Shown one piece after another: positions 1 through 64,000 of a stretch of DNA of 64,000 nt. The stretch's first letter is position 1. Every line of letters starts with the position of its first letter. Location: the NCBI GenBank assembly GCA_947446855.1, contig CANFIH010000003.1, positions 1 through 64,000 of the forward strand. The letters are read 5' to 3'. The notes under the pieces were generated by a model. That model saw only the letters and a program-made list of their open reading frames with translations. It had not been told where the DNA came from and searched no databases. The translations under genes were made by a program, and so were the position numbers. Origin of the DNA: Burkholderiales bacterium. Lineage in GTDB: Bacteria; Pseudomonadota; Gammaproteobacteria; Burkholderiales; Burkholderiaceae_C.

Positions 1-636
1 GCCGTATGGGCGCAGGGTGACCTGGTGGCCCGTGGCACGCTGCTGATTCTGGTGCTGATGAGCATGGCCAGCTGGTACGTGATTGTGTCCAAGTACATTG
101 AGCAGTCGCGCGTGAACAAGCAGTCACGTGCCGTGGGTGACGACTTCTGGAGTGGTGCCTCGATTCGCCAGAGCGCCGACAAACTCGAGGCCACCAGCCC
201 CTACCGCTTCATCACCGACAAGGGTTTGGAGAGTGCCAGCAAGCACGATGGCATGCTGGGTGCGATTGACTTCAATACCTGGGTCACCATGAGTATCCAA
301 CGTGCCATGACCAACGTACAAAGCCGTTTGCAGGAAGGCCTGGCCCTGCTGGCTACTGTCGGTTCCACCGCGCCTTTTGTCGGCCTGTTTGGCACGGTAT
401 GGGGCATTTACAACGCACTGGTCAGCATTGGCATGTCGGGCCAGGCCAGCATCGACAAAGTGGCAGGACCCGTGGGCGAGTCGCTCATCATGACGGCCAT
501 CGGTCTGGCGGTGGCGGTGCCCGCGGTGCTGGGCTACAACTGGCTGGTCCGCCGCAACAAGCTGGCCATGGAGGATGTGCATGCCTTCGGCAACGACCTG
601 CATGCGGTGTTGCTGGCTACGGCCGGCAAGTCCTAA
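1..636 (+). CDS. exbB: ExbB/TolQ/MotA-family proton channel protein (5' end truncated by window edge)
   Basis: Frame is open to base 1 (AVWAQGDLVARGTLLILVLMSMASWYVI...); ExbB core TVGSTAPFVGLFGTVWGIYNAL...GESLIMTAIGLAVAVPAVLGYNW; followed by two exbD genes and tonB. Confidence 0.93.
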   Translation, partial: AVWAQGDLVARGTLLILVLMSMASWYVIVSKYIEQSRVNKQSRAVGDDFWSGASIRQSADKLEATSPYRFITDKGLESASKHDGMLGAIDFNTWVTMSIQRAMTNVQSRLQEGLALLATVGSTAPFVGLFGTVWGIYNALVSIGMSGQASIDKVAGPVGESLIMTAIGLAVAVPAVLGYNWLVRRNKLAMEDVHAFGNDLHAVLLATAGKS

Positions 637-672
637 GCTCCACCGCAAGCGCTACGCTGAAGTGTTCTGCAT

Positions 673-1101
673 ATGGCAATGAACCTGGGCTCCGACGAGG
701 GCGAAGACACAGTCATGAGCGCCATCAACACCACACCGCTGGTGGATGTGATGCTGGTGCTGCTGATTATTTTTCTGATCACCATTCCGGCAGTTACCAC
801 TTCGGTCAAGCTGAGCCTGCCCAAGCAACGCGTGGAAGTGCGTGAGACCAAACCCGAGAACATCATCATCTCGGTCGACAAGGCAGGCCATACCTTTTGG
901 TATGACACGCAAGTCGCCGGCCGTGATGAGCTGGTCAATCGTTTGAAAAAAATATCCAGCATGCAGCCGCAACCCGAAGTGCAGATTCGTGGTGACAGCG
1001 AGGCGCGCTACGACAGCGTCGGCCGCATCATGTATGCCTGCCAGCTTGCCGGCATTGCCAAAGTAACTTTTATCACGGAGCCTCCCGCCCTGGGCGGATG
1101 A
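673..1101 (+). CDS. exbD: ExbD/TolR family biopolymer transport protein (first copy)
   Basis: MSAINTTPLVDVMLVLLIIFLITIPAV: ExbD TM with conserved Asp. Confidence 0.93.
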   Translation: MAMNLGSDEGEDTVMSAINTTPLVDVMLVLLIIFLITIPAVTTSVKLSLPKQRVEVRETKPENIIISVDKAGHTFWYDTQVAGRDELVNRLKKISSMQPQPEVQIRGDSEARYDSVGRIMYACQLAGIAKVTFITEPPALGG

Positions 1102-1532
1102 CACGCATGGCGATGAGTTCCCCTATGGGCCAGTCTGATGAAATGGACGTCATCATGGACATCAACACCACGCCGTTGATTGACGTGATGCTGGTGCTGC
1201 TGGTGATGATGATCATCACCATCCCGGTTCAGTTGCATGCGGTCAAGCTTGAGCTGCCGGTGGGTCGACCACCCGTCAGCCAGGTCAAGCCCGAGGTGAT
1301 ACAAATCGACATCGATGCCAAGAGTGGTGTGCACTGGCAGGGACAGACCATTGCCTTGGAGCAGCTTGAAGACAATATGCGCCAAAGCGCGCTGGCAGCC
1401 CCGCAGCCGGAAGTGCATTTGCGCACCGACAAGGATGCGAGCTATGCCGTGTTTGCCAACGTGCTGGCCAGTTCACGGCGCATCGGTTTGAACCGCATTG
1501 CCGTAGTTGGCAGCGAACAGTTTGTGCAATAA
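1098..1532 (+). CDS. exbD: ExbD/TolR family biopolymer transport protein (second copy)
   Basis: MDINTTPLIDVMLVLLVMMIITIPVQ; overlaps the previous gene by 4 nt. Confidence 0.92.
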   Translation: MTRMAMSSPMGQSDEMDVIMDINTTPLIDVMLVLLVMMIITIPVQLHAVKLELPVGRPPVSQVKPEVIQIDIDAKSGVHWQGQTIALEQLEDNMRQSALAAPQPEVHLRTDKDASYAVFANVLASSRRIGLNRIAVVGSEQFVQ

Positions 1533-2177
1533 ATGATGGCCCTGGATTACCGCACTGCGGACCCCTCGCGCCGCTACCGTGGCATTGTCATTGCGCTTGC
1601 CATACACGTGCTGCTGGCCTGGCTGCTGATTTCGGGCACGGCGCGCAAGGGCCTAGAGCTACTCAACAAGCCCTTGCAAGCCGTGGTGATTCAGGATGTG
1701 GTGGTTGCGCCACCACCACCACCACCGCGCAAGATGGTGGCGCCACCCAAGGCGCAGACGGTTCCAACCCAACCCCCACCTTTTATACCGGTGGCCGAAG
1801 TGCCCGTGGCAGCGCCCACCACCTTCGCCGTAGAGGCCACACCGGTCTTGCATGAAGCACCGCCTCCCGCTCCCGCACCGGTAATGGTCGCTGCTGCGCC
1901 TCCCGCACCGGCGCCTGCAGCCAAGCTGGACATGGACATTGTGTGCCCCACCCAGGTACCACCGGAAATGCCACGCCGTGCCCTGATCGATGGCGCGCAA
2001 GGATTGGTTAAGGCCCAGGTCCGGATTGCTGATGGCATGGTGCGCGAAGTTACCTTTCTATCGGGCCCCCGCGTCTTTTATGCAGCCGTGCGCACGGCCA
2101 TGCTGCAATACAAATGCACCCATCAGGGCAGCGAAGTGGTGGCCACGCAGGACTTCAACTTCAAGCTGCAGCCCTGA
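1533..2177 (+). CDS. tonB: TonB-like energy transducer, Pro-rich linker and C-terminal TonB domain
   Basis: N-terminal TM, PPPPPPRKM/APPPAPAPV-rich linker, C-terminal P.EMPRRALIDGAQGLVKAQVRI; directly after exbD. Confidence 0.85.
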   Translation: MMALDYRTADPSRRYRGIVIALAIHVLLAWLLISGTARKGLELLNKPLQAVVIQDVVVAPPPPPPRKMVAPPKAQTVPTQPPPFIPVAEVPVAAPTTFAVEATPVLHEAPPPAPAPVMVAAAPPAPAPAAKLDMDIVCPTQVPPEMPRRALIDGAQGLVKAQVRIADGMVREVTFLSGPRVFYAAVRTAMLQYKCTHQGSEVVATQDFNFKLQP

Positions 2178-2860
2178 GCGCGCTGCACTTCTGCACGAGC
2201 CACCGCCAGTTCCTGCTGATACTGCGGCTTGGTGGTCATGACCGCATGGATGGTGTAGGCAAGCAGCTTGCTGGCCTCAACATCGCTGCGGTAGTGCACG
2301 CCGCAAACCAGACGGTTGTTGGCATAGTCGTCTGCACGTTTCAGGATCGCATCGCGCTCGTCCGGCAGCATATCAATCAAGGTCAGGGCCATCAGGTAAC
2401 CGGTAGTTGCGTGTCCGCTGGGATACGAGTCGTCCTTGGTCTTGGTCGTGCAAATGGGATGCAGCGTTCTGTCCAGGTTGTAGGGGCGTACGCGCGCAAA
2501 GCCTGTTTTGGCTGGCGAGGTGTTGATGCCTTCGTCATTTTTCACCCGACTGCCAAGAGCGGCTGTTTGTGGCAGTGCCTGCGGGTTGAACCAGTCGCCC
2601 AGCGGCTGCTTGAAAAGGAAGATGGTTTCTTCCTTGTCATCGGCCATGGCGGCAGCCTGTTGCATATCGCTGCGGGTGCCTTCTATCCGGTGCAATTCAG
2701 CAAGCTCCGCTTTGGTTTTGTCGGACTGCGCGGTGGCAGGTGTCAGCAGGATTTGAAAGGCGTGTGTTTCTTCGGCAGAGACAAACGAAGGGTCTTTGGC
2801 ATGCGCAGCGAATGTCAAACCGAGGCAAAGGCTCAGCGTTGTGAGGGCAATGGGTTTCAT
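2123..2860 (-). CDS. PAP2-family class A acid phosphatase, secreted
   Basis: MKPIALTTLSLCLGLTFAAHA signal peptide; PSGHATTGYLMAL and RSDVEASKLLA phosphatase motifs. Confidence 0.87.
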   Translation of the reverse strand: MKPIALTTLSLCLGLTFAAHAKDPSFVSAEETHAFQILLTPATAQSDKTKAELAELHRIEGTRSDMQQAAAMADDKEETIFLFKQPLGDWFNPQALPQTAALGSRVKNDEGINTSPAKTGFARVRPYNLDRTLHPICTTKTKDDSYPSGHATTGYLMALTLIDMLPDERDAILKRADDYANNRLVCGVHYRSDVEASKLLAYTIHAVMTTKPQYQQELAVARAEVQRAQGCSLKLKSCVATTSLP

Positions 2861-2993
2861 AGTTCCAAAAGGTAAAAGGTGGCAGCGTGCCATGTCTATA
2901 TGAACATGCAGTGACACGTGCCTGACTGTCTTCATTGCGTAACACAAAACAGGTCAACTCAGCTCCTCACCAATTCCGAGTCGCTTTTTTTTC

Positions 2994-4145
2994 ATGCCCA
3001 AAAGACTACTGCCTTTGCTTGCAATCTTTACATTGCTATCCATCAGCTGCGCCACGCAGGCGCAAACCAACAGCGAACAATCCGACCCGGTGCTGCTGCG
3101 CTTTTCCACTGTGGGTGACTCCCGCCAGGACCCTAATGAAGCGGATGCCACCATGAAGCCGCTGACCGCGCAAGACAAGATTTGGCTGCAAAACACCAAG
3201 GCCTGGTCGCGCATCATGCGGGACATCGAGGGCCAGAAATCCAAGCTGCTGTTTTTCAACGGCGACATGATCATGGGCTATGGCCTGGCCGGCCCCACAC
3301 CGAGCAACAGCGTGGCCGATGTAGTGGGCTCTGACCTGATGGCCTTTTACCGCCAGTACGGCTTTTGGCGTGGCATGGTGGCGCCGTTGATGGAGGCCGG
3401 AACCTATGTGGTGCCAGTGCCTGGCAACCACGAGGTGCAGTCCAAGCCCATGGGCAAAAAGGCCCAGCCTGAGAACGAGGCCGCCTGGCGCGCCAATATG
3501 GGCGATTTGATCGTGGATGCAGATCGCTTCCGCAAAATCGTCGGTGCCGAGGCCCGCAACATCAATGTGCAAAACAACGGCGCACTCGATGGCTTGAGCA
3601 GCGACCAGAGCCAGCTCTCCTACAGCTTTGATGCGGCCGATTCGCACTTCAGCATCATCAACACCGACCCGGTGGGCAAAGACAATTCCGCGCCCGTGGT
3701 TTGGTTGGCCAAGGACATGGCCGAGGCGCGGGCGCGCGGCGCCAAGCACCTGTTTGTGTTTGGCCACAAGCCGGCCTTTACCTACTATTACGGCATGGGT
3801 GAAAAGCCCGCGCCGGGCATTGCCGGTCTGGACAAGTCCGACAAGGAGCGCGATGCGCTGTGGGATGTGATCGAGAAGTTTGGCGCCACCTACTTCTGCG
3901 GCCACGAGCATGAATTCAACATGTCGCAGCCGCGCGGTGCGGCCTGGCAGGTGCTGGTGGGTAGTGGCGGCTCACCCTGGGATGCGCAGCCTGGTGAAGT
4001 CACCAAAAACCCCGACACCGATCGCGCCTACGCCTGGGCTACGGTATCGATTCACCAGAGCGGCAAGGTAGATGTGGATGCCTACGGCTTCAGCGACGTC
4101 TTTGGCCCTACCAAACTGGTGCGGCACCTGGTAGTGGGCAAGTAG
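2994..4145 (+). CDS. Secreted calcineurin-like metallophosphoesterase
   Basis: Signal peptide; FFNGDMIM, VPGNHEV, FGHKPAF, CGHEHEF motifs. Confidence 0.85.
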   Translation: MPKRLLPLLAIFTLLSISCATQAQTNSEQSDPVLLRFSTVGDSRQDPNEADATMKPLTAQDKIWLQNTKAWSRIMRDIEGQKSKLLFFNGDMIMGYGLAGPTPSNSVADVVGSDLMAFYRQYGFWRGMVAPLMEAGTYVVPVPGNHEVQSKPMGKKAQPENEAAWRANMGDLIVDADRFRKIVGAEARNINVQNNGALDGLSSDQSQLSYSFDAADSHFSIINTDPVGKDNSAPVVWLAKDMAEARARGAKHLFVFGHKPAFTYYYGMGEKPAPGIAGLDKSDKERDALWDVIEKFGATYFCGHEHEFNMSQPRGAAWQVLVGSGGSPWDAQPGEVTKNPDTDRAYAWATVSIHQSGKVDVDAYGFSDVFGPTKLVRHLVVGK

Positions 4146-4225
4146 GCCGGTGGCAGCAGGTCGTCGACTTCAAATTGTCAAAAAAGCATCATCAAGCTGT
4201 TATTTTTGAACTTTAGTCTAGCGGG

Positions 4226-5503
4226 GTGAAAACCTCAGACGACCTCCTCATCGAGTCCTACGCCGCCAAGCCAGCCAGCCTGCGCATTGCGGTCGTGACG
4301 GAAACCTTTCCACCCGAAGTCAACGGTGTCGCCATGACGCTGGGGCGCATTGTGGAGGGGCTGTTGCAGCGCGGGCACGCCGTGCAGGTGGTGCGCCCGC
4401 GCCAGACCCGCGAGGACTTCGAGCCACGCGCCGGTCTGGACCAGGTGCTGTCCAAGGGCATACCGGTGCCAACCTATGGCGAGCTGCGCTTCGGCCTGCC
4501 GAGCAAGGGTCGCCTGACCAAACTCTGGGGCGAGCAGCGCCCGGACATCGTCCATGTAGTGACCGAAGGCCCGCTGGGCTGGTCGGCCGTGGGGGCCGCG
4601 CGCAAGTTGCACCTGCCCATTACCAGCTCGTTTCACACCAACTTTCATAGCTACTCGCAGCACTACGGCATGGGCTTGCTGAAGTCACCCATCGAGAGCT
4701 ATTTGCGCAAGCTGCACAACCGCACCCAGGCCACCATGGTGCCCACACGCGCCATGCAGCAGGAGCTCAAGGGCAGGGGGTATGACAACGTCACGCTGGT
4801 GTCGCGCGGCGTAGCCATTGAGCTGTTCAAGCCCTCGCGCCGCTCGGAGGCCTTGCGCGCCAGCTGGGGTGTTCAGCCGCAGGACCCGGTAGTGATTCTG
4901 GTGGGCCGTCTGGCCAAGGAAAAGAATGCGGGTCTGGTGGTCTCGGCCTTTCGCGCCATCCAGGCCAAGCAGCCCCGCGCCAAGCTGGTCTTTGTGGGCG
5001 ACGGACCACTGCGCAAGGATCTGGAAGAGGCCGTGCCGGAGGCACACTTTGCCGGTGTGCGCCAACGCGAAGACCTGGCAGCGCATTACGCGTCGGCCGA
5101 TCTCTTTTTGTTTCCCAGCCTGACCGAGACCTTTGGCAATGTGGTGCCTGAGGCATTGGCCAGCGGTCTGGCCGTGCTGTCCTACGCCAACGCAGCCGCG
5201 CAGGAACTGATCGTGAACCAGCACAACGGCGTGTTGGTGCCCAACGGGGACGAGCTGGCCTTTGTCAACGCATCCGTGGCCCTCGCCACCGACCCGGCAC
5301 GCCAGCAGCAGCTGCGCGCACTGGCGCCCGGCAGCGTGGCCTATTTGGAGTGGAGCGCGGTGAGCGACAGCTTCGAAGCCGTGCTGCGCGAAGTGCTATC
5401 GCGCCACGGCCAGCCGTTCAACGCCGGCCACGGCGTGCAACGGCTGGCTACGCTACAAACGCAGGAGCGCCTGGCCCATCCGCACGTGAGTCCCTTGCGC
5501 TAG
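4226..5503 (+). CDS. Glycosyltransferase family 4 (GT-B), glycolipid type possible
   Basis: TFPPEVNGVAMTLGRIVEGL, HVVTEGPLGWSAV, VGRLAKEKN, PSLTETFGNVVPEALASGLAVL. Confidence 0.88.
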   Translation: MKTSDDLLIESYAAKPASLRIAVVTETFPPEVNGVAMTLGRIVEGLLQRGHAVQVVRPRQTREDFEPRAGLDQVLSKGIPVPTYGELRFGLPSKGRLTKLWGEQRPDIVHVVTEGPLGWSAVGAARKLHLPITSSFHTNFHSYSQHYGMGLLKSPIESYLRKLHNRTQATMVPTRAMQQELKGRGYDNVTLVSRGVAIELFKPSRRSEALRASWGVQPQDPVVILVGRLAKEKNAGLVVSAFRAIQAKQPRAKLVFVGDGPLRKDLEEAVPEAHFAGVRQREDLAAHYASADLFLFPSLTETFGNVVPEALASGLAVLSYANAAAQELIVNQHNGVLVPNGDELAFVNASVALATDPARQQQLRALAPGSVAYLEWSAVSDSFEAVLREVLSRHGQPFNAGHGVQRLATLQTQERLAHPHVSPLR

Positions 5504-6328
5504 TCCCTGGCACAGCGAGAAGCCGGCGGGTGCCAGAACGATGACCGTAGATCCATGCTGGAACCAACCCATTTCCTCCCCTTTGCCAAACCTTGCGTCG
5601 CAGGGAATCGTCTTGGCGCCTTGGTAGCCCATGTGGAACAGCACATCCAGAAAGTGCAGCCGGATGCTGGCCACCAGAATGGCGGCCACCGGCACCAGTG
5701 CGATGCGCTGTCCTGCCATGGCGCCCTGGCCGCCCAGCCGCGTGCTGATAAAGGCGCGTTCGTTTTTGCAAAACAGCTTTTCCACGCGCTTCAGGGCAAT
5801 CGGATTGACGTTCCAGGTGTCGCCGGAAAAGTAGCGCACCTTGTCCACCACGCAGTCGTAGGGCGCGTGGAAGCGGTGGTACATGCTGGAAGTCAGGCGC
5901 AGGGTGACAAAGCAGCCGTTGCGCCAGGGTTCCAGGTCTTCCTCGCTGCCCAGCAGGTCTTCCAGTGTGTACGGAAAGCCCTTGGCCTGGAATACCTGCG
6001 TGCCTGCTATCGGGCCGTGCGCGCCGATGATCGCGTCCACCGGGCTGCTCAGTACATCGGCGCTCTCGTCAATGCTGCGCGCGCCGTCCTTGAGTTGTCG
6101 GGTAAAGCAGTCATGCATGCTTTTGAAGTGCTGCTGTTTGGCCTCGCTCAAATCCAGCGCACTGAAAAATTTCCAGATGGCAATGGACGTCTGGGCGATC
6201 AGCGGGTTTTCTATTTTGCTAAGCCGTCCCACCATCTGCGTCAGCCAGCGCCGCGGCAGGCGGTTGGTCAGCAAAAAGTTCAGGTCTTCGTGGGCCAGCA
6301 GGCTGTGAATCGTCTTTCTCAAAGTCAT
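5453..6328 (-). CDS. psd: Phosphatidylserine decarboxylase
   Basis: SSPVDAIIG, YHRFHAP..., terminal HGSTVIVL as the processing-site region; tail overlaps the glycosyltransferase 3' end. Confidence 0.86.
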   Translation of the reverse strand: MTLRKTIHSLLAHEDLNFLLTNRLPRRWLTQMVGRLSKIENPLIAQTSIAIWKFFSALDLSEAKQQHFKSMHDCFTRQLKDGARSIDESADVLSSPVDAIIGAHGPIAGTQVFQAKGFPYTLEDLLGSEEDLEPWRNGCFVTLRLTSSMYHRFHAPYDCVVDKVRYFSGDTWNVNPIALKRVEKLFCKNERAFISTRLGGQGAMAGQRIALVPVAAILVASIRLHFLDVLFHMGYQGAKTIPCDARFGKGEEMGWFQHGSTVIVLAPAGFSLCQGLAQGTHVRMGQALLRL

Positions 6329-6351
6329 GTTTTTAGTTTCCTTAGTTTGTT

Positions 6352-8052
6352 TTGCATGGAAGGCAATATCCCGTGAATGAATCGTTTGGTTTCAACACCA
6401 TGGCCCTGGCCGCCGTCGGCAGTGCAGCCCTGTTTGTGGCGGTGCGCAAGGCACAGGCGCGCATCGATCTGTCTTTTGCCAAACACCGCTCCCTGGCAGG
6501 GCACCCCCGTTGGGCACGCCGCATCGCGGGCCTGTTGCCCAGCTACAGCTATGACGAGGACCAGGCCTTTGCCGTAGACGGTGCTCCGCCGGAAATCGTG
6601 GCCAAGCGACGCGCGGCTTTCGCGGCGCTGATTGCGCGTGGCCAGGCGCGCTACCCCAAAAGCCTGCAGGCCAGCGCCGAAGCGGCTCAGACCCTGTCGG
6701 ACTTGCAGTTTGTCAGCGCCTACCGCGTGCCCTTCCAGTTCCGCAAGGTGGCAGCCCAGGGCCTGAAGGTGGGCTCGTTTGTGCAAAGCACGCAGGGCGT
6801 GACCGTGACCGATCTCGATGGCAATGTCTTTTTTGATCTGACCGGTTCGTATGGCGTCAACCTGTTTGGCAACGACTTTTACAAACAGTGCATGGCCGAA
6901 GGCGCCGCCTTGGTGCAGGACCTGGGCCCGGTGCTGGGTGCGTACCACCCGGTGATGCTGGACAACCTGCAACGCCTCAAAGCCGTCAGTGGCATGGAGG
7001 AGGTGTCCTTCCACATGTCCGGCACCGAGGCGGTGATGCAGGCGGTGCGCCTGGCGCGCTACCACAGCGGGCGCAACAAGCTGGTGCGCTTTTGCGGCTC
7101 GTACCACGGCTGGTGGGGCGATGTGCAGCCCGGCATTGGCAACCCCATCCACGCCCGCGACACCCTGAACCTCACCGAGATGGGCGATGCCTCGCTCACC
7201 GTGCTGCGCACACGCCGCGACATTGCCTGCGTGCTGATCAACCCGCTGCAGGCTCTGCACCCGAATGCCGCCGCACCGAGTGATGGCGCCCTGCTGGACA
7301 GCTCGCGCAAGGCCCACTTTGACCGCCCGGCTTACACCGCCTGGCTGCAGGAGTTGCGCAAGATTTGCACCGACCGTGGCATTGCACTGATTTTTGACGA
7401 AGTGTTCATGGGCTTTCGCCTGGCCAAGGGCGGCGCACAGGAGTACTTTGGTGTGCGCGCTGATCTGGTCACCTACGGCAAGACGCTGGGCGGCGGTCTG
7501 CCCATCGGTGTGCTGTGCGGCCTGCGCGCGTGGATGCGGCGCTTTCGCGAGGGCAGCCCGGCCGACATCTGCTTTGCGCGCGGCACCTTCAATTCGCACC
7601 CCTATGTGATGGGCGCCATGAATGTTTTTTTGCGCCGCCTGGACGATGCCGACATCACTGCTCTGTATGCCGCCGTAGACGACACCTGGAATCGCCGGGC
7701 CGAGCGTATGAATGCGCAACTGCAGGCTGCCGGTGTGCCGGTGCAGGTGGCCGGCATGTCCTCGGTCTGGACGGTGCTGTACACCCAGCCGGCTTGCTTC
7801 AACTGGCTGTTCCAGCACTATCTGCGCTTCGAAGGCGTGGCCCTGAGCTGGGTGGGTAGTGCACGCATCATCTGGAGTCTGAACTTCAGCGATGCCGAGT
7901 TTGAGCAGGTGGTGCAATGTTTTGTGCGCGCAGCGCTGGCGATGCAGCTTGACGGCTGGTGGTGGACCGATGGCATCAGCACCAACAAAACCATCAAGCG
8001 CCGCCTGCTGCGCGAGATGCTGGCAGTCAAGTTCGGCAGTGATGTGAAGTAG
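6352..8052 (+). CDS. Class III PLP aminotransferase (glutamate-1-semialdehyde aminomutase-like) with N-terminal extension; true start may be GTG 6373 or ATG ~6400
   Basis: HMSGTEAVMQAVRLARYHSGRNKLVRFCGSYHGWWGD; IFDEVFMGFRLAKGG; TYGKTLGGGLPIGVL (PLP Lys). Confidence 0.87.
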   Translation: MHGRQYPVNESFGFNTMALAAVGSAALFVAVRKAQARIDLSFAKHRSLAGHPRWARRIAGLLPSYSYDEDQAFAVDGAPPEIVAKRRAAFAALIARGQARYPKSLQASAEAAQTLSDLQFVSAYRVPFQFRKVAAQGLKVGSFVQSTQGVTVTDLDGNVFFDLTGSYGVNLFGNDFYKQCMAEGAALVQDLGPVLGAYHPVMLDNLQRLKAVSGMEEVSFHMSGTEAVMQAVRLARYHSGRNKLVRFCGSYHGWWGDVQPGIGNPIHARDTLNLTEMGDASLTVLRTRRDIACVLINPLQALHPNAAAPSDGALLDSSRKAHFDRPAYTAWLQELRKICTDRGIALIFDEVFMGFRLAKGGAQEYFGVRADLVTYGKTLGGGLPIGVLCGLRAWMRRFREGSPADICFARGTFNSHPYVMGAMNVFLRRLDDADITALYAAVDDTWNRRAERMNAQLQAAGVPVQVAGMSSVWTVLYTQPACFNWLFQHYLRFEGVALSWVGSARIIWSLNFSDAEFEQVVQCFVRAALAMQLDGWWWTDGISTNKTIKRRLLREMLAVKFGSDVK

Positions 8053-8071
8053 TTCGGTGTAGACCATAAGG

Positions 8072-8101
8072 AAAGGGGCGCATCGCTAGCGCCCCTTTTT
8101 T
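8072..8101 (+). terminator. Rho-independent terminator of the aminotransferase gene
   Basis: AAAGGGGCGC-ATCGCTA-GCGCCCCTTTTTT: perfect 7-bp GC stem plus A/T extension and T-tract, 20 nt after the stop. Confidence 0.88.
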
Positions 8102-8173
8102 GTTTGCGCAGATGTATGTGTATGTCAATGCCACCGGGGCAAAAGGCTGTTTGCTTTTTGTGTACGCCGCTGC

Positions 8174-8256
8174 CACCGGGGTAGATGGTTCCGTCCGTGT
8201 CCCCCGCCCGCTTTAGCGGGCTCCTCCTTTACCTACCGGAACCATCCACCCCGGTG
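8174..8256. repeat. Nested palindromic element, copy 1 (intergenic)
   Basis: Outer arms CACCGGGGTAGATGGTTCCG / CGGAACCATCCACCCCGGTG (19/20 pairs) around core TCCGTGTCCCCCGCCCGCTTTAGCGGGCTCCTCCTTTACCTAC with inner hairpin GCCCGC-TTTA-GCGGGC. Core nearly identical to the one at 37805-37846. Confidence 0.8.
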
Positions 8257-8386
8257 TCATCGGCAACCAGCATGGTTGGTTTGCAGGGGCTCAATACCAA
8301 TCTCCAATGCCATGGCGGCCCGAGTCCGGAAGTGACTGCTTGTACGCCAGAGTTCCAAGCCACTCAGTCCCCTGAAGTGACAGCAA

Positions 8387-8998
8387 TCAGGCCACCGGCC
8401 CCAACGTGCCCCGTTGCTCAATCAACTCGCCACGCAGCAAGGCCAATGGCGCCTTGTGGTACAGATAAATGTCATGGAACGGGTCGGTCAGAATCTTGGT
8501 CATCCACACCAGGCCGTCGAGCACGCCCTTGATGAAGAACAGATGCACCGTGCGGAACAGCAGCCCGCCCACACCAATACCCAGCCACAGCAGACCCACA
8601 TGGCGTGCAAAGCCTTCGAAGCTCGTCGCGGCTTCAAACAGACCGAAGGCCGTGGGCTCCAGCCACAACAGCAACGGTGCCGCAGCCCAGATGCTCAGCA
8701 GCACAATCTTGCGACGCAGGTTGTAGCCCACCTTGATTTCTTCCTTGGTCTCCTGCGTGGCCTGGTTCACCTCGTCATAGCCCAGGGGCTCGAAGAAGAA
8801 GTGGCCGGATTGGCGTGTCGTCATGGACACCAGCCAGGCCACCAGGGCCGCCGCAGCGGGGTCGGTGAACAGCAGGGCATAGGCCACCAGAAAACTGATC
8901 GCGCTGATCAGGTGCAGCGTCTGGTTGATGCGGCTGTGGTGGTAATAGCGGTGGTCATCCCAACGCTGAATCTTGAGCTGTTTGAAAAATTCGTTCAT
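8387..8998 (-). CDS. Multi-pass membrane protein of unknown function (possibly Mpo1/DUF962-like)
   Basis: HHSRINQTLHLISAISFLVAYALL...GHFFFEPLGYDE; several hydrophobic segments. Confidence 0.6.
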   Translation of the reverse strand: MNEFFKQLKIQRWDDHRYYHHSRINQTLHLISAISFLVAYALLFTDPAAAALVAWLVSMTTRQSGHFFFEPLGYDEVNQATQETKEEIKVGYNLRRKIVLLSIWAAAPLLLWLEPTAFGLFEAATSFEGFARHVGLLWLGIGVGGLLFRTVHLFFIKGVLDGLVWMTKILTDPFHDIYLYHKAPLALLRGELIEQRGTLGPVA

Positions 8999-9096
8999 GG
9001 CGTGATCGGCTTATGTTGAGGTGTTCAGATGCTAAAAGGGTTTGATGGCAAACCCGTGACAAGGAATGTGACGCTTGGGTGAATCAGCGGCCGGAA

Positions 9097-10419
9097 TTAA
9101 CGTCCTATCGCCAGGTACTCAAAGCCCATGCCGCGCACCCACTTCGGGTCGTACAAATTGCGGCCGTCAAAAATCACCGGGCTCTTCAGGCTGGCCTTGA
9201 TGCTGTCGAAATCGGGACTGCGGAATTCCTTCCACTCGGTCACGATCAGCAGCGCGTCCGCGCCGTTGAGTGCGGCCATGGGCGAGTCGGCAAAGTCCAC
9301 GCCGCTGTGTTGTTGCAGCATGGGGCGGGCATGCTCCGTGGCCACGGGGTCGTAGGCCGAGACCGTGGCACCGGCTGCCACCAGATCGGCAATCACGGTC
9401 AGGCTGCTGGCCTCGCGCATGTCGTCGGTATTGGCCTTGAAGGCCAGGCCCCAGAGGGCAAAGTGCCGGCCCGTCAGGTCGGGTCCAAAGCGCGCCTTCA
9501 CCTTGCTGGCGAGCACATGCTTTTGCTGCTGGTTGGCCGCTTCCACCGCAGCCAGCACCTTGAGGTCCATGCCACCGTCGATGGCGGCCGTCTTGATCAG
9601 CGCCTTCACATCCTTGGGAAAGCAGGAGCCGCCGTAGCCGGCACCGGCATACAAAAAGTCGTAGCCAATGCGCGGATCGCTGCCTATGCCCTTGCGCACA
9701 TGCTCGATGTCGGCGCCCAGTTTTTCGGCCAGATTGGCCAGCTCGTTCATGAAGCTGATGCGCGTGGCCAGCATGGCGTTGGCGGCGTATTTGGTGAGCT
9801 CGGCACTGCGGATGTCCATCAGCACCAGGCGCTCGTGGTGGCGCTGGAACGGCGCGTAGAGCGCGCGCATATTGAGCGCGGCCTGCTCGTCATCACAGCC
9901 CAGCACAATGCGGCCCGGGCGCATGAAGTCTTCAATCGCCGCGCCTTCTTTCAGGAACTCGGGGTTGCTCACCACGCTAAAGGGCGTGTCCACACCGCGC
10001 GCTTTCAGCTCGGCTGCAATGGTGGCACGCACCTGGTCGGCCGTGCCCACCGGCACCGTGCTCTTGTCCACCACCACCTTGTAGTCGTTCATGTGGCGGC
10101 CGATATTGCTGGCCGCCTTGAGCACATATTGCAGGTCCGCGCCACCGTCTTCGCCTGGGGGCGTGCCCACGGCAATGAACTGGATGGTGCCAAAGCGGGT
10201 GGCGGCTTCGATGTCGTCGGTAAAGTGCAGGCGCCCGGCCTTCACGTTGCGGGCCACCATCTCGTCCAGGCCGGGTTCCCAGATGGGCAGCACGCCCTCT
10301 TTGAGCGCGGCGATCTTGTTGGAGTCGGTGTCAAAGCAGATGACATCGTTGCCCACTTCAGACAGGCAGGTGCCTGTGACCAGGCCGACATAGCCCGTAC
10401 CAATGACCGTGATTTTCAT
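9097..10419 (-). CDS. ugd: UDP-glucose 6-dehydrogenase
   Basis: [61 protein letters not shown]. Confidence 0.95.
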
Positions 10420-10530
10420 AAAGGTTTGACAGCTTTCAAAAGCTGCAATGCTCTGACGGAGCTGTGAAACCCTGATGACCTTAGTGTGTCATTTGTATGT
10501 AGATGCCGGCAGCCACAAGAATCAACACAG

Positions 10531-11478
10531 TCAGTAGCGTTCCGGCACGTACATCTCCGCCGGCACCGGGTGGCGGCTGTAGTCCGCGTTGAACACGCGT
10601 GCTGGCAGCACCACCGATTTCTGTTCCACCTCGGTATAGGGGATCTGGCTCAGCAGGTGGTCTATGCAGTTCAGGCGCGCAGTCTTCTTGTCCACTGCCT
10701 GCACGATCCACCAGGGTGCTTCGGGGATATGCGTGCGCTCCAGCATGGTCTCTTTGGCCTTGGTGTATTCCTCCCAGCGCACACGGCTTTCCAGGTCCAT
10801 GGGGCTGAGCTTCCACTGCTTGAGCGGGTCGTGGATACGGCCTAAGAAACGCGAGTGCTGCTCGTCGTCGGTAATCGAGAACCAGTACTTGATGAGCTGT
10901 ATGCCGCTGCGCGCCAGCATTTTTTCAAACTCGGGCACGGTGCGGAAGAACTCTTCGTACTCGTCGTCCGAGCAAAAGCCCATCACACGCTCCACGCCCG
11001 CGCGGTTGTACCAGCTGCGGTCAAACAGCACCATCTCGCCGGCAGCGGGCAGGTGCGATACGTAGCGCTGGAAGTACCACTGCGTGCGTTCGCGGTCATT
11101 GGGTGCGGGCAGGGCGGCCACGCGGGCCACGCGCGGGTTCAGGCGCTGGGTGATGCGTTTGATCACGCCGCCCTTGCCGGCCGCGTCGCGCCCCTCAAAC
11201 AGAATCACCACCTTGTGCTTGCTGGCCACCACCCAGTCCTGCAGCTTGACGAGTTCCCCTTGCAGGCGAAACAGCTCCTGGAAGTAGGTGCGCCGCGCCA
11301 GGCGATCGGCCTCATTGCGCGGCTTGCCGGTAGCTTCCAGCTCTTCCATGTTGCGCTCTTCGAGCTCCATCTCCAGCTCTTCGTCATAGCTGTCGAGCAG
11401 GTCCTCGCGCAGGCGGCGCATCATTTCTTCTTGTTGGGTGTTGTCGATGGTCATGGCAAGGTCCACTTTGAAGTGCAC
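10531..11478 (-). CDS. ppk2: Polyphosphate kinase 2 family protein (likely start at MTIDNTQQEE)
   Basis: VVILFEGRDAAGKGGVIKRITQRLNPRVARVAALPAPNDRERTQWYFQRY and FDRSWYNRAGVERVMGFC. Confidence 0.93.
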   Translation of the reverse strand: MHFKVDLAMTIDNTQQEEMMRRLREDLLDSYDEELEMELEERNMEELEATGKPRNEADRLARRTYFQELFRLQGELVKLQDWVVASKHKVVILFEGRDAAGKGGVIKRITQRLNPRVARVAALPAPNDRERTQWYFQRYVSHLPAAGEMVLFDRSWYNRAGVERVMGFCSDDEYEEFFRTVPEFEKMLARSGIQLIKYWFSITDDEQHSRFLGRIHDPLKQWKLSPMDLESRVRWEEYTKAKETMLERTHIPEAPWWIVQAVDKKTARLNCIDHLLSQIPYTEVEQKSVVLPARVFNADYSRHPVPAEMYVPERY

Positions 11479-11571
11479 AGATTAAATGTCCATAGCATGC
11501 TTCGGAAACATTTCAGTTTTGTGACGAATGTGTTCATCCCAATGTCATCTGGCGTAACTACCATCAGAAAA

Positions 11572-12162
11572 ATGACCGGCGCACCGAACATGATCAACAC
11601 ACCATCCACCACCTATGACACCAAAACCAGGGCCTTGCATTGGGGCAGTGCAGTGTTGCTTCTTGTACTGTGGCTAGCCGGTGAATTTCTCGACGTTTTC
11701 CCCAAAGGCACACCGCGCATCACGGTGCGCAGCCTGCATATCTGTTTCGGACTCTTCCTTGGGATTCTGCTGACCTACCGCATTTGGTGGCGTCACCATG
11801 GCGGCGTTCAATTGCCTGCCCCCGAAGGCTTTGCATACGCACGCCAGGCGCATATAGCGCACCAGGTGCTGTATGGGGTGATCGCGCTGATGGTGGTCAC
11901 CGGCATTGCGCTCGTGTGGATTCGCGGCGACAACCTGTTCAACCTGTTTTCCATTCCGGCTTTTGATCCCGGCAATAAGGAACTGCGGCACAACGCCAAG
12001 GAAGTCCATGGTTGGATTGCCAATGGTCTTTTGCTGGGCGCCGCCTTGCATGCACTGATGGCGCTGTGGCACCAACTTGTCTTTAAGGATGGTTTGCTGC
12101 TGCGCATGTTGCCTGTGCGCTCACCCGGCGGGGTTGATTGCAACAATATGACAAGCTCGTGA
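11572..12162 (+). CDS. Cytochrome b561 family protein
   Basis: RALHWGSAVLLLVLWLAGEF, SLHICFGLFLGILLTYRIWWR, HNAKEVHGWIANGLLLGAALHALMALWHQLVFKD: b561 heme His pattern. Confidence 0.85.
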   Translation: MTGAPNMINTPSTTYDTKTRALHWGSAVLLLVLWLAGEFLDVFPKGTPRITVRSLHICFGLFLGILLTYRIWWRHHGGVQLPAPEGFAYARQAHIAHQVLYGVIALMVVTGIALVWIRGDNLFNLFSIPAFDPGNKELRHNAKEVHGWIANGLLLGAALHALMALWHQLVFKDGLLLRMLPVRSPGGVDCNNMTSS

Positions 12163-12281
12163 AGCCTGTGACCACTTAAGTGCACATGACAAATTGATGA
12201 CGTTTTAGCATGTTGCAAAGTGTCATTTTTCAGGTCTATGATGAATCCACATTGAATATCAACCGTTGGAAAGACCACACC

Positions 12282-12539
12282 ATGCGTGCCATGAAAGAAG
12301 CCCGACACTTGATCGAAAAATCGCCTCAAGATGAGTCGGCACGGATACTGGCTCAGCTTGTGCTGGCCCTGGAAACGGAAGTCCACTTCGAGATCTCCGA
12401 CATCTACAAACTCAATCGCAATCACTTTGACTTGGCGCTGAATATTTTGAAGGACTGGCGCTTGGACCGCTATTACATTGGCAAGGCACGGCTGTTCGAC
12501 TCCGCCTTGCATGTGTCGGATTTTTCCAAAGAAAATTGA
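12282..12539 (+). CDS. Small hypothetical protein (85 aa)
   Basis: MRAMKEARHLIEKSPQDESARILAQLVLALETEVHFEISDIYKLNRNHFDLALNIL...; plausible composition. Confidence 0.6.
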   Translation: MRAMKEARHLIEKSPQDESARILAQLVLALETEVHFEISDIYKLNRNHFDLALNILKDWRLDRYYIGKARLFDSALHVSDFSKEN

Positions 12540-12588
12540 GGTTGCAGCAGGTTTTCAGGGGCAGCCAGTGCTGGCCGCATCGCAGCTG

Positions 12589-13161
12589 TTATGCGCCTCT
12601 GGCGGGTAGGAAATGCACGCGATCCATTAACGCATGCAGTTCATTCAGCGCATGTTGTGTGTCACTGGCAAACCACCCAGGGCGTTTGCCGGCATCATCC
12701 CAGCTGCGCAATTGACGCGCGTCCAGCGCGTAGCGGTTGCCTTGAAACTCGATGCACTCGCAAAGGTCCATCGGTCCGCCTTGCAAGGCAAGGCTGCGCA
12801 CCGAGTCGGGCGATAGCCGCGCACTGTATTCCGCATAAGTAGCTACCAGATAGCGCTTGGCTGCCACATGCAGCCGCACCGGCTCCGAGACGTCGGGCCC
12901 CCAGATGGCGTCCAGTACGCGGGCCCCGCTCAGTTCATGTCGGTCATCAATGCCTTGTACGGTGGGTGTGCCGCTGAGGTCGGTCAACAGGTGCCCCAGA
13001 TCATGTAGCCAGCTGGCCAGTTGCAGGGCCTGTGAAGCACCCGCTGCGCGCGCCAATTGCCCACATTGCCAGGCATGCGCAATCTGCGAAACGCTTTCGC
13101 CCTCGTACGCCATGTCACCCTTGCGGGCAAACAATTCCAGAATGGTTTGCGGGTTGTTCAT
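12589..13161 (-). CDS. HD-domain phosphohydrolase associated with phosphonate operons
   Basis: SQIAHAWQCGQLARAAGASQALQLASWLHDLGHLL (H...HD); divergent from phnC; resembles the phosphonate-degradation-associated HDIG family. Confidence 0.8.
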   Translation of the reverse strand: MNNPQTILELFARKGDMAYEGESVSQIAHAWQCGQLARAAGASQALQLASWLHDLGHLLTDLSGTPTVQGIDDRHELSGARVLDAIWGPDVSEPVRLHVAAKRYLVATYAEYSARLSPDSVRSLALQGGPMDLCECIEFQGNRYALDARQLRSWDDAGKRPGWFASDTQHALNELHALMDRVHFLPARGA

Positions 13162-13183
13162 AAAAGTATGGTGGCCGCCATCC

Positions 13184-13201
13184 GTGTCAAACGGATGACA
13201 G
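13184..13201 (-). promoter_or_regulatory. Possible Pho box upstream of the HD gene
   Basis: Minus strand CTGTCATCCGTTTGACAC, 13/18 to CTGTCATAWAWCTGTCAY by eye; 23 bp from the ATG at 13161. Confidence 0.35.
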
Positions 13202-13239
13202 TGGGCGGTTCTGTGGCTGCTCGTGCTTTTGCCACGCTG

Positions 13240-13257
13240 TTGTCATCAATGTTTCAT
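13240..13257 (+). promoter_or_regulatory. Possible Pho box upstream of phnC
   Basis: TTGTCATCAATGTTTCAT, 14/18 to consensus; 16/18 identical to the site upstream of the olsB-like gene (42052-42069). Confidence 0.5.
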
Positions 13258-13280
13258 GCTTGGCGGCGAAGATAGCTGCC

Positions 13281-14132
13281 ATGAGTACTCTGCCCAATGC
13301 CGCGATTCGCGTGGCCAACGCCAGCAAGTCGTTTCATCGACGAGCCAAGGCGCTGGACAATGTCAGTGCGACCATTCGGGAGGGTGAGTGCGTGGGCCTG
13401 TTGGGCGCATCGGGCTCGGGCAAGTCCACCCTGCTGCGCAGCCTGTGCGGCCTGGAGCGGCTGGATGGCGCCAACAGCAGCGTCGAGCTTTTTGGTCAAG
13501 TGTTGCAAAGCGGCGGCACCCTGAGTCCCGACATCCGCGCCCTGCGCCTTCAGACCGGCATCATCTTCCAGCAATTCAATTTGGTGGGCCGTATGAACGT
13601 GCTCTCCAATGTTATGACCGGTCTGTTGCCGCGCGTTCCTCTGTGGCGCGCACTCGTGGGACGCTTCAGCATGGAAGAGCAGATGCAGGCGCTGCAGGCA
13701 CTCGATTCGGTGGGCCTGGCCGACTACGCCTTTCAGCGCGCCTCCACGCTCTCGGGCGGGCAGCAACAGCGCGCCGCTGTGGCCCGCGCCCTGCTGCAGG
13801 GCGCACGCATTTTGCTGGCCGATGAGCCGGTGTCTTCGCTGGATCCGGAAACCGCCCGGCGCGTGATGGACCTGTTGCATCACCTCAACCGCAGCCAAGG
13901 CATGACCCTGGTGGTGAGCTTGCACAACGTGGCCATGGCCCGGCGCTACTGCGACCGCATCATCGCGCTGCGGGCCGGAGAGCTGGTGTTTGACGGCCCC
14001 CCCATGGAACTCAACGACAGCAAATTGCGCCACCTGTATGGCGCCAGCACCGACGAATTGCTGATGGACCACAACCCGCTGGAAACCCCGCCGCAGACGC
14101 AAGCCTTGCAGGCCATGCCGTTGGCTGCCTGA
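13281..14132 (+). CDS. phnC: Phosphonate ABC transporter ATP-binding protein
   Basis: Walker [49 protein letters not shown]; followed by phnD and phnE. Confidence 0.93.
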   Translation: MSTLPNAAIRVANASKSFHRRAKALDNVSATIREGECVGLLGASGSGKSTLLRSLCGLERLDGANSSVELFGQVLQSGGTLSPDIRALRLQTGIIFQQFNLVGRMNVLSNVMTGLLPRVPLWRALVGRFSMEEQMQALQALDSVGLADYAFQRASTLSGGQQQRAAVARALLQGARILLADEPVSSLDPETARRVMDLLHHLNRSQGMTLVVSLHNVAMARRYCDRIIALRAGELVFDGPPMELNDSKLRHLYGASTDELLMDHNPLETPPQTQALQAMPLAA

Positions 14133-14155
14133 TCCTTTTTTTTTGGAGTCACACA

Positions 14156-15103
14156 ATGAAGACTTTTTACGTATTCGCCGCCTCTGTGCTTGCCTTTTCA
14201 AGCCTGGCCGCCAGCGCACAGGAAATCAGTTTCGGCATCATCGCCACCGACTCAGCCAGCGTGGAGCGCGAGCGCTGGGAGCCGCTGTTCCGTGACATGG
14301 AAAAGAAGACCGGTCTGACCGTCAAGGCCTTCTATGCACCGGACTACGCCGGTGTGGTCGAAGCCATGCGCTTCAACAAAATACAAGTGGCCTGGTACGG
14401 TAACAAGGCTGCCATTGACGCTGTGGACCGCTCCAACGGTGAAGTGTTTGCGCAAGTGCTGCGCACCGACGGAACACTGGGCTATTACTCGTTGCTGATC
14501 ACGCAAAAGGACAGCCCCTACAACAACCTGAACGACGTGCTCAAGAACAGCAAGTCCATCAACTTTGGCATTGGTGATCCCGGTTCCACCAGCGGCTTTT
14601 TGGTTCCCAGTTACTACGTGTTCGCCATGAATAAGGTGGACCAGCGCACCGCCTTCAAGACCATTCGCAACGCCAGCCATGGCGCCAACATCCAGGCCGT
14701 GCTGGCCAAGCAACTCGATGTGGCCACCAATAACACCGAAGAAATTGACAAGCTGGAAGCCACCAAGCCCGAAGTGGCGAAGGAGCTCAAGGTGATCTGG
14801 AAGAGCCCGCTGATCCCCAACGACCCGCTGGTCTGGCGCAAGGATCTGGACGCCGGCATCAAGGCCAAGCTCAAGGGTTTTTTGCTGGCTTACGGCAAGA
14901 GCGACGCCGACAAGGCCGTGCTGAAAAACATCTACAACTACAGCGGTTTCAAGGAATCGACCAACGAGCAACTCGTGCCGATTCGCCAGCTCGAATTGTT
15001 CAAGGATCGCCGCAAGGTGGAGAACGATGAGCAATACAGCGCCGAAGAAAAAGCCCAGCGCATTGCCGACATCGACAAGAAGCTGGCCGCCTTGAATAAA
15101 TAA
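14156..15103 (+). CDS. phnD: Phosphonate ABC transporter substrate-binding protein
   Basis: Signal peptide; ISFGIIATDSASVERERWEPLFRDMEKKTGLTVKAFYAPDYAGVVEAMRFNKIQVAWYGNKAAIDA. Confidence 0.94.
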   Translation: MKTFYVFAASVLAFSSLAASAQEISFGIIATDSASVERERWEPLFRDMEKKTGLTVKAFYAPDYAGVVEAMRFNKIQVAWYGNKAAIDAVDRSNGEVFAQVLRTDGTLGYYSLLITQKDSPYNNLNDVLKNSKSINFGIGDPGSTSGFLVPSYYVFAMNKVDQRTAFKTIRNASHGANIQAVLAKQLDVATNNTEEIDKLEATKPEVAKELKVIWKSPLIPNDPLVWRKDLDAGIKAKLKGFLLAYGKSDADKAVLKNIYNYSGFKESTNEQLVPIRQLELFKDRRKVENDEQYSAEEKAQRIADIDKKLAALNK

Positions 15104-15133
15104 ATTGACTGCTGTCACACAGTTCGCCCGTCC

Positions 15134-15946
15134 ATGTCCGTCTCGGCCGCATCGCACCCTCTACAAAGTTTGCTGACCCAGGCCGCTGCGAGTCGCAGTG
15201 GCTGGCGCACCCAGTTGGGTTGGGTGGCGGTGCTCGCGGTGTTGGTCTGGGCCTGGCAGGGCGCAGAGATGCGCCCGCTGGATTTGATCAAGGACGCGGG
15301 CAATATGGGCACCTTTGCCCGCGACTTCTTTCCCCCGGATTTTCATGACTGGCGCATCTACCTCAAGGAGATGCTGGTCACCCTGCACATTGCCGTCTGG
15401 GGCACGGTGCTGGCCATTGTGGCGGCCGTGCCGCTGGGCCTGCTGAGCGCGCACAACGTGGCTCCCGCCTGGGTCTACCAGCCGGTGCGCCGCCTGATGG
15501 ACGCCTGCCGTGCCATCAACGAGATGGTGTTTGCCATGCTCTTCATCGTGGCCGTGGGCCTGGGGCCGTTTGCCGGTGTGCTGGCCCTGTTTATCCACAC
15601 CACGGGCACGCTGGCCAAGCTGTTTGCCGAGGCCGTGGAGGCCATAGACCCACGCCCGGTGGAAGGCATACGCGCCACCGGTGCCCACAAGCTGGCCGAA
15701 ATAGCCTATGGCGTGATCCCGCAGGTGATGCCGTTGTGGCTGTCGTATTCGCTGTACCGCTTCGAGTCCAATGTGCGCTCGGCCTCCGTGGTCGGCATGG
15801 TCGGTGCCGGTGGCATCGGCGTGGTGCTGTACGAGGTGATTCGCAGCTTCCAATATGCGCAGACCTGTGCCGTGCTGCTGCTACTGGTGGTCACGGTCAC
15901 GCTCATCGACGTGTTCTCGGCATGGCTGCGCCAGCGCTTCATTTAG
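15134..15946 (+). CDS. phnE: Phosphonate ABC transporter permease
   Basis: [32 protein letters not shown]...; [53 protein letters not shown]. Confidence 0.94.
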
Positions 15947-17010
15947 CCTGGTCTAACCCGGTTCGCATCCATTGGGGCGCGGGTTGTTTTCAGAGCCTGG
16001 TCGCCGACGCGCCGGTGGTGGTGCTGGCCGACCGCGCTGCACTCAGTTACGAAAATGAAACCCTGCTGCTGGAGCGCCTGGGCCACCACTGCAAGGGCTG
16101 GAGCTGGTTCCAGGGGGGGCTGGCCTCGGTAGCACTGGCACAAACGCTGTGCGAGGAAATCTGGCCGGTGCTGCGCACGCATCCAAATGCAACCGTGCTG
16201 GCTATTGGAGGCGGCAGCACGCTGGACCTGGCCAAGGTCTTGCGCTTTCGCTTTGAAGACAGCCGTACAGCAGCCGACGCTTGGCGCAGCAACCAACTGC
16301 CCGCATCTGCATCGCGCCATCCGCTGTGGCTGGCGCCCACGACGGCAGGCACGGGCAGCGAAGTCACACGCTGGGCCACGCTATGGGACACCGAGATTTT
16401 GCAGCCCGTCAAGCTGTCCTGGTCGCCAGCGAACGGCTACGCAGAACACGCCTTTGTTGATGTGGAACTGAGCTGGAGCTGCCCCTTGCGCCACAGCCGC
16501 GACTGTGCACTTGACACCCTGTCTCACGCGCTGGAGGCGCTATGGAACCGCAACGCCAGCCCCATCAGCGAAGTGCTGGCCCTCGACGCTGCGCGTCTGG
16601 TGATAGAGATGTTGCCGGTCTTGCTAGAGCAGCCCGCAAAGCACGAAGCCCGCGTGGCCTTGGCGCGCGCGAGCCTGCTAGCCGGTATGGCCATGTCGCA
16701 CACGCAGACTGCGCTGGCCCATGCCCTGTCGTATGAACTCACGCTGAATGAAGAGATGCCACACGGCGAAGCCTGCGCCGTCTGGCTGCCCATGGTCTGG
16801 GAGCTGGCGATGGGCGCCTCGCCGGCCTGTGACACGGCCCTGGCACGCGTCTTTGATGTGCCCGCAGCCGAGGGCGTGCAAACTTTGCGCACTTGGCTGC
16901 ACCAGCTGGGCATTGCCGGGCGCGATCTGCGCACCACAGCGGCTGGACGCGCCACCCTGGATCAGGAAATGCGGTCTGCCCGCGGGAGGAATTTCATTGC
17001 AAGCCCTTAA
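15922..17010 (+). CDS. Phosphonate-associated iron-containing alcohol dehydrogenase
   Basis: [75 protein letters not shown]; start overlaps phnE by 25 nt. Confidence 0.85.
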
Positions 17011-18139
17011 CAAAGCTGACCGCAAGAGCGATCTGATCGTGGTGGGTGCCGGCATTGTCGGCCTGGCCTGCGCCCTGGTGGCCGTGGAGCAGGGTCTCAG
17101 TGTGCAAGTGGTGGAGCGCGAGCCTTTTTGCACCGGTGCCTCGATTCGCAACTTTGGCTTGGTCACCGTCACCGGCCAGGGCAGCGGTGCCACCTGGCGG
17201 CGCGCACGCCGCTCGCGCGACGTCTGGGCCCACATAGCACCGCAGGCTGGCATTGCGGTGGAGCACACCGGCTTGTATGTGCTGGCCCAGCGTGTGGAAG
17301 CCGAAAGCGTGCTGCGCGAATTGCTGCTGACGGAAGAGGGCGAGGACCTGTCCTGGCTGGCCCCTGACAGGCTGCGCAAGCTGGCCCCTCACCTGGCCCA
17401 TGCTTATGTGCAAGGGGCTTTGTACAGCCCGCATGAACTGCGCGTGGAAGCCCGCTTTGCCGTGGAACGGCTGCGCCAATGGCTGGCCACGCGCGGTGTG
17501 CGCTTCCACCTGGGGCAGGCGGTGCAGCAGGTCCAGACCGGGCGCGTGCAGTGCGATGGTGCGGAGCTACAGGCCGAGCGCATCGTGGTCTGCCCGGGCG
17601 CCGACCTGCACAGCCTGTTTGCGCAGGCTTTCGCGAAGCACAGAACCCAGCTCTGTCAGTTGCAGATGCTGCGCATCCGCCCGCCCAGCGGGTACCACCT
17701 GGGCGCCGCCGTAATGAGCGATCTGAGCCTGGTGCGCTACCGCGGTTTTAACGAGTTGCCCGGCGCTACGCGTCTGGAAGACCGCTTGCGTGTGGAGTTG
17801 CCGCGCAGCCTGCAGCACGGCATCCACCTGATCGTGGTGCAAAGCGCCGACGGCAGCCTGGTGGTGGGCGATTCACACCAATACGGCGTCGCCATGCCAC
17901 CCTTTGTGCCTGCAGAGGCGGAGGAACTGATCCTGGCCGAGATGCAGCGCATGTTGTGCCTGGGTCACTACCAGGTGGAAGAGCGCTGGACCGGCATCTA
18001 CCCCAGTGGCACACAGGATGCGTTTTGTGAGACTGTGCTGCCCGATGTGCAAGTACTGAGCGTGACCAGCGGCACCGGCATGAGCACGGCGTTTGCGTTG
18101 GCCGAAGAATGCCTGATGGGCGAAAGGATTGCGACATGA
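16997..18139 (+). CDS. FAD-dependent oxidoreductase of the phosphonate-operon-associated family (probable TTG start)
   Basis: DLIVVGAGIVGLACALVAVEQGLSVQVVEREPFCTGASIRNFG (Rossmann/DAO fold); TSGTGMSTAFALAEE; GGAGGA RBS before TTG; overlaps phnX by ATGA. Confidence 0.83.
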   Translation: MQALNKADRKSDLIVVGAGIVGLACALVAVEQGLSVQVVEREPFCTGASIRNFGLVTVTGQGSGATWRRARRSRDVWAHIAPQAGIAVEHTGLYVLAQRVEAESVLRELLLTEEGEDLSWLAPDRLRKLAPHLAHAYVQGALYSPHELRVEARFAVERLRQWLATRGVRFHLGQAVQQVQTGRVQCDGAELQAERIVVCPGADLHSLFAQAFAKHRTQLCQLQMLRIRPPSGYHLGAAVMSDLSLVRYRGFNELPGATRLEDRLRVELPRSLQHGIHLIVVQSADGSLVVGDSHQYGVAMPPFVPAEAEELILAEMQRMLCLGHYQVEERWTGIYPSGTQDAFCETVLPDVQVLSVTSGTGMSTAFALAEECLMGERIAT

Positions 18140-18960
18140 CAACTGCAACTGTGACTACGGCGATTCGCGCGGTGGTGTTCGACTGGGCCGGCACGATTGT
18201 GGACTTTGGCAGCCTGGCCCCCATGGGCGCTTTTGTGCGCCTGTTTGCCAACCACGGCATCACCATCAGTATCGCCCAGGCCCGCGTGCCCATGGGCCTG
18301 CCCAAGCTGGCGCATATCGAGGCGCTGGGTGCCATGCCCGAGATTGCCGCGCAATGGCAGCGCGCCAAGGGCCATACTTTTGGTTCGCAAGACGCTGCCG
18401 CCCTGTTGCAGGAGTTTGTGCCTATGAGTGCGGCCAGCGCCCTGGAGTACAGCGACTTCATCCCAGGTTTTTTGGACATCTATGCCTGGCTTCAGCAATA
18501 CAACATCGGTGTGGCTACCACCACCGGCTACACCCGCTTCATCATGGAGCCACTGATTGCCAAGGCGGCACGGGCCGGCTTTATCCCAGCGCGCACGATC
18601 TGCTGCGACGATGTAGCCCACAGCCGCCCCAGCCCCATTGGCATGCAGGAATGCATGGCGACGCTGGGCCTCACCGGCCACAGCGCTGCGGTGGTGAAGG
18701 TGGACGACACCGGTCCCGGCTTGCAGGAAGGCATTAACGCCGGCTGCTGGACGGTCGGTGTGGCGGCCAGTGGCAATGCGCTGGGTTGGAGTTGGGACCA
18801 GTGGGTACACGCCAGCGAGGACGAGCGCGAGCATGCACTGGTAGAGGCCCGTGCCACATTGCGCGATGCAGGCGCCCATGTGGTGGTGGACAGCGTGGCC
18901 GATCTGCCTGCGGCCCTGTCGGCCATAGAGGTTTGCATTGCTGCGGGCGAGACGCCCTGA
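18136..18960 (+). CDS. phnX: Phosphonoacetaldehyde hydrolase
   Basis: AVVFDWAGTIVDFGSLAPMGAFVRLF (HAD nucleophile); TTTGYTRFIMEPLI; CCDDVAHSRPSPIGMQECM; VKVDDTGPGLQEGINAGCWTVGVAASGN. Confidence 0.94.
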   Translation: MTTATVTTAIRAVVFDWAGTIVDFGSLAPMGAFVRLFANHGITISIAQARVPMGLPKLAHIEALGAMPEIAAQWQRAKGHTFGSQDAAALLQEFVPMSAASALEYSDFIPGFLDIYAWLQQYNIGVATTTGYTRFIMEPLIAKAARAGFIPARTICCDDVAHSRPSPIGMQECMATLGLTGHSAAVVKVDDTGPGLQEGINAGCWTVGVAASGNALGWSWDQWVHASEDEREHALVEARATLRDAGAHVVVDSVADLPAALSAIEVCIAAGETP

Positions 18961-18984
18961 GCCCTGCAGGCAACAGGTTTTAAG

Positions 18985-19878
18985 ATGGCCTGGATGCACG
19001 ATACCGGCCCCGACCATTTTCTACATCGCCTCAGCAGCGTCGAGCAGAGCCTTCTGTTTTCCATGGGGACGCAAGCAATCCAAGTCCCGCCCGTCGACTG
19101 GCTACGTTGGCACTGTGGTTTATTGCCGATGGGCTTGCTGCCACCGCAGCGAGCTGCCTGGTTGGCGCAACTGCTCCCCGATTGCAGTCTGCTGGCGAAT
19201 GAAATGGTGTGGAATGTCGAAAGCATGGGCGAGTCACAACGCAGCGACATCTTGCAATCCGTCTTGCAGACCGCACGTGACCAGGGCTTGTTGAGGGGCT
19301 GGCGCAATGAACGTTTCAGCTTCTGGCACGAAAACTGCGCCACCCCTGACCCTCAAACCCCGGCCTTTCTGAGCGTGGAGCGCAGCGGCTTTCGTTGGCT
19401 GGGCCTGCTCAGCCACGCCGTGCATGTCAATGGTTTTTTGCCGGATGGCAGCCTCTGGTGTGCCAGGCGTTCCTTTAGTAAGGCCACAGATCCTGGCCTG
19501 CTGGACAATGTTACTGCCGGTGGACTGCCCAGCGGTGAGAGGGTGCAGACCTGTCTGCGACGCGAGTTGGTCGAGGAGGCGGGTCTGTTCAGTCTGGAGG
19601 GTCACAGGCTGCAGGCGGCCGGCAATGTGCGGACCACACGCCGGGAGCCGCAGGGCTGGCATGATGAGATCCTGCACGTGTTCAACCTCACCCTGGCTTC
19701 GAACTTTGTGCCCCGGAACCAGGACGGCGAGGTGGCCGAGTTCATGTGCCTGCACCCGCCACAAGTACTGGCCCGCATGCTGGCCGGCGAATTTACGGCG
19801 GACGCGGTGCAGACGCTGCTTCAGGGCCTGCGAACAGAAACTATCTTGGCCCCTTTGCCTTCGCGTTTTTCAAAATAA
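18985..19878 (+). CDS. DUF4743/NUDIX hydrolase
   Basis: Nudix box variant GGLPSGERVQTCLRRELVEEAGL; N-terminal FRWLGLLSHAVHVNGFLPDGSLWCARRS. Confidence 0.82.
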   Translation: MAWMHDTGPDHFLHRLSSVEQSLLFSMGTQAIQVPPVDWLRWHCGLLPMGLLPPQRAAWLAQLLPDCSLLANEMVWNVESMGESQRSDILQSVLQTARDQGLLRGWRNERFSFWHENCATPDPQTPAFLSVERSGFRWLGLLSHAVHVNGFLPDGSLWCARRSFSKATDPGLLDNVTAGGLPSGERVQTCLRRELVEEAGLFSLEGHRLQAAGNVRTTRREPQGWHDEILHVFNLTLASNFVPRNQDGEVAEFMCLHPPQVLARMLAGEFTADAVQTLLQGLRTETILAPLPSRFSK

Positions 19879-21140
19879 CGCAGGGCAAAAAAGGTGACTC
19901 CGCCCAGCAAGCAGGAGACGCCAAAAAAGGCGCCATAGGCCACAGGCCAGGGCACGCCCTGCGTCATCATGGAAAACTCCGACATGCCGCCCATGCCGGC
20001 CAGGATGTTGATGGGCATGAACACCACACCAAACACGGTGAGCTTGTTGATGCGCCGGTTCTGGTTGATGTTGATGAAACCAATGGTGGCATCCATCAGG
20101 AAATTGATCTTGTCGAACAGGAACGAGGTGTGGCTGTTGAGCGACTCGATATTGCGCAGCACCTGGCGCGATTCTTCGTGCTGCTCGTTGGACAGCACGC
20201 GGCTGCGCATCAGAAAGTTGATGGCGCGCTGGGTATCCAGAATATTGCCGCGGATGCGGCCGTTCAGGTCTTCCTCCTCTGCAATATCGCCCAGGATGGC
20301 TGCGGCCTCGGTGTCGGTGATGGCCTCGCTCAGCACCTGGCGCCCGACATTGCCCAATGTGGTGTAAATGTCTTCCAGCGAGTCGGCGGAATATTCCACA
20401 TCGGCACCGTACAGGTCCAGCACCACATCAAAGCAGTCGGTCACGTAGCCCGGCTGGGCATGGGCGCGCAGGCGCTGCAGCCGGAACACCGGTAGCTCTT
20501 CGCTGCGCAGGGTGAACAGAATGCCCCGGTTCAAGATGAAGGCTACCGGGATGCTGCGGGCACTGCCGGCCCGGTCGAGCAGGAAATTGGAATGCAGCAG
20601 GATCTCGCCGGAAGTTTTGACCTGAAAGCGTGAACTCACCTCCAGATCGGTGGCGTCGCCCGGGTCCGGTAGGGTGAGGCCAAAGTGGGATCCCACGAAA
20701 TTGCGTTCAGCCTTGGTGACGTTAATCAGATCAATCCAGATTGGCTTGATGCTTTCCAGGTCTTTGCGGCTGGCAATGCTCACTTGCCGCAGCTTGCCGT
20801 CCATCAGCGCGAAGGCGCAGATCTGGCTCTCGTCAAAACTGGGTTCGCGGTCACCCACCAGTTGCTCGCGACAGGCGTCGGACACTTCCCACAGCACATT
20901 GTTGGCCAGCTCTTCCGGGATCTGCGACCACACAATGCGAGCGGCATCCTGGTCCAACGCTTCGAGCATGGTGGCAATTTCTTCTGCCGGCAAGGGCTCC
21001 AGCAGATTCTTCAGCTCGGCCAGATGCTGCCTCTGGACCAAGGTTTCGACCATCTCCTGGCGCGGCATGCTTTGCACGTGAACCATGTTTTCAATCGTTT
21101 TCTGGCGGGCGAGTATGTCTTTGACTTTGTCGAGATGCAT
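19821..21140 (-). CDS. CorA-family divalent cation transporter with N-terminal MgtE-N-like helical region
   Basis: LAELKNLLEPLPAEEIATMLEALDQDAARIVWSQIPEELANNVL (MgtE-N-like); C-terminal two TMs with NILAGMGGMSEFSMMT in the GMN region. Confidence 0.82.
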   Translation of the reverse strand: MHLDKVKDILARQKTIENMVHVQSMPRQEMVETLVQRQHLAELKNLLEPLPAEEIATMLEALDQDAARIVWSQIPEELANNVLWEVSDACREQLVGDREPSFDESQICAFALMDGKLRQVSIASRKDLESIKPIWIDLINVTKAERNFVGSHFGLTLPDPGDATDLEVSSRFQVKTSGEILLHSNFLLDRAGSARSIPVAFILNRGILFTLRSEELPVFRLQRLRAHAQPGYVTDCFDVVLDLYGADVEYSADSLEDIYTTLGNVGRQVLSEAITDTEAAAILGDIAEEEDLNGRIRGNILDTQRAINFLMRSRVLSNEQHEESRQVLRNIESLNSHTSFLFDKINFLMDATIGFININQNRRINKLTVFGVVFMPINILAGMGGMSEFSMMTQGVPWPVAYGAFFGVSCLLGGVTFFALRYFEKREGKGAKIVSVRRP

Positions 21141-21249
21141 GGTGTGGACTGTTCAACGGTTGTGTCCAACAATAGCACTGCAGTCTATAGCGGGGCTTGC
21201 GGTGTCTCATGGCAGCGGGGGCGGCTTTCATGGAGTGTCCGCCGCCGTG

Positions 21250-22494
21250 CTATTGCGCGTAATTCAGCGCAATATCAAACACATCAAAGTTGCGCCACTG
21301 CCGCTTCCGGTCCAGTAACGGAGCCGGGCGGTTGACTATCAGTGGCACACCTTGTTCGCCCCGCCCACCATGCGAGCGCAAGGGGACATCCAAGCCCGAC
21401 AAGTCATGCGCGGCGGGCGTAGTGCCCAGTACGGTGAAGCGGTCAGCCAGCACCACCACGTCGCCGATCCGGTCGGCGGGTAGTTGCAGTACACCGGCTG
21501 CCTGGTCGCGCGGCAGGGCACAGTCAATGCCGGTCTCCTGGCTGAGTGCTGCGCACACCGCGTGCGCCGACACGCCGGCGGGCAGGTACAGGGTGGCAAA
21601 TGAGCCAAGCGCGCCGTGGTGTACCACGTAGGGATCGGTGATCGGCAGGATCACGCGTCCGTCGTTGCGTTGCAAATACGTGTGCAGCCAGTCGCTCAGG
21701 TAAATCACTTGCGGTGTGCCGTCCATGCGCGTCTTGGCATGCATGCCGTGGTCGGCCGTCAAAGCCACTACGCAGCCCAGTTCTTCCAGCTGCGCCATGT
21801 AGCCATCGAGCATGGCATAAAAGTCGTTTGCTTGTGGCGTGCCGGGGGCGTGCTTGTGTTGCACGTAATCGGTGGTGGAAAGGTACATCAGGTCGGGCCT
21901 GCGGGTTTGCATCAGCCGCACACCGGCAGCAAATACAAATTCCGACAGCTCAGCGCTGTAGACCGAGGGCTTGGCCCGTCCCACCAGATCCATTACCGCA
22001 TCGATGCCCTGGTCCGCCAGCGTGGCGGCGTCGGCGCATTCGGCGGAGAAGCAGATGCCACGCAAACCGTGGCCCAACAGGGCGCGCAGTTTGTCCTTGG
22101 CCGTGACCACCGCCACGGACATTCCGGCCCGGGCGGCTTCGGCCAGGATGCTAGGACAGCGCAGCCACTGCGGGTCGTTCATCATGATCGCCTCACCGCT
22201 GGCGGGGTTCAGAAAATAGTTGCCGCTGATGCCGTGAACACTTGGGGGGACACCAGTCACGATGGACAGATTGTTGGGGTTGGTAAAGCTGGGTAGTGTG
22301 CAGTCTGCTCGCAACGCGACACCCTGTGCCAGGGTGCGCTTGAGCCAGGGCATATGTCCACTGGCAACAGCCTGCGCCAGGTAATCCGGCTCGCAGCCGT
22401 CCACGCATACCACCACCGTGGGGTGCACGGGCAACTTGTAGGCGCGCTGGTTGACCAGCAGCAGGGCGGTGGCAGGACTTTGCATGCGTCTCAT
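21250..22494 (-). CDS. phnA: Phosphonoacetate hydrolase (alkaline phosphatase superfamily)
   Basis: VVVCVDGCEPDYLAQAVASGHMPWLKRTLAQG...TLPSFTNPNNLSIVTGVPPSVHGISGNYFL; ALTADHGMHAKT; divergent from phnW. Confidence 0.88.
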   Translation of the reverse strand: MRRMQSPATALLLVNQRAYKLPVHPTVVVCVDGCEPDYLAQAVASGHMPWLKRTLAQGVALRADCTLPSFTNPNNLSIVTGVPPSVHGISGNYFLNPASGEAIMMNDPQWLRCPSILAEAARAGMSVAVVTAKDKLRALLGHGLRGICFSAECADAATLADQGIDAVMDLVGRAKPSVYSAELSEFVFAAGVRLMQTRRPDLMYLSTTDYVQHKHAPGTPQANDFYAMLDGYMAQLEELGCVVALTADHGMHAKTRMDGTPQVIYLSDWLHTYLQRNDGRVILPITDPYVVHHGALGSFATLYLPAGVSAHAVCAALSQETGIDCALPRDQAAGVLQLPADRIGDVVVLADRFTVLGTTPAAHDLSGLDVPLRSHGGRGEQGVPLIVNRPAPLLDRKRQWRNFDVFDIALNYAQ

Positions 22495-22517
22495 GGTAGT
22501 TGGTACGTATTTCGAAA

Positions 22518-22539
22518 CTGTGTCATTCGCATGAAACAG
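22518..22539. promoter_or_regulatory. Near-perfect dyad in the phnA/phnW divergent promoter region
   Basis: CTGTGTCAT-TCGC-ATGAAACAG: 9-bp arms, 8/9 complementary; overlaps Pho-box-like half-site TGTCAT. Confidence 0.5.
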
Positions 22540-22594
22540 TAAAACTCTAAGCTAGGGCATACAGGCTGAACCGGCGCTACTTTGAAAGGCATTT

Positions 22595-23692
22595 ATGGAC
22601 AAGGAAAAAATCCTCCTAACCCCCGGACCACTCACCACCACATTGCGCACCAAGCTGGCCATGCTCAAGGACTGGGGCTCCTGGGATGCCGATTTCAACA
22701 AGGTGACCGCTCGCGTGCGCCACAGCCTGCTGGACATCATCCATGGTGAGTTGTCCCATGTTGTTGTGCCCCTGCAGGGCAGCGGCACCTTCAGTGTGGA
22801 AGCTGCCGTGGCAACCCTGGTGCCGCTCGATGGCCATGTGCTGGTGCTCGACAACGGGGCTTATTGCAAGCGTGCCGCAAAACTCACCACGCTGATGGGG
22901 CGCTGGGCCACTTGCCTGCCGTTTGCCGAGTCTCAGGCGGTGGACCCTGCAGTGCTGGAGCGCTTTCTGCAGGACGACTCCTCAGTGACCCATGTGGTGC
23001 TGATTCACTGCGAAACCGGTGCCGGTGTGCTCAACCCGCTGCAAGCCGTAGCCGATGTCTGTGCGCGTTTCAATGTCGGGCTGATTGTGGATGCCATGAG
23101 TTCGTTTGCGGCGCTGGAGATTGACGCGCGCACCACCCGCTTTGATGCGCTGATCGCAGCCAGCGGCAAGTGTCTCGAAGGCGTGCCGGGAATGGGCTTT
23201 GTGTTTATTCGTAAAGAGGTGCTGGCAGCCTGTGAAGGGCGCAGCCAGTCATTGGCGATGGACTTGTACGACCAATACGTTTACATGGAAAAGACCGGTC
23301 AGTGGCGTTTCACACCGCCCACCCATGTGGTGGTGGCGCTGGCCGAGGCCATTGCCCAGTTTGAGGAAGAGGGCGGCCAGCCGGCACGCTTGGCACGTTA
23401 CACCCGCAATTACCAGACCTTGGTGGCGGGCATGCAGGCTCTGGGTTTCAAGCCGTTTCTGGAACCTGCCGTGCAGGCGCCCATCATCGTCACTTTCTAT
23501 GCGCCGGATGCGCCGGGTTACAACTTCCAGAATTTCTACGCTGCTGTGCGAGCCCGCGGCTTTCTGCTCTACCCCGGCAAGCTCACGCAGATTGAAACCT
23601 TCCGAGTGGGTTGCATTGGTGCCATAAGCGAAAACGAAATCAACCAGGCCGTACGCGCCATCGAATTGGCGCTGCACGACCTGAAGTGCTAG
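22595..23692 (+). CDS. phnW: 2-aminoethylphosphonate--pyruvate transaminase
   Basis: [64 protein letters not shown] (PLP Lys). Confidence 0.95.
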
Positions 23693-23951
23693 CCTGCGCC
23701 CAGTGCCAGCCACGGCAGGCCCATACCATGCAGATAGCCGATTGGACCTGCGGCAGGATAGGTCAGGCCGTAATGAGGATCGCCTTGCGCCGCATATTGA
23801 GGCTCCCTGGGCTCAGGGTTGAACAGGCGTGCAATTGCCCCCCCCCGCTGTGGATAGCACGTGTGACACAGCGGTGAATCACGATGTGCTGCCTGCATGA
23901 CTCTTGCGCCAGATCAAACACGACCAAGGAACCAGCTGACATCAAACCTTC

Positions 23952-24239
23952 ATGCCGCAGACCTATGCTGCAACCCTGCTATTCAATGTGAACGGCGCTG
24001 CGGTTACGAGGCCTATTTTGAAATACCAAATCGAGAGCGCATACATCATGGTGGGTCCTTTGCTGCCGGATGGCGGCCTGTCCAGGCTGCGCCTGAATGA
24101 CCATGCATTGGCCATTGCCATTGCGGCCAAGAGCGTCACCGTGCCTTACGGCCAGGAAATACGCGTCGTGCACTGCGCAACGGGGAGCGTCATTTTCCGC
24201 AAGACAGCGGCAACGCTGTCCCCGGTTGCGGAGGACTGA
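23952..24239 (+). CDS. Hypothetical protein (95 aa)
   Basis: Intact ORF; no family recognised. Confidence 0.45.
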   Translation: MPQTYAATLLFNVNGAAVTRPILKYQIESAYIMVGPLLPDGGLSRLRLNDHALAIAIAAKSVTVPYGQEIRVVHCATGSVIFRKTAATLSPVAED

Positions 24240-24248
24240 AGCGCGGCC

Positions 24249-24749
24249 TTAAGCTGCTTTTTTGCCGATGTCTCCCAGTGCGTGCTGGATGCTCATGCGG
24301 TCCAGCGCTGCAGTGGGCAGTGCCACCAACAATTCAATTCGCCGGCGCAGGTTGGCGGCGGCGTCCACCATGGCGTGGTGCCTGGCTGTCTCGTCGCCCT
24401 GCACAAGGGCAGGGTTGTCCACATGCCAGTGGGCGGAAATCGGCTGGCCGGGCCACACCGGGCTCATGTCTTCTGCGGCATCGTCGCATACCGTCAAAAC
24501 ATAGTCCATGACCGGCGCGCCGGCCACGGCGAATTCGTCCCAGGGCTTGCTTCGCAGGCCGTCTGTCGGCAGGTCATTGGTCTGCAAAAATTTCAGCGCC
24601 AGCGGATTGACTTCACCGGTAGGAAAGCTGCCCGCCGAATAGGCCTTGAAGCGGTCCTTGCCCAGGGCATTGAGCTGAGACTCGGCAATCAGGCTGCGTG
24701 CCGAGTTGCAAGTGCACAAGAAAAGAACGTTGAAGACTCTGTCATCCAT
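24249..24749 (-). CDS. arsC: Low-molecular-weight phosphatase-type arsenate reductase (ArsC, thioredoxin family)
   Basis: MDDRVFNVLFLCTCNSARSLIAESQLNALGKDRFKAYSAGSFPTGEVNPLAL...; VMDYVLTVCDDAAEDMSPVWPGQPISAHW. Confidence 0.9.
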   Translation of the reverse strand: MDDRVFNVLFLCTCNSARSLIAESQLNALGKDRFKAYSAGSFPTGEVNPLALKFLQTNDLPTDGLRSKPWDEFAVAGAPVMDYVLTVCDDAAEDMSPVWPGQPISAHWHVDNPALVQGDETARHHAMVDAAANLRRRIELLVALPTAALDRMSIQHALGDIGKKAA

Positions 24750-24834
24750 GATTGATCCTGCGAAAAAGGCGTGCCCGATTTTAGGGGCACGCCACGCCCC
24801 CCCCCGTGGCACATATTGAGGGGCGGTCAGTTCG

Positions 24835-26583
24835 CTAGCTGTAGCTGACTGCCAGGTTGGACGCCGCCACGGTCACGGTCTTGCCGACCGATGCGGCATA
24901 CGACTTTGTTTTGATGTTGTCCACAAACACAAACTCACCCTTGACGTTGGCGGCGGTCACCGTCATCAGCAAGTAGCCGCGGCGGATGGTGTCGGAGTAG
25001 TTGACGTCGCTGAGCAAGCCAAAGCCGGTGCCGTTGGTGTTGGCAATCGAAGGGCTGCTGCCGTCAATGGTCGAGGCCAGGCCGCCCAGGCCTGCGCTTT
25101 CGTAGCCCGGTGCCGTCACGGACGTGGTGGCAAATTCAACACCGATCTGGCTGGTTCCATCCAGTGACTTGAGGTTGTTGAACCACGCGTTGTGCGAGTC
25201 CCCCGACAACACCACCAGTTTTTTTCCGGTGGCCTTGATGGTTTGCAGCAGGGTTTCACGCTGGATCGGATAGCCGTCCCAGGAGTCCATATTGATCGGG
25301 ATTTTGAATTCGGTGCGTGGGCCGGCCAGGTAGGTACCGACCGCCGTGCTGAAAGCTGCCGGGCCGTTGGCAAAGGCAGCGACAACGGACTGCGGGTACC
25401 ACAGTTTGGCCATGATGTCCTGGTTGCCGATGATCTGCCAGGTGGTGGTGGCTGTAGCGATATTGCCGGTCAGCCAGTTGAACTGGGTGTTGCTGATCAT
25501 CTTGTTGGCGGCATCGGGGTAGACACCGCTCACGGGCGTCAGGCCGGCCGCATAGTCGGCCCAGGCATAGGGCTGCACATGGGCGTCAAACGGGTCGCCG
25601 TAATAGCCGTAAACCTGTTTGGTGCGCCCTTCAATGCGCGTGTCCAGCATGTGCAGGCTGAACAGGGTGCCGAAGTCAAACTTGCGGTAGATCTTCAGCA
25701 GGTTGCTGACATCCGGTGTGCGGATGGGCATCCACTCGTGGTAAGCCTGTGCGGCCACGGCTTTGCGGGCAGTCCAAGTGCCTTGTGTCAGAGGATCGTG
25801 GTTTTGTGCGCCATCCATGTAGGCGTTGTTGGCAAATTCATGGTCGTCCCAGATCGTGATCCAGGGCATCTTGGCGTGCAGGGCCTGCAGGTTGGCATCC
25901 AGCCGGTATTGCGCGTAGCGCGTGCGGTAGTCGTTCAGGCTGACGATGTCGTTGGCCGGTGTGACCACGCGGCCCAGGCCGACGGCCGTCGTGGTGCTGG
26001 TGGCGGGGTTGGCGGGGTCGCTGACCACGGTGTTGCCGAACTTGGCCGGGTCCGAGCCGTATTCATAAATGTAGTCACCCAGGTGGATGGCAAACTGCGC
26101 TCCCGAATTCACGGCGCTGTCATACACATTGAAGAAGCCGGCCGAATACAGTGTGCAGGAGAACACCGCAAATTTGACCGAGCTCGCACTGGCCGAAGGC
26201 AGGGTGCGCGTGGTTCCTACTGCAGAGTAAACCCCGCTCTCGTCCCCGAAACGATAGAAATAGGTGTTGTCCGGTGCCAGGCCGGTGGCATCCACCTTGG
26301 CGGTATTGCCCGCTGCGATGGTGGCGATCACGTTGCCGGAACTGACGATGGAATTGAATGTGGCGTCGCTGGCCACTTGCCAATTCAGGTAGACATCGCC
26401 TTCCAGGTTGGGGCGCTTGGCATGGGTCCACAGGATGACGCTGGTGGCCAGCGGGTCGCCGCTGGCCACGCCATAGCGAAATTGCGCCGGGGTGTAGTTC
26501 GAGCCGCCACAGGCGGCCAGTGTTGCGCTGCCACCCATGGCGGCCATGGTGGTGAGAAAACTGCGTCGAGTTGGATGTGTCAT
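24835..26583 (-). CDS. phoD: PhoD-family alkaline phosphatase, Tat-exported
   Basis: Tat signal TRRSFLTTMAAMGGSATLAACGG; FRYGVASGDPLATSVILWT; IHLGDYIYEYG; WDDHEFANNAYMDG; VVLSGDSHNAW. Confidence 0.93.
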   Translation of the reverse strand: MTHPTRRSFLTTMAAMGGSATLAACGGSNYTPAQFRYGVASGDPLATSVILWTHAKRPNLEGDVYLNWQVASDATFNSIVSSGNVIATIAAGNTAKVDATGLAPDNTYFYRFGDESGVYSAVGTTRTLPSASASSVKFAVFSCTLYSAGFFNVYDSAVNSGAQFAIHLGDYIYEYGSDPAKFGNTVVSDPANPATSTTTAVGLGRVVTPANDIVSLNDYRTRYAQYRLDANLQALHAKMPWITIWDDHEFANNAYMDGAQNHDPLTQGTWTARKAVAAQAYHEWMPIRTPDVSNLLKIYRKFDFGTLFSLHMLDTRIEGRTKQVYGYYGDPFDAHVQPYAWADYAAGLTPVSGVYPDAANKMISNTQFNWLTGNIATATTTWQIIGNQDIMAKLWYPQSVVAAFANGPAAFSTAVGTYLAGPRTEFKIPINMDSWDGYPIQRETLLQTIKATGKKLVVLSGDSHNAWFNNLKSLDGTSQIGVEFATTSVTAPGYESAGLGGLASTIDGSSPSIANTNGTGFGLLSDVNYSDTIRRGYLLMTVTAANVKGEFVFVDNIKTKSYAASVGKTVTVAASNLAVSYS

Positions 26584-26765
26584 GCGAAGGCCCTTTGTGT
26601 GGTTGTACCTATTCGAGCACTCTCCCGTGACGGCTTGATTACCGGCGGAATTCCCACGTGCAATGGCAGGTTGTTTGTGCGAGAGCCTGTCACGGGATGT
26701 ACATGTCGCCGCGCAATCATGTTGCTGCGGCGCTTTGCCGTGATGACCCACTTTGCGAGGCTCTT

Positions 26766-27083
26766 ATGAACTACGAAACCATGCAAGAGATCCAGATTGA
26801 TTCCACACACGGTCAGCCGGTGGAGGCGACAGAGGAAGACTTTGAAACCGTTGGTGACTACCACCGCAGGGCAGCCCACTACTTCGCCGAAGCTGCAAAG
26901 CAGCATCTGGCTGCCGCAGCGGCCGATGACGAGGGTGATGACGAGGCCGTGGAGTTGCACGCCTTCAAGGCCTATCGCCACCAACTCAACGCAGTGCAGT
27001 GTGCAGAAATTGCGGTGATGGAAAGCGAAGAAGAGGAATTGGATGCGGCGGACCTCGATGAAGAAGAGGTCAGCGCCGATTAG
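26766..27083 (+). CDS. Hypothetical small acidic protein
   Basis: DYHRRAAHYFAEAAKQHLAAAAADDEGDDEAVELHAFKAYRHQLNAVQCAEIAVMESEEEELDAADLDEEEV; start ATG 26766. Confidence 0.6.
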   Translation: MNYETMQEIQIDSTHGQPVEATEEDFETVGDYHRRAAHYFAEAAKQHLAAAAADDEGDDEAVELHAFKAYRHQLNAVQCAEIAVMESEEEELDAADLDEEEVSAD

Positions 27084-27117
27084 CCAACCGCCAACACCTG
27101 GCCATGCGCGGGGGCTC

Positions 27118-27282
27118 TCAGTGGTCCCAGTCTCCGCGCTGCAGCAGGGAGCCTGCAAACATGCCGACGTGCTCCGGCTTGTGCAAGGGGTAGTGCCTGG
27201 TTACCAGGGCAAAAAGGCTCAGCACGGCAAGCGTGATGCGCCAGCGGCGCTTTAGGGTGTTGGTGGAATGGTTCATATCCAT
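27118..27282 (-). CDS. Small single-TM protein (54 aa), absent from the supplied ORF track
   Basis: Minus strand reads MDMNHSTNTLKRRWRITLAVLSLFALVTRHYPLHKPEHVGMFAGSLLQRGDWDH*: basic N-terminus, hydrophobic segment. Confidence 0.55.
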   Translation of the reverse strand: MDMNHSTNTLKRRWRITLAVLSLFALVTRHYPLHKPEHVGMFAGSLLQRGDWDH

Positions 27283-27320
27283 CTTCTTGTTCAAGTAAAA
27301 AGGTTAACGGTAGTGGCGGC

Positions 27321-28160
27321 TTATGAAAAGGTGATGACATCGCCGTCGTTCTGGCGCTGCAATGCCGGCGTGTGGATGAAGGCAATGCTCAGCCATACGG
27401 CAATGCTGAAATACAGAGACATCCACACCACCTCGCTCTTCCAGGTCTGCCACTGCTGCGACACCACCCAGCGCCCCGAGGTGTCGAGCACGCCCTGGCT
27501 CAGACTCAGGTAGTGGCGACCACTGGCTTCATCGGCCACCCAGCGCGACCAGTACATGGGCACATCCACCAGAAACATGAAGGCCACGTAGGCAAGGCCG
27601 GTCAGGCACATCAGCAGCAGCATGGGGCGCAGCCTGGCGCTGGCGCGCGGCCACAGGGACAGCAGACTGAAGACCAGCAACGCGGCAGAGACGCCCCACA
27701 GCGACTCTTCGATCACATGGCCGATGTTGGAGGTGGTCAGCACCGAATACCAGGAGCAGGTCTCGGCGATGGCAATCAGCGGCAAAACCGCCAGGGATGC
27801 CAGTCGCCCTGGCTTGCTTTGCGTGGCTTGCGAAATCTCACGCATCAGCAGTGCCCACTGCGTCACAAAGCACAGCTCGGCAACCGTGGCTACCGAGCGG
27901 CCCACCATCACGCTCGACAGCCAGGAATCAAACAGACACATGCGCTGCACATCAAACACCGGCAGTGCGGAGCGGTAGGCGCAGCCCAGCACATAGCCGG
28001 CGGAAAGCATCAGTTGCAGTCTGCGCGACGCATACACCTCGGCAGGCATGACGCCGTGTTTTTGCCACAGCACGCGCGCAGAAAAGCTCAGCGCCAGCAC
28101 GTTGAGCGCACTCACCATGCAGAGCAAAAACCACCACACAAAAACCTCGGTAGACATCAC
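27321..28160 (-). CDS. Multi-pass membrane protein of unknown function
   Basis: 279 aa with multiple hydrophobic segments (VWWFLLCMVSALNVLALSFSARVLW; LLLMCLTGLAYVAFMFLV). Confidence 0.65.
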   Translation of the reverse strand: MMSTEVFVWWFLLCMVSALNVLALSFSARVLWQKHGVMPAEVYASRRLQLMLSAGYVLGCAYRSALPVFDVQRMCLFDSWLSSVMVGRSVATVAELCFVTQWALLMREISQATQSKPGRLASLAVLPLIAIAETCSWYSVLTTSNIGHVIEESLWGVSAALLVFSLLSLWPRASARLRPMLLLMCLTGLAYVAFMFLVDVPMYWSRWVADEASGRHYLSLSQGVLDTSGRWVVSQQWQTWKSEVVWMSLYFSIAVWLSIAFIHTPALQRQNDGDVITFS

Positions 28161-28192
28161 GGGAACTTTCGCATGCTTGAGTAAATCAAGCT

Positions 28193-28217
28193 AACAATAT
28201 ATACGATATATACCGTT
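28193..28217. promoter_or_regulatory. AT-rich dyad AACAATATATACGATATATACCGTT, operator-like
   Basis: Imperfect 25-bp palindrome ~33 bp upstream of the 28160 start; related 25-mer at 48306-48330. Confidence 0.5.
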
Positions 28218-28312
28218 TTGCAAGCGCATTGCCGGAGGCGGGAAAAGGGTGTCATGCAACTGAAATGAAGGTGCCACACAATTTGCTGATTCACTTCCTG
28301 AACGGGACCTGC

Positions 28313-28531
28313 ATGTACACTTCCGCGCCCAACGAAATCGCCGCCACCGGCCTGCGTTACACCGCCAAAGAGGGTGGCTCGCCTTTTCAGGGCATGGGTG
28401 CCAACGGTGAGTTCAGAAGCTGCCTCAAATGCGGGCAGCACAAGCTCAGAAGCAATGGAGCCATCCACCGTTTTTTGAACGGCCTGATGTTTTTTTGCTT
28501 TGAGTGCAAACCGAAAAAACTGTCGCAGTAG
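28313..28531 (+). CDS. Small zinc-ribbon-like protein (72 aa)
   Basis: MYTSAPNEIAATGLRYTAKEGGSPFQGMGANGEFRSCLKCGQHKLRSNGAIHRFLNGLMFFCFECKPKKLSQ: CxxC...CxxC. Confidence 0.55.
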   Translation: MYTSAPNEIAATGLRYTAKEGGSPFQGMGANGEFRSCLKCGQHKLRSNGAIHRFLNGLMFFCFECKPKKLSQ

Positions 28532-28538
28532 CCCAACC

Positions 28539-30404
28539 TTATTTGGGGCTGCTGCCCAGCACCCATGTGGGCAGCCAGGTAGCGGTGGCCGGCACCAGCG
28601 CAATCGCCATGGTGCCCAGAAAGATCGCCAATAGGGCCGGCAGCACGGACGCCGCCACATAGCGCACCGGTTTGTCAAACATGGCCGAGGCAAAGTAGAT
28701 GTTCATGCCGGCCGGCGGGCACAAAAAGCCCAGCTCCATATTGGCCAGAAAGATGATGCCGAAGTGCACCGGGTCTATGCCATAGCTCAGTGCCACGGGC
28801 AGCAGCAGGGGAACCAGCACCACCAGCGCGGCAAAGATTTCCATCAGCGCACCGGCGGCAAACAGAAACCCATTGAGCACCAGCAGGAACACCCATTTGT
28901 TGGGTATCACGCCCTGCACCCAGGTGATGGCCGCGTCCGGAATGCCGGCGTCAATCAGGTAGTTGGTCAGGCCCAGCGCCATACCCAGAATCAGCATCAC
29001 GCCGCCGATGATCTGGGTGCAGTCGCTCAAGGCCTGGGCCAGTTTGCGCCAGCCCAGTTCGCGGTGCGCCAGCACCTGGGTCAGGATGGCGTAGGCCGCA
29101 GCGATGGCCGCACTCTCGGTGGGAGTGGCCAGGCCGCTGACCAGCGCGCCAATGGCAACGAAGGGTGCCAGCACCTCCCACTTTGCAGCCCACAAGGCGC
29201 TTGCCACGCCGGGGTGTGCAGGCGTCTTTGCCGGTTGCACAGGCGCGTTGGCGGAAGCGGTGCCTGCGATTGCCACCGTCGCCGGGCGCCTGAGGTAGCC
29301 ACCCAACACCAGCAGGAACAGCACCATGATGGCGGCCGGCAATAGCCCGGCCAGAAACATGGTGTTGATGGGTACGCGCGCAATGATGGCGTACATGATG
29401 AGCGGCACCGAAGGTGCCAGCAGCACGCCCAAGGCGCTGGCGCTGGTCACCAGGCTGATGCCGCGCTGCTCCGGGAAACCCGCGTTGCGCAGCAGTGGCA
29501 GCAACAGGCCGCCCAGTGCCAGAATGGTGACGCCGCTGCCGCCGGTAAAGGCGGTGAAGGCCGAGCACAGCACCGCACTGGCCACCACCGTGCCGGTGGC
29601 ACCGCCGCCAAACAGCGCGACAAACACGGCACCCAGACGTTCTGCCGCGCCGGTGCGCGCAAACACCAGACCGGCCAGCGTAAACAGGGGCAGGGCGGGC
29701 AGCGAGGGGTTGACGGTGATCTGGTAATGCGAGAGGGCAATCGAGGCCAGGGGCAGTGCGTCCTGCCAGAACAGCGCCAGCGCCAGCGCGCCCAGCACGG
29801 CAAAGATCGGTGCGCCGAACACCAGCGCAGCCAGCAGCGCGATGACGGCAGGCCAGACGGGCAAGGCGCTGCCATCCCACTGCCAGGCCAACAGCAAGCC
29901 CGCCAGCATGGGCAGCAGGGCGCCGGCAAGTTTCTGAACCGGGGAGCTCAAACCTTGCGCGCCCAGTTGCAGGCCCAGCAGTGCAAAGCCCAGCGGCATG
30001 GCAGCCTGCAGCCACCACACCGGAATGCCGTAGGCCAGGGTTTGCGCCACCTGGCGTTCGCTGTCCACCAGCTGCCAGCTGGCCATGCACAGCAGGCCGC
30101 AGACCAGGGCTGCAAACAGCCTGCCGTACCACTGGCTGGCGGCCGTCAGGCGCGGATGCCGGGTCGATGCAAAGCCCTTGCCAAAGCTGCTCAGGTGGCC
30201 GTGGCGCAGGGCTACCACCGAGCCCAGCATGGCCATCACCAGGCCCAGGTGCTGCACGATGACGGGCGCGTTTTGCACGCCGCTGCCGGCCCAGGGGCGC
30301 ACCAGAATCTCGATCAGGGGAATCAGCCCCATCAGCACTAGCGCCAGGGCAGCCAGCACTTCGTCCAGGCGGCGCAAGCCCTTGAGCTTCTGCAACACGC
30401 TCAT
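28539..30404 (-). CDS. TRAP transporter fused small/large permease (DctQM)
   Basis: N-terminal DctQ-like 4-TM region; DctM part ITVNPSLPALPLFTLAGLVFARTGAAERL, GGSGVTILALGGLLLPLL, LFAAGALMEIFAALVVLVPLLLPVALSYGIDPVHFGIIFLANMELGFLCPPAGMN. Confidence 0.92.
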   Translation of the reverse strand: MSVLQKLKGLRRLDEVLAALALVLMGLIPLIEILVRPWAGSGVQNAPVIVQHLGLVMAMLGSVVALRHGHLSSFGKGFASTRHPRLTAASQWYGRLFAALVCGLLCMASWQLVDSERQVAQTLAYGIPVWWLQAAMPLGFALLGLQLGAQGLSSPVQKLAGALLPMLAGLLLAWQWDGSALPVWPAVIALLAALVFGAPIFAVLGALALALFWQDALPLASIALSHYQITVNPSLPALPLFTLAGLVFARTGAAERLGAVFVALFGGGATGTVVASAVLCSAFTAFTGGSGVTILALGGLLLPLLRNAGFPEQRGISLVTSASALGVLLAPSVPLIMYAIIARVPINTMFLAGLLPAAIMVLFLLVLGGYLRRPATVAIAGTASANAPVQPAKTPAHPGVASALWAAKWEVLAPFVAIGALVSGLATPTESAAIAAAYAILTQVLAHRELGWRKLAQALSDCTQIIGGVMLILGMALGLTNYLIDAGIPDAAITWVQGVIPNKWVFLLVLNGFLFAAGALMEIFAALVVLVPLLLPVALSYGIDPVHFGIIFLANMELGFLCPPAGMNIYFASAMFDKPVRYVAASVLPALLAIFLGTMAIALVPATATWLPTWVLGSSPK

Positions 30405-31411
30405 TTGGTCGACAAGGCGCGGTAGGCCTTCACGTGCTTGAACACCTCGTCAAAGGTGTCAGCCGGCACCATGCTGCCGCGTATGCGCGGGTACAGCGTT
30501 TCCGCCAGGGTGTTCCATTCCTGCATCTCGGCCGCATTGGGCTTGTGCACGATCAGCCCGCGCTTTTTCATCGCGTCCACTGCTTCGTCCACTTCCTTGC
30601 GGGCCTGCGTGCGCATCTGCAGGCCGGCCTTGTCGCCGGCGGCGCGCAAGCTGGCCTGCCCTGCCGGGCTCATCGCGTCCCAGGCCTTGGTGGTCACCAC
30701 CAGCGCACCGACGATGGGCGACCAGTTGATCTCCAGCATGTGCGGCGCGGTGTTGTAGATCTGGCTGGCCAGGGCGAAGTAGGGCGTGGAGGGCACCACG
30801 TTGATCATGCCGGTCTGTATGGAGGGCAGGATGTCGGCCGTCTCCAGTGGCACCGGCGTGTAGCCCAGGCTCTTCATGATGGATTGCTGCTCCTGTTCCG
30901 AGCCCCAGGCAAAAAACTTCAGGCGCTTGTAGTCGTCCGGTCGCACCGCAGCGTCCTTGGAGAAAAAGCGCACCCAGCCGGCGTCGCCCCAGCCCAGCAC
31001 CACAAACCCCTTGTCCAGAAATTTCTTCTCCATGGCCGGGCGCATTTTTTCGCGCACATAGTCCAGCTCTTCCCAGCTGCGAAACAGCAGGGGCAGGTTT
31101 TGCAGCGCGGTAATCGAAGGCTCAATCTCGCGCAGCCCCACCACTGACAGCAGGGCGCCCTGCAACTGGCCTATGCGCATGCGCCGCGCCATTTCTGCTT
31201 CGCCACCCTGGCTGCCGTCGGGGTAGACCATGGTCTTGGCGCCGCCGCCCTGGGCTTCGCGCCAGGCTTCACCCACCTCCAGCAGCTGGCGGTGGTAGAG
31301 CGAATTCTTCGGTGCCAGCGTGCCCATCCGCAATTGCAGATCGGCCGCACCAGCCAACGGGCTGGTCAACACGGTCAGGGCGAGCAGGAGGGCGGCAGTC
31401 AGTTTGGACAT
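30401..31411 (-). CDS. TRAP transporter periplasmic substrate-binding protein (DctP family)
   Basis: Signal peptide; LRMGTLAPKNSLYHRQLLEVGEAWREAQGGGAKTMVYPDGSQGGEAEMARRMRIGQLQGALLS. Confidence 0.9.
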   Translation of the reverse strand: MSKLTAALLLALTVLTSPLAGAADLQLRMGTLAPKNSLYHRQLLEVGEAWREAQGGGAKTMVYPDGSQGGEAEMARRMRIGQLQGALLSVVGLREIEPSITALQNLPLLFRSWEELDYVREKMRPAMEKKFLDKGFVVLGWGDAGWVRFFSKDAAVRPDDYKRLKFFAWGSEQEQQSIMKSLGYTPVPLETADILPSIQTGMINVVPSTPYFALASQIYNTAPHMLEINWSPIVGALVVTTKAWDAMSPAGQASLRAAGDKAGLQMRTQARKEVDEAVDAMKKRGLIVHKPNAAEMQEWNTLAETLYPRIRGSMVPADTFDEVFKHVKAYRALSTK

Positions 31412-31439
31412 GGTGTGATCAGCGAGAGGTAAGGGCGGG

Positions 31440-32360
31440 TTAAAACAAATCGTCGGCGGTGGCGAGTAGCCAGAGCGCGCGTTCGCGCATCACGGCGTTT
31501 TGCATGCCGGGGTGTGCGGCGCATACGGCCAGGGCCTGGCGCAACAGGGCGTCGAAGGCCGCGCGGTCGCCTGCGGCTAAGGCTACGCCCTCGGCCTTGG
31601 CCACCAGCGGGCCGGCATGGTGTTGGCCCCCCAAGGCAATAGCCTGGTCAAAGTAGGACAGGGCTTGTGTGCTGGAGCCGCCGGGGCGGGCTGCTTCCAA
31701 GCTAGCCATCAGGCCGGCGAGCGCACCCTCGCCATACGCGGGCTGCCTGGCGTAGGCCAGCTGGGCCAGGCGCACAGCCAGCGGCAAATCGGCCACGGTG
31801 TCGGGGTTGTCTTTGGACAGGGAGATCAGGCCACCCCAACTCGCAGCGGCCCAGTAGGCCAGGCCGATTTGCTCATTTTTGAGTTGCGGCCAGTCGCTGG
31901 CGCGGCTGCTCTCCAGTGCCTTGCGAAAACCGGGCTGTGCGCGTTCGAGCGCCGCCATGGCGTGGCGGTGCGCGCGTGCGTACAGGCGCGCCGCCCGTTC
32001 GCGCAGCAGCTGTGCGGCTTTGGCATCGCGTGCGTCCAGGCGCTCGGCATCGAAGGCCACAAAGGCATAGGCGTATTGGGTAAAGCCGGTGGCCACGGCT
32101 TCGGACAAGGCGGCGTTGTCGGGCACTTCGCGCAGCAGCGACTCGCTCAGCTTGAGGTAGAAGGCACTGGCCTCGCGTGCCAGCACCAGATCGTCCTCCG
32201 GCGCCTGGCCTTGTGAGGCCAGTTCGTTGGCCATGCTTTGAATAATCAGGTGCCGCGCAGAGCAGGCACCCAAAGTGGCCAGCAACAGGCACAGGCCCAG
32301 CGCGCGGAGCAGCGGCAGTGTCAAGGCGAGCAAGCGGGACGGCGCAAACGGGAGGGGCAT
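31440..32360 (-). CDS. TRAP-associated TatT-like TPR lipoprotein
   Basis: Lipobox LLLATLGACSARH; helical repeat protein; co-directional with dctP and dctQM. Confidence 0.75.
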   Translation of the reverse strand: MPLPFAPSRLLALTLPLLRALGLCLLLATLGACSARHLIIQSMANELASQGQAPEDDLVLAREASAFYLKLSESLLREVPDNAALSEAVATGFTQYAYAFVAFDAERLDARDAKAAQLLRERAARLYARAHRHAMAALERAQPGFRKALESSRASDWPQLKNEQIGLAYWAAASWGGLISLSKDNPDTVADLPLAVRLAQLAYARQPAYGEGALAGLMASLEAARPGGSSTQALSYFDQAIALGGQHHAGPLVAKAEGVALAAGDRAAFDALLRQALAVCAAHPGMQNAVMRERALWLLATADDLF

Positions 32361-32669
32361 GGGTGGTGAGCCGGCAAAGGCCTGGGGCGGGCGTGCCAGC
32401 GCGCAGGCTGGTTCAACACAAAAATATAGTTCGGTTGTGTGAAGCTTCGGTGACAACGCTGTCACGCATGCTTCACGGGCTTGCCATGGATGGAAGCGGC
32501 CGATCAGCCTCCGAGCACGGATGGGGCATGAACCAAGTTCAGCGCATAGGGTGGCCAGATGAATCAATGGCGAACCATTGCAAACGAAACGCTTGCCTAC
32601 CCATGCGCCGTGCAGCGTACCAACACCCGGTATTGGTATGTCCTTACGAACGCAGCAACGCAGCTGTAA

Positions 32670-32739
32670 GCAGGAGGGGTAAGGGCGGGCGACGATTTGT
32701 GGTACTCCACCATGAGGAGCTCGCCCTTACCCCTCCTGC
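32670..32739. repeat. Long inverted repeat with 18-bp perfect arms
   Basis: GCAGGAGGGGTAAGGGCG (32670-32687) / CGCCCTTACCCCTCCTGC (32722-32739), 34-nt loop with internal GTGG-TACT-CCAC hairpin; no T-tract. Confidence 0.75.
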
Positions 32740-32968
32740 GCAAGCACATGCAGGTATGAAACCTTCGATCGGCAAATACCGGACTTATTTCAAGACCCGC
32801 TTCCAGCCCTTGAGATTCATGACAGGCCGATATCCCATCAATTCCTGTTGTTGCAATGCGAAGTTAATCCATTGCCCCAAAACAGCCGCACATTTCTGCT
32901 GTTAGCCGGCGTAATCGAACCGGCAGTATCTTTCCGGCCACGAGAATACGGCCCATGGCAGGGTAGAT

Positions 32969-34555
32969 TCAAAGCACCGCTTGCCGGTGCGCGTGGGCCT
33001 GGCTGGTGATTGCTTCGCGCGCCTGCGGCTCCAGGCGGCCCAGATTTTTGAGCTGCATGGCCATGCGCGGATTCTTCTTCAGCAGCGCTTCGTGGCGCAT
33101 CAGAAAGTCCCAGTACAGCGTGGTGAACGGGCAGGCGCTGGCGCCTGTGGACTGCGCCGGGTCGTAGCGGCAGCCCTTGCAGTGATTGCCCATGCGCTGG
33201 ATGTATTTGCCGCTGGCCACATAGGGCTTGCTGGCCATCAAGCCGCCATCGCCAAACTGGCCCATGCCCAGGGTGTTGGGTAGCTCCACCCACTCCACGG
33301 CATCCACATACACAGCCAGGTACCAGGCATGCACGGCCTGCGGTTTCACCCCCAGCAGCAGGGCATACAGCCCGGTCACCATCAGGCGCTGGATGTGGTG
33401 GGCGTAGCCATGTTCCAGGGTTTGTTGCAGGGCATCGTGCAGGCATGCCATAGGGGTCTGTCCGGTCCAGTACCAGGCCGGCAGATCGGCCTGTGCGTTC
33501 AGCGCATTGCGCTCTAGGTAGTCGGGCATGTGGGTCCAGTAAATGCCCCGCACATATTCGCGCCAGCCCAGTATTTGCCGGATGAAGCCCTCTGCCGCCG
33601 CCAGCGGCGCATGGCCGGCGCGGTAAGCGTCTTCGGCTGCCTGCACCACTTCGCGCGGATTGAGCAGCTTGAGGTTGAGCGCGCAACTCAGCTGCGAGTG
33701 GTAGAGCCAGGCTTCGCCGGCCCACATGGCGTCTTCGTATTGGCCAAACAGCGGCAGGCGCTCCTGGATGAAGGTCTGCAAGGCCTGCAGCGCCTGGGTG
33801 CGGGTGACCGGCCAGCCAAAGCTGTGCAGCGTGCCGGGGTGGTCGGCAAATCGCGTGTTGACCAGCGCGATGACATCCCGTGTGATGGCGTCCGGCGCGC
33901 AGCGCGTGGGGGGCGGCAGGTTTTGCGGTCCGGCCTTGCCGAAGGATTCGCGGTTGTCGGCATCAAAGTTCCATTGCCCGCCCACCGGGTCTTTGCCGTC
34001 CATCAGGATGCCGTGCTGCTGGCGCAGGGCGCGGTACCAGTACTCCAGACGCAGTTGTTTGCGGTCCTTGGCATAGGCGGCAAACTCGCGCACGGTGCTG
34101 AAGAAGTGCGTGTCATCGCGCAGCTCCAGCGGCAGTTGGTGCGCGCTGGCAATGGCCCGCAGGCTTTGCAGCACGCGCCAATCGCCGGGCGCGGTCAGCA
34201 CCAGGGCGCTGGGTTGCAGCTGCGTGATGGCCAGCTCCAGCTGCAGGGCCAGGGTGCCCCGGTTGGCGGCATCGTCCAGCCTTGTGTAGAGCAGCGGCAG
34301 GCCGTGCGCCTGCAATTCTTCGGCAAAGTGGCGCATGGCGCTCAGGAACACGGCAATGCGCTGTTTGGCCGACCACACATGGGTGGCCTCTTGTGCCACC
34401 TCGGCCATCCACACCAGGTCTTGCGTGGGATCAAAATCCTGCAGCGCCGTGGCGTGGGCATCGAGCTGGTCACCCAGCACCAGCACCAGCTTGCGCACCT
34501 TCAAGGGCAGTGCCGGTGCAGTGGCGCGGCCGGCTGTGCGTGCGGCCTGCGTCAT
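32969..34555 (-). CDS. Cryptochrome/photolyase family protein, FeS-containing PhrB type
   Basis: LVLVLGDQLDAHATALQDFDPTQDLVWMAEV; GWREYVRGIYW; C-terminal GNHCKGCRYDPAQSTGASACPFTTLYWDFL (FeS Cys). Confidence 0.9.
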   Translation of the reverse strand: MTQAARTAGRATAPALPLKVRKLVLVLGDQLDAHATALQDFDPTQDLVWMAEVAQEATHVWSAKQRIAVFLSAMRHFAEELQAHGLPLLYTRLDDAANRGTLALQLELAITQLQPSALVLTAPGDWRVLQSLRAIASAHQLPLELRDDTHFFSTVREFAAYAKDRKQLRLEYWYRALRQQHGILMDGKDPVGGQWNFDADNRESFGKAGPQNLPPPTRCAPDAITRDVIALVNTRFADHPGTLHSFGWPVTRTQALQALQTFIQERLPLFGQYEDAMWAGEAWLYHSQLSCALNLKLLNPREVVQAAEDAYRAGHAPLAAAEGFIRQILGWREYVRGIYWTHMPDYLERNALNAQADLPAWYWTGQTPMACLHDALQQTLEHGYAHHIQRLMVTGLYALLLGVKPQAVHAWYLAVYVDAVEWVELPNTLGMGQFGDGGLMASKPYVASGKYIQRMGNHCKGCRYDPAQSTGASACPFTTLYWDFLMRHEALLKKNPRMAMQLKNLGRLEPQAREAITSQAHAHRQAVL

Positions 34556-34725
34556 GTTGTCGCACCCCGCAGCGCAGGCTTCTTTTTGGCGCGGCAGGCG
34601 TCAGAACACACCAGCACCGATTCCCAGTTTTTGGCCCAGGATTTGCGCCAGGTCATGGTGCGGCCGCACACCGCGCACAGCTTGCTGGGCAGAAATTGTT
34701 TGTTGCCTTTGAAATCGTTTTTCAT
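34552..34725 (-). CDS. DUF2256 zinc-finger-like small protein (57 aa), absent from the supplied ORF track
   Basis: Minus strand MKNDFKGNKQFLPSKLCAVCGRTMTWRKSWAKNWESVLVCSDACRAKKKPALRGATT*: CxxC...CSDACR; stop overlaps photolyase ATG (ATGA). Confidence 0.87.
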   Translation of the reverse strand: MKNDFKGNKQFLPSKLCAVCGRTMTWRKSWAKNWESVLVCSDACRAKKKPALRGATT

Positions 34726-34742
34726 GGGAGTGGTGCCGCAAG

Positions 34743-36296
34743 TCAGGCGAACAGGTCGCCCTGGGGTGAGGGGGCGGGTGGGGCGGCTTTACGCCGCTGC
34801 CCGGTCGGCGGCAAGCCGCTTTTGCGCGAGCCGTGCCGCTCCTGCACAAGCCCGGCTTCCTGGCGGGCCTCGGTGCTTTGGCGCAGGCCGTACATGCGGT
34901 CTTTGGCGGCCTGCATGGCCTGCTTGTCATCCACGATGGGGGCGGGGTAGTCGCTGCCAATCAGGCAGCCGGCCATGCGTTGCACGCTGATGTCCATCTT
35001 CCACGGCGCGGCCAGATAGGGCAGCGGCACGCGGGCCAGCTCGGGCAGCCAGCGGCGTATGAACACGCCCTGCGGGTCCTGGTCCTGGGCCTGTTTGGTG
35101 GGCGAGTACATGCGCAGCGTGTTGATGCCGGTGGTGCCACTTTGCATTTGCATCTGGCTCCAGTGAATGCCGGGCTCATAGTCCAGAAACTGGCGCGCCA
35201 GAAAGGTTCCCGTTTGCCGCCAATGCAGCCACAGGTGGTAGCTGGCAAAGCTGACCAGCATGGCCCGCATGCGGAAGTTGAGCCAGCCGGTGGCCACCAG
35301 CGAGCGCATGCAGGCGTCCACCATGGGGTAGCCGGTGCGGCCCTGGCACCAGGCATCAAAGTGGGCATGGTTGAAGGCCTCCTCGCGCAGCCCGTCGTAG
35401 GCGCGGGCAAAGTTGTTGAATTCAATGCCGGGTTCGTCTTCCAGCTTTTGCATGAAGTGGCAATGCCAGCGCAGGCGCCCGGCAAAGCCGCGCAAGGCAT
35501 AGGCCAGTGTGCGGTCGGGGGTGCTGGCGATGGCCACTTCGGTGGCCTGGTGCACCGTGCGCAGGGAGACCGTGCCAAAGGCCAAATGGGGGCTCAGACG
35601 GCTGCAGCCGGCTTCGGCCGTCAGGGGGCTCGAAAGTGCCTTGCGGTAGTCGTAGCTGCGCTCTTGCAAAAAGCTGCGCAAGGTGCGCCGCGCGGCTTTT
35701 TCGCCCGGCGCTTGCAGTGTCTTGCCATGGGGGCTCAGGCCCAGGCTGGCCAGGGTGGGCAGATCGCTGGGGTCCGTCACCGGCGCCGCGACAAAGTCCC
35801 CCTGCAGCAGGTGCAAGGGCGCATCCATGCGCGCCTGCCAGCGCCTGGCCCAACCGGAGCGGCTGCCCAGCCTGCGCACCACGCCCGTTTGCGTAAATTC
35901 CTGCCAGACCAGGGCTTGTGAGGCGCACCAGCGCGCTACCTGCTGGTCGCGGGTGTAAGACCAGCCCGGGCCGGTTTCTTCGTGGCTGAGCAGGTGGGTG
36001 AACTGCAACTCGGCATGCAGCCCGGCCAGCACCTGCAGCGCAGAACCCACACGCACCAGCAGGGGCAGCTTGCGCAGTGCCAGCGCCGCGCGCAACTCGG
36101 CCAGACAAGCCAGCGCAAAGTCCACATGGCTGGCATCGCATTCGGGGCTTTGCAGCCACTCGGGTTCGATCACAAAAAGGGCCAATGCGTCGGTGTGCGA
36201 CAAGGCGGCCAGCAGGGGCGCATGGTCGTGCACGCGCAAATCGCGTTTGAACCAGACCACGGCCCGGGTGGATCGCAAGGAACGCAGCGCAGGCAT
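34743..36296 (-). CDS. phrB: FAD-dependent deoxyribodipyrimidine photolyase
   Basis: AVVWFKRDLRVHDHAPLLAAL; GRTGYPMVDACMRSLVATGWLNFRMRAMLVSFASYHLWLHWR; GIHWSQMQMQSGTTGINTLRMYSPTKQAQDQDP. Confidence 0.92.
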   Translation of the reverse strand: MPALRSLRSTRAVVWFKRDLRVHDHAPLLAALSHTDALALFVIEPEWLQSPECDASHVDFALACLAELRAALALRKLPLLVRVGSALQVLAGLHAELQFTHLLSHEETGPGWSYTRDQQVARWCASQALVWQEFTQTGVVRRLGSRSGWARRWQARMDAPLHLLQGDFVAAPVTDPSDLPTLASLGLSPHGKTLQAPGEKAARRTLRSFLQERSYDYRKALSSPLTAEAGCSRLSPHLAFGTVSLRTVHQATEVAIASTPDRTLAYALRGFAGRLRWHCHFMQKLEDEPGIEFNNFARAYDGLREEAFNHAHFDAWCQGRTGYPMVDACMRSLVATGWLNFRMRAMLVSFASYHLWLHWRQTGTFLARQFLDYEPGIHWSQMQMQSGTTGINTLRMYSPTKQAQDQDPQGVFIRRWLPELARVPLPYLAAPWKMDISVQRMAGCLIGSDYPAPIVDDKQAMQAAKDRMYGLRQSTEARQEAGLVQERHGSRKSGLPPTGQRRKAAPPAPSPQGDLFA

Positions 36297-36306
36297 ACCG
36301 CCGGCC

Positions 36307-36972
36307 TCAGTCCAGCAGATGGCCGGTTTTCACCAGGATCAAGCAGCCTTCCTCGCTGAACGGCTGGTGCTGGCTGAGGTGGGGGCTGCGTATCCAGCTG
36401 CCTGCGGGGTAGCGCCCGTGCTCATCGCTAAACACACCCTCGACCACCAGAATCTCCTCGCCGCCGTAATGCCGGTGGGGGTTGAAATAAGTGCCCGGTG
36501 CCCAGCGCACCATCGCGGTATGCCGCGTGCCCCACTCCGACAGGGGCATGACCGTCAGTCCCTCCACCATGCCGCGGTACCAGGGTGACTGGCGGGTATC
36601 CACCACGACCCGCTCGCTGTCTTCAGGCGCCAGATGCCGGAGCTTGACGAACAAGGTGCAGCCCGCGTCCGAGAAAGGCGCGTGGCTGGAGCCCGGTGGG
36701 TTCTTCACGTAGGTGCCGGGTCCGTAGTGGCCCCATTCGTCGCTCAGCGTCCCATCGAGCACCAGGATTTCTTCCCCCAGCGCGTGCGTGTGCGCATCAA
36801 AGCGGGCGCCGGCCTGGTAGCGCACGATGGAGCTTGCCCGCGCCACCTCGCCGCCATCGCGCTCCAGCAAGCGGCGCTGCACCAGGGGGGAGGGGGACGC
36901 TTGCCATTCCAGGCTGTTGCTGTCGACCACGCAGCGCAGGGTCCAGTCGGCATGCAATTGAAGGTCGTTCAT
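36307..36972 (-). CDS. ChrR-like double-cupin protein
   Basis: Two cupin repeats: YQAGARFDAHTHALGEEILVLDGTLSDEWGHYGPGTYVKNPPGSSHAPFSDAGCTLFVKL and WAPGTYFNPHRHYGGEEILVVEGVFSDEHGRYPAGSWIRSPHLSQHQPFSEEGCLILVK. Confidence 0.85.
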   Translation of the reverse strand: MNDLQLHADWTLRCVVDSNSLEWQASPSPLVQRRLLERDGGEVARASSIVRYQAGARFDAHTHALGEEILVLDGTLSDEWGHYGPGTYVKNPPGSSHAPFSDAGCTLFVKLRHLAPEDSERVVVDTRQSPWYRGMVEGLTVMPLSEWGTRHTAMVRWAPGTYFNPHRHYGGEEILVVEGVFSDEHGRYPAGSWIRSPHLSQHQPFSEEGCLILVKTGHLLD

Positions 36973-37101
36973 GCCCGGGCTCCCGCGGCCTGCGGCGGAT
37001 TGTGGAGGCTGGCTGTGCCACAGCACTGTGGGTTGTCTTGCATCGTGTTGTTCACCTGGAAATAGAGGTTGTTTGAATCGCCCTGCCGGCCCGGATGCGC
37101 A

Positions 37102-39300
37102 CTAGCGCCCCCGCAGGAACAGTGCGTCCAGATCGCGCAGGCTGATCTGGCGCCAGGTGGGGCGGCCGTGGTTGCACTGGTCGCTGCGTTCGGTGGCTTC
37201 CATGTCGCGCAGCAGGCCGTTCATTTCTTCGATGGTGAGGCGGCGGTTGGCGCGCACCGCGCCGTGGCAGGCCATGGTGGCGAGCAGTTCGTTTTGCGCG
37301 CGCTGGATGACGGTGCTGGCTTCGTGTTGGCCCAGTTCAGCCAGCACGCTGCGCGCCAGTTCGACGGCATCGCCTTGCGCCAGGGCGCTGGGCACGGCGC
37401 GAACGGCCAGGGTTTTGGGCGAGAAGGGGGTGATTTCCAGGCCCAGGCGGTGCAGGGTTTCGGTGTGGGCCTCGGCGGTGGCCACCTCGATGGGGGTGGC
37501 GGCAAAGGTCATGGGGATGAGCAGGGGTTGGCTGGCGAGGCCTTGCAGCAGGCCCTGGGCGGTGCTGGCACTGCCCAGCTGGTTTTTGAGCCGTTCGTAA
37601 ACGATGCGTTCGTGCGCGGCATGCATGTCCACCACGATGAGGCCCTGGGCGTTTTCCGCCAGGATGTAGACGCCTTGCAATTGCGCGAGGGCGCGGCCCA
37701 GGGGCCAGTGGTCTTGCGGCTGGGCCACTGTATTGGAGGCAACCGTGTCTGCGCTGGGACTTTCACCTTCTCCGGGCCGGAGCCCGGGCGGCAGAGCGCT
37801 TTGCTCCGTGTCCCCCGCCTGCTGCGCAGGCTCCTCCTTTCCCTGCGCAAAGCGCTCTGCCGCCCGGACTCCTGGGTCTGTGCTTGGCTCAGCCCAGGGA
37901 TTGGCCTGTTCGGTGGGTGTTGCGTTGTCACTGCGCTGCCACAACGCGCCGAGTTCACTGACGCGGTGGCCGCCTTCGGGCTGTCTGCCGAACTGCATGC
38001 CGGGTTGCGCGGAGTACAGGGGCGTGGCCGGTGTGCGGGTGGGTGTCAGTCCGAAGGCGCTGGCAGTTGGCGTGGCGCCGCCCCGGCTGTCGAACGCCGA
38101 ACTGCTGGCATTGCCTGTGCCTGGCGCCTGTGCATCAGCGCTATCGCCGCTCCCCGCTGCAGCCGCTGCGTCCGCCGCCGCCTGCGCCCTGGGCACGGCC
38201 AGCGCGTCTTCGACGGCATGGCGGATGGCCTGGTGCACCTCGCGGCTGTCGCGGAAGCGCACCTCGATCTTGGTCGGGTGTACGTTCACATCCACGCGCG
38301 TTGGGTCCATGGCCAGGTAGAGCGCGTAGACCGGCTGGCGGTGGCCGTGCAGCACGTCTTCGTAGGCGCTGCGGCCCGCATGGGTGATGACCTTGTCGCG
38401 CACAAAGCGGCCGTTCACATAGGCAAACTGCTGGTCGGCGCGGGAGCGTGCGGCGTCCGGTATGCCGGCACGGCCCCAGACGCGAAAGCCGGGTGCGGCA
38501 TCACTGTCGGGCAGTTGCGAGGGTTTGCGGCCCGACCAGTTGACGCGCACGCTGCGCGCCACAAAGTCTTCGCCCAGCACATCGCGCAGGCGCTGGTCCA
38601 GCGCGTCCAGGTGCTCGGTGCTCACGCTGTCCAGGTCGGCACCGGTGCCCAAGCCCGGGGCCGTGACGACCCATTTGCGCCACTGCTCCACCAGCTTGCC
38701 TTCGTGCCAGATCGCAAAGCCCACGTCCGGGCGGGCCAGGGCGTGGCGGCGCACGGACTCGATGCAATGCGCCAGCTCGGTGGCGTCAGTCTTCAAAAAC
38801 TTGCGGCGTGCCGGGGTGCTGTAAAACAGCTCCTTTACCTCGACCGTGGTGCCGGTGCTGCGTGCCACAGGGCGCAGCTCGCCGGTGCGGCCGTCGAGCA
38901 GATAGGCCTCACTCACGCCCTCGGCGCGCGACAGGATGGCGCAGTCGGCAATGGCGTTGATGGCGGCCAGCGCCTCGCCTCTAAAGCCCATGGTGGCCAC
39001 CGACTCCAGATCCTGCAGGCTGCCGATCTTGCTGGTGGCATGGCGGCGAAAGGCAATGGGCAACTCCTCGCGCAGAATGCCCAGGCCGTCGTCTTCCACA
39101 CTGATCAGGCGCACGCCGCCGGCCAGCAGGCGCACCGTGATCTGCGTGGCACCGGCGTCCAGCGCGTTGTCCACCAGTTCGCGCACCACGGAGGCCGGGC
39201 GTTCCACCACCTCGCCGGCCGCAATCTGGCTGATCAACTCGTCGGGCAGGTCACGGATGGGGCGGCGGGGGGAGGAGGAGGGGAGGTGGGTGTCGTTCAC
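37102..39300 (-). CDS. mutL: DNA mismatch repair protein MutL
   Basis: IRDLPDELISQIAAGEVVERPASVVRELVDNALDAG; TMGFRGEALAAI; C-terminal ACHGAVRANRRLTIEEMNGLLRDMEATERSDQCNHGRPTW. Confidence 0.96.
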   Translation of the reverse strand: MNDTHLPSSSPRRPIRDLPDELISQIAAGEVVERPASVVRELVDNALDAGATQITVRLLAGGVRLISVEDDGLGILREELPIAFRRHATSKIGSLQDLESVATMGFRGEALAAINAIADCAILSRAEGVSEAYLLDGRTGELRPVARSTGTTVEVKELFYSTPARRKFLKTDATELAHCIESVRRHALARPDVGFAIWHEGKLVEQWRKWVVTAPGLGTGADLDSVSTEHLDALDQRLRDVLGEDFVARSVRVNWSGRKPSQLPDSDAAPGFRVWGRAGIPDAARSRADQQFAYVNGRFVRDKVITHAGRSAYEDVLHGHRQPVYALYLAMDPTRVDVNVHPTKIEVRFRDSREVHQAIRHAVEDALAVPRAQAAADAAAAAGSGDSADAQAPGTGNASSSAFDSRGGATPTASAFGLTPTRTPATPLYSAQPGMQFGRQPEGGHRVSELGALWQRSDNATPTEQANPWAEPSTDPGVRAAERFAQGKEEPAQQAGDTEQSALPPGLRPGEGESPSADTVASNTVAQPQDHWPLGRALAQLQGVYILAENAQGLIVVDMHAAHERIVYERLKNQLGSASTAQGLLQGLASQPLLIPMTFAATPIEVATAEAHTETLHRLGLEITPFSPKTLAVRAVPSALAQGDAVELARSVLAELGQHEASTVIQRAQNELLATMACHGAVRANRRLTIEEMNGLLRDMEATERSDQCNHGRPTWRQISLRDLDALFLRGR
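37784..37867. repeat. Nested palindromic element, copy 2 (in frame within mutL)
   Basis: Perfect 21-bp arms CCGGGCGGCAGAGCGCTTTGC / GCAAAGCGCTCTGCCGCCCGG (plus GGAG/CTCC beyond one mismatch) around core TCCGTGTCCCCCGCCTGCTGCGCAGGCTCCTCCTTTCCCTGC; 84 bp = 28 codons. Confidence 0.85.
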
Positions 39301-39356
39301 CGGGGCATTTTAGGGCGCTGCGTGTCGGTCACGCGGCGCAGGGATAATCGTCCGCT

Positions 39357-40001
39357 ATGGACTTTCTTCCCCAACTTCTCGATTTCATCCTGCATGTGGA
39401 CAAGCATCTGGAGCTGTTCATCCAAAGCTACGGCCTGTGGGTCTACGCGCTGCTGTTTTTGATTATTTTTGTCGAGACCGGTGTGGTGGTCATGCCGTTT
39501 TTGCCGGGCGACTCGCTGCTGTTTGTGGTGGGCGCTATGTGCGGCACCGGGCTGATGCATTACGGCTGGGCGGTGGGCCTGCTGCTGGCGGCGGCCATTC
39601 TGGGCAACCAGAGCAATTACACGATTGGCCGCTTCATAGGCCCCAAGGTGTTCCAGTGGGAGGACTCGCGCTGGTTCAACAAGAAGGCCTTTAACCAGGC
39701 CCATGCGTTTTACGAACAATACGGCGGCATCACCCTGGTGGCGGCGCGCTTCATGCCTTTTTTGCGCACCTTTGCACCCTTTGTGGCCGGCGTGGCGCAG
39801 ATGACGCGCGCGCGCTTCATGCTGTTTGATGTGCTGGGCGGCGCGCTGTGGGTGGTGGGCATCATCAGCATCGGTTACTTCTTCGGCAACATTCCCTGGG
39901 TCAAGCTGCATCTGGACAAGATCATCTGGGCCATGATTCTGATCCCCGGTCTGGTGATCCTGGTCGGCGCCTGGAAGTCGCGCAACAAGGCTGCTGCGTG
40001 A
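39357..40001 (+). CDS. DedA family membrane protein
   Basis: IFVETGVVVMPFLPGDSLLFVVGAM; GGITLVAARFMPFLRTFAPFVAGVAQMTRARFMLFDVLGGALWV. Confidence 0.92.
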   Translation: MDFLPQLLDFILHVDKHLELFIQSYGLWVYALLFLIIFVETGVVVMPFLPGDSLLFVVGAMCGTGLMHYGWAVGLLLAAAILGNQSNYTIGRFIGPKVFQWEDSRWFNKKAFNQAHAFYEQYGGITLVAARFMPFLRTFAPFVAGVAQMTRARFMLFDVLGGALWVVGIISIGYFFGNIPWVKLHLDKIIWAMILIPGLVILVGAWKSRNKAAA

Positions 40002-41203
40002 GTTTGTCGAACTCCTTGCTGTGGCGCCTGAGCCTGTCCATGCCGCAGCACCGCCGCGTGTTTGCCTGTTTCTTTTTGTATTCGTTTTGCATGGGCGGCT
40101 TTTTTCCGCGCCTGGCAGAAATTCAACGCGCCATGGGTGTGGGCGAGGGTGCACTCGGCCTGGCGCTGATTGGTGTGGCCGCCGGTACCTTGATTTCGCT
40201 GACCTTTGGCGCGCATGTCATCGAGCGCATGGGCCACCGCCGCACCCTGCTGGGGCTGCTGCCCGCCTTGCCGCTGTTTTATGCCGCCGCCGCGCATGCG
40301 CCCACGCCGCTGGTGATGTTTGCCTGTCTGTTCCCCGCCGGCATTCTGGTGGGGGCGGTGGAAGTGGTGGTGAATCTGGAGGCCGACCGCGTGGAGCACC
40401 TCAGCGGGCGGCGCATCATGAACCGCTCGCATGCCTTCTGGAGCATCGGCTTCTTCAGCGCCTCGGCCATGGGTGCGCTCATGGCCTACCTGGGTGTCAG
40501 CCCGCAACTGCATCTGGCGGGCGTGGTGCTGCTGTGCATGGCGGCCACGGTGCTGCTGCTGGGCAAGTTCGAGGCCGCCCCTGTGCGCGAGGCCGACCAC
40601 AGCCATGCCGATGCCCAGCCGCCGCGCTTTGCCACACCCTCGGCCGCGATTCTGGTGCTGGTGGTGGTGACGCTGCCGGCCATGGTGCTCGAAGGCGCGG
40701 GCTTTGACTGGTCTGCCATCTACATGCGCGATGTGTTTGGTGTATCGGCGTTTTGGGGTGGTGTGGCCGTGGCCAGCGGCGCTGCCGCGCAGGCCCTGAT
40801 GCGCTACTTTGCCGATGGCTTTGTCGAGCGCCACAGTCCGGTGTTTGTGGCGCGCGCACTGCTCAGCGTGCTGGCGCTGGGCGATGTGCTGGTGGCGGTG
40901 TCCCCATCGCCCTGGGTGTCTCTGCTGGGCTTTGCGCTCTTGGGTGTGGGCAGCAGCGCCATCTTCCCGCTGGCCATGTCAGCCGCCGCCCAGCGCACCG
41001 ACCGGCCGTCCACGGTGAACGTGGCCTCGCTGGCGCAAACCGCCTTCGTCTCCTTCCTGCTGGCGCCACCCCTGCTGGGCTTTGTGGCGCAGGGCTTCGG
41101 CATCCGCTGGTCCTTCGGCATTGCGCTGCCGCTGGTGATTGCCAGCCTGTGGCTGGCGCGGGTGTTGGGGGCGTCGGCCGTTCGCGCGCGCGCTGCGGCG
41201 TAG
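39998..41203 (+). CDS. MFS transporter (GTG start overlapping DedA stop)
   Basis: VSLSNSLLWRLSLSMPQHRRVFACFFLYSFCMGGFFPRLAEIQRAMGVGEGALGLALIGVAAG...; ~12 hydrophobic segments. Confidence 0.88.
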   Translation: MSLSNSLLWRLSLSMPQHRRVFACFFLYSFCMGGFFPRLAEIQRAMGVGEGALGLALIGVAAGTLISLTFGAHVIERMGHRRTLLGLLPALPLFYAAAAHAPTPLVMFACLFPAGILVGAVEVVVNLEADRVEHLSGRRIMNRSHAFWSIGFFSASAMGALMAYLGVSPQLHLAGVVLLCMAATVLLLGKFEAAPVREADHSHADAQPPRFATPSAAILVLVVVTLPAMVLEGAGFDWSAIYMRDVFGVSAFWGGVAVASGAAAQALMRYFADGFVERHSPVFVARALLSVLALGDVLVAVSPSPWVSLLGFALLGVGSSAIFPLAMSAAAQRTDRPSTVNVASLAQTAFVSFLLAPPLLGFVAQGFGIRWSFGIALPLVIASLWLARVLGASAVRARAAA

Positions 41204-41246
41204 GGAACGGCTATGCAAGCGGGGGCTTGATGTTCAACGGCAGCGA

Positions 41247-41534
41247 TCAGGCTGGTGCCAGCTCCAGTTTGATTCGACGGCCCAGCGCGGCGGCAGCACC
41301 GGCCAATGTGGTCAAGGTCAGGCTGGTATCGTTCTCGTCAAGTAAGCGGTTGAGAGACGCGCGACTGGTCCTCATCTTCTTGGCCATCGCGGTCTTCGTT
41401 ATCTTTTGAGCGCTCATCTCCTGCTCGATTTGCCAAGCGATGACCCGTTTTACCGCCACAGCAGTTACTTCTTCAAGCATGCCCTCCTCAGCGAGGAAGT
41501 CATCGAAGTCGCTTCCCAGGTTTTGTTTTTTCAT
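41247..41534 (-). CDS. HTH antitoxin (XRE/HigA-like)
   Basis: IEQEMSAQKITKTAMAKKMRTSRASLNRLLDENDTSLTLTTLAGAAAALGRRIKLELA; downstream of a RelE-like toxin. Confidence 0.83.
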   Translation of the reverse strand: MKKQNLGSDFDDFLAEEGMLEEVTAVAVKRVIAWQIEQEMSAQKITKTAMAKKMRTSRASLNRLLDENDTSLTLTTLAGAAAALGRRIKLELAPA

Positions 41535-41887
41535 TTCACCCTCTTCAGTTGTTTGAGTCGATCCTTCGCCAAATCCAGTTCCTGCTTTGGCGTCTTCTGT
41601 TCTTTCTTGATGAAGCCATGTAACAGCACCATGGTGTCGCCATCGAGTGCAAATAGCACGCGAGCGATGCGGGTGCCAAGCCTGCTGCGAACCTCCCAAA
41701 TACCGCTTTCTAGGTGATCAACCAACGGCATCCCCAATGGCCATCCGAATTGAACAGTCTTGATGTCTTCACCGATGGACTTGCGATCAATGACTGGCAA
41801 GCTTTTCAACCAGTCGCGCAGTGGCTCACCGCCGGCGTCCGTTCTAAAGAACCGCGCCCCCAACGTTGGAGTTGTTTTTCTATCCAT
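41531..41887 (-). CDS. RelE/HigB-like toxin
   Basis: PLRDWLKSLPVIDRKSIGEDIKTVQFGWPLGMPLVDHLESGIWEVRSRLGTRIARVLFALDGDTMVLLHGFIKKEQKTPKQELDLAKDRL; overlaps antitoxin by 4 nt. Confidence 0.87.
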   Translation of the reverse strand: MDRKTTPTLGARFFRTDAGGEPLRDWLKSLPVIDRKSIGEDIKTVQFGWPLGMPLVDHLESGIWEVRSRLGTRIARVLFALDGDTMVLLHGFIKKEQKTPKQELDLAKDRLKQLKRVK

Positions 41888-41895
41888 GCTGAATG

Positions 41896-41911
41896 GTACC
41901 AAACTTGGTAC
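41896..41911. promoter_or_regulatory. Palindromic operator candidate of the TA operon
   Basis: GTACCAA-AC-TTGGTAC: perfect 7-bp arms, 8 bp upstream of the toxin ATG. Confidence 0.65.
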
Positions 41912-42051
41912 GTTTTTCAAATATGTTTCGGGTGATGAAAGCGATCCGCTTAGACGTCTGCTGTGGCATCCCGAGCCGCGCCTCTGGAGGACCGCTCGAC
42001 TCGGTCGCCGATGGCTGCAATGGGCACACGGTGGACGAAGGGGTGACCGCG

Positions 42052-42069
42052 TTGTCATCAATTCTTCAT
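42052..42069 (+). promoter_or_regulatory. Possible Pho box upstream of the olsB-like gene
   Basis: TTGTCATCAATTCTTCAT, 13/18 to consensus, 16/18 identical to the phnC upstream site; 45 bp before ATG 42115. Confidence 0.45.
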
Positions 42070-42114
42070 GGTCCTGCCACGAACGGGTCATGCAGTGTTT
42101 GGACAATTTCGGGC

Positions 42115-42936
42115 ATGAACACCATGAATGAACACACCTTGATCATGCGCGACAGCGTTGTTGCGCAGCCCCTTATTGCGACCCGCCCGGCCGCGCCCAA
42201 AGCACAGCCCGGCGGCATCGAAGTGTCCTGGGCCAAGCACCAGGACGAAGTGCGCGCGGCACAAAAATTGCGCTTTGACGTATTTGCCGGCGAGATGGGC
42301 GCGCGCCTGAACACGCCGGTTGCCGGTCACGATGTGGACCTGTTTGACAACTACTGCGAGCATCTGCTGGTGCGCGACCAGGCCACGCAACAGGTGATAG
42401 GCACCTACCGCGTGTTGACGCCGGTGCAGGCCAAGCGCGTGGGCAGCACCTACAGCGACACCGAGTTTGACCTGACCCGCCTGCGCATGCTGCGCGAGCG
42501 CATGGTGGAGCTGGGCCGCAGCTGCGTGCACCCGGAGCACCGGCACGGCGGCGTCATCATGGCGCTGTGGGGGGCGCTGGCCGAGTTCATGACACGCAAC
42601 CAGCTCGACACCATGATCGGCTGCGCCAGCATCCCCATGCTGCACAACGGTGTGGTCAGCGGCGATGTGGCGGCCAGCATCTGGCGCCAGTTGCAGGCCA
42701 CGCACCTGGCACCGATCGACTTCCATGTGCGCCCGCGCCTGCCGCTGCCGGTGGAGCGCCTGGACAGCACCTTGAATGTGGAGCCACCGGCGTTGATCAA
42801 GGGCTATCTGCGCCTGGGCGCCAAGGTGCTGGGCGCGCCGGCTTGGGACCCGGATTTCAACAGTGCCGACCTGCCCATGCTGATGCGCATTGCCGATCTG
42901 CCCTCGCGCTACCGCAAACACTTTCTGGGGGCCTGA
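42115..42936 (+). CDS. olsB: GNAT N-acyltransferase, ornithine-lipid synthesis OlsB-like
   Basis: AQKLRFDVFAGEMGARLN...DVDLFDNYCEHLLVRDQATQQVIGTYRVL...YSDTEFDLTRLRMLRERMVELGRSCVHPEHRHGGVIMALWGALAEFM. Confidence 0.8.
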   Translation: MNTMNEHTLIMRDSVVAQPLIATRPAAPKAQPGGIEVSWAKHQDEVRAAQKLRFDVFAGEMGARLNTPVAGHDVDLFDNYCEHLLVRDQATQQVIGTYRVLTPVQAKRVGSTYSDTEFDLTRLRMLRERMVELGRSCVHPEHRHGGVIMALWGALAEFMTRNQLDTMIGCASIPMLHNGVVSGDVAASIWRQLQATHLAPIDFHVRPRLPLPVERLDSTLNVEPPALIKGYLRLGAKVLGAPAWDPDFNSADLPMLMRIADLPSRYRKHFLGA

Positions 42937-43811
42937 TGCGCGCCGAGACCGGTGTTCTGGTCAGCGGCTTGCTGGGCGCTGCCGGAGAGCCCGGCGACGC
43001 ACAGGACGAGGATGCGCCCAAGATCCGCTACCGCGCGGTCTTCATCTCCGACATCCATCTGGGCACGGCAGGCTGTCAGGCCGAGGCCCTGCTGGACTTT
43101 TTGAAGCACCACTCCAGCGACTACCTGTATCTGGTGGGTGACATCGTGGATGGCTGGCAACTGCGCCGGCGCTGGTTCTGGCCGCAGGCGCACAACGACG
43201 TGGTGCAAAAGCTGCTGCGCCGCGCGCGCAAGGGCTGCCATGTGGTGTTTGTGCCGGGCAACCACGATGAGTTTGCACGCGGCTTTGTCGGCCACAAGTT
43301 TGGCGACATCACGGTGCAGCGCGATACCGTGCACACCACGGCGCAGGGCGTCTCGCTCTGGGTCACCCATGGCGACTACTTTGACGGCGTCATCCAGTGC
43401 GCCAAATGGCTGGCCTATGTGGGCGACAACGCCTATGAATTCACGCTCAAGCTCAACCGCAGCCTCAACAGCCTGCGCGCGCGCATGGGCCTGCCCTATT
43501 GGTCGCTCTCGCAGTACCTCAAGGGCAAGGTCAAGAGCGCGCTGAATTACGTCACCGACTTTGAAGTGGCCGTGGCCCGCGAGGCCAAGCACCGCGGCCA
43601 CGCCGGTGTGGTGTGCGGCCACATCCACCGCGCGGAAATGCGCGACATCCACGGCACGCTGTATTGCAATGACGGCGACTGGGTGGAAAGCCGCAGCGCC
43701 CTGGTGGAGCACCTGGACGGCCGGCTGGAGATTGTGTTCTGGGACGAACTGCTGGCTGCGCACTCTGCGCGCCAAGCCCAGGCCCTGCCGCTGCGGGAAT
43801 TGACCGCCTGA
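42936..43811 (+). CDS. LpxH-like metallophosphoesterase, PlcP-like phospholipase C candidate
   Basis: AVFISDIHLGTAGCQAEALLDFLKHHSSDYLYLVGDIVDGWQLRRRWFWPQAHNDVVQKLLRRARKGCHVVFVPGNHDEF; VCGHIHRAEMR; 1-nt overlap with the olsB-like gene. Confidence 0.8.
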   Translation: MRAETGVLVSGLLGAAGEPGDAQDEDAPKIRYRAVFISDIHLGTAGCQAEALLDFLKHHSSDYLYLVGDIVDGWQLRRRWFWPQAHNDVVQKLLRRARKGCHVVFVPGNHDEFARGFVGHKFGDITVQRDTVHTTAQGVSLWVTHGDYFDGVIQCAKWLAYVGDNAYEFTLKLNRSLNSLRARMGLPYWSLSQYLKGKVKSALNYVTDFEVAVAREAKHRGHAGVVCGHIHRAEMRDIHGTLYCNDGDWVESRSALVEHLDGRLEIVFWDELLAAHSARQAQALPLRELTA

Positions 43812-43941
43812 GGCGCGCTGCACTCGCAGTAGGCGGTGGGGGCCTCGTCAAGCCCCAGAAAGGCCTTGGCCACCAAGCTCTGGTTGGGGATGGTGCGCAG
43901 GCGGGCAGCTTCCAGCGTCGAGGTTGCTGGGCAGCGCTGCC

Positions 43942-44370
43942 TCAAACGCGCTGGCCTTGCGCGTTGACCACGGCTTCGCCGTCTTCCTTGCTAAAGGCCG
44001 CGCGCTGCGGATCGGGCAGGATGTCCAGCACCGCCTCGCTGGGGCGGCACAGCTTGGTACCCAGGGGTGTGACCACGACCGGACGGTTCATCAGAATGGG
44101 GTGCTGCACCACGAAGTCCAATAGTTCATCGTCGCTCCACTTCGCGTCGGCAAGGCCCAGCTCGGCATAGGGCGTGCCCTTTTCCCGCAGCAAGGCGCGT
44201 GCGCCAATACCCATGGCCGCGAGCAGTTGCTGCAACTGGACCTTGGTCGGCGGGGTCTTCAGGTATTCAATGACTTCCGGCTCGGCACCGCTGTTGCGGA
44301 TCAGGGCCAGGGTGTTGCGCGAAGTGCCGCAAGCGGGGTTGTGATAAATCGTGATGCTTGCCATGTTCAT
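43942..44370 (-). CDS. arsC: Arsenate reductase, glutaredoxin-dependent
   Basis: ITIYHNPACGTSRNTLALIRNSGAEPEVIEYLKTPPT; ILMNRPVVVTPLGTKLCRPSE. Confidence 0.95.
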   Translation of the reverse strand: MNMASITIYHNPACGTSRNTLALIRNSGAEPEVIEYLKTPPTKVQLQQLLAAMGIGARALLREKGTPYAELGLADAKWSDDELLDFVVQHPILMNRPVVVTPLGTKLCRPSEAVLDILPDPQRAAFSKEDGEAVVNAQGQRV

Positions 44371-45467
44371 GCGCCTCGGATGGTTTTGCTGGATTGCTGC
44401 ACGGCCGCGCCGCGTTCGTACCAGCCCTTGCTGTGGTTGACGATATAGACCACCAGCAGCATGACCGGCACCTCGATCAGCACGCCCACCACCGTGGCCA
44501 GCGCAGCGCCGGAGTTAAAGCCGAACAGGCTGATGGCAGCGGCCACGGCCAGCTCGAAAAAGTTGGAGGCGCCAATCAGCGCTGACGGACAGGCGACGCT
44601 GTGTTTCTCGCCCACTGCGCGGTTGAGTCCATAGGCCAGCGCCGAGTTGAAGAACACCTGGATCAGAATGGGCACGGCCAGCAGGGCTATCACCAGCGGC
44701 TGCTTCAGAATCGCCTCGCCCTGGAAGGCAAACAGCAGCACCAGCGTCGCCAGCAGCGCGGCAATCGACCAGGGGCCGATTTTGGCCATGGTGGCCTCAA
44801 ACGCCGCTGCGCCATTTTTCAGCAAGGCTTTGCGCAGCAGCTGCGCCAGGATCACCGGGATGACGATGTACAGCACCACGGACGTCAGCAGCGTGTCCCA
44901 GGGCACCACGATGGCCGAGATGCCCAGCAAAAAGCCCACCAGCGGCGCAAAGGCAATCACCATGATGCTGTCGTTCAGCGCCACCTGTGACAGCGTGAAC
45001 AGCGGGTCGCCGCCGGTCAGGCGGCTCCAGACAAACACCATGGCCGTGCAGGGTGCGGCGGCCAGCAGAATCAGGCCGGCGATGTAGCTGTCGAGCTGAT
45101 CGGCGGGCAGCAGCGGCGCGAACCAGTGGCGGATAAAAAGCCAGCCCAGCAGGGCCATGGAAAAGGGCTTGACCAGCCAGTTCACCACCAGCGTCACACC
45201 AATGCCTTTGACGTGCTTGCGCACCTCGCCCAAAGCGCCAAAGTCCACCTTCACCAGCATGGGGATCACCATCACCCAGATCAGCAGGCCCACCGGCAGA
45301 TTCACCTTGGCGTACTCCATGCCACCAATGGCCTGGAACACCGCCGGAAAGACTTGGCCCAGGGCGATGCCGGCGGCTATGCACAGCAGCACCCAGACCG
45401 TGAGGTAACGCTCGAAGACGCTCATGGGCGCAGCGGCAGCGGCTTTGACAAGGGACATTGGTTTCAT
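44367..45467 (-). CDS. acr3: ACR3-family arsenite efflux transporter
   Basis: FERYLTVWVLLCIAAGIALGQVFPAVFQAIGGMEYAKVNLPVGLLIWVMVIPMLVKVDFGAL; AAPCTAMVFVWSRLTGGDPLFTLSQVALND. Confidence 0.95.
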   Translation of the reverse strand: MKPMSLVKAAAAAPMSVFERYLTVWVLLCIAAGIALGQVFPAVFQAIGGMEYAKVNLPVGLLIWVMVIPMLVKVDFGALGEVRKHVKGIGVTLVVNWLVKPFSMALLGWLFIRHWFAPLLPADQLDSYIAGLILLAAAPCTAMVFVWSRLTGGDPLFTLSQVALNDSIMVIAFAPLVGFLLGISAIVVPWDTLLTSVVLYIVIPVILAQLLRKALLKNGAAAFEATMAKIGPWSIAALLATLVLLFAFQGEAILKQPLVIALLAVPILIQVFFNSALAYGLNRAVGEKHSVACPSALIGASNFFELAVAAAISLFGFNSGAALATVVGVLIEVPVMLLVVYIVNHSKGWYERGAAVQQSSKTIRGA

Positions 45468-45824
45468 GGTTCAAGGATACTTGAAGTGTTTGAAATATCG
45501 CTGACCATCCCTGCATCTGAAGGGTGAGTTGAGCCCCGCGTTCCATTGCAGAGGCAGTGCCTTCCCCTCCAGGGGCTCAGGCCAGGTCGGGCAGCAGCAA
45601 GTCCAGTTCGGCGTGGCCTTCGGGCAGGCCCAGGCTGAACCAGCAGTCGTCAAACAGGGCGTCCAGCATGTTTTGCAGACTCAGGAATTTCCAGAACATG
45701 GTGCTCACCTTGTGAAGTGCTTCAATGCCCTCAACGGTAAAGGCTTCCTGTGACAACCCGGCGACGGCTTGGTGACGCTTTGAAGAAAAACGCGGGGGCC
45801 ATAGAGCCGTTGCCCAGGCCGGTT

Positions 45825-47333
45825 TCAGACGCCTGCGATGGCCAGTTTCCACGGCGTCTTTTCCCAGGCCAATACTTCTTCGCGCAACAGGTGTGCGGAC
45901 TGCGGATAGGCTAAGGCCCAACCCTCGCGGCAGTTCAGTTGCATGCGCGTGGCTCCTGGCTCCAGGGGGAGCAAGTTCACGCCCTGCGTGTCCGGGTCCT
46001 TGCGCGCATGACAGAGAATGACCGCCAGACGCAGGCACATCAACTGACAGACCCATTCCTGGTTGTCCAGTGCCGCGCCGAGCTTGCGCAATTTGCCGCG
46101 GTGGCCCAGCACCAGCAGGCTCAGGTTGTGCAGTTCCGATAACGAGAAGCCCATGGCATCGGCGTTGTCCAGTATGTAGGCACCGTGCTTGTGGTAGTCG
46201 CTGTGCGAGATACGGCTGCCGATTTCGTGCAGTTCGGCTGCCCATTGCAAGGTGCGCCATTCCCGTTGGTGATCGGGGTTCGCGCTGGATGTGGAAGCAC
46301 CGGACAGTTGGCGGTGCAGGGCGCATGCCACCTTGCCAACGCGCTGTCCGTGCACGGTGTCCACACCGAATTTTCTTGCCATGCGGTTGACGCTGTTGAC
46401 CCGCAAGTCACCCGCATACCCGTTGTCGCCCAGCAACTCGCAAATCAGCCCATGGCGCAGTCCACCGCTGGCCATGGCCATGGATTCGATGCGCAGCAAT
46501 TGGAACAGGGCGCGTATCACGCTCAAGCCGCCGCCAATGATGGGCGCGCGGTCTTCGCGCATGCCGGGGATGCGCAGGTTTGCAACCGACTGGGCCGCCA
46601 CCAGGCGCTCCAGCAACCAGTCCAAGCCTTCCTTGGTGATATGCCCGCTGGGCCAACCGGCCGCGACCAGCACATCACCCACGGCGCCCACCGTGCCGGC
46701 TGAGCCGTAAGCACTGTCCCAATGATCCGGGTGGTAGGCATCAAAGGCCTCATCCAGCACCGCCGTGGCGGCGACTTCGGCCATTTCAAACGCCTTGCGG
46801 GTGAACTGGCCATCGGGAAAGTAGCGCTTGGACCAGGCTATGCTGCCGACCCGAAAAGATTCCATGGTGGTGGGCTTGTGGCCTTGGCCCAGGATCAGCT
46901 CGGTCGAGCGTCCGCCAATGTCAATCACCAGACGGCGCTCATCGGACGCCGGCAGCATGTGTGCCACGCCCTGGTAGATCAAGCGCGCTTCCTCCCGGCC
47001 GGATATGACATCAATGGGGAAGCCCAGAATCTGGTCGGCACGCTGCAGGAATTCCGCACGGTTGCGCGCTTCGCGCAGCGTTTGGGTGGCCACGGCCCGC
47101 ACCTCGGATGGCTTGAAGCCGGCCAGGCGCTCGCCAAAGCGGGCCAGGCAGTCCCAGCCGGCCTGCATGGCCGCAGGCGTCAGATTGCGGTCTGCATCCA
47201 GGCCGCCACCCTGGCGCACGGTTTCTTTGATGTATTCGGTGCGCTGGAACTCGCCGTGGTCGATATGGCCTATTTCGAGGCGGAAGCTGTTGGACCCCAG
47301 GTCCACAGCGGCAAGACGATTTTCAGATGACAT
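45825..47333 (-). CDS. ppx: Ppx/GppA exopolyphosphatase
   Basis: LAAVDLGSNSFRLEIGHI; VISGREEARLIYQGVAHMLP...LVIDIGGRSTELILGQG; C-terminal HD region ELHEIGSRISHSDYHKHGAYIL. Confidence 0.95.
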   Translation of the reverse strand: MSSENRLAAVDLGSNSFRLEIGHIDHGEFQRTEYIKETVRQGGGLDADRNLTPAAMQAGWDCLARFGERLAGFKPSEVRAVATQTLREARNRAEFLQRADQILGFPIDVISGREEARLIYQGVAHMLPASDERRLVIDIGGRSTELILGQGHKPTTMESFRVGSIAWSKRYFPDGQFTRKAFEMAEVAATAVLDEAFDAYHPDHWDSAYGSAGTVGAVGDVLVAAGWPSGHITKEGLDWLLERLVAAQSVANLRIPGMREDRAPIIGGGLSVIRALFQLLRIESMAMASGGLRHGLICELLGDNGYAGDLRVNSVNRMARKFGVDTVHGQRVGKVACALHRQLSGASTSSANPDHQREWRTLQWAAELHEIGSRISHSDYHKHGAYILDNADAMGFSLSELHNLSLLVLGHRGKLRKLGAALDNQEWVCQLMCLRLAVILCHARKDPDTQGVNLLPLEPGATRMQLNCREGWALAYPQSAHLLREEVLAWEKTPWKLAIAGV

Positions 47334-47355
47334 GTAGGGGTACCGAGAGAAGGCT

Positions 47356-47544
47356 TTAACTTTTGCCTATGCTTCCCACTGCGTGCTGGATGCTCATGCG
47401 GTCCAGTGCGTCGGTGGGGAAACTGCCGGCCGAATAGGCCTTGAAGCGGCCTTTGCCCAAGGCATTGGGTTGCGATTCAGCGATCAGGCTGCGCGCCGAG
47501 TTGCAGGTGCACAGGAACAGGACGTTATGTATTTTTTTATCCAT
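47356..47544 (-). pseudogene. Internally deleted copy of the ArsC (LMW phosphatase-type) gene at 24249-24749
   Basis: MDKKIHNVLFLCTCNSARSLIAESQPNALGKGRFKAYSAGSFPT joined directly to DALDRMSIQHAVGSIGKS; these match the N- and C-termini of 24249-24749 with about 100 residues missing. Confidence 0.85.
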
Positions 47545-47694
47545 GAGTTACTCCGCGAAAACGACGGACTACTTTATGGCCACAAACCACCCGCTTGCAC
47601 AGGGGCAAGGGGGGTGTAGGCACCAGCAGGCAACTGCTCAGGCTGCCAACGCTGGAGACGCGGCAACACGGGCAGAAGCCGGGACGGCAAAGCT

Positions 47695-48285
47695 TCAGGC
47701 GGACTTGCTCGGGCGTCCGGTCTTCAGGCTGGGTACGGCACGCAAGGCGGCCAGAAAGCTCGCATCGCCCATGGCGGCCAGGGCCTTGATGCCGGCGCGA
47801 ATCAGCTCGGTCTTCTTGATGTGCGTGGCAAGTTTGCCGGCGCGCAGTTTCATCTCATCGAGCACCTGGTATTCGGTCTTGGGCATGGAGATGCTGTCGC
47901 GAACCATCTTGATCTTTTTTTCCTTTGCTGGTTTTGCAGCTGCCTTGGTGGTCGGCTTGGCGGCGGGTTTTGCTGCGGCCTTGTTCGCTGGCTTGGCTGC
48001 GGGTGCTGCGGCAGATTTGGCCGCCGGTTTGACGCTTGGCTTGGTGACCGATTTGGCGAGGGGTTTGGCAACGGACTTGGCAAGTGCCTTGGGTTTGGCC
48101 GCTGCGGCTTTCTTGTCAGCCGCGACAGCCGGCTTCTTGGCAGGTGCAGCGACCTTTTTCGCAACGGGCTTGGCCGCCGGTTTGCGCGCGGCCACAGGAG
48201 CTGCTGGGCTGGCTACAACGGGTGCCGGTGCGGCTGCGGGGGCTGCAGTGCTTGGGGTAGCTGCGGTGGTCATACTGTCTTGCAT
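47695..48285 (-). CDS. Histone H1-like Lys/Ala/Pro-rich protein with C-terminal non-repetitive (RHH-like?) domain
   Basis: KPAAKPVAKKVAAPAKKPA...KPAAKPTTKAAAKPAKEKK repeats then IKMVRDSISMPKTEYQVLDEMKLRAGKLATHIKKTELIRAGIKALAAMGDASF. Confidence 0.82.
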   Translation of the reverse strand: MQDSMTTAATPSTAAPAAAPAPVVASPAAPVAARKPAAKPVAKKVAAPAKKPAVAADKKAAAAKPKALAKSVAKPLAKSVTKPSVKPAAKSAAAPAAKPANKAAAKPAAKPTTKAAAKPAKEKKIKMVRDSISMPKTEYQVLDEMKLRAGKLATHIKKTELIRAGIKALAAMGDASFLAALRAVPSLKTGRPSKSA

Positions 48286-48305
48286 ATTCGAACTCCTTTG
48301 AATGA

Positions 48306-48330
48306 AACGGTCTGTATAGTTTATATCGTT
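48306..48330. promoter_or_regulatory. Operator-like dyad AACGGTCTGTATAGTTTATATCGTT upstream of the histone-like gene
   Basis: AACG...CGTT ends; ~21/26 aligned identity to the dyad at 28193-28217 read on the minus strand. Confidence 0.45.
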
Positions 48331-48360
48331 GTGCAAGTTGAAGGTGGACCAGGGCGCGCG

Positions 48361-50412
48361 TTATTTTTTGGTCATGCGCTTGGCCGGGAACAGATCGGCC
48401 GGCAGCACCACGCCGTTGGCGGCCTGTGCCAGCTTGAAGAACACATCGGTGTTGTCCTGCACGCCGGTAAAGCTCCAGGCGCCCGGGCCGTAGGCCGAGA
48501 GCGGAATGTCGGTGGCTGTGTGCACCGCGCTGTCACCCGGCACCTGGCCGGTGACCAGGAACTTGCCTTCGGTATCGCGGTTGATGGGGCCTGCCGGGTA
48601 GACCGACAGTGGCTCCTTCTTCACGAAGGGCTGCTGGCTGTCCTGCAGCGGGCGCTCGTTGGTGCGCCAATCTTCATGGCGATCGGAGTTGGCGCCGTAG
48701 CCCACCAGGATGCGGAAATCGATGTCCGTGGTCTCGGGGTAGCCGTCGGCAGCTATTTTGTACTTGGGGAAACCGGCCTGCTCGTAAATGCCCACCACCT
48801 TGTCGCGGAGGTTGGCGCTGCCGCCTTCACGCACCAGCTCCTGCAGGCGGGCATCGGTCACGCGCGAGCCGCCGATCAGCGCCGCACCCGAGCACTCGTG
48901 GTCGGCGGTGATGATGACCAGTGTGTCGCCATGCTGCTTTGCAAATTCCTGCGTCAGCTTGATGGCGCGGTCGAACTCGATGGTGTCCAGCAGCCAGCGC
49001 TCGGTGTCCATGTTGTGCGCCTGCTTGTCGATCGATGCGCCTTCCACCATCAACACAAAGCCTTCCTTGTGGTGCTCCAGCACGCCCAGGGCTGTGGCGG
49101 TCATTTCGTCGAGCATGGGCTGATCCGGCAGGCCGTAGTCGTCCACCACGCGCCCGGTCACGCCGCGCGCCTTGTTGCGCCGGCCGTCGATCTTGTCCAG
49201 CGCCACGTTCATGTTGGAGTGGGCAAACAGGCCCAGCAGTTTGTCGGTCTTGGCGGCATTGATGCCGTCCAGCGCGGTCTTGTCGGCGGTATAGCTGAAG
49301 CCTGCCGTCTGGAACTCGGCCAGCAGGTCGCGTTCCTTGTCCATGCTGCCAGCGGCTGCGCCCCAACGCTTGACGATCTCGCTGGTGTGCGCGTCGGTGG
49401 CAGAAAACGCGTAGTCGGTCTTGTCGCCGCGGGCCGAGCCGGGCGTGCTGGCCGGCACAAACCATTTGCGTCCGCCGCCCATCAGCACCGAGAGGCCGGT
49501 GAGTTTGCGGTCATCCAGAAACTGGTCGACGATGCCGGTGCCGGCACCGCGGCTGCTGGTGTGCACCGCGTTGCCTGCCGGAGTGGCGTCAAACACATCG
49601 GCGGTGGTCACCAGGCCCAGGGCCTTGCCCTGGGTGCGGTGCAGGTATTCGCTCAGGTATTCGATGCGCGGGTTGTCAAAGGGCTCGACGGTGTCGTCGG
49701 GGAACACGCCTTCTTCATTGTTGTTGTTCTTGTTGCCCGATACATAGCTGGTCATGCCGGGGGCCGAGTCGGTCACCACCGAATTGAGCGACGAGGTCTT
49801 GACCATGCCGGTGACCGGGAAGGTATCCATGGCCAGCGGTGTGATGGTCTTGCCCTGGGCATAGCCGCCGGCCACGATGCGCGCGCCGGTGCGCTGGGCC
49901 GCGCCCATGCCGTCGCCCAGCATGATGATGATGTTCTTCACCTTCTGGCCGCCGGCCAGCAGGGGCACCACTTCAAAGTTGCCGGTGGCCGTCACGGTCT
50001 GGCCGTCGCTTTGCGTGGCAGTCACGCTCATGGTGTGGATGCCGGGCTTGGCTGCGCTGACCGCACGCACGGTGGCAATCGTGGCGTTGGTGGGAACGGC
50101 GGCCAGGCAACCGGCAGCGCATGAGCGCAGGGCCACGGTGGCGTCCACGCTCTTGCCGTCGATGGCAAAGCTGGCTGCGGTGATGGTCTTGGCTGCCTCG
50201 TCCGGGCGCAGGGTGGCCTGCAGGTCAAAACGCTGACCCGGCAGAAAGCGCGCAATCACCGGTGCGGCGTTGCCGCTGGCAAACAGTTCGCTGGGCGGTG
50301 TCAGGCGGCTCACCGTGGGTGCGGCTTGCGCGCCCACGCCTGCCAGGCCCAGCAGCGTGGCTGTTGCGAGCATGGAAAGCCGGTGGCTTTGCAGAGAGGA
50401 GGTGTGTTTCAT
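48361..50412 (-). CDS. phoA: Alkaline phosphatase (PhoA family)
   Basis: VKNIIIMLGDGMGAAQRTGARIVAGG; VTDSAPGMTSYVSGNK; VIITADHECSGAAL. Confidence 0.93.
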   Translation of the reverse strand: MKHTSSLQSHRLSMLATATLLGLAGVGAQAAPTVSRLTPPSELFASGNAAPVIARFLPGQRFDLQATLRPDEAAKTITAASFAIDGKSVDATVALRSCAAGCLAAVPTNATIATVRAVSAAKPGIHTMSVTATQSDGQTVTATGNFEVVPLLAGGQKVKNIIIMLGDGMGAAQRTGARIVAGGYAQGKTITPLAMDTFPVTGMVKTSSLNSVVTDSAPGMTSYVSGNKNNNNEEGVFPDDTVEPFDNPRIEYLSEYLHRTQGKALGLVTTADVFDATPAGNAVHTSSRGAGTGIVDQFLDDRKLTGLSVLMGGGRKWFVPASTPGSARGDKTDYAFSATDAHTSEIVKRWGAAAGSMDKERDLLAEFQTAGFSYTADKTALDGINAAKTDKLLGLFAHSNMNVALDKIDGRRNKARGVTGRVVDDYGLPDQPMLDEMTATALGVLEHHKEGFVLMVEGASIDKQAHNMDTERWLLDTIEFDRAIKLTQEFAKQHGDTLVIITADHECSGAALIGGSRVTDARLQELVREGGSANLRDKVVGIYEQAGFPKYKIAADGYPETTDIDFRILVGYGANSDRHEDWRTNERPLQDSQQPFVKKEPLSVYPAGPINRDTEGKFLVTGQVPGDSAVHTATDIPLSAYGPGAWSFTGVQDNTDVFFKLAQAANGVVLPADLFPAKRMTKK

Positions 50413-50436
50413 GGTGTGTCCAGGTTGGAAAACAAA

Positions 50437-51012
50437 TCAGTGATCGTGTTGCAGGGTCTGCAGGTAATGGGCCAGCTCCACCGCGTTCATGCCACGGGTG
50501 GCCTTGCTGTCAAGCTGCAGGCGCACCCAGGAGACGCGGCCGTCGCTTTCTTCCAGTCGGCCCACATTGAGCACGCCGCTGAGCTCCAGCAGGCCGCGCT
50601 GGTAGGGAATGGCGAAGTCCTGTTGTGCCGGGTCCAGATAGACCATGGCCCAGGCGGCTGGCAGGTCGTCGGCATCGCCATCGGCCTGCTCGCTCATGTG
50701 CACCGGGCGCGGCGTGAACAGGAAGCGGCCCTGCGCGGCGCGCTCCTGCTGCACCATGTAGCCCCTCAGGCGCACGCGCTGGCCATTGGCCGCCAGCAGC
50801 GCAGGCGTCATCTCCGCGCCCCGGCTGCCCATGGGCCGTTTGAAGAAGTCGGCGAAGGGCAGCAGTGGTTCGTTCGGCGTTGCTGGCGCTATAGAAGACT
50901 CAGGCACATGGGACTGCTGTGCCAGCGCGGGCCAGGCCAGTGCCCCGCACAGTGCGGCGCACAGCCAGAGGGTGTGCGGCCGCAAGGGCGACACCGGTTT
51001 AGGTTGTTTCAT
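50437..51012 (-). CDS. Exported protein of unknown function (DUF3299-like)
   Basis: Signal peptide; GQRVRLRGYMVQQERAAQGRFLFTPRPVHMSEQADGDADDLPAAWAMVYL; between plsC-like and phoA. Confidence 0.6.
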   Translation of the reverse strand: MKQPKPVSPLRPHTLWLCAALCGALAWPALAQQSHVPESSIAPATPNEPLLPFADFFKRPMGSRGAEMTPALLAANGQRVRLRGYMVQQERAAQGRFLFTPRPVHMSEQADGDADDLPAAWAMVYLDPAQQDFAIPYQRGLLELSGVLNVGRLEESDGRVSWVRLQLDSKATRGMNAVELAHYLQTLQHDH

Positions 51013-51772
51013 GGGTGGGTGTGAAGAGGTGGCTGCGAATGCGCGCGTGCGCCTGCAGGGCCAGGGATTTGCGTGTATGGCCCTGCACGGGAATGCAGTC
51101 GCCGATATGCACGCGGGCCTCGATGGTGGAGCTGGACATGACGTCCCGGAGGGATGCCATCAGTGTCATGTCGTCAATGAAGTGGGCGGCTGCCGCGGCT
51201 TTGCCGGTGGCCCTGTCGTGGTATTGCAGGCTGAGCAATTGCACCGGTGCCTGCGCCCGGATGGCGCTCTCGAAAATATTGGCGTGAAAGTCGCCCAGCG
51301 CCTGGCCGTTGCTGCTGGTGCCCTCGGGGAACACCACCACGGCATAGCCCTGCGCAATCGCCTTTGCGGTGTCCTCCACCATGGAGCGCGCCGAGCGCGG
51401 GGACGATCGGTCCACAAAAATGGTGGCGCAGGCCTGGGCCAGGTAGCCCACCACGGGCCATTGCCGTACTTCTTGTTTGGCCACGAAGCTGCCGGGCATG
51501 AGCGACTGCAGCACCAGGATATCCAGCCACGACAGGTGGTTGGACACCACCAGCCCGGCAAAGCCGGTTGGCGGCAACTGGTTGCTGCGGACTTCGATTT
51601 CCAGAATAGCCAGCAGTTGGCTGGCCCAGCGCTGGATCGCCTGCAGCCTTTGCGCCTGCTCCCATCGGGGAAAACGCAGCGCGACGATCCAGGCGCCGTG
51701 GCCGAACTGCAGGGCAATGCCCAGCAGCTTGACCGGCCGGCTGCGGCGCAGGCTGACCGGTAGCGTGGGCAT
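50999..51772 (-). CDS. 1-acyl-glycerol-3-phosphate / lyso-ornithine-lipid acyltransferase (PlsC/OlsA-like)
   Basis: LVVSNHLSWLDILVLQSLMPGSFVAKQEVRQWPVVGYLAQACATIFVDRSSPRSARSMVEDTAKAIAQGYAVVVFPEGTSSNG. Confidence 0.88.
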   Translation of the reverse strand: MPTLPVSLRRSRPVKLLGIALQFGHGAWIVALRFPRWEQAQRLQAIQRWASQLLAILEIEVRSNQLPPTGFAGLVVSNHLSWLDILVLQSLMPGSFVAKQEVRQWPVVGYLAQACATIFVDRSSPRSARSMVEDTAKAIAQGYAVVVFPEGTSSNGQALGDFHANIFESAIRAQAPVQLLSLQYHDRATGKAAAAAHFIDDMTLMASLRDVMSSSTIEARVHIGDCIPVQGHTRKSLALQAHARIRSHLFTPTHETT

Positions 51773-51797
51773 GGCCGAGGCGCGCAGCGTGGGGTGC

Positions 51798-52307
51798 TTA
51801 CTTCTTGGCCGGCGGAATCAGCACGGTGTCGATGATATGCACCACGCCGTTGCTGGCCACGATGTCGGCGGTGGTGACAGCGCCGCTTTCGACGGTCACA
51901 AAATCGCCGGCCTTGGAGAGTTCCAGATGGGCGCCATTCAGGCTGGTGACCTTGGAGTTTTTGATGTCTGCGGCCATGGATTTGCCGGCCACCACGTGGT
52001 AGGTCAGCACATCCTTGAGCTTCTCGGGGTGCTTGGCCAGGTCTTCCATGGTCTTGGCGGGTACGGCCTTGAAGGCTTCGTTGCTGGGAGCGAATACGGT
52101 GTAGGGGCCGGCGGCCTTGAGGGTGTCGTTCAGGCCGGCGGCTGTGATCAGGCCGCTCAGGGTGCTGAGTGCGGGTGTCTTGGCAATGGTGTCGACGACG
52201 CTGACTGGGGTGGCAACGGTGGCACAGCCGGAGATCAGGGCGGCGAGGGACAGCGTGGCGCCGGCAAGCAGGCTGCGGCGGGACAGGGCGGAAATGGTGT
52301 TCGACAT
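51798..52307 (-). CDS. Fasciclin domain lipoprotein
   Basis: ISGCATVATPVSVVDTIAKTPALSTLSGLITAAGLNDTLKAAGPYTVFAPSNEAFKAVP...LTYHVVAGKSMAADI...GVVHIIDTVLIPP. Confidence 0.93.
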   Translation of the reverse strand: MSNTISALSRRSLLAGATLSLAALISGCATVATPVSVVDTIAKTPALSTLSGLITAAGLNDTLKAAGPYTVFAPSNEAFKAVPAKTMEDLAKHPEKLKDVLTYHVVAGKSMAADIKNSKVTSLNGAHLELSKAGDFVTVESGAVTTADIVASNGVVHIIDTVLIPPAKK

Positions 52308-52350
52308 CGGGGAGGGCTCCGGTTAAAAGCCCAGAGCGTAGAAAGCTTGT

Positions 52351-52368
52351 GTGACAAAGATGTGTCAG
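52351..52368 (-). promoter_or_regulatory. Possible Pho box for the fasciclin-plsC-DUF3299-phoA gene run
   Basis: Minus strand CTGACACATCTTTGTCAC, 14/18 to consensus; 44 bp upstream of ATG 52307. Confidence 0.5.
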
Positions 52369-52427
52369 TTGGCGGGTATTTGCATGACAAGGCCAAAATG
52401 CCTGCACGAAGCTGCTAAGGTGACCCT

Positions 52428-52445
52428 GTGTCATATGTTTGTCAC
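52428..52445 (+). promoter_or_regulatory. Pho box upstream of pstS
   Basis: GTGTCATATGTTTGTCAC, 15/18 to CTGTCATAWAWCTGTCAY; 51 bp before ATG 52497. Confidence 0.72.
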
Positions 52446-52496
52446 AAAAAGTTCTTAGAGTTCAGGGGTTACTTAAAACCCACCGAGGCTTATTCC

Positions 52497-53540
52497 ATGA
52501 AAACGTCGTTCAGTTTTTCCCTGCTGGCCCTTGCCGCCGCTGCCACATTCAGCTTCACGGGTGCGGTCAGCGCCCAGGAAATTACCGGTGCCGGTGCCAG
52601 CTTCCCCGCACCCATCTACGCCAAGTGGGCGTCCGACTACAACAAGGCCACCGGCGTGAAGGTGAACTACCAGTCCATCGGCTCCGGTGGCGGCATCAAG
52701 CAGATCGATTCCAAGACGGTGGACTTTGGCGCCTCCGACATGCCCCAGACCGATGAAGTCCTGAAGTCCAAGGGCCAGGTGCAGTTCCCCACCGTGATTG
52801 GCGGCGTGGTGCCGGTGATCAACGTCAAGGGCATTGAGCCCGGCCAGCTGAAGTTGAACGGCCAGGTGCTGGGCGACATCTTTCTGGGCAAGATTGCCAA
52901 GTGGAACGACCCCGCCATCAAGGCCCTGAACCCCACTGTGACCCTGCCGGATACCGCCATTGCACCGGTGCGCCGTGCCGATGGCTCTGGTACCACCTTC
53001 ATCTTCACCAACTACCTGAGCAAGGTGAACGCTGAGTGGAAGAGCAAAGTGGGCGAGGGCACGGCCGTCAACTGGCCGGTGGGCGCCGGTGGCAAGGGCA
53101 ACGAAGGCGTGTCCGCCTTTGTGAATCGCCTGCCCAATTCGATCGGCTACGTGGAATATTCCTACGTCAAGCAAAACAAGATGAACTACGCGGTGATGCA
53201 AAACGCCGCCGGTGTGTTCGTCAAGCCGGAAGACGACGCCTTCAAGGCCGCAGCTGCCGGTGCCGACTGGAACAAGTCCTTCTATCAAATTTTGACCAAC
53301 CAGAACGGCAAGGAAGCCTGGCCCATCAGCGGCGCTACCTTCATCCTGATGCACGCCAAGCAGGACAAGCCCGCCAACGGTACCGATGTGCTGAAGTTTT
53401 TCAACTGGGCCTATGCCAACGGCGCCAAGACTGCGGCGGACCTGGACTACGTGCCGCTGCCCGCATCCGTGGTGGCTTTGATCCAGAAGTCCTGGGGTGA
53501 GATCAAGGACACCGGCGGCAAGGCGATTGCATTCAAGTGA
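52497..53540 (+). CDS. pstS: Phosphate ABC transporter substrate-binding protein
   Basis: [72 protein letters not shown]. Confidence 0.97.
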
Positions 53541-53552
53541 TTGAGTAAACAA

Positions 53553-53593
53553 GGGTATCCCCATGTCATCGACGCTCGTACATGGGGATACCC
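53553..53593. promoter_or_regulatory. Intercistronic hairpin between pstS and pstC
   Basis: GGGTATCCCCATGT (53553-53566) / ACATGGGGATACCC (53580-53593): perfect 14-bp arms, 13-nt loop. Confidence 0.87.
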
Positions 53594-53622
53594 CAGAGAC
53601 ACAGACAGCAAAGGCACGCGCC

Positions 53623-54585
53623 ATGAATCAAACTCCCGCACCCAAGGCCCGTTCGGGGCCCCTGGCCGACCGACTCTTTGGGCTTGCCGCCAAAGGTGCC
53701 GCCATCTTTACGCTGGGCCTGCTGCTGGCGATATTGACCTCGCTGACCATCAGCGCCTGGCCGGCCATTGCCAAATACGGTCTGGGCTTTTTGGCCAGTT
53801 CCGCCTGGGACCCGGTGCAGGAGGAGTTCGGCGGTCTGGTGATGATTTACGGCACGCTGGCCACCTCCATCATTGCCCTGCTGATCGCCGTGCCGGTGAG
53901 CTTTGGTATCGCGCTGTTTCTGACCGAGCTGTCACCCGCCTGGCTCAAGCGCCCGCTGGGCACGGCCATTGAATTGCTGGCAGCCATTCCCTCCATCGTC
54001 TACGGCATGTGGGGCCTGCTGGTGTTCGGCCCGGTGTTGGCCGAATATGTGCAGCAACCCCTGCAAGCCGCCTTTACCGGCGTGCCCTATCTGGGTGCCT
54101 TTGTCTCCGGCCCGCCGGTGGGCATCGGCATTTTGTCGGCCGGCATCATCCTGGCCATCATGATCATCCCGTTCATCTCGGCGGTGATGCGCGATGTGTT
54201 TGAAGTCACGCCCCCGATGTTGAAAGAGTCCGCCTACGGACTGGGTGCCACCACCTGGGAAGTGGTCTACAAGATCGTGTTGCCATTCACCAAGACCGGC
54301 GTCATCGGCGGCATCATGCTGGGCCTGGGACGCGCCATTGGCGAGACCATGGCCGTGACCTTTGTGATCGGCAACTTCAACCAGCTCGACTCCTTGAGCC
54401 TGTTCCAGGCCGCCAACAGCATCACCTCGGCCCTGGCCAATGAGTTTGCCGAAGCCGGTGAGGGCCTGCACCAGGCAGCCCTCATGTACCTGGGTCTGGT
54501 GCTGTTCTTTATTACCTTCGTCATCCTGTCCCTGTCCAAGCTGCTGCTGGCGCAACTGCGCAAGGGTGAGGGCGCCAAATCATGA
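53623..54585 (+). CDS. pstC: Phosphate ABC transporter permease PstC
   Basis: Permease signature; [50 protein letters not shown]. Confidence 0.96.
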
Positions 54586-55445
54586 TTACCCCTGAACTGC
54601 AAGCCTCGCGCGCGGCCATGTTTGCCAAGCGCAACCGCATCAACACCCTGGCCACCAGCCTGGCCCTGGCCGCCATGGCCTTCGGCCTGTTCTGGCTGGC
54701 CTGGATTCTGTTTGAAACCGTACGCCAGGGCTTTGCCGGCCTGACCATTGCCACGCTCACGCAAATGACGCCCGGCCCGAATGAAGACGGCGGCCTGGCC
54801 AATGCGATTTACGGCTCCATCCTGATGGTGCTGCTGGCCACGTTTGTCGGTACCCCCATCGGTGTGATGGCCGGCATTTACCTGGCCGAGTTCGAGCCCA
54901 AGGGTTGGCTGGCCAGCGTCACCCGCTTTGTCAACGACATCCTGCTCTCAGCCCCGTCCATCGTGATCGGCCTGTTTGTCTATGCCGTGGTGGTGCACCC
55001 GCTGCACAGCTTCTCGGCGATTGCCGGTGTGGTGGCGCTGGCGCTGATCGTGATTCCGGTGGTCATTCGCACCACCGAGAACATGCTGCAACTCGTGCCC
55101 CCCGGCCTGCGCGAAGCCGCCTATGCCCTGGGCGCGCCCAAGTGGAAGGTGATTCTGAGCATCACCCTGAAGGCCGCACGCACCGGTGTCATCACCGGCA
55201 TCCTGCTGGCTGTGGCCCGTATCTCGGGCGAGACCGCACCGCTGCTGTTTACCGCACTCAGCAACCAGTTCTGGACGTCCAGCCTGAACCAACCCATGGC
55301 CAGCCTGCCGGTCACCATCTTCAAGTTCGCCATGAGCCCGTATGAAAACTGGCAAAAGCTGGCCTGGGCCGGCGTCTTCCTGATCACGCTGGCGGTGCTG
55401 GCACTCAACGTCGCAGCCCGGGTGTTGACCCGCGCCAAACACTAA
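54582..55445 (+). CDS. pstA: Phosphate ABC transporter permease PstA
   Basis: [55 protein letters not shown]. Confidence 0.96.
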
Positions 55446-55469
55446 GCTTTTTAAAGAATAGAAATCGCC

Positions 55470-56246
55470 ATGCCCGCTACCCCTGTTGTTGAAAAAACCA
55501 AGATCGCCGTCAAAGACCTGAACTTCTATTACGGCAAGTTCCATGCCTTGAAGGGCATCAACCTGGAAATCCCCGAGAACAAGGTCACCGCCTTTATCGG
55601 CCCGTCCGGCTGCGGCAAGTCCACGCTGTTGCGCGTGTTCAACCGCATGTTCGAGTTGTATCCCGAGCAGCGCGCCGAAGGCCAGATCCTGCTGGATGGC
55701 GAGAATCTGCTCACCAGCAAGGAAGACGTCGCACTCCTGCGCGCCAAGGTCGGTATGGTGTTCCAGAAGCCCACACCGTTCCCGATGTCGATCTACGACA
55801 ACATCGCCTTTGGCGTGAAACTGTTCGAGAAGCTCAACACCACCGACATGGAAGAGCGCGTGGAGTGGGCCTTGCGCAAATCGGCCCTGTGGAGCGAGGT
55901 GAAGGACAAGCTGCACCAGAGCGGCAGCAGTCTCTCCGGCGGCCAGCAGCAGCGTCTGTGCATTGCACGCGGCATTGCCATCAAACCCGAAGTGCTGTTG
56001 CTCGACGAGCCCTGCTCGGCGCTCGACCCGATCTCCACGGCCAAGGTCGAAGAGCTGATTGTGGAATTGAAGGCCGACTACACGGTGGTCATCGTGACGC
56101 ACAACATGCAGCAGGCCGCGCGCTGCAGCGATTACACGGCCTATATGTACCTGGGCGATCTGGTGGAGTTCGGCTCGACCGAACAGATGTTCTTCAAGCC
56201 CACGCGCAAAGAGACCGAAGACTACATTACCGGCCGTTTCGGCTAA
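55470..56246 (+). CDS. pstB: Phosphate ABC transporter ATP-binding protein
   Basis: [77 protein letters not shown]. Confidence 0.97.
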
Positions 56247-56265
56247 GCACGACAAGGAACACACC

Positions 56266-56967
56266 ATGGCTGATAAACATTTGTCCACCCAGTTCGACTC
56301 CGAACTCACCTCCGTCTCCAGCCAGGTCATGGAGATGGGCGGTCTGGTTGAGTCGCAGATCCGCCAGGCGATTTATTCGCTGGCCCAGTTCAATATGGAA
56401 GCGGCCGAGCAGGTCTCGGCCAATGAGTCACGCGTCAACAGCATGGAAGTCGAGATCGACCATGCGCTGTCCAGCATCATTGCGCGGCGCCAGCCTACCG
56501 CGCGCGACCTGCGCCTGCTGATGGCCATCTCCAAGACCACCGCCAATCTGGAGCGCGTGGGCGACGAGGCCGAGAAGATTGCGCGCATGGTGCGCTCCAT
56601 CATCCAAAGCGGCGCACCGCGCTCGCTGCCTTCGCTGGAACTGCGTGTGGCGGCAGACCTGGCATCGGGCCTCTTGAACAAGGCGCTGGACGCCTTTGCC
56701 CGGCTGGACGTAACGGCCGCCGTAGCCATCCTGAAAGAAGACGACCTGATCGACCAGGAGTTTGATGGCTTTGTGCGCAAGCTGGTGACCTACATGATGG
56801 AAGACCCGCGCACCATTTCGCCCAGCCTGGATCTGCTGTTCCTGGCCAAGGCGATTGAGCGCATCGGGGACCATGCCAAGAACATTGCCGAGTTCATCAT
56901 CTATGTGGTCAAGGGCGAAGACATTCGCCATACCAGCATGGAAAAAATTGAATCGGTCGTGCGCTAA
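56266..56967 (+). CDS. phoU: Phosphate signalling protein PhoU
   Basis: DSELTSVSSQVMEMGGLVESQIRQAI...; RVGDEAEKIARM; IERIGDHAKNIAEFIIYVVKGEDIRH. Confidence 0.96.
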   Translation: MADKHLSTQFDSELTSVSSQVMEMGGLVESQIRQAIYSLAQFNMEAAEQVSANESRVNSMEVEIDHALSSIIARRQPTARDLRLLMAISKTTANLERVGDEAEKIARMVRSIIQSGAPRSLPSLELRVAADLASGLLNKALDAFARLDVTAAVAILKEDDLIDQEFDGFVRKLVTYMMEDPRTISPSLDLLFLAKAIERIGDHAKNIAEFIIYVVKGEDIRHTSMEKIESVVR

Positions 56968-56991
56968 AGCGCCCGGCTCGCGAAAGACACG

Positions 56992-57717
56992 ATGAGACAC
57001 ATGCCCGCCGTTCTGGTGGTGGAAGACGAACCCGCCATCGCCGAACTGATCGCCGTGAACCTGCGGCACAACGGTTTTCGTACCACCTGGGCGATTGACA
57101 GTGCCAGTGCGCAGCGGGAAATCGACGACGCAGTGCCCGACCTGATTCTGTTGGACTGGATGCTGCCCGGCGAGAGCGGCCTGGTGTTGGCCAAACGCTG
57201 GCGTGCGAGCACGCGCACCAAAGAAGTCCCCATCATCATGCTGACCGCCAGAGGCGATGAGGCGGACCGTGTGGCCGGGCTGGACGCCGGTGCAGATGAC
57301 TACATCAGCAAACCCTTCTCCACCCGCGAGCTGCTGGCCCGCGTGCGCGCCGTGCTGCGGCGCAAGGCGCCCGAGCCGGTGGGCGAGACGCTGTGTATTG
57401 CCGGTCTGAGCCTGGACCCGGCGACCTACCGGGTGAACTTCAACGAGCAACTGCTCAAGCTCGGGCCGACCGAGTTCAAGTTGTTGCAGTATTTGATGGG
57501 CAGTGCCGAGCGGGTGCACAGCCGGGCCAGCCTGCTCGACAAGGTCTGGGGCGACCATGTGTATATCGAAGAGCGCACGGTGGATGTGCATGTGAAGCGC
57601 CTGCGCGAAGCCCTGGGTGCCGCTGGCACCATGGTGGAAACCGTGCGCGGTGCCGGCTACCGGCTGACGGCCAAGCCGCTGCAGCCGGTGGGTGTGTCTG
57701 AAAAGACCAACGTCTAG
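56992..57717 (+). CDS. phoB: Phosphate regulon response regulator PhoB
   Basis: AVLVVEDEPAIAELIAVNLRHNGF; PDLILLDWMLPGESGL; C-terminal OmpR-type winged helix GPTEFKLLQYLMGSAERVHSRASLLDKVWGDHVYIEERTVDVHVKRLREAL. Confidence 0.96.
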   Translation: MRHMPAVLVVEDEPAIAELIAVNLRHNGFRTTWAIDSASAQREIDDAVPDLILLDWMLPGESGLVLAKRWRASTRTKEVPIIMLTARGDEADRVAGLDAGADDYISKPFSTRELLARVRAVLRRKAPEPVGETLCIAGLSLDPATYRVNFNEQLLKLGPTEFKLLQYLMGSAERVHSRASLLDKVWGDHVYIEERTVDVHVKRLREALGAAGTMVETVRGAGYRLTAKPLQPVGVSEKTNV

Positions 57718-57754
57718 TCTCCCAACCGACCGTGTGAACGGTCTACATTAGTCC

Positions 57755-59125
57755 ATGTTCTGGCGCCTTGTTTCCTTTTTGCTGTGTCAGGCGTTTGCCG
57801 TGGTGGTGGTCTGGCTGCTCGACACCGGGTCGCAGCGTCTGACGCTAATGGCTTTTGCCGCCCTGGCGGGTGGCTACGTCTGGCTGCTGCTGGACAGTCT
57901 GCGCGCCTGGCGTTTGCTGCAATGGCTGCGCTCGGGTGACACCGCGCACATTCCCCTGGGCAGCGGCTTCTGGGGTGAACTGCTGGACCGGGTGCGCAAG
58001 CTGGTGCGCCACCGCGACCGTGCCCTGTCCGACAGCGAATTGCGCTTGCAGGAATTTCTGGCGGCTTTGCAGGCCTCGCCCAACGGCGTGCTGCTGCTGG
58101 ACGCCGAAGGCCGCATTGAGTGGTTCAACCAGACCGCGGGCCGGCATTTCGGGCTGGATGCCAGCCGGGACATGCTGCAGCACCTGGGCAACCTGGTGCG
58201 CGACCCTGCGTTTGCGGCCTACTATGCCGTGCGCGACTACAGCGAAGACGTGGTGATGCAGGGGCGTAGCAGTAGCAACAGCGTGCCGGTCAAGCTCAGC
58301 GTGCATATGCACCCTTACGGCGACGGGCGCAGCCTGCTGCTGTCGCGCGACATCACGGCGCTGGAGCAGGCCGAGGCCATGCGGCGCGACTTCGTGGCCA
58401 ATGTGTCGCACGAGATCCGCACGCCGCTGACCGTGCTGGCGGGCTTTGTGGAAACTTTGCAATCTCTGCCGCTGAACGAAGACGAGCGCCACCGCTACCT
58501 GGAGCTGATGTCCCAGCAGGCCCAGCGCATGCAGACCCTGGTGAGCGACTTGCTGACCTTGTCGCGCCTGGAGGGCAGCCCGCCGCCACCGTCGCAGGAT
58601 TGGGTTCCGGTGCAGTCCCTGATGGCGCAATGCAAGCGGGACGCGCATGACTTGTCCAGCGTGCTGTGGGGCGTCGAGCGTGAGCTGATTTTTGAGATGG
58701 ATGCCGGCCTGGAAATCGCCGGTGCCGTAACCGAGTTGCACAGCGCCATGTTCAACCTGATTGGAAACGCGATCCGTTATTCGCCGGCAGACAAGCCCAT
58801 TGAGGTACGCTGCAGCGCTTTGCCCCAGGGCGGCGCAGTGTTCAGCGTGAAAGACCAGGGCGCAGGCATAGCCCCGGAACATATCCCGCGCCTGACCGAG
58901 CGCTTTTACCGGGTGGACCGCAGCCGCTCGCGCGAGACCGGTGGCACCGGCTTGGGCCTGGCCATTGTCAAGCATGTGGCTCAGCGCCACGGCGCGGAGC
59001 TCAGCATCGAAAGTGCGCCGGGCAAGGGCTCCTGCTTTGCCATCCGTTTTGCACCCCAGCGCGTGCAGCGCCCCCACGCTGGCAGCGGGTCGCCACTGCA
59101 AATTCGGGGTGGCGTACGAGCCTAG
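57755..59125 (+). CDS. phoR: Phosphate regulon sensor histidine kinase PhoR
   Basis: RRDFVANVSHEIRTPLTVLAGFVETLQ; FSVKDQGAGIAPEHIPRLTERFYRVDRSRSRETGGTGLGLAIVKHVAQRH. Confidence 0.95.
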   Translation: MFWRLVSFLLCQAFAVVVVWLLDTGSQRLTLMAFAALAGGYVWLLLDSLRAWRLLQWLRSGDTAHIPLGSGFWGELLDRVRKLVRHRDRALSDSELRLQEFLAALQASPNGVLLLDAEGRIEWFNQTAGRHFGLDASRDMLQHLGNLVRDPAFAAYYAVRDYSEDVVMQGRSSSNSVPVKLSVHMHPYGDGRSLLLSRDITALEQAEAMRRDFVANVSHEIRTPLTVLAGFVETLQSLPLNEDERHRYLELMSQQAQRMQTLVSDLLTLSRLEGSPPPPSQDWVPVQSLMAQCKRDAHDLSSVLWGVERELIFEMDAGLEIAGAVTELHSAMFNLIGNAIRYSPADKPIEVRCSALPQGGAVFSVKDQGAGIAPEHIPRLTERFYRVDRSRSRETGGTGLGLAIVKHVAQRHGAELSIESAPGKGSCFAIRFAPQRVQRPHAGSGSPLQIRGGVRA

Positions 59126-59278
59126 TCTGCAGGCCCTGGAGTGGTCCCCGGATCCGCACGCAGCGGCTGTGGATGGGTCTGACACAATACGGTGGTACGG
59201 GTAAACGGATCGCGGGGTATTGAGATGCAGCGATCCCGACCCATGTTCCAATCCACAAAAAACATTCTCTCCAGGGCG

Positions 59279-59479
59279 ATGACGAAAATCAACAAATGCC
59301 ACCGATGTGGCGCAACGAGTTACAAACCGGTGATCAAGCGCGATGAGAACGGCACCATGATGCCCTCCGGCGAACATCAGTGCGTGGGCTGCAAGTTGAT
59401 CTTCACGGACATCGATGCCTGGCGGATCGGGCCTGTGGAGTTGGAGCTAACCCAAACCCAAGAGCAAGACGGGCGATAG
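59279..59479 (+). CDS. Small zinc-ribbon-like protein
   Basis: MTKINKCHRCGATSYKPVIKRDENGTMMPSGEHQCVGCKLIFTDIDAWRIG: CxxC...CxxC. Confidence 0.6.
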   Translation: MTKINKCHRCGATSYKPVIKRDENGTMMPSGEHQCVGCKLIFTDIDAWRIGPVELELTQTQEQDGR

Positions 59480-59572
59480 GGTGCTGCGGGCTTTGCCCGT
59501 GCCGCCTGGTTTGTGAGGGGGGTGCAAGGCGCGGCAACGTACAATTGCACGCAAGTGGGGGTAAAAAGCAGC

Positions 59573-59609
59573 AAAAGGGCACACGCGGTTGAGCCCTTTT
59601 TGTTTTTTC
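59573..59609 (+). terminator. Rho-independent terminator-like hairpin
   Basis: AAAAGGGC-ACACGCGGTTGA-GCCCTTTTTGTTTTTT: perfect 8-bp arms plus T-rich tail. Confidence 0.75.
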
Positions 59610-59720
59610 TCCCGTAGCCTATTCACAGCCCTGCGATTTTTTTGACGCTTCCAAGATGCCCTTGGTTCACTGCCGCGCATGCGGTCGCCGAACCAAGCCT
59701 GCGGATGAACATTCCTCGAT

Positions 59721-60485
59721 ATGACGCGAGCTCCGACGCGTACCCACTTCCATAGTTCCAGACTTGCTCGCGTACTCACCGATCTGGCTGTCGTCGACGC
59801 GGCTGAGGCGGCGACTGCGTTTGCCGAAAGGCTGGGCCTGTGGGTGAATTACACGGATGCCATCGCCCTGTATGCGGTGCACAACACCAGCGCGCCGGAC
59901 ACCCGCTCCGGGGCACAAGCGGCGGCGTCCCGCTCCATGGAGGATGCGTTTGCGCGTACACGGACCAGCCTGGAGCGCGCCATCCTGCGCAGCGGCACGC
60001 CCTTGCGGGGGCAAATCGGCATTGAGCTACCGATGCCGCAGGCAGACATGCCAAGCGAACTCAACAGCCTGTATGAACCCTACCGCCGCTACTACCTGGC
60101 ACACCAGCGCGAGATGGAATTGCAGCTAGGCTCCTTGCGCGCCAGCGTGCGTGGCGAGTTGGTAGATGCCTCCCCGGCGCTGCAGCAATTGGGCGCGCTG
60201 GACGAAGTACTTGAAGGTATCCTCAGTGAACGCGAAGCCAAACTGTTGGCGACCCTGCCCCTGTTGCTGAAAAAGCGTTTTGCCCATTGGTACCAGTGGC
60301 ATCAACACGCCCTGGCCGAGACGCAGCAAACCGACAACCCCCTGCAGTGGATGCAGCCGCAGGCCTGGCTGGCACGCTTTTGCCAGGAAGTGCAAACCGT
60401 GCTGCTGGCCGAACTGGACCTGCGCCTGCAGCCTGCGCTCGGGCTGCTTGAAGCCCTGCACAAAGAGAAAGAAAAACAACGATGA
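59721..60485 (+). CDS. DUF3348 family protein
   Basis: First gene of the DUF3348-DUF802-OmpA-DUF2894 run; FHSSRLARVLTDLAVVDAAEAATAFAERLGLWVNYTDAIALYAVHN; MPSELNSLYEPYRRYYLAHQREMELQLGSLR. Confidence 0.8.
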   Translation: MTRAPTRTHFHSSRLARVLTDLAVVDAAEAATAFAERLGLWVNYTDAIALYAVHNTSAPDTRSGAQAAASRSMEDAFARTRTSLERAILRSGTPLRGQIGIELPMPQADMPSELNSLYEPYRRYYLAHQREMELQLGSLRASVRGELVDASPALQQLGALDEVLEGILSEREAKLLATLPLLLKKRFAHWYQWHQHALAETQQTDNPLQWMQPQAWLARFCQEVQTVLLAELDLRLQPALGLLEALHKEKEKQR

Positions 60486-62650
60486 ACCGACATTTTTTTA
60501 CCGCAAGTTTTGCCCTGGGCGCCCTGGCGCTGGCCTGGGTGGCCGCCGGTTTTTTCGGCACCAATGCCCTGGCTTTGGTGATGACGCTGCTGATTGCGGC
60601 AGTTTATGGTTTTGGCACGGTTGAACTGCGTGCCTTTCGCCAGGCCAGCGCCGCATTGGCCGCCGCGCTGGAGGCGATTCCCGATGGCCTGAGCGATCTG
60701 GGCGCTTGGCTCAATGGCGTGCCCGCATCGCTGCGCAACCCGGTGCGCATGCGTATCGAAGGCGAGCGCGTCGGCCTGCCAGGCCCGTCCCTCACACCGT
60801 ACCTGGTGGGCCTGCTCGTGATGCTGGGCATGCTGGGCACCTTTCTGGGCATGGTGGTCACGCTCAAGGGCGCCGTTTTCGCCCTGGAAGGCACCTCCGA
60901 TCTCGCCGCCATCCGGACTGCATTTGCCACGCCCATCAAGGGCTTGGGCCTGGCCTTCGGCACCTCGGTCGCCGGCGTGGCTTCCTCCGCCATGCTGGGC
61001 CTGATGTCGGCCCTGAGCCGGCGCGAAAGAATGCAGGCGGCCCAGCTGTTGGACAGCCAGATCGCCGGCCCCTTGCGCGGTTTTTCGCTCACCCACCAGC
61101 GCCAGGAAACCTTCAAAGCCCTGCAGCAGCAGTCCCAGGCCCTGCCGCTGGTGGCCGAAAAGCTGCAGGCCATGATGCTGCAAATGGAACGCATGAACCT
61201 GCAGATGCAAGAACGCCAGCTCAGCAACCAGGAGAGCTTTCACAGCCATACCCAAAGCGTGTACACCGACCTGGCGCGCGCGGTGGACCAGTCGCTGCGC
61301 GATAGCCTGTCGCAAAGTGCACATATCGCCGGCGAAAGCATCAAGCCGCTGGTGCAAGCCGCCATGACCGGCATCGCTGCAGACGCGCGGCAGATGCATG
61401 AACGCATGGTCGCGGCCACGCAGGCACAGCTCGAAGGCCTGTCCACGCGTCTGGATGCCAGTGCCTCGGCGGTGGCAGAGCAATGGAGGGCCGCACTCAG
61501 CAGCCACGCACTGGCCGGCGCCACAATGGTCACCGGCATGGGCCAATCGCTGGAGTCCTTCAACGCCAGTTTCGAACAACGCGCCCACGCGCTGCTGCTG
61601 GCGGTGAAGGACAGCTACGCCACCCTGCAGGCCAATCAGGCGAGTGGTGACAACCAGCGCCTGCAGGCCTGGCGCAGCACACTGGAACACATGGCCGCAG
61701 GCCTGCAGAGCGAATGGCAGCACAGCAGCGCACAGACTCTGGCGCAGCAGCAGCACATCTGCAGCACCCTGACCCTGACCGCACAGCAGGTTTCCGACAG
61801 TGCACAGACCAGCGCCAACAGCACCTTGGGCGAGATCACCAGGCTCATGGCCAGCGCCGAAGAACTGGTGCGCGCCCGCATCGCCACCGAAGCCGAGTGG
61901 ACCGCACAGCATGGCGAGCGCATGGCGCAACTCAGTGCCATGCTGCGCACCGAACTCGGTGCCCTGCGCGCAGATGAGGCCCTGCGCGGCCAAGCGGCCG
62001 TGGACCGACTGGGTGAACTGCAAACCGCGCTCACCAGCCATTTGACAACGCTGGGCACCGCGCTCGAAGACCCGATCAGCCGCCTGATACAAACCGCCTC
62101 CGAAGCCCCGCGTGCTGCCGCCGAAGTGATCGGCCAATTGCGCCATCAGGTCTCCAACAGTGTGGCGCGCGACAACGAGTTGCTGGAAGAACGCAGCCGC
62201 ATCCTGGAAACACTCAACTCGCTGCTGGCCGGCATCAACCATGCGTCCGAAGAACAGCGCGCGGTGATCGATGCGCTGGTGTCGTCCTCCGCCTTGGCGC
62301 TGCAACAGGCCGGTGGTCAGTTTGCCGACAAGGTGGACGCCGAGGCCACCAAGCTCGCCGATATTGCAGCCCATGTCACCAGCAGCTCCGTGGAAGTGGC
62401 GGCCCTGGGCGATACCTTCGGCTTTGCCGTGCGCTCCTTCAATGAAGCCAACGAAAAGCTGATTGCCAACCTGCAGCGCATCGAAGGCGCGATGGACAAG
62501 TCCATGGCCCGCAGTGACGACCAACTGGCCTACTACGTGGCCCAGGCGCGCGAGGTGATTGACCTCAGCATCATGTCGCAAAAGGAAATCGTGGAAGAGC
62601 TGCGCCAGCTTTCCAGCAAACAGGCCGTGCCGGCCGAACAGGCTGCGTGA
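60482..62650 (+). CDS. DUF802 protein: MotA/ExbB-like membrane core with ~500-aa helical cytoplasmic tail
   Basis: LVMLGMLGTFLGMVVTLKGAVFALEGTSDLAAIRTAFATPIKGLGLAFGTSVAGVASSAMLGLMSALSR; Gln/Ala/Glu-rich helical tail. Confidence 0.85.
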   Translation: MNRHFFTASFALGALALAWVAAGFFGTNALALVMTLLIAAVYGFGTVELRAFRQASAALAAALEAIPDGLSDLGAWLNGVPASLRNPVRMRIEGERVGLPGPSLTPYLVGLLVMLGMLGTFLGMVVTLKGAVFALEGTSDLAAIRTAFATPIKGLGLAFGTSVAGVASSAMLGLMSALSRRERMQAAQLLDSQIAGPLRGFSLTHQRQETFKALQQQSQALPLVAEKLQAMMLQMERMNLQMQERQLSNQESFHSHTQSVYTDLARAVDQSLRDSLSQSAHIAGESIKPLVQAAMTGIAADARQMHERMVAATQAQLEGLSTRLDASASAVAEQWRAALSSHALAGATMVTGMGQSLESFNASFEQRAHALLLAVKDSYATLQANQASGDNQRLQAWRSTLEHMAAGLQSEWQHSSAQTLAQQQHICSTLTLTAQQVSDSAQTSANSTLGEITRLMASAEELVRARIATEAEWTAQHGERMAQLSAMLRTELGALRADEALRGQAAVDRLGELQTALTSHLTTLGTALEDPISRLIQTASEAPRAAAEVIGQLRHQVSNSVARDNELLEERSRILETLNSLLAGINHASEEQRAVIDALVSSSALALQQAGGQFADKVDAEATKLADIAAHVTSSSVEVAALGDTFGFAVRSFNEANEKLIANLQRIEGAMDKSMARSDDQLAYYVAQAREVIDLSIMSQKEIVEELRQLSSKQAVPAEQAA

Positions 62651-63291
62651 TGGAAGACGCAGACTCCGGCCTGGAGCAGACCGCGCCGGTCTGGGCCGTG
62701 TTTGGCGATTTGATGTCGGGCCTGTTGGGCGCCTTTGTGCTGCTGCTGGTGGGTGTGCTGGTGGTGCAGTTGCAGCTGACCACCAACCTGGAAGACGAGG
62801 TGAAAAAGCGCCAGGTCGAAGAGCAGCGCCGCATCAGCCTGGAAAAGGCCTTGGCGATTCCCTTGGCCAGCGGGCGCATCACCCTGAACAACGGGCGCAT
62901 CGGCATCAGCGGGCGCTTGCTGTTCTCGCTCAATTCCGACCAGTTGCAGCCCGAAGGCCGCAAGCTGCTCACCAGCCTGGTCACGCCACTGCGCGCCTAC
63001 CTGGGTGCGCGGGACGAGTTGCTGATGATCAGCGGCTTTACCGATGACCACTCCATCCGCGCCAGCAACAGCCAGTTTGCTGACAACTGGGAGCTGTCGG
63101 CCCAACGTGCCCTGACGGTCACGCGCGCCCTGATTGAGGAGGGCATGCCCTCCAGCCTGGTGTTTGCTGCAGCCTTTGGTTCCGAGCAGCCCATCACGCC
63201 CAATGTGGATGAACAGGCGCGTGCGCAAAACCGGCGCGTGGAAATGGCCCCCGTGCCCAAGGCCAGCAATGCCAAGCCCGCCCCGCCATGA
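62650..63291 (+). CDS. MotB-like OmpA-domain protein
   Basis: N-terminal TM with Asp: VWAVFGDLMSGLLGAFVLLLVGVLVVQLQL; C-terminal OmpA-like domain LLMISGFTDDHS...NWELSAQRALTVTRALIEEGMP...NVDEQARAQNRRVEM. Confidence 0.87.
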   Translation: MEDADSGLEQTAPVWAVFGDLMSGLLGAFVLLLVGVLVVQLQLTTNLEDEVKKRQVEEQRRISLEKALAIPLASGRITLNNGRIGISGRLLFSLNSDQLQPEGRKLLTSLVTPLRAYLGARDELLMISGFTDDHSIRASNSQFADNWELSAQRALTVTRALIEEGMPSSLVFAAAFGSEQPITPNVDEQARAQNRRVEMAPVPKASNAKPAPP

Positions 63292-63962
63292 GCCCGTTGC
63301 AGTGCCCTGCGCCTGAGGCTGCGTTGCGGGCTGAGCCGCTGGATTGCGCTGCAGCGCTGGCCTGGTTGCGCCAGTCCGGCGCAGAGCGGTTCGATCCGGT
63401 GCAACTCCATTACCTCGAAGCGCTGAGCCTGCGTGCCCGGGCACAGCCGGGCAGTGTCCAGCGCATTTTGGATGGCAAGTTGGCGCAGGCGCTGGCCGAC
63501 TTTGCAGCGCGCATGGCGCAGACGCACAGCGGCGCCAGCGCCCAGACCGTGCCACAAGCGGCGCCGCGTGAAACCCTGGGCGAGTTGGTGCGCTCGCTCG
63601 CGCAGCACGCAGCGCAAGAAGGCGATGCCAGCCCGGCGGATGCCGTAGGCGCGCGCACCGAACTCAAGTCGGTGCGCCACTTCAGAAACACGTGGTCCAA
63701 ACTCAGCGCCCACAAACAACTCAGCAAGGCGCTGGACCTGGCCCCCAAAAATGCCGGACCCATCAATTCGCACATGCTGGTGCTGCGCTCGCTGGCCCTG
63801 ATGCGCGACATCGCGCCCGACTACCTCAATCGCTTCATCTCCTATGCAGACACTTTGCTCTGCCTGGAGCACAGCGACAAGGCAAAAACTGCCCCTGCCA
63901 AGCCTGGCGCAGAGGGCGATGCCGGCAAGCCAGCCAAGCCGCGACGACCCCGCGCACGCTGA
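63288..63962 (+). CDS. DUF2894 family protein
   Basis: Last gene of the run; VRHFRNTWSKLSAHKQLSKALDLAPKNAGPINSHMLVLRSLALMRDIAPDYLNRFISYADTLLCLEHS. Confidence 0.8.
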   Translation: MSPLQCPAPEAALRAEPLDCAAALAWLRQSGAERFDPVQLHYLEALSLRARAQPGSVQRILDGKLAQALADFAARMAQTHSGASAQTVPQAAPRETLGELVRSLAQHAAQEGDASPADAVGARTELKSVRHFRNTWSKLSAHKQLSKALDLAPKNAGPINSHMLVLRSLALMRDIAPDYLNRFISYADTLLCLEHSDKAKTAPAKPGAEGDAGKPAKPRRPRAR

Positions 63963-64000
63963 GGTCCTGTGCTGCCCGGGCCCAGGGCCTGTACGGGTAT

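What the first reader, a model, noticed from the sequence alone, without database searches (positions are those of the whole stretch)
59721..63962. Translationally coupled DUF3348-DUF802-OmpA-DUF2894 operon: a candidate undescribed MotAB/ZorAB-like energised complex
Seen: four genes overlap in series by 4, 1 and 4 nt. The second protein carries a MotA/TolQ/ExbB-type pore core (GMLGTFLGMVVTL...PIKGLGLAFGTSVAGVASSAML) followed by roughly 500 residues of helical tail. The third has a single TM with a buried Asp (FGDLMSGLLGAFVLLLVG), like MotB/ZorB, plus a C-terminal OmpA-like peptidoglycan-binding region. Known: MotAB, TolQR, ExbBD and ZorAB all couple ion flow to work through this pair, and ZorA has a long cytoplasmic tail. 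Inference: this is a fifth-type stator with its own cytosolic partners (DUF3348, DUF2894). No flagellar, Tol or Zorya effector (ZorC/D/E) genes are nearby in this window. The function could be envelope mechanics, defence, or cell-division signalling.
Basis: partly seen in the sequence, partly recalled or inferred. Interest (0 to 1): 0.82.

Follow-up and report, generated by a model that had tools for sequence, protein, structure and literature searches.

The report
Zorya type III anti-phage operon
The four overlapping genes are real, but they are not an undescribed machine: they are a complete copy of Zorya type III, a bacterial anti-phage defence system named in 2021 that has an ion-driven membrane motor at its core.

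Summary
In detail: four tightly overlapping genes encode DUF3348, a MotA/ExbB-like protein with a ~517-residue cytoplasmic tail, a one-TM protein with a membrane Asp and an OmpA domain, and DUF2894. The interpretation "undescribed fifth-type stator" is wrong. All four proteins match the PADLOC Zorya type III models overwhelmingly (E 2e-71, 2e-266, 7e-111, 4e-64). Payne et al. 2021 named this exact gene set and showed that one copy protects E. coli against phages. The missing ZorC/D/E are markers of types I and II only. Extra work adds anatomy and ecology. The four-gene order was unchanged in all 125 loci not cut by a contig end. The ZorB Asp was invariant (59/59). ZorA length varied from 554 to 1074 aa. 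Distribution is patchy, and the chromosomal site moves even between close relatives. Neighbours are mostly housekeeping genes, with few defence genes and no shared fifth gene. DUF3348 and DUF2894 are predicted all-helical with no solved fold match, so how type III stops a phage remains unknown. Its native role rests on little: a published CRISPRi screen in Burkholderia saw no effect of predicted defence systems on one phage. Verdict: an ordinary copy of a known system.

The parts
59721..60485 (+). DUF3348 protein (ZorG in PADLOC-DB labels; 'ZorF' in the text of Payne 2021 and of the 2025 paper), 254 aa, no TM
   Evidence: AF2 all-helical, pLDDT 85
60482..62650 (+). zorA type III, 722 aa: two N-terminal hydrophobic peaks, MotA/ExbB-like TM3-TM4 core, long tail containing DUF802
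   Evidence: ZorA3 1.7e-266; core profile hits ZorA I structure 8VVN, 7e-6
60803..60859 (+). ZorA TM3 (aa 108-126), carries T120
   Evidence: hydropathy, conservation
60950..61006 (+). ZorA TM4 (aa 157-175), with invariant T161/S162
   Evidence: hydropathy, conservation
61097..62647 (+). ZorA cytoplasmic tail (aa 206-722), 517 residues with 5 prolines, presumed helical
   Evidence: length differs between orthologues
62647..63291 (+). zorB type III, 214 aa (GTG) or 213 aa from ATG 62650: one TM then OmpA peptidoglycan-binding domain
   Evidence: NF006547 2.3e-109; ZorB3 6.6e-111
62707..62709 (+). codon of ZorB Asp21, the membrane Asp (equivalent position to D24/D21 of ZorB I/II)
   Evidence: D in 59/59 orthologues; role from PMC11890865
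62923..63234 (+). OmpA/peptidoglycan-binding domain of ZorB
   Evidence: PF00691 2.9e-16; MotB/Pal-like solved relatives
63288..63962 (+). DUF2894 protein (ZorF in PADLOC-DB labels), 224 aa, no TM, basic C-terminus
   Evidence: 3.9e-64; net charge of last 30 residues, median +5 in 59 orthologues

Best explanation
This is a complete Zorya type III anti-phage defence operon in a Rhodoferax-like betaproteobacterium (Comamonadaceae). ZorA and ZorB form an inner-membrane, ion-driven complex, by homology ZorA5:ZorB2. The OmpA domain of ZorB binds peptidoglycan, and the ZorB Asp in the ZorA Thr/Ser ring gates ion flow. When infection disturbs the envelope, ions flow, ZorA turns or rearranges, and its long helical tail passes the signal into the cytoplasm. 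There DUF3348 and DUF2894 act in place of ZorC/D/E, as adaptor or effector, possibly on nucleic acid through the basic tail of DUF2894. Shown here: family membership, gene order, and conservation of the Asp and the core. Shown in the literature: phage protection by one type III system in E. coli, and the 5:2 structure and Asp requirement for types I/II. Inferred: stoichiometry in type III, the trigger, the role of the tail, and the function of both DUFs.
For: All four genes match PADLOC Zorya III models. Payne 2021 (PMC8565338) defines type III as the zor pair flanked by DUF3348 and DUF2894 genes, and shows reduced plaquing in E. coli for the Stenotrophomonas nitritireducens system. The ZorA core profile's only significant PDB hit is ZorA I (8VVN, E 7e-6). 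The Asp is invariant 59/59; OmpA-domain residues and ZorA T161/S162 are invariant. The four-gene order is invariant. Distribution is patchy and the location moves between relatives. The weak correlation of Zor with RpoB distances (Mantel rho 0.33, p 0.015, 25 genomes) fits a defence system that is gained and lost.
Against: In Betaproteobacteria the flanks are mostly housekeeping genes, with few PADLOC hits, so no defence-island signal was seen. In B. cenocepacia K56-2, which was predicted to carry Zorya III, no guide against predicted defence genes changed fitness with phage Bcep176 (PMC12584637). The type III defence activity I found in print is one heterologous, inducible test. No nuclease or known effector domain was found in the two partner proteins.
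Confidence: 0.82

Rival explanations
1. It is Zorya type III by descent, but its main native role is physiological (envelope or peptidoglycan surveillance, or chromosome maintenance), and phage protection in E. coli is a by-product of over-expression.
For: Flanks are mostly housekeeping genes, with few defence genes; the plasmid records listed with a match are large replicons (0.37-2.6 Mb) and the phage hits cover only the generic OmpA domain; one Rhodoferax-like clade keeps it directly behind gyrB; no native defence effect in a published CRISPRi screen.
Against: Patchy even within a genus (22 of 61 genomes over the cut-off) and family (55 of 201); location moves; two divergent Zor clades in one genus; direct phage protection reported.
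Confidence: 0.13
2. It is a flagellar stator (MotAB) or Tol/Exb paralogue.
For: Shared MotA/ExbB-type core and a MotB-like OmpA domain.
Against: No Pfam MotA_ExbB match in the window protein, and only weak ones in 3 of 20 orthologues; no MotB plug or TolR/ExbD domain; long ZorA-type tail; invariant linkage to DUF3348 and DUF2894; best specific models are Zorya III.
Confidence: 0.02
3. One reading: an undescribed, fifth type of energised complex.
For: DUF3348 and DUF2894 have no known fold or function.
Against: Exact gene set named and tested in 2021 and covered again in 2025.
Confidence: 0.01

Closest known systems
Zorya type III (ZorA, ZorB, DUF3348, DUF2894; Payne et al. 2021, PMC8565338)
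   Same: All four genes, architecture, and model-level similarity
   Different: Only the host and the site (next to pstCAB-phoU-phoBR here); no feature outside the type was found
Zorya types I and II (PDB 8VVN, 8VVI; PMC11890865)
   Same: ZorA core with tail, ZorB Asp and peptidoglycan-binding domain
   Different: No ZorC/ZorD or ZorE; core similarity only remote (E 7e-6)
MotAB / PomAB flagellar stators
   Same: Ion-channel core type, Asp in one TM, OmpA domain in the B subunit
   Different: Long A-subunit tail, dedicated DUF partners, no MotB plug family match, no flagellar genes beside it
TolQR / ExbBD
   Same: MotA/TolQ/ExbB-type core
   Different: The B subunit has an OmpA domain, not a TolR/ExbD domain

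Membership tests
Zorya type III | zorA: MotA/ExbB-like core with long cytoplasmic tail | tested here: met
   ZorA3 model E 1.7e-266; core and tail
Zorya type III | zorB: one TM with Asp plus OmpA domain | tested here: met
   ZorB3 E 6.6e-111; Asp 59/59; PF00691
Zorya type III | zorAB flanked by DUF3348 and DUF2894 genes | tested here: met
Zorya type III | protects against phage | not testable with these tools
   shown for another member only (PMC8565338)
Zorya type III | ZorA5:ZorB2 assembly (shown for types I and II) | not testable with these tools
   no multimer prediction available; inferred from 8VVN/8VVI
Zorya types I / II | zorC and zorD, or zorE, beside zorAB | tested here: not met
   flanks are phoBR and a small ORF upstream and a GGDEF gene downstream; no PADLOC ZorC/D/E hit among the four proteins
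MotAB flagellar stator | Pfam MotA_ExbB and MotB_plug matches, flagellar context | tested here: not met
   no flagellar genes adjacent
TolQR / ExbBD | B subunit with ExbD/TolR domain | tested here: not met
   OmpA domain instead

The most novel reading that the evidence does not exclude
Zorya type III in Betaproteobacteria is not primarily a defence-island anti-phage system but a solitary chromosomal envelope-sensing motor with a native physiological role, whose helical partners DUF3348 and DUF2894 form a new kind of cytoplasmic output without a nuclease.
Probability: 0.12. Interest if true: 0.6.

Novelty: already known. Interest (0 to 1): 0.2.

Why it matters
As a finding it is a routine copy of a described system. 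What is worth keeping is narrower. I found no catalytic domain in type III's two partner proteins and no fold match for them, and its loci do not sit among defence genes in this sample. How, and whether, type III defends its natural hosts is therefore still open and easy to test.

Tried and rejected
The first flank gene calls (greedy longest ORF) include spurious antisense ORFs, as the window itself shows. I redid them with a GC3 criterion that recovers the expected genes at the right end of the window, and the conclusion did not change. The first RpoB comparison picked wrong frames and was replaced; two genomes were dropped, and binning noise in metagenome-assembled genomes, including the window's own (6.5% contamination), limits it. 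A search meant as a Zorya I control for flank content gave too few true loci to use. PHROGs gave only matches to the OmpA domain. Promoter and terminator scans did not clearly exceed shuffles. A single-sequence ZorA search of the PDB found nothing meaningful.

Full report
Observation. The four ORFs are present at the stated place, overlapping by 4, 4 (or 1, if the ATG at 62650 is the start) and 4 nt. Pfam gives DUF3348, DUF802, OmpA and DUF2894. The second protein has two N-terminal hydrophobic peaks and two further ones at 108-126 and 157-175, then about 517 residues with only five prolines. The third has one TM beginning just after Asp21, then an OmpA domain. The first and fourth have no TM.

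Identity. PADLOC-DB assigns all four to Zorya type III with E-values from 4e-64 to 2e-266. Payne et al. 2021 (PMC8565338) named Zorya type III for the zor pair flanked by DUF3348 and DUF2894 genes, counted 6,401 cases, and showed that the Stenotrophomonas nitritireducens system reduces plaquing in E. coli. A 2025 paper lists Zorya III again and solves ZorAB of types I and II as 5:2 complexes in which the ZorB Asp, the peptidoglycan-binding domain and the ZorA tail are all needed for defence (PMC11890865). A profile of the ZorA III core hits the ZorA I structure 8VVN (E 7e-6) and no other chain with a significant score. The finding is therefore a known system, not a fifth type.

Conservation. 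I collected 60 loci from related genomes and 80 named loci from Rhodoferax, other Comamonadaceae, Oxalobacteraceae, Rhodocyclales and others. In all 125 loci not cut by a contig end the four genes occur in the same order. The ZorB Asp is present in 59 of 59 proteins. ZorA T161 and S162 and many OmpA-domain residues are invariant. ZorA length ranges from 554 to 1074 aa; the core aligns well and the tail does not, so the variation lies mostly in the tail.

Partners. AlphaFold2 models are all-helical: DUF3348 with pLDDT 85 and pTM 0.81, DUF2894 with pLDDT 75 and pTM 0.41. Neither has a significant fold match in the PDB or a convincing sequence match there. The C-terminal 30 residues of DUF2894 are basic (median net charge +5), which could mean nucleic-acid binding; this is inference.

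Distribution and context. DUF3348 passes its cut-off in 22 of 61 genomes of the genus, 55 of 201 of the family, 8 of 387 of the class and 12 of 299 of the phylum sample. The window's site beside phoR is not shared by the other genus members examined, including a close relative that carries the operon elsewhere. Zor distances correlate only weakly with RpoB distances (rho 0.33, p 0.015), and one genus holds two divergent Zor clades. In one of these the operon sits just behind gyrB. No fifth gene is shared by most loci. Among flanking genes only a handful match defence models, several of them probably generic enzymes, and the common families are housekeeping. In plasmid records it appears in 36 of 72,556; the listed ones are 0.37-2.6 Mb replicons. 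These facts fit a system gained and lost over time, but not one concentrated in defence islands. I had no matched control for types I and II.

Mechanism. Most likely: an envelope-anchored, ion-driven ZorAB complex whose tail signals to DUF3348 and DUF2894. The ion-motor part is well supported by homology; the output step is not known. The native defence role has thin support: a CRISPRi screen in B. cenocepacia K56-2, where Zorya III was predicted, saw no effect of predicted defence genes on phage Bcep176, although its authors give several possible reasons (PMC12584637).

Verdict. Observation confirmed; novelty claim rejected; interest low.

Noticed in passing
L066-L072 (same-genus genomes): In one clade the Zorya III operon lies a few tens of bases behind gyrB, in the dnaA-dnaN-gyrB region, and is kept there across about seven genomes.
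   Followed up: partly
window 25-2177: ExbB/TolQ-like, ExbD-like and TonB-like genes in series (read by eye from translations); unrelated to the finding but another MotA-family motor in the same window.
   Followed up: no
window 59721-60485 and 63288-63962: Names are swapped in use: PADLOC-DB labels DUF3348 as ZorG and DUF2894 as ZorF, whereas the texts of PMC8565338 and PMC11890865 say the reverse; PMC8565338 also prints 'zorBC' where zorAB seems meant.
   Followed up: yes
L002 7149-9647 (-), downstream of the operon: Convergent gene for a GGDEF protein with a C-terminal hemerythrin-like stretch (by eye); not conserved next to the operon elsewhere.
   Followed up: partly
window 59192-59479 (+): Small 95-aa protein with a CxxC-type zinc-ribbon look between phoR and the operon; not found beside phoR or Zor genes in relatives examined.
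   Followed up: partly
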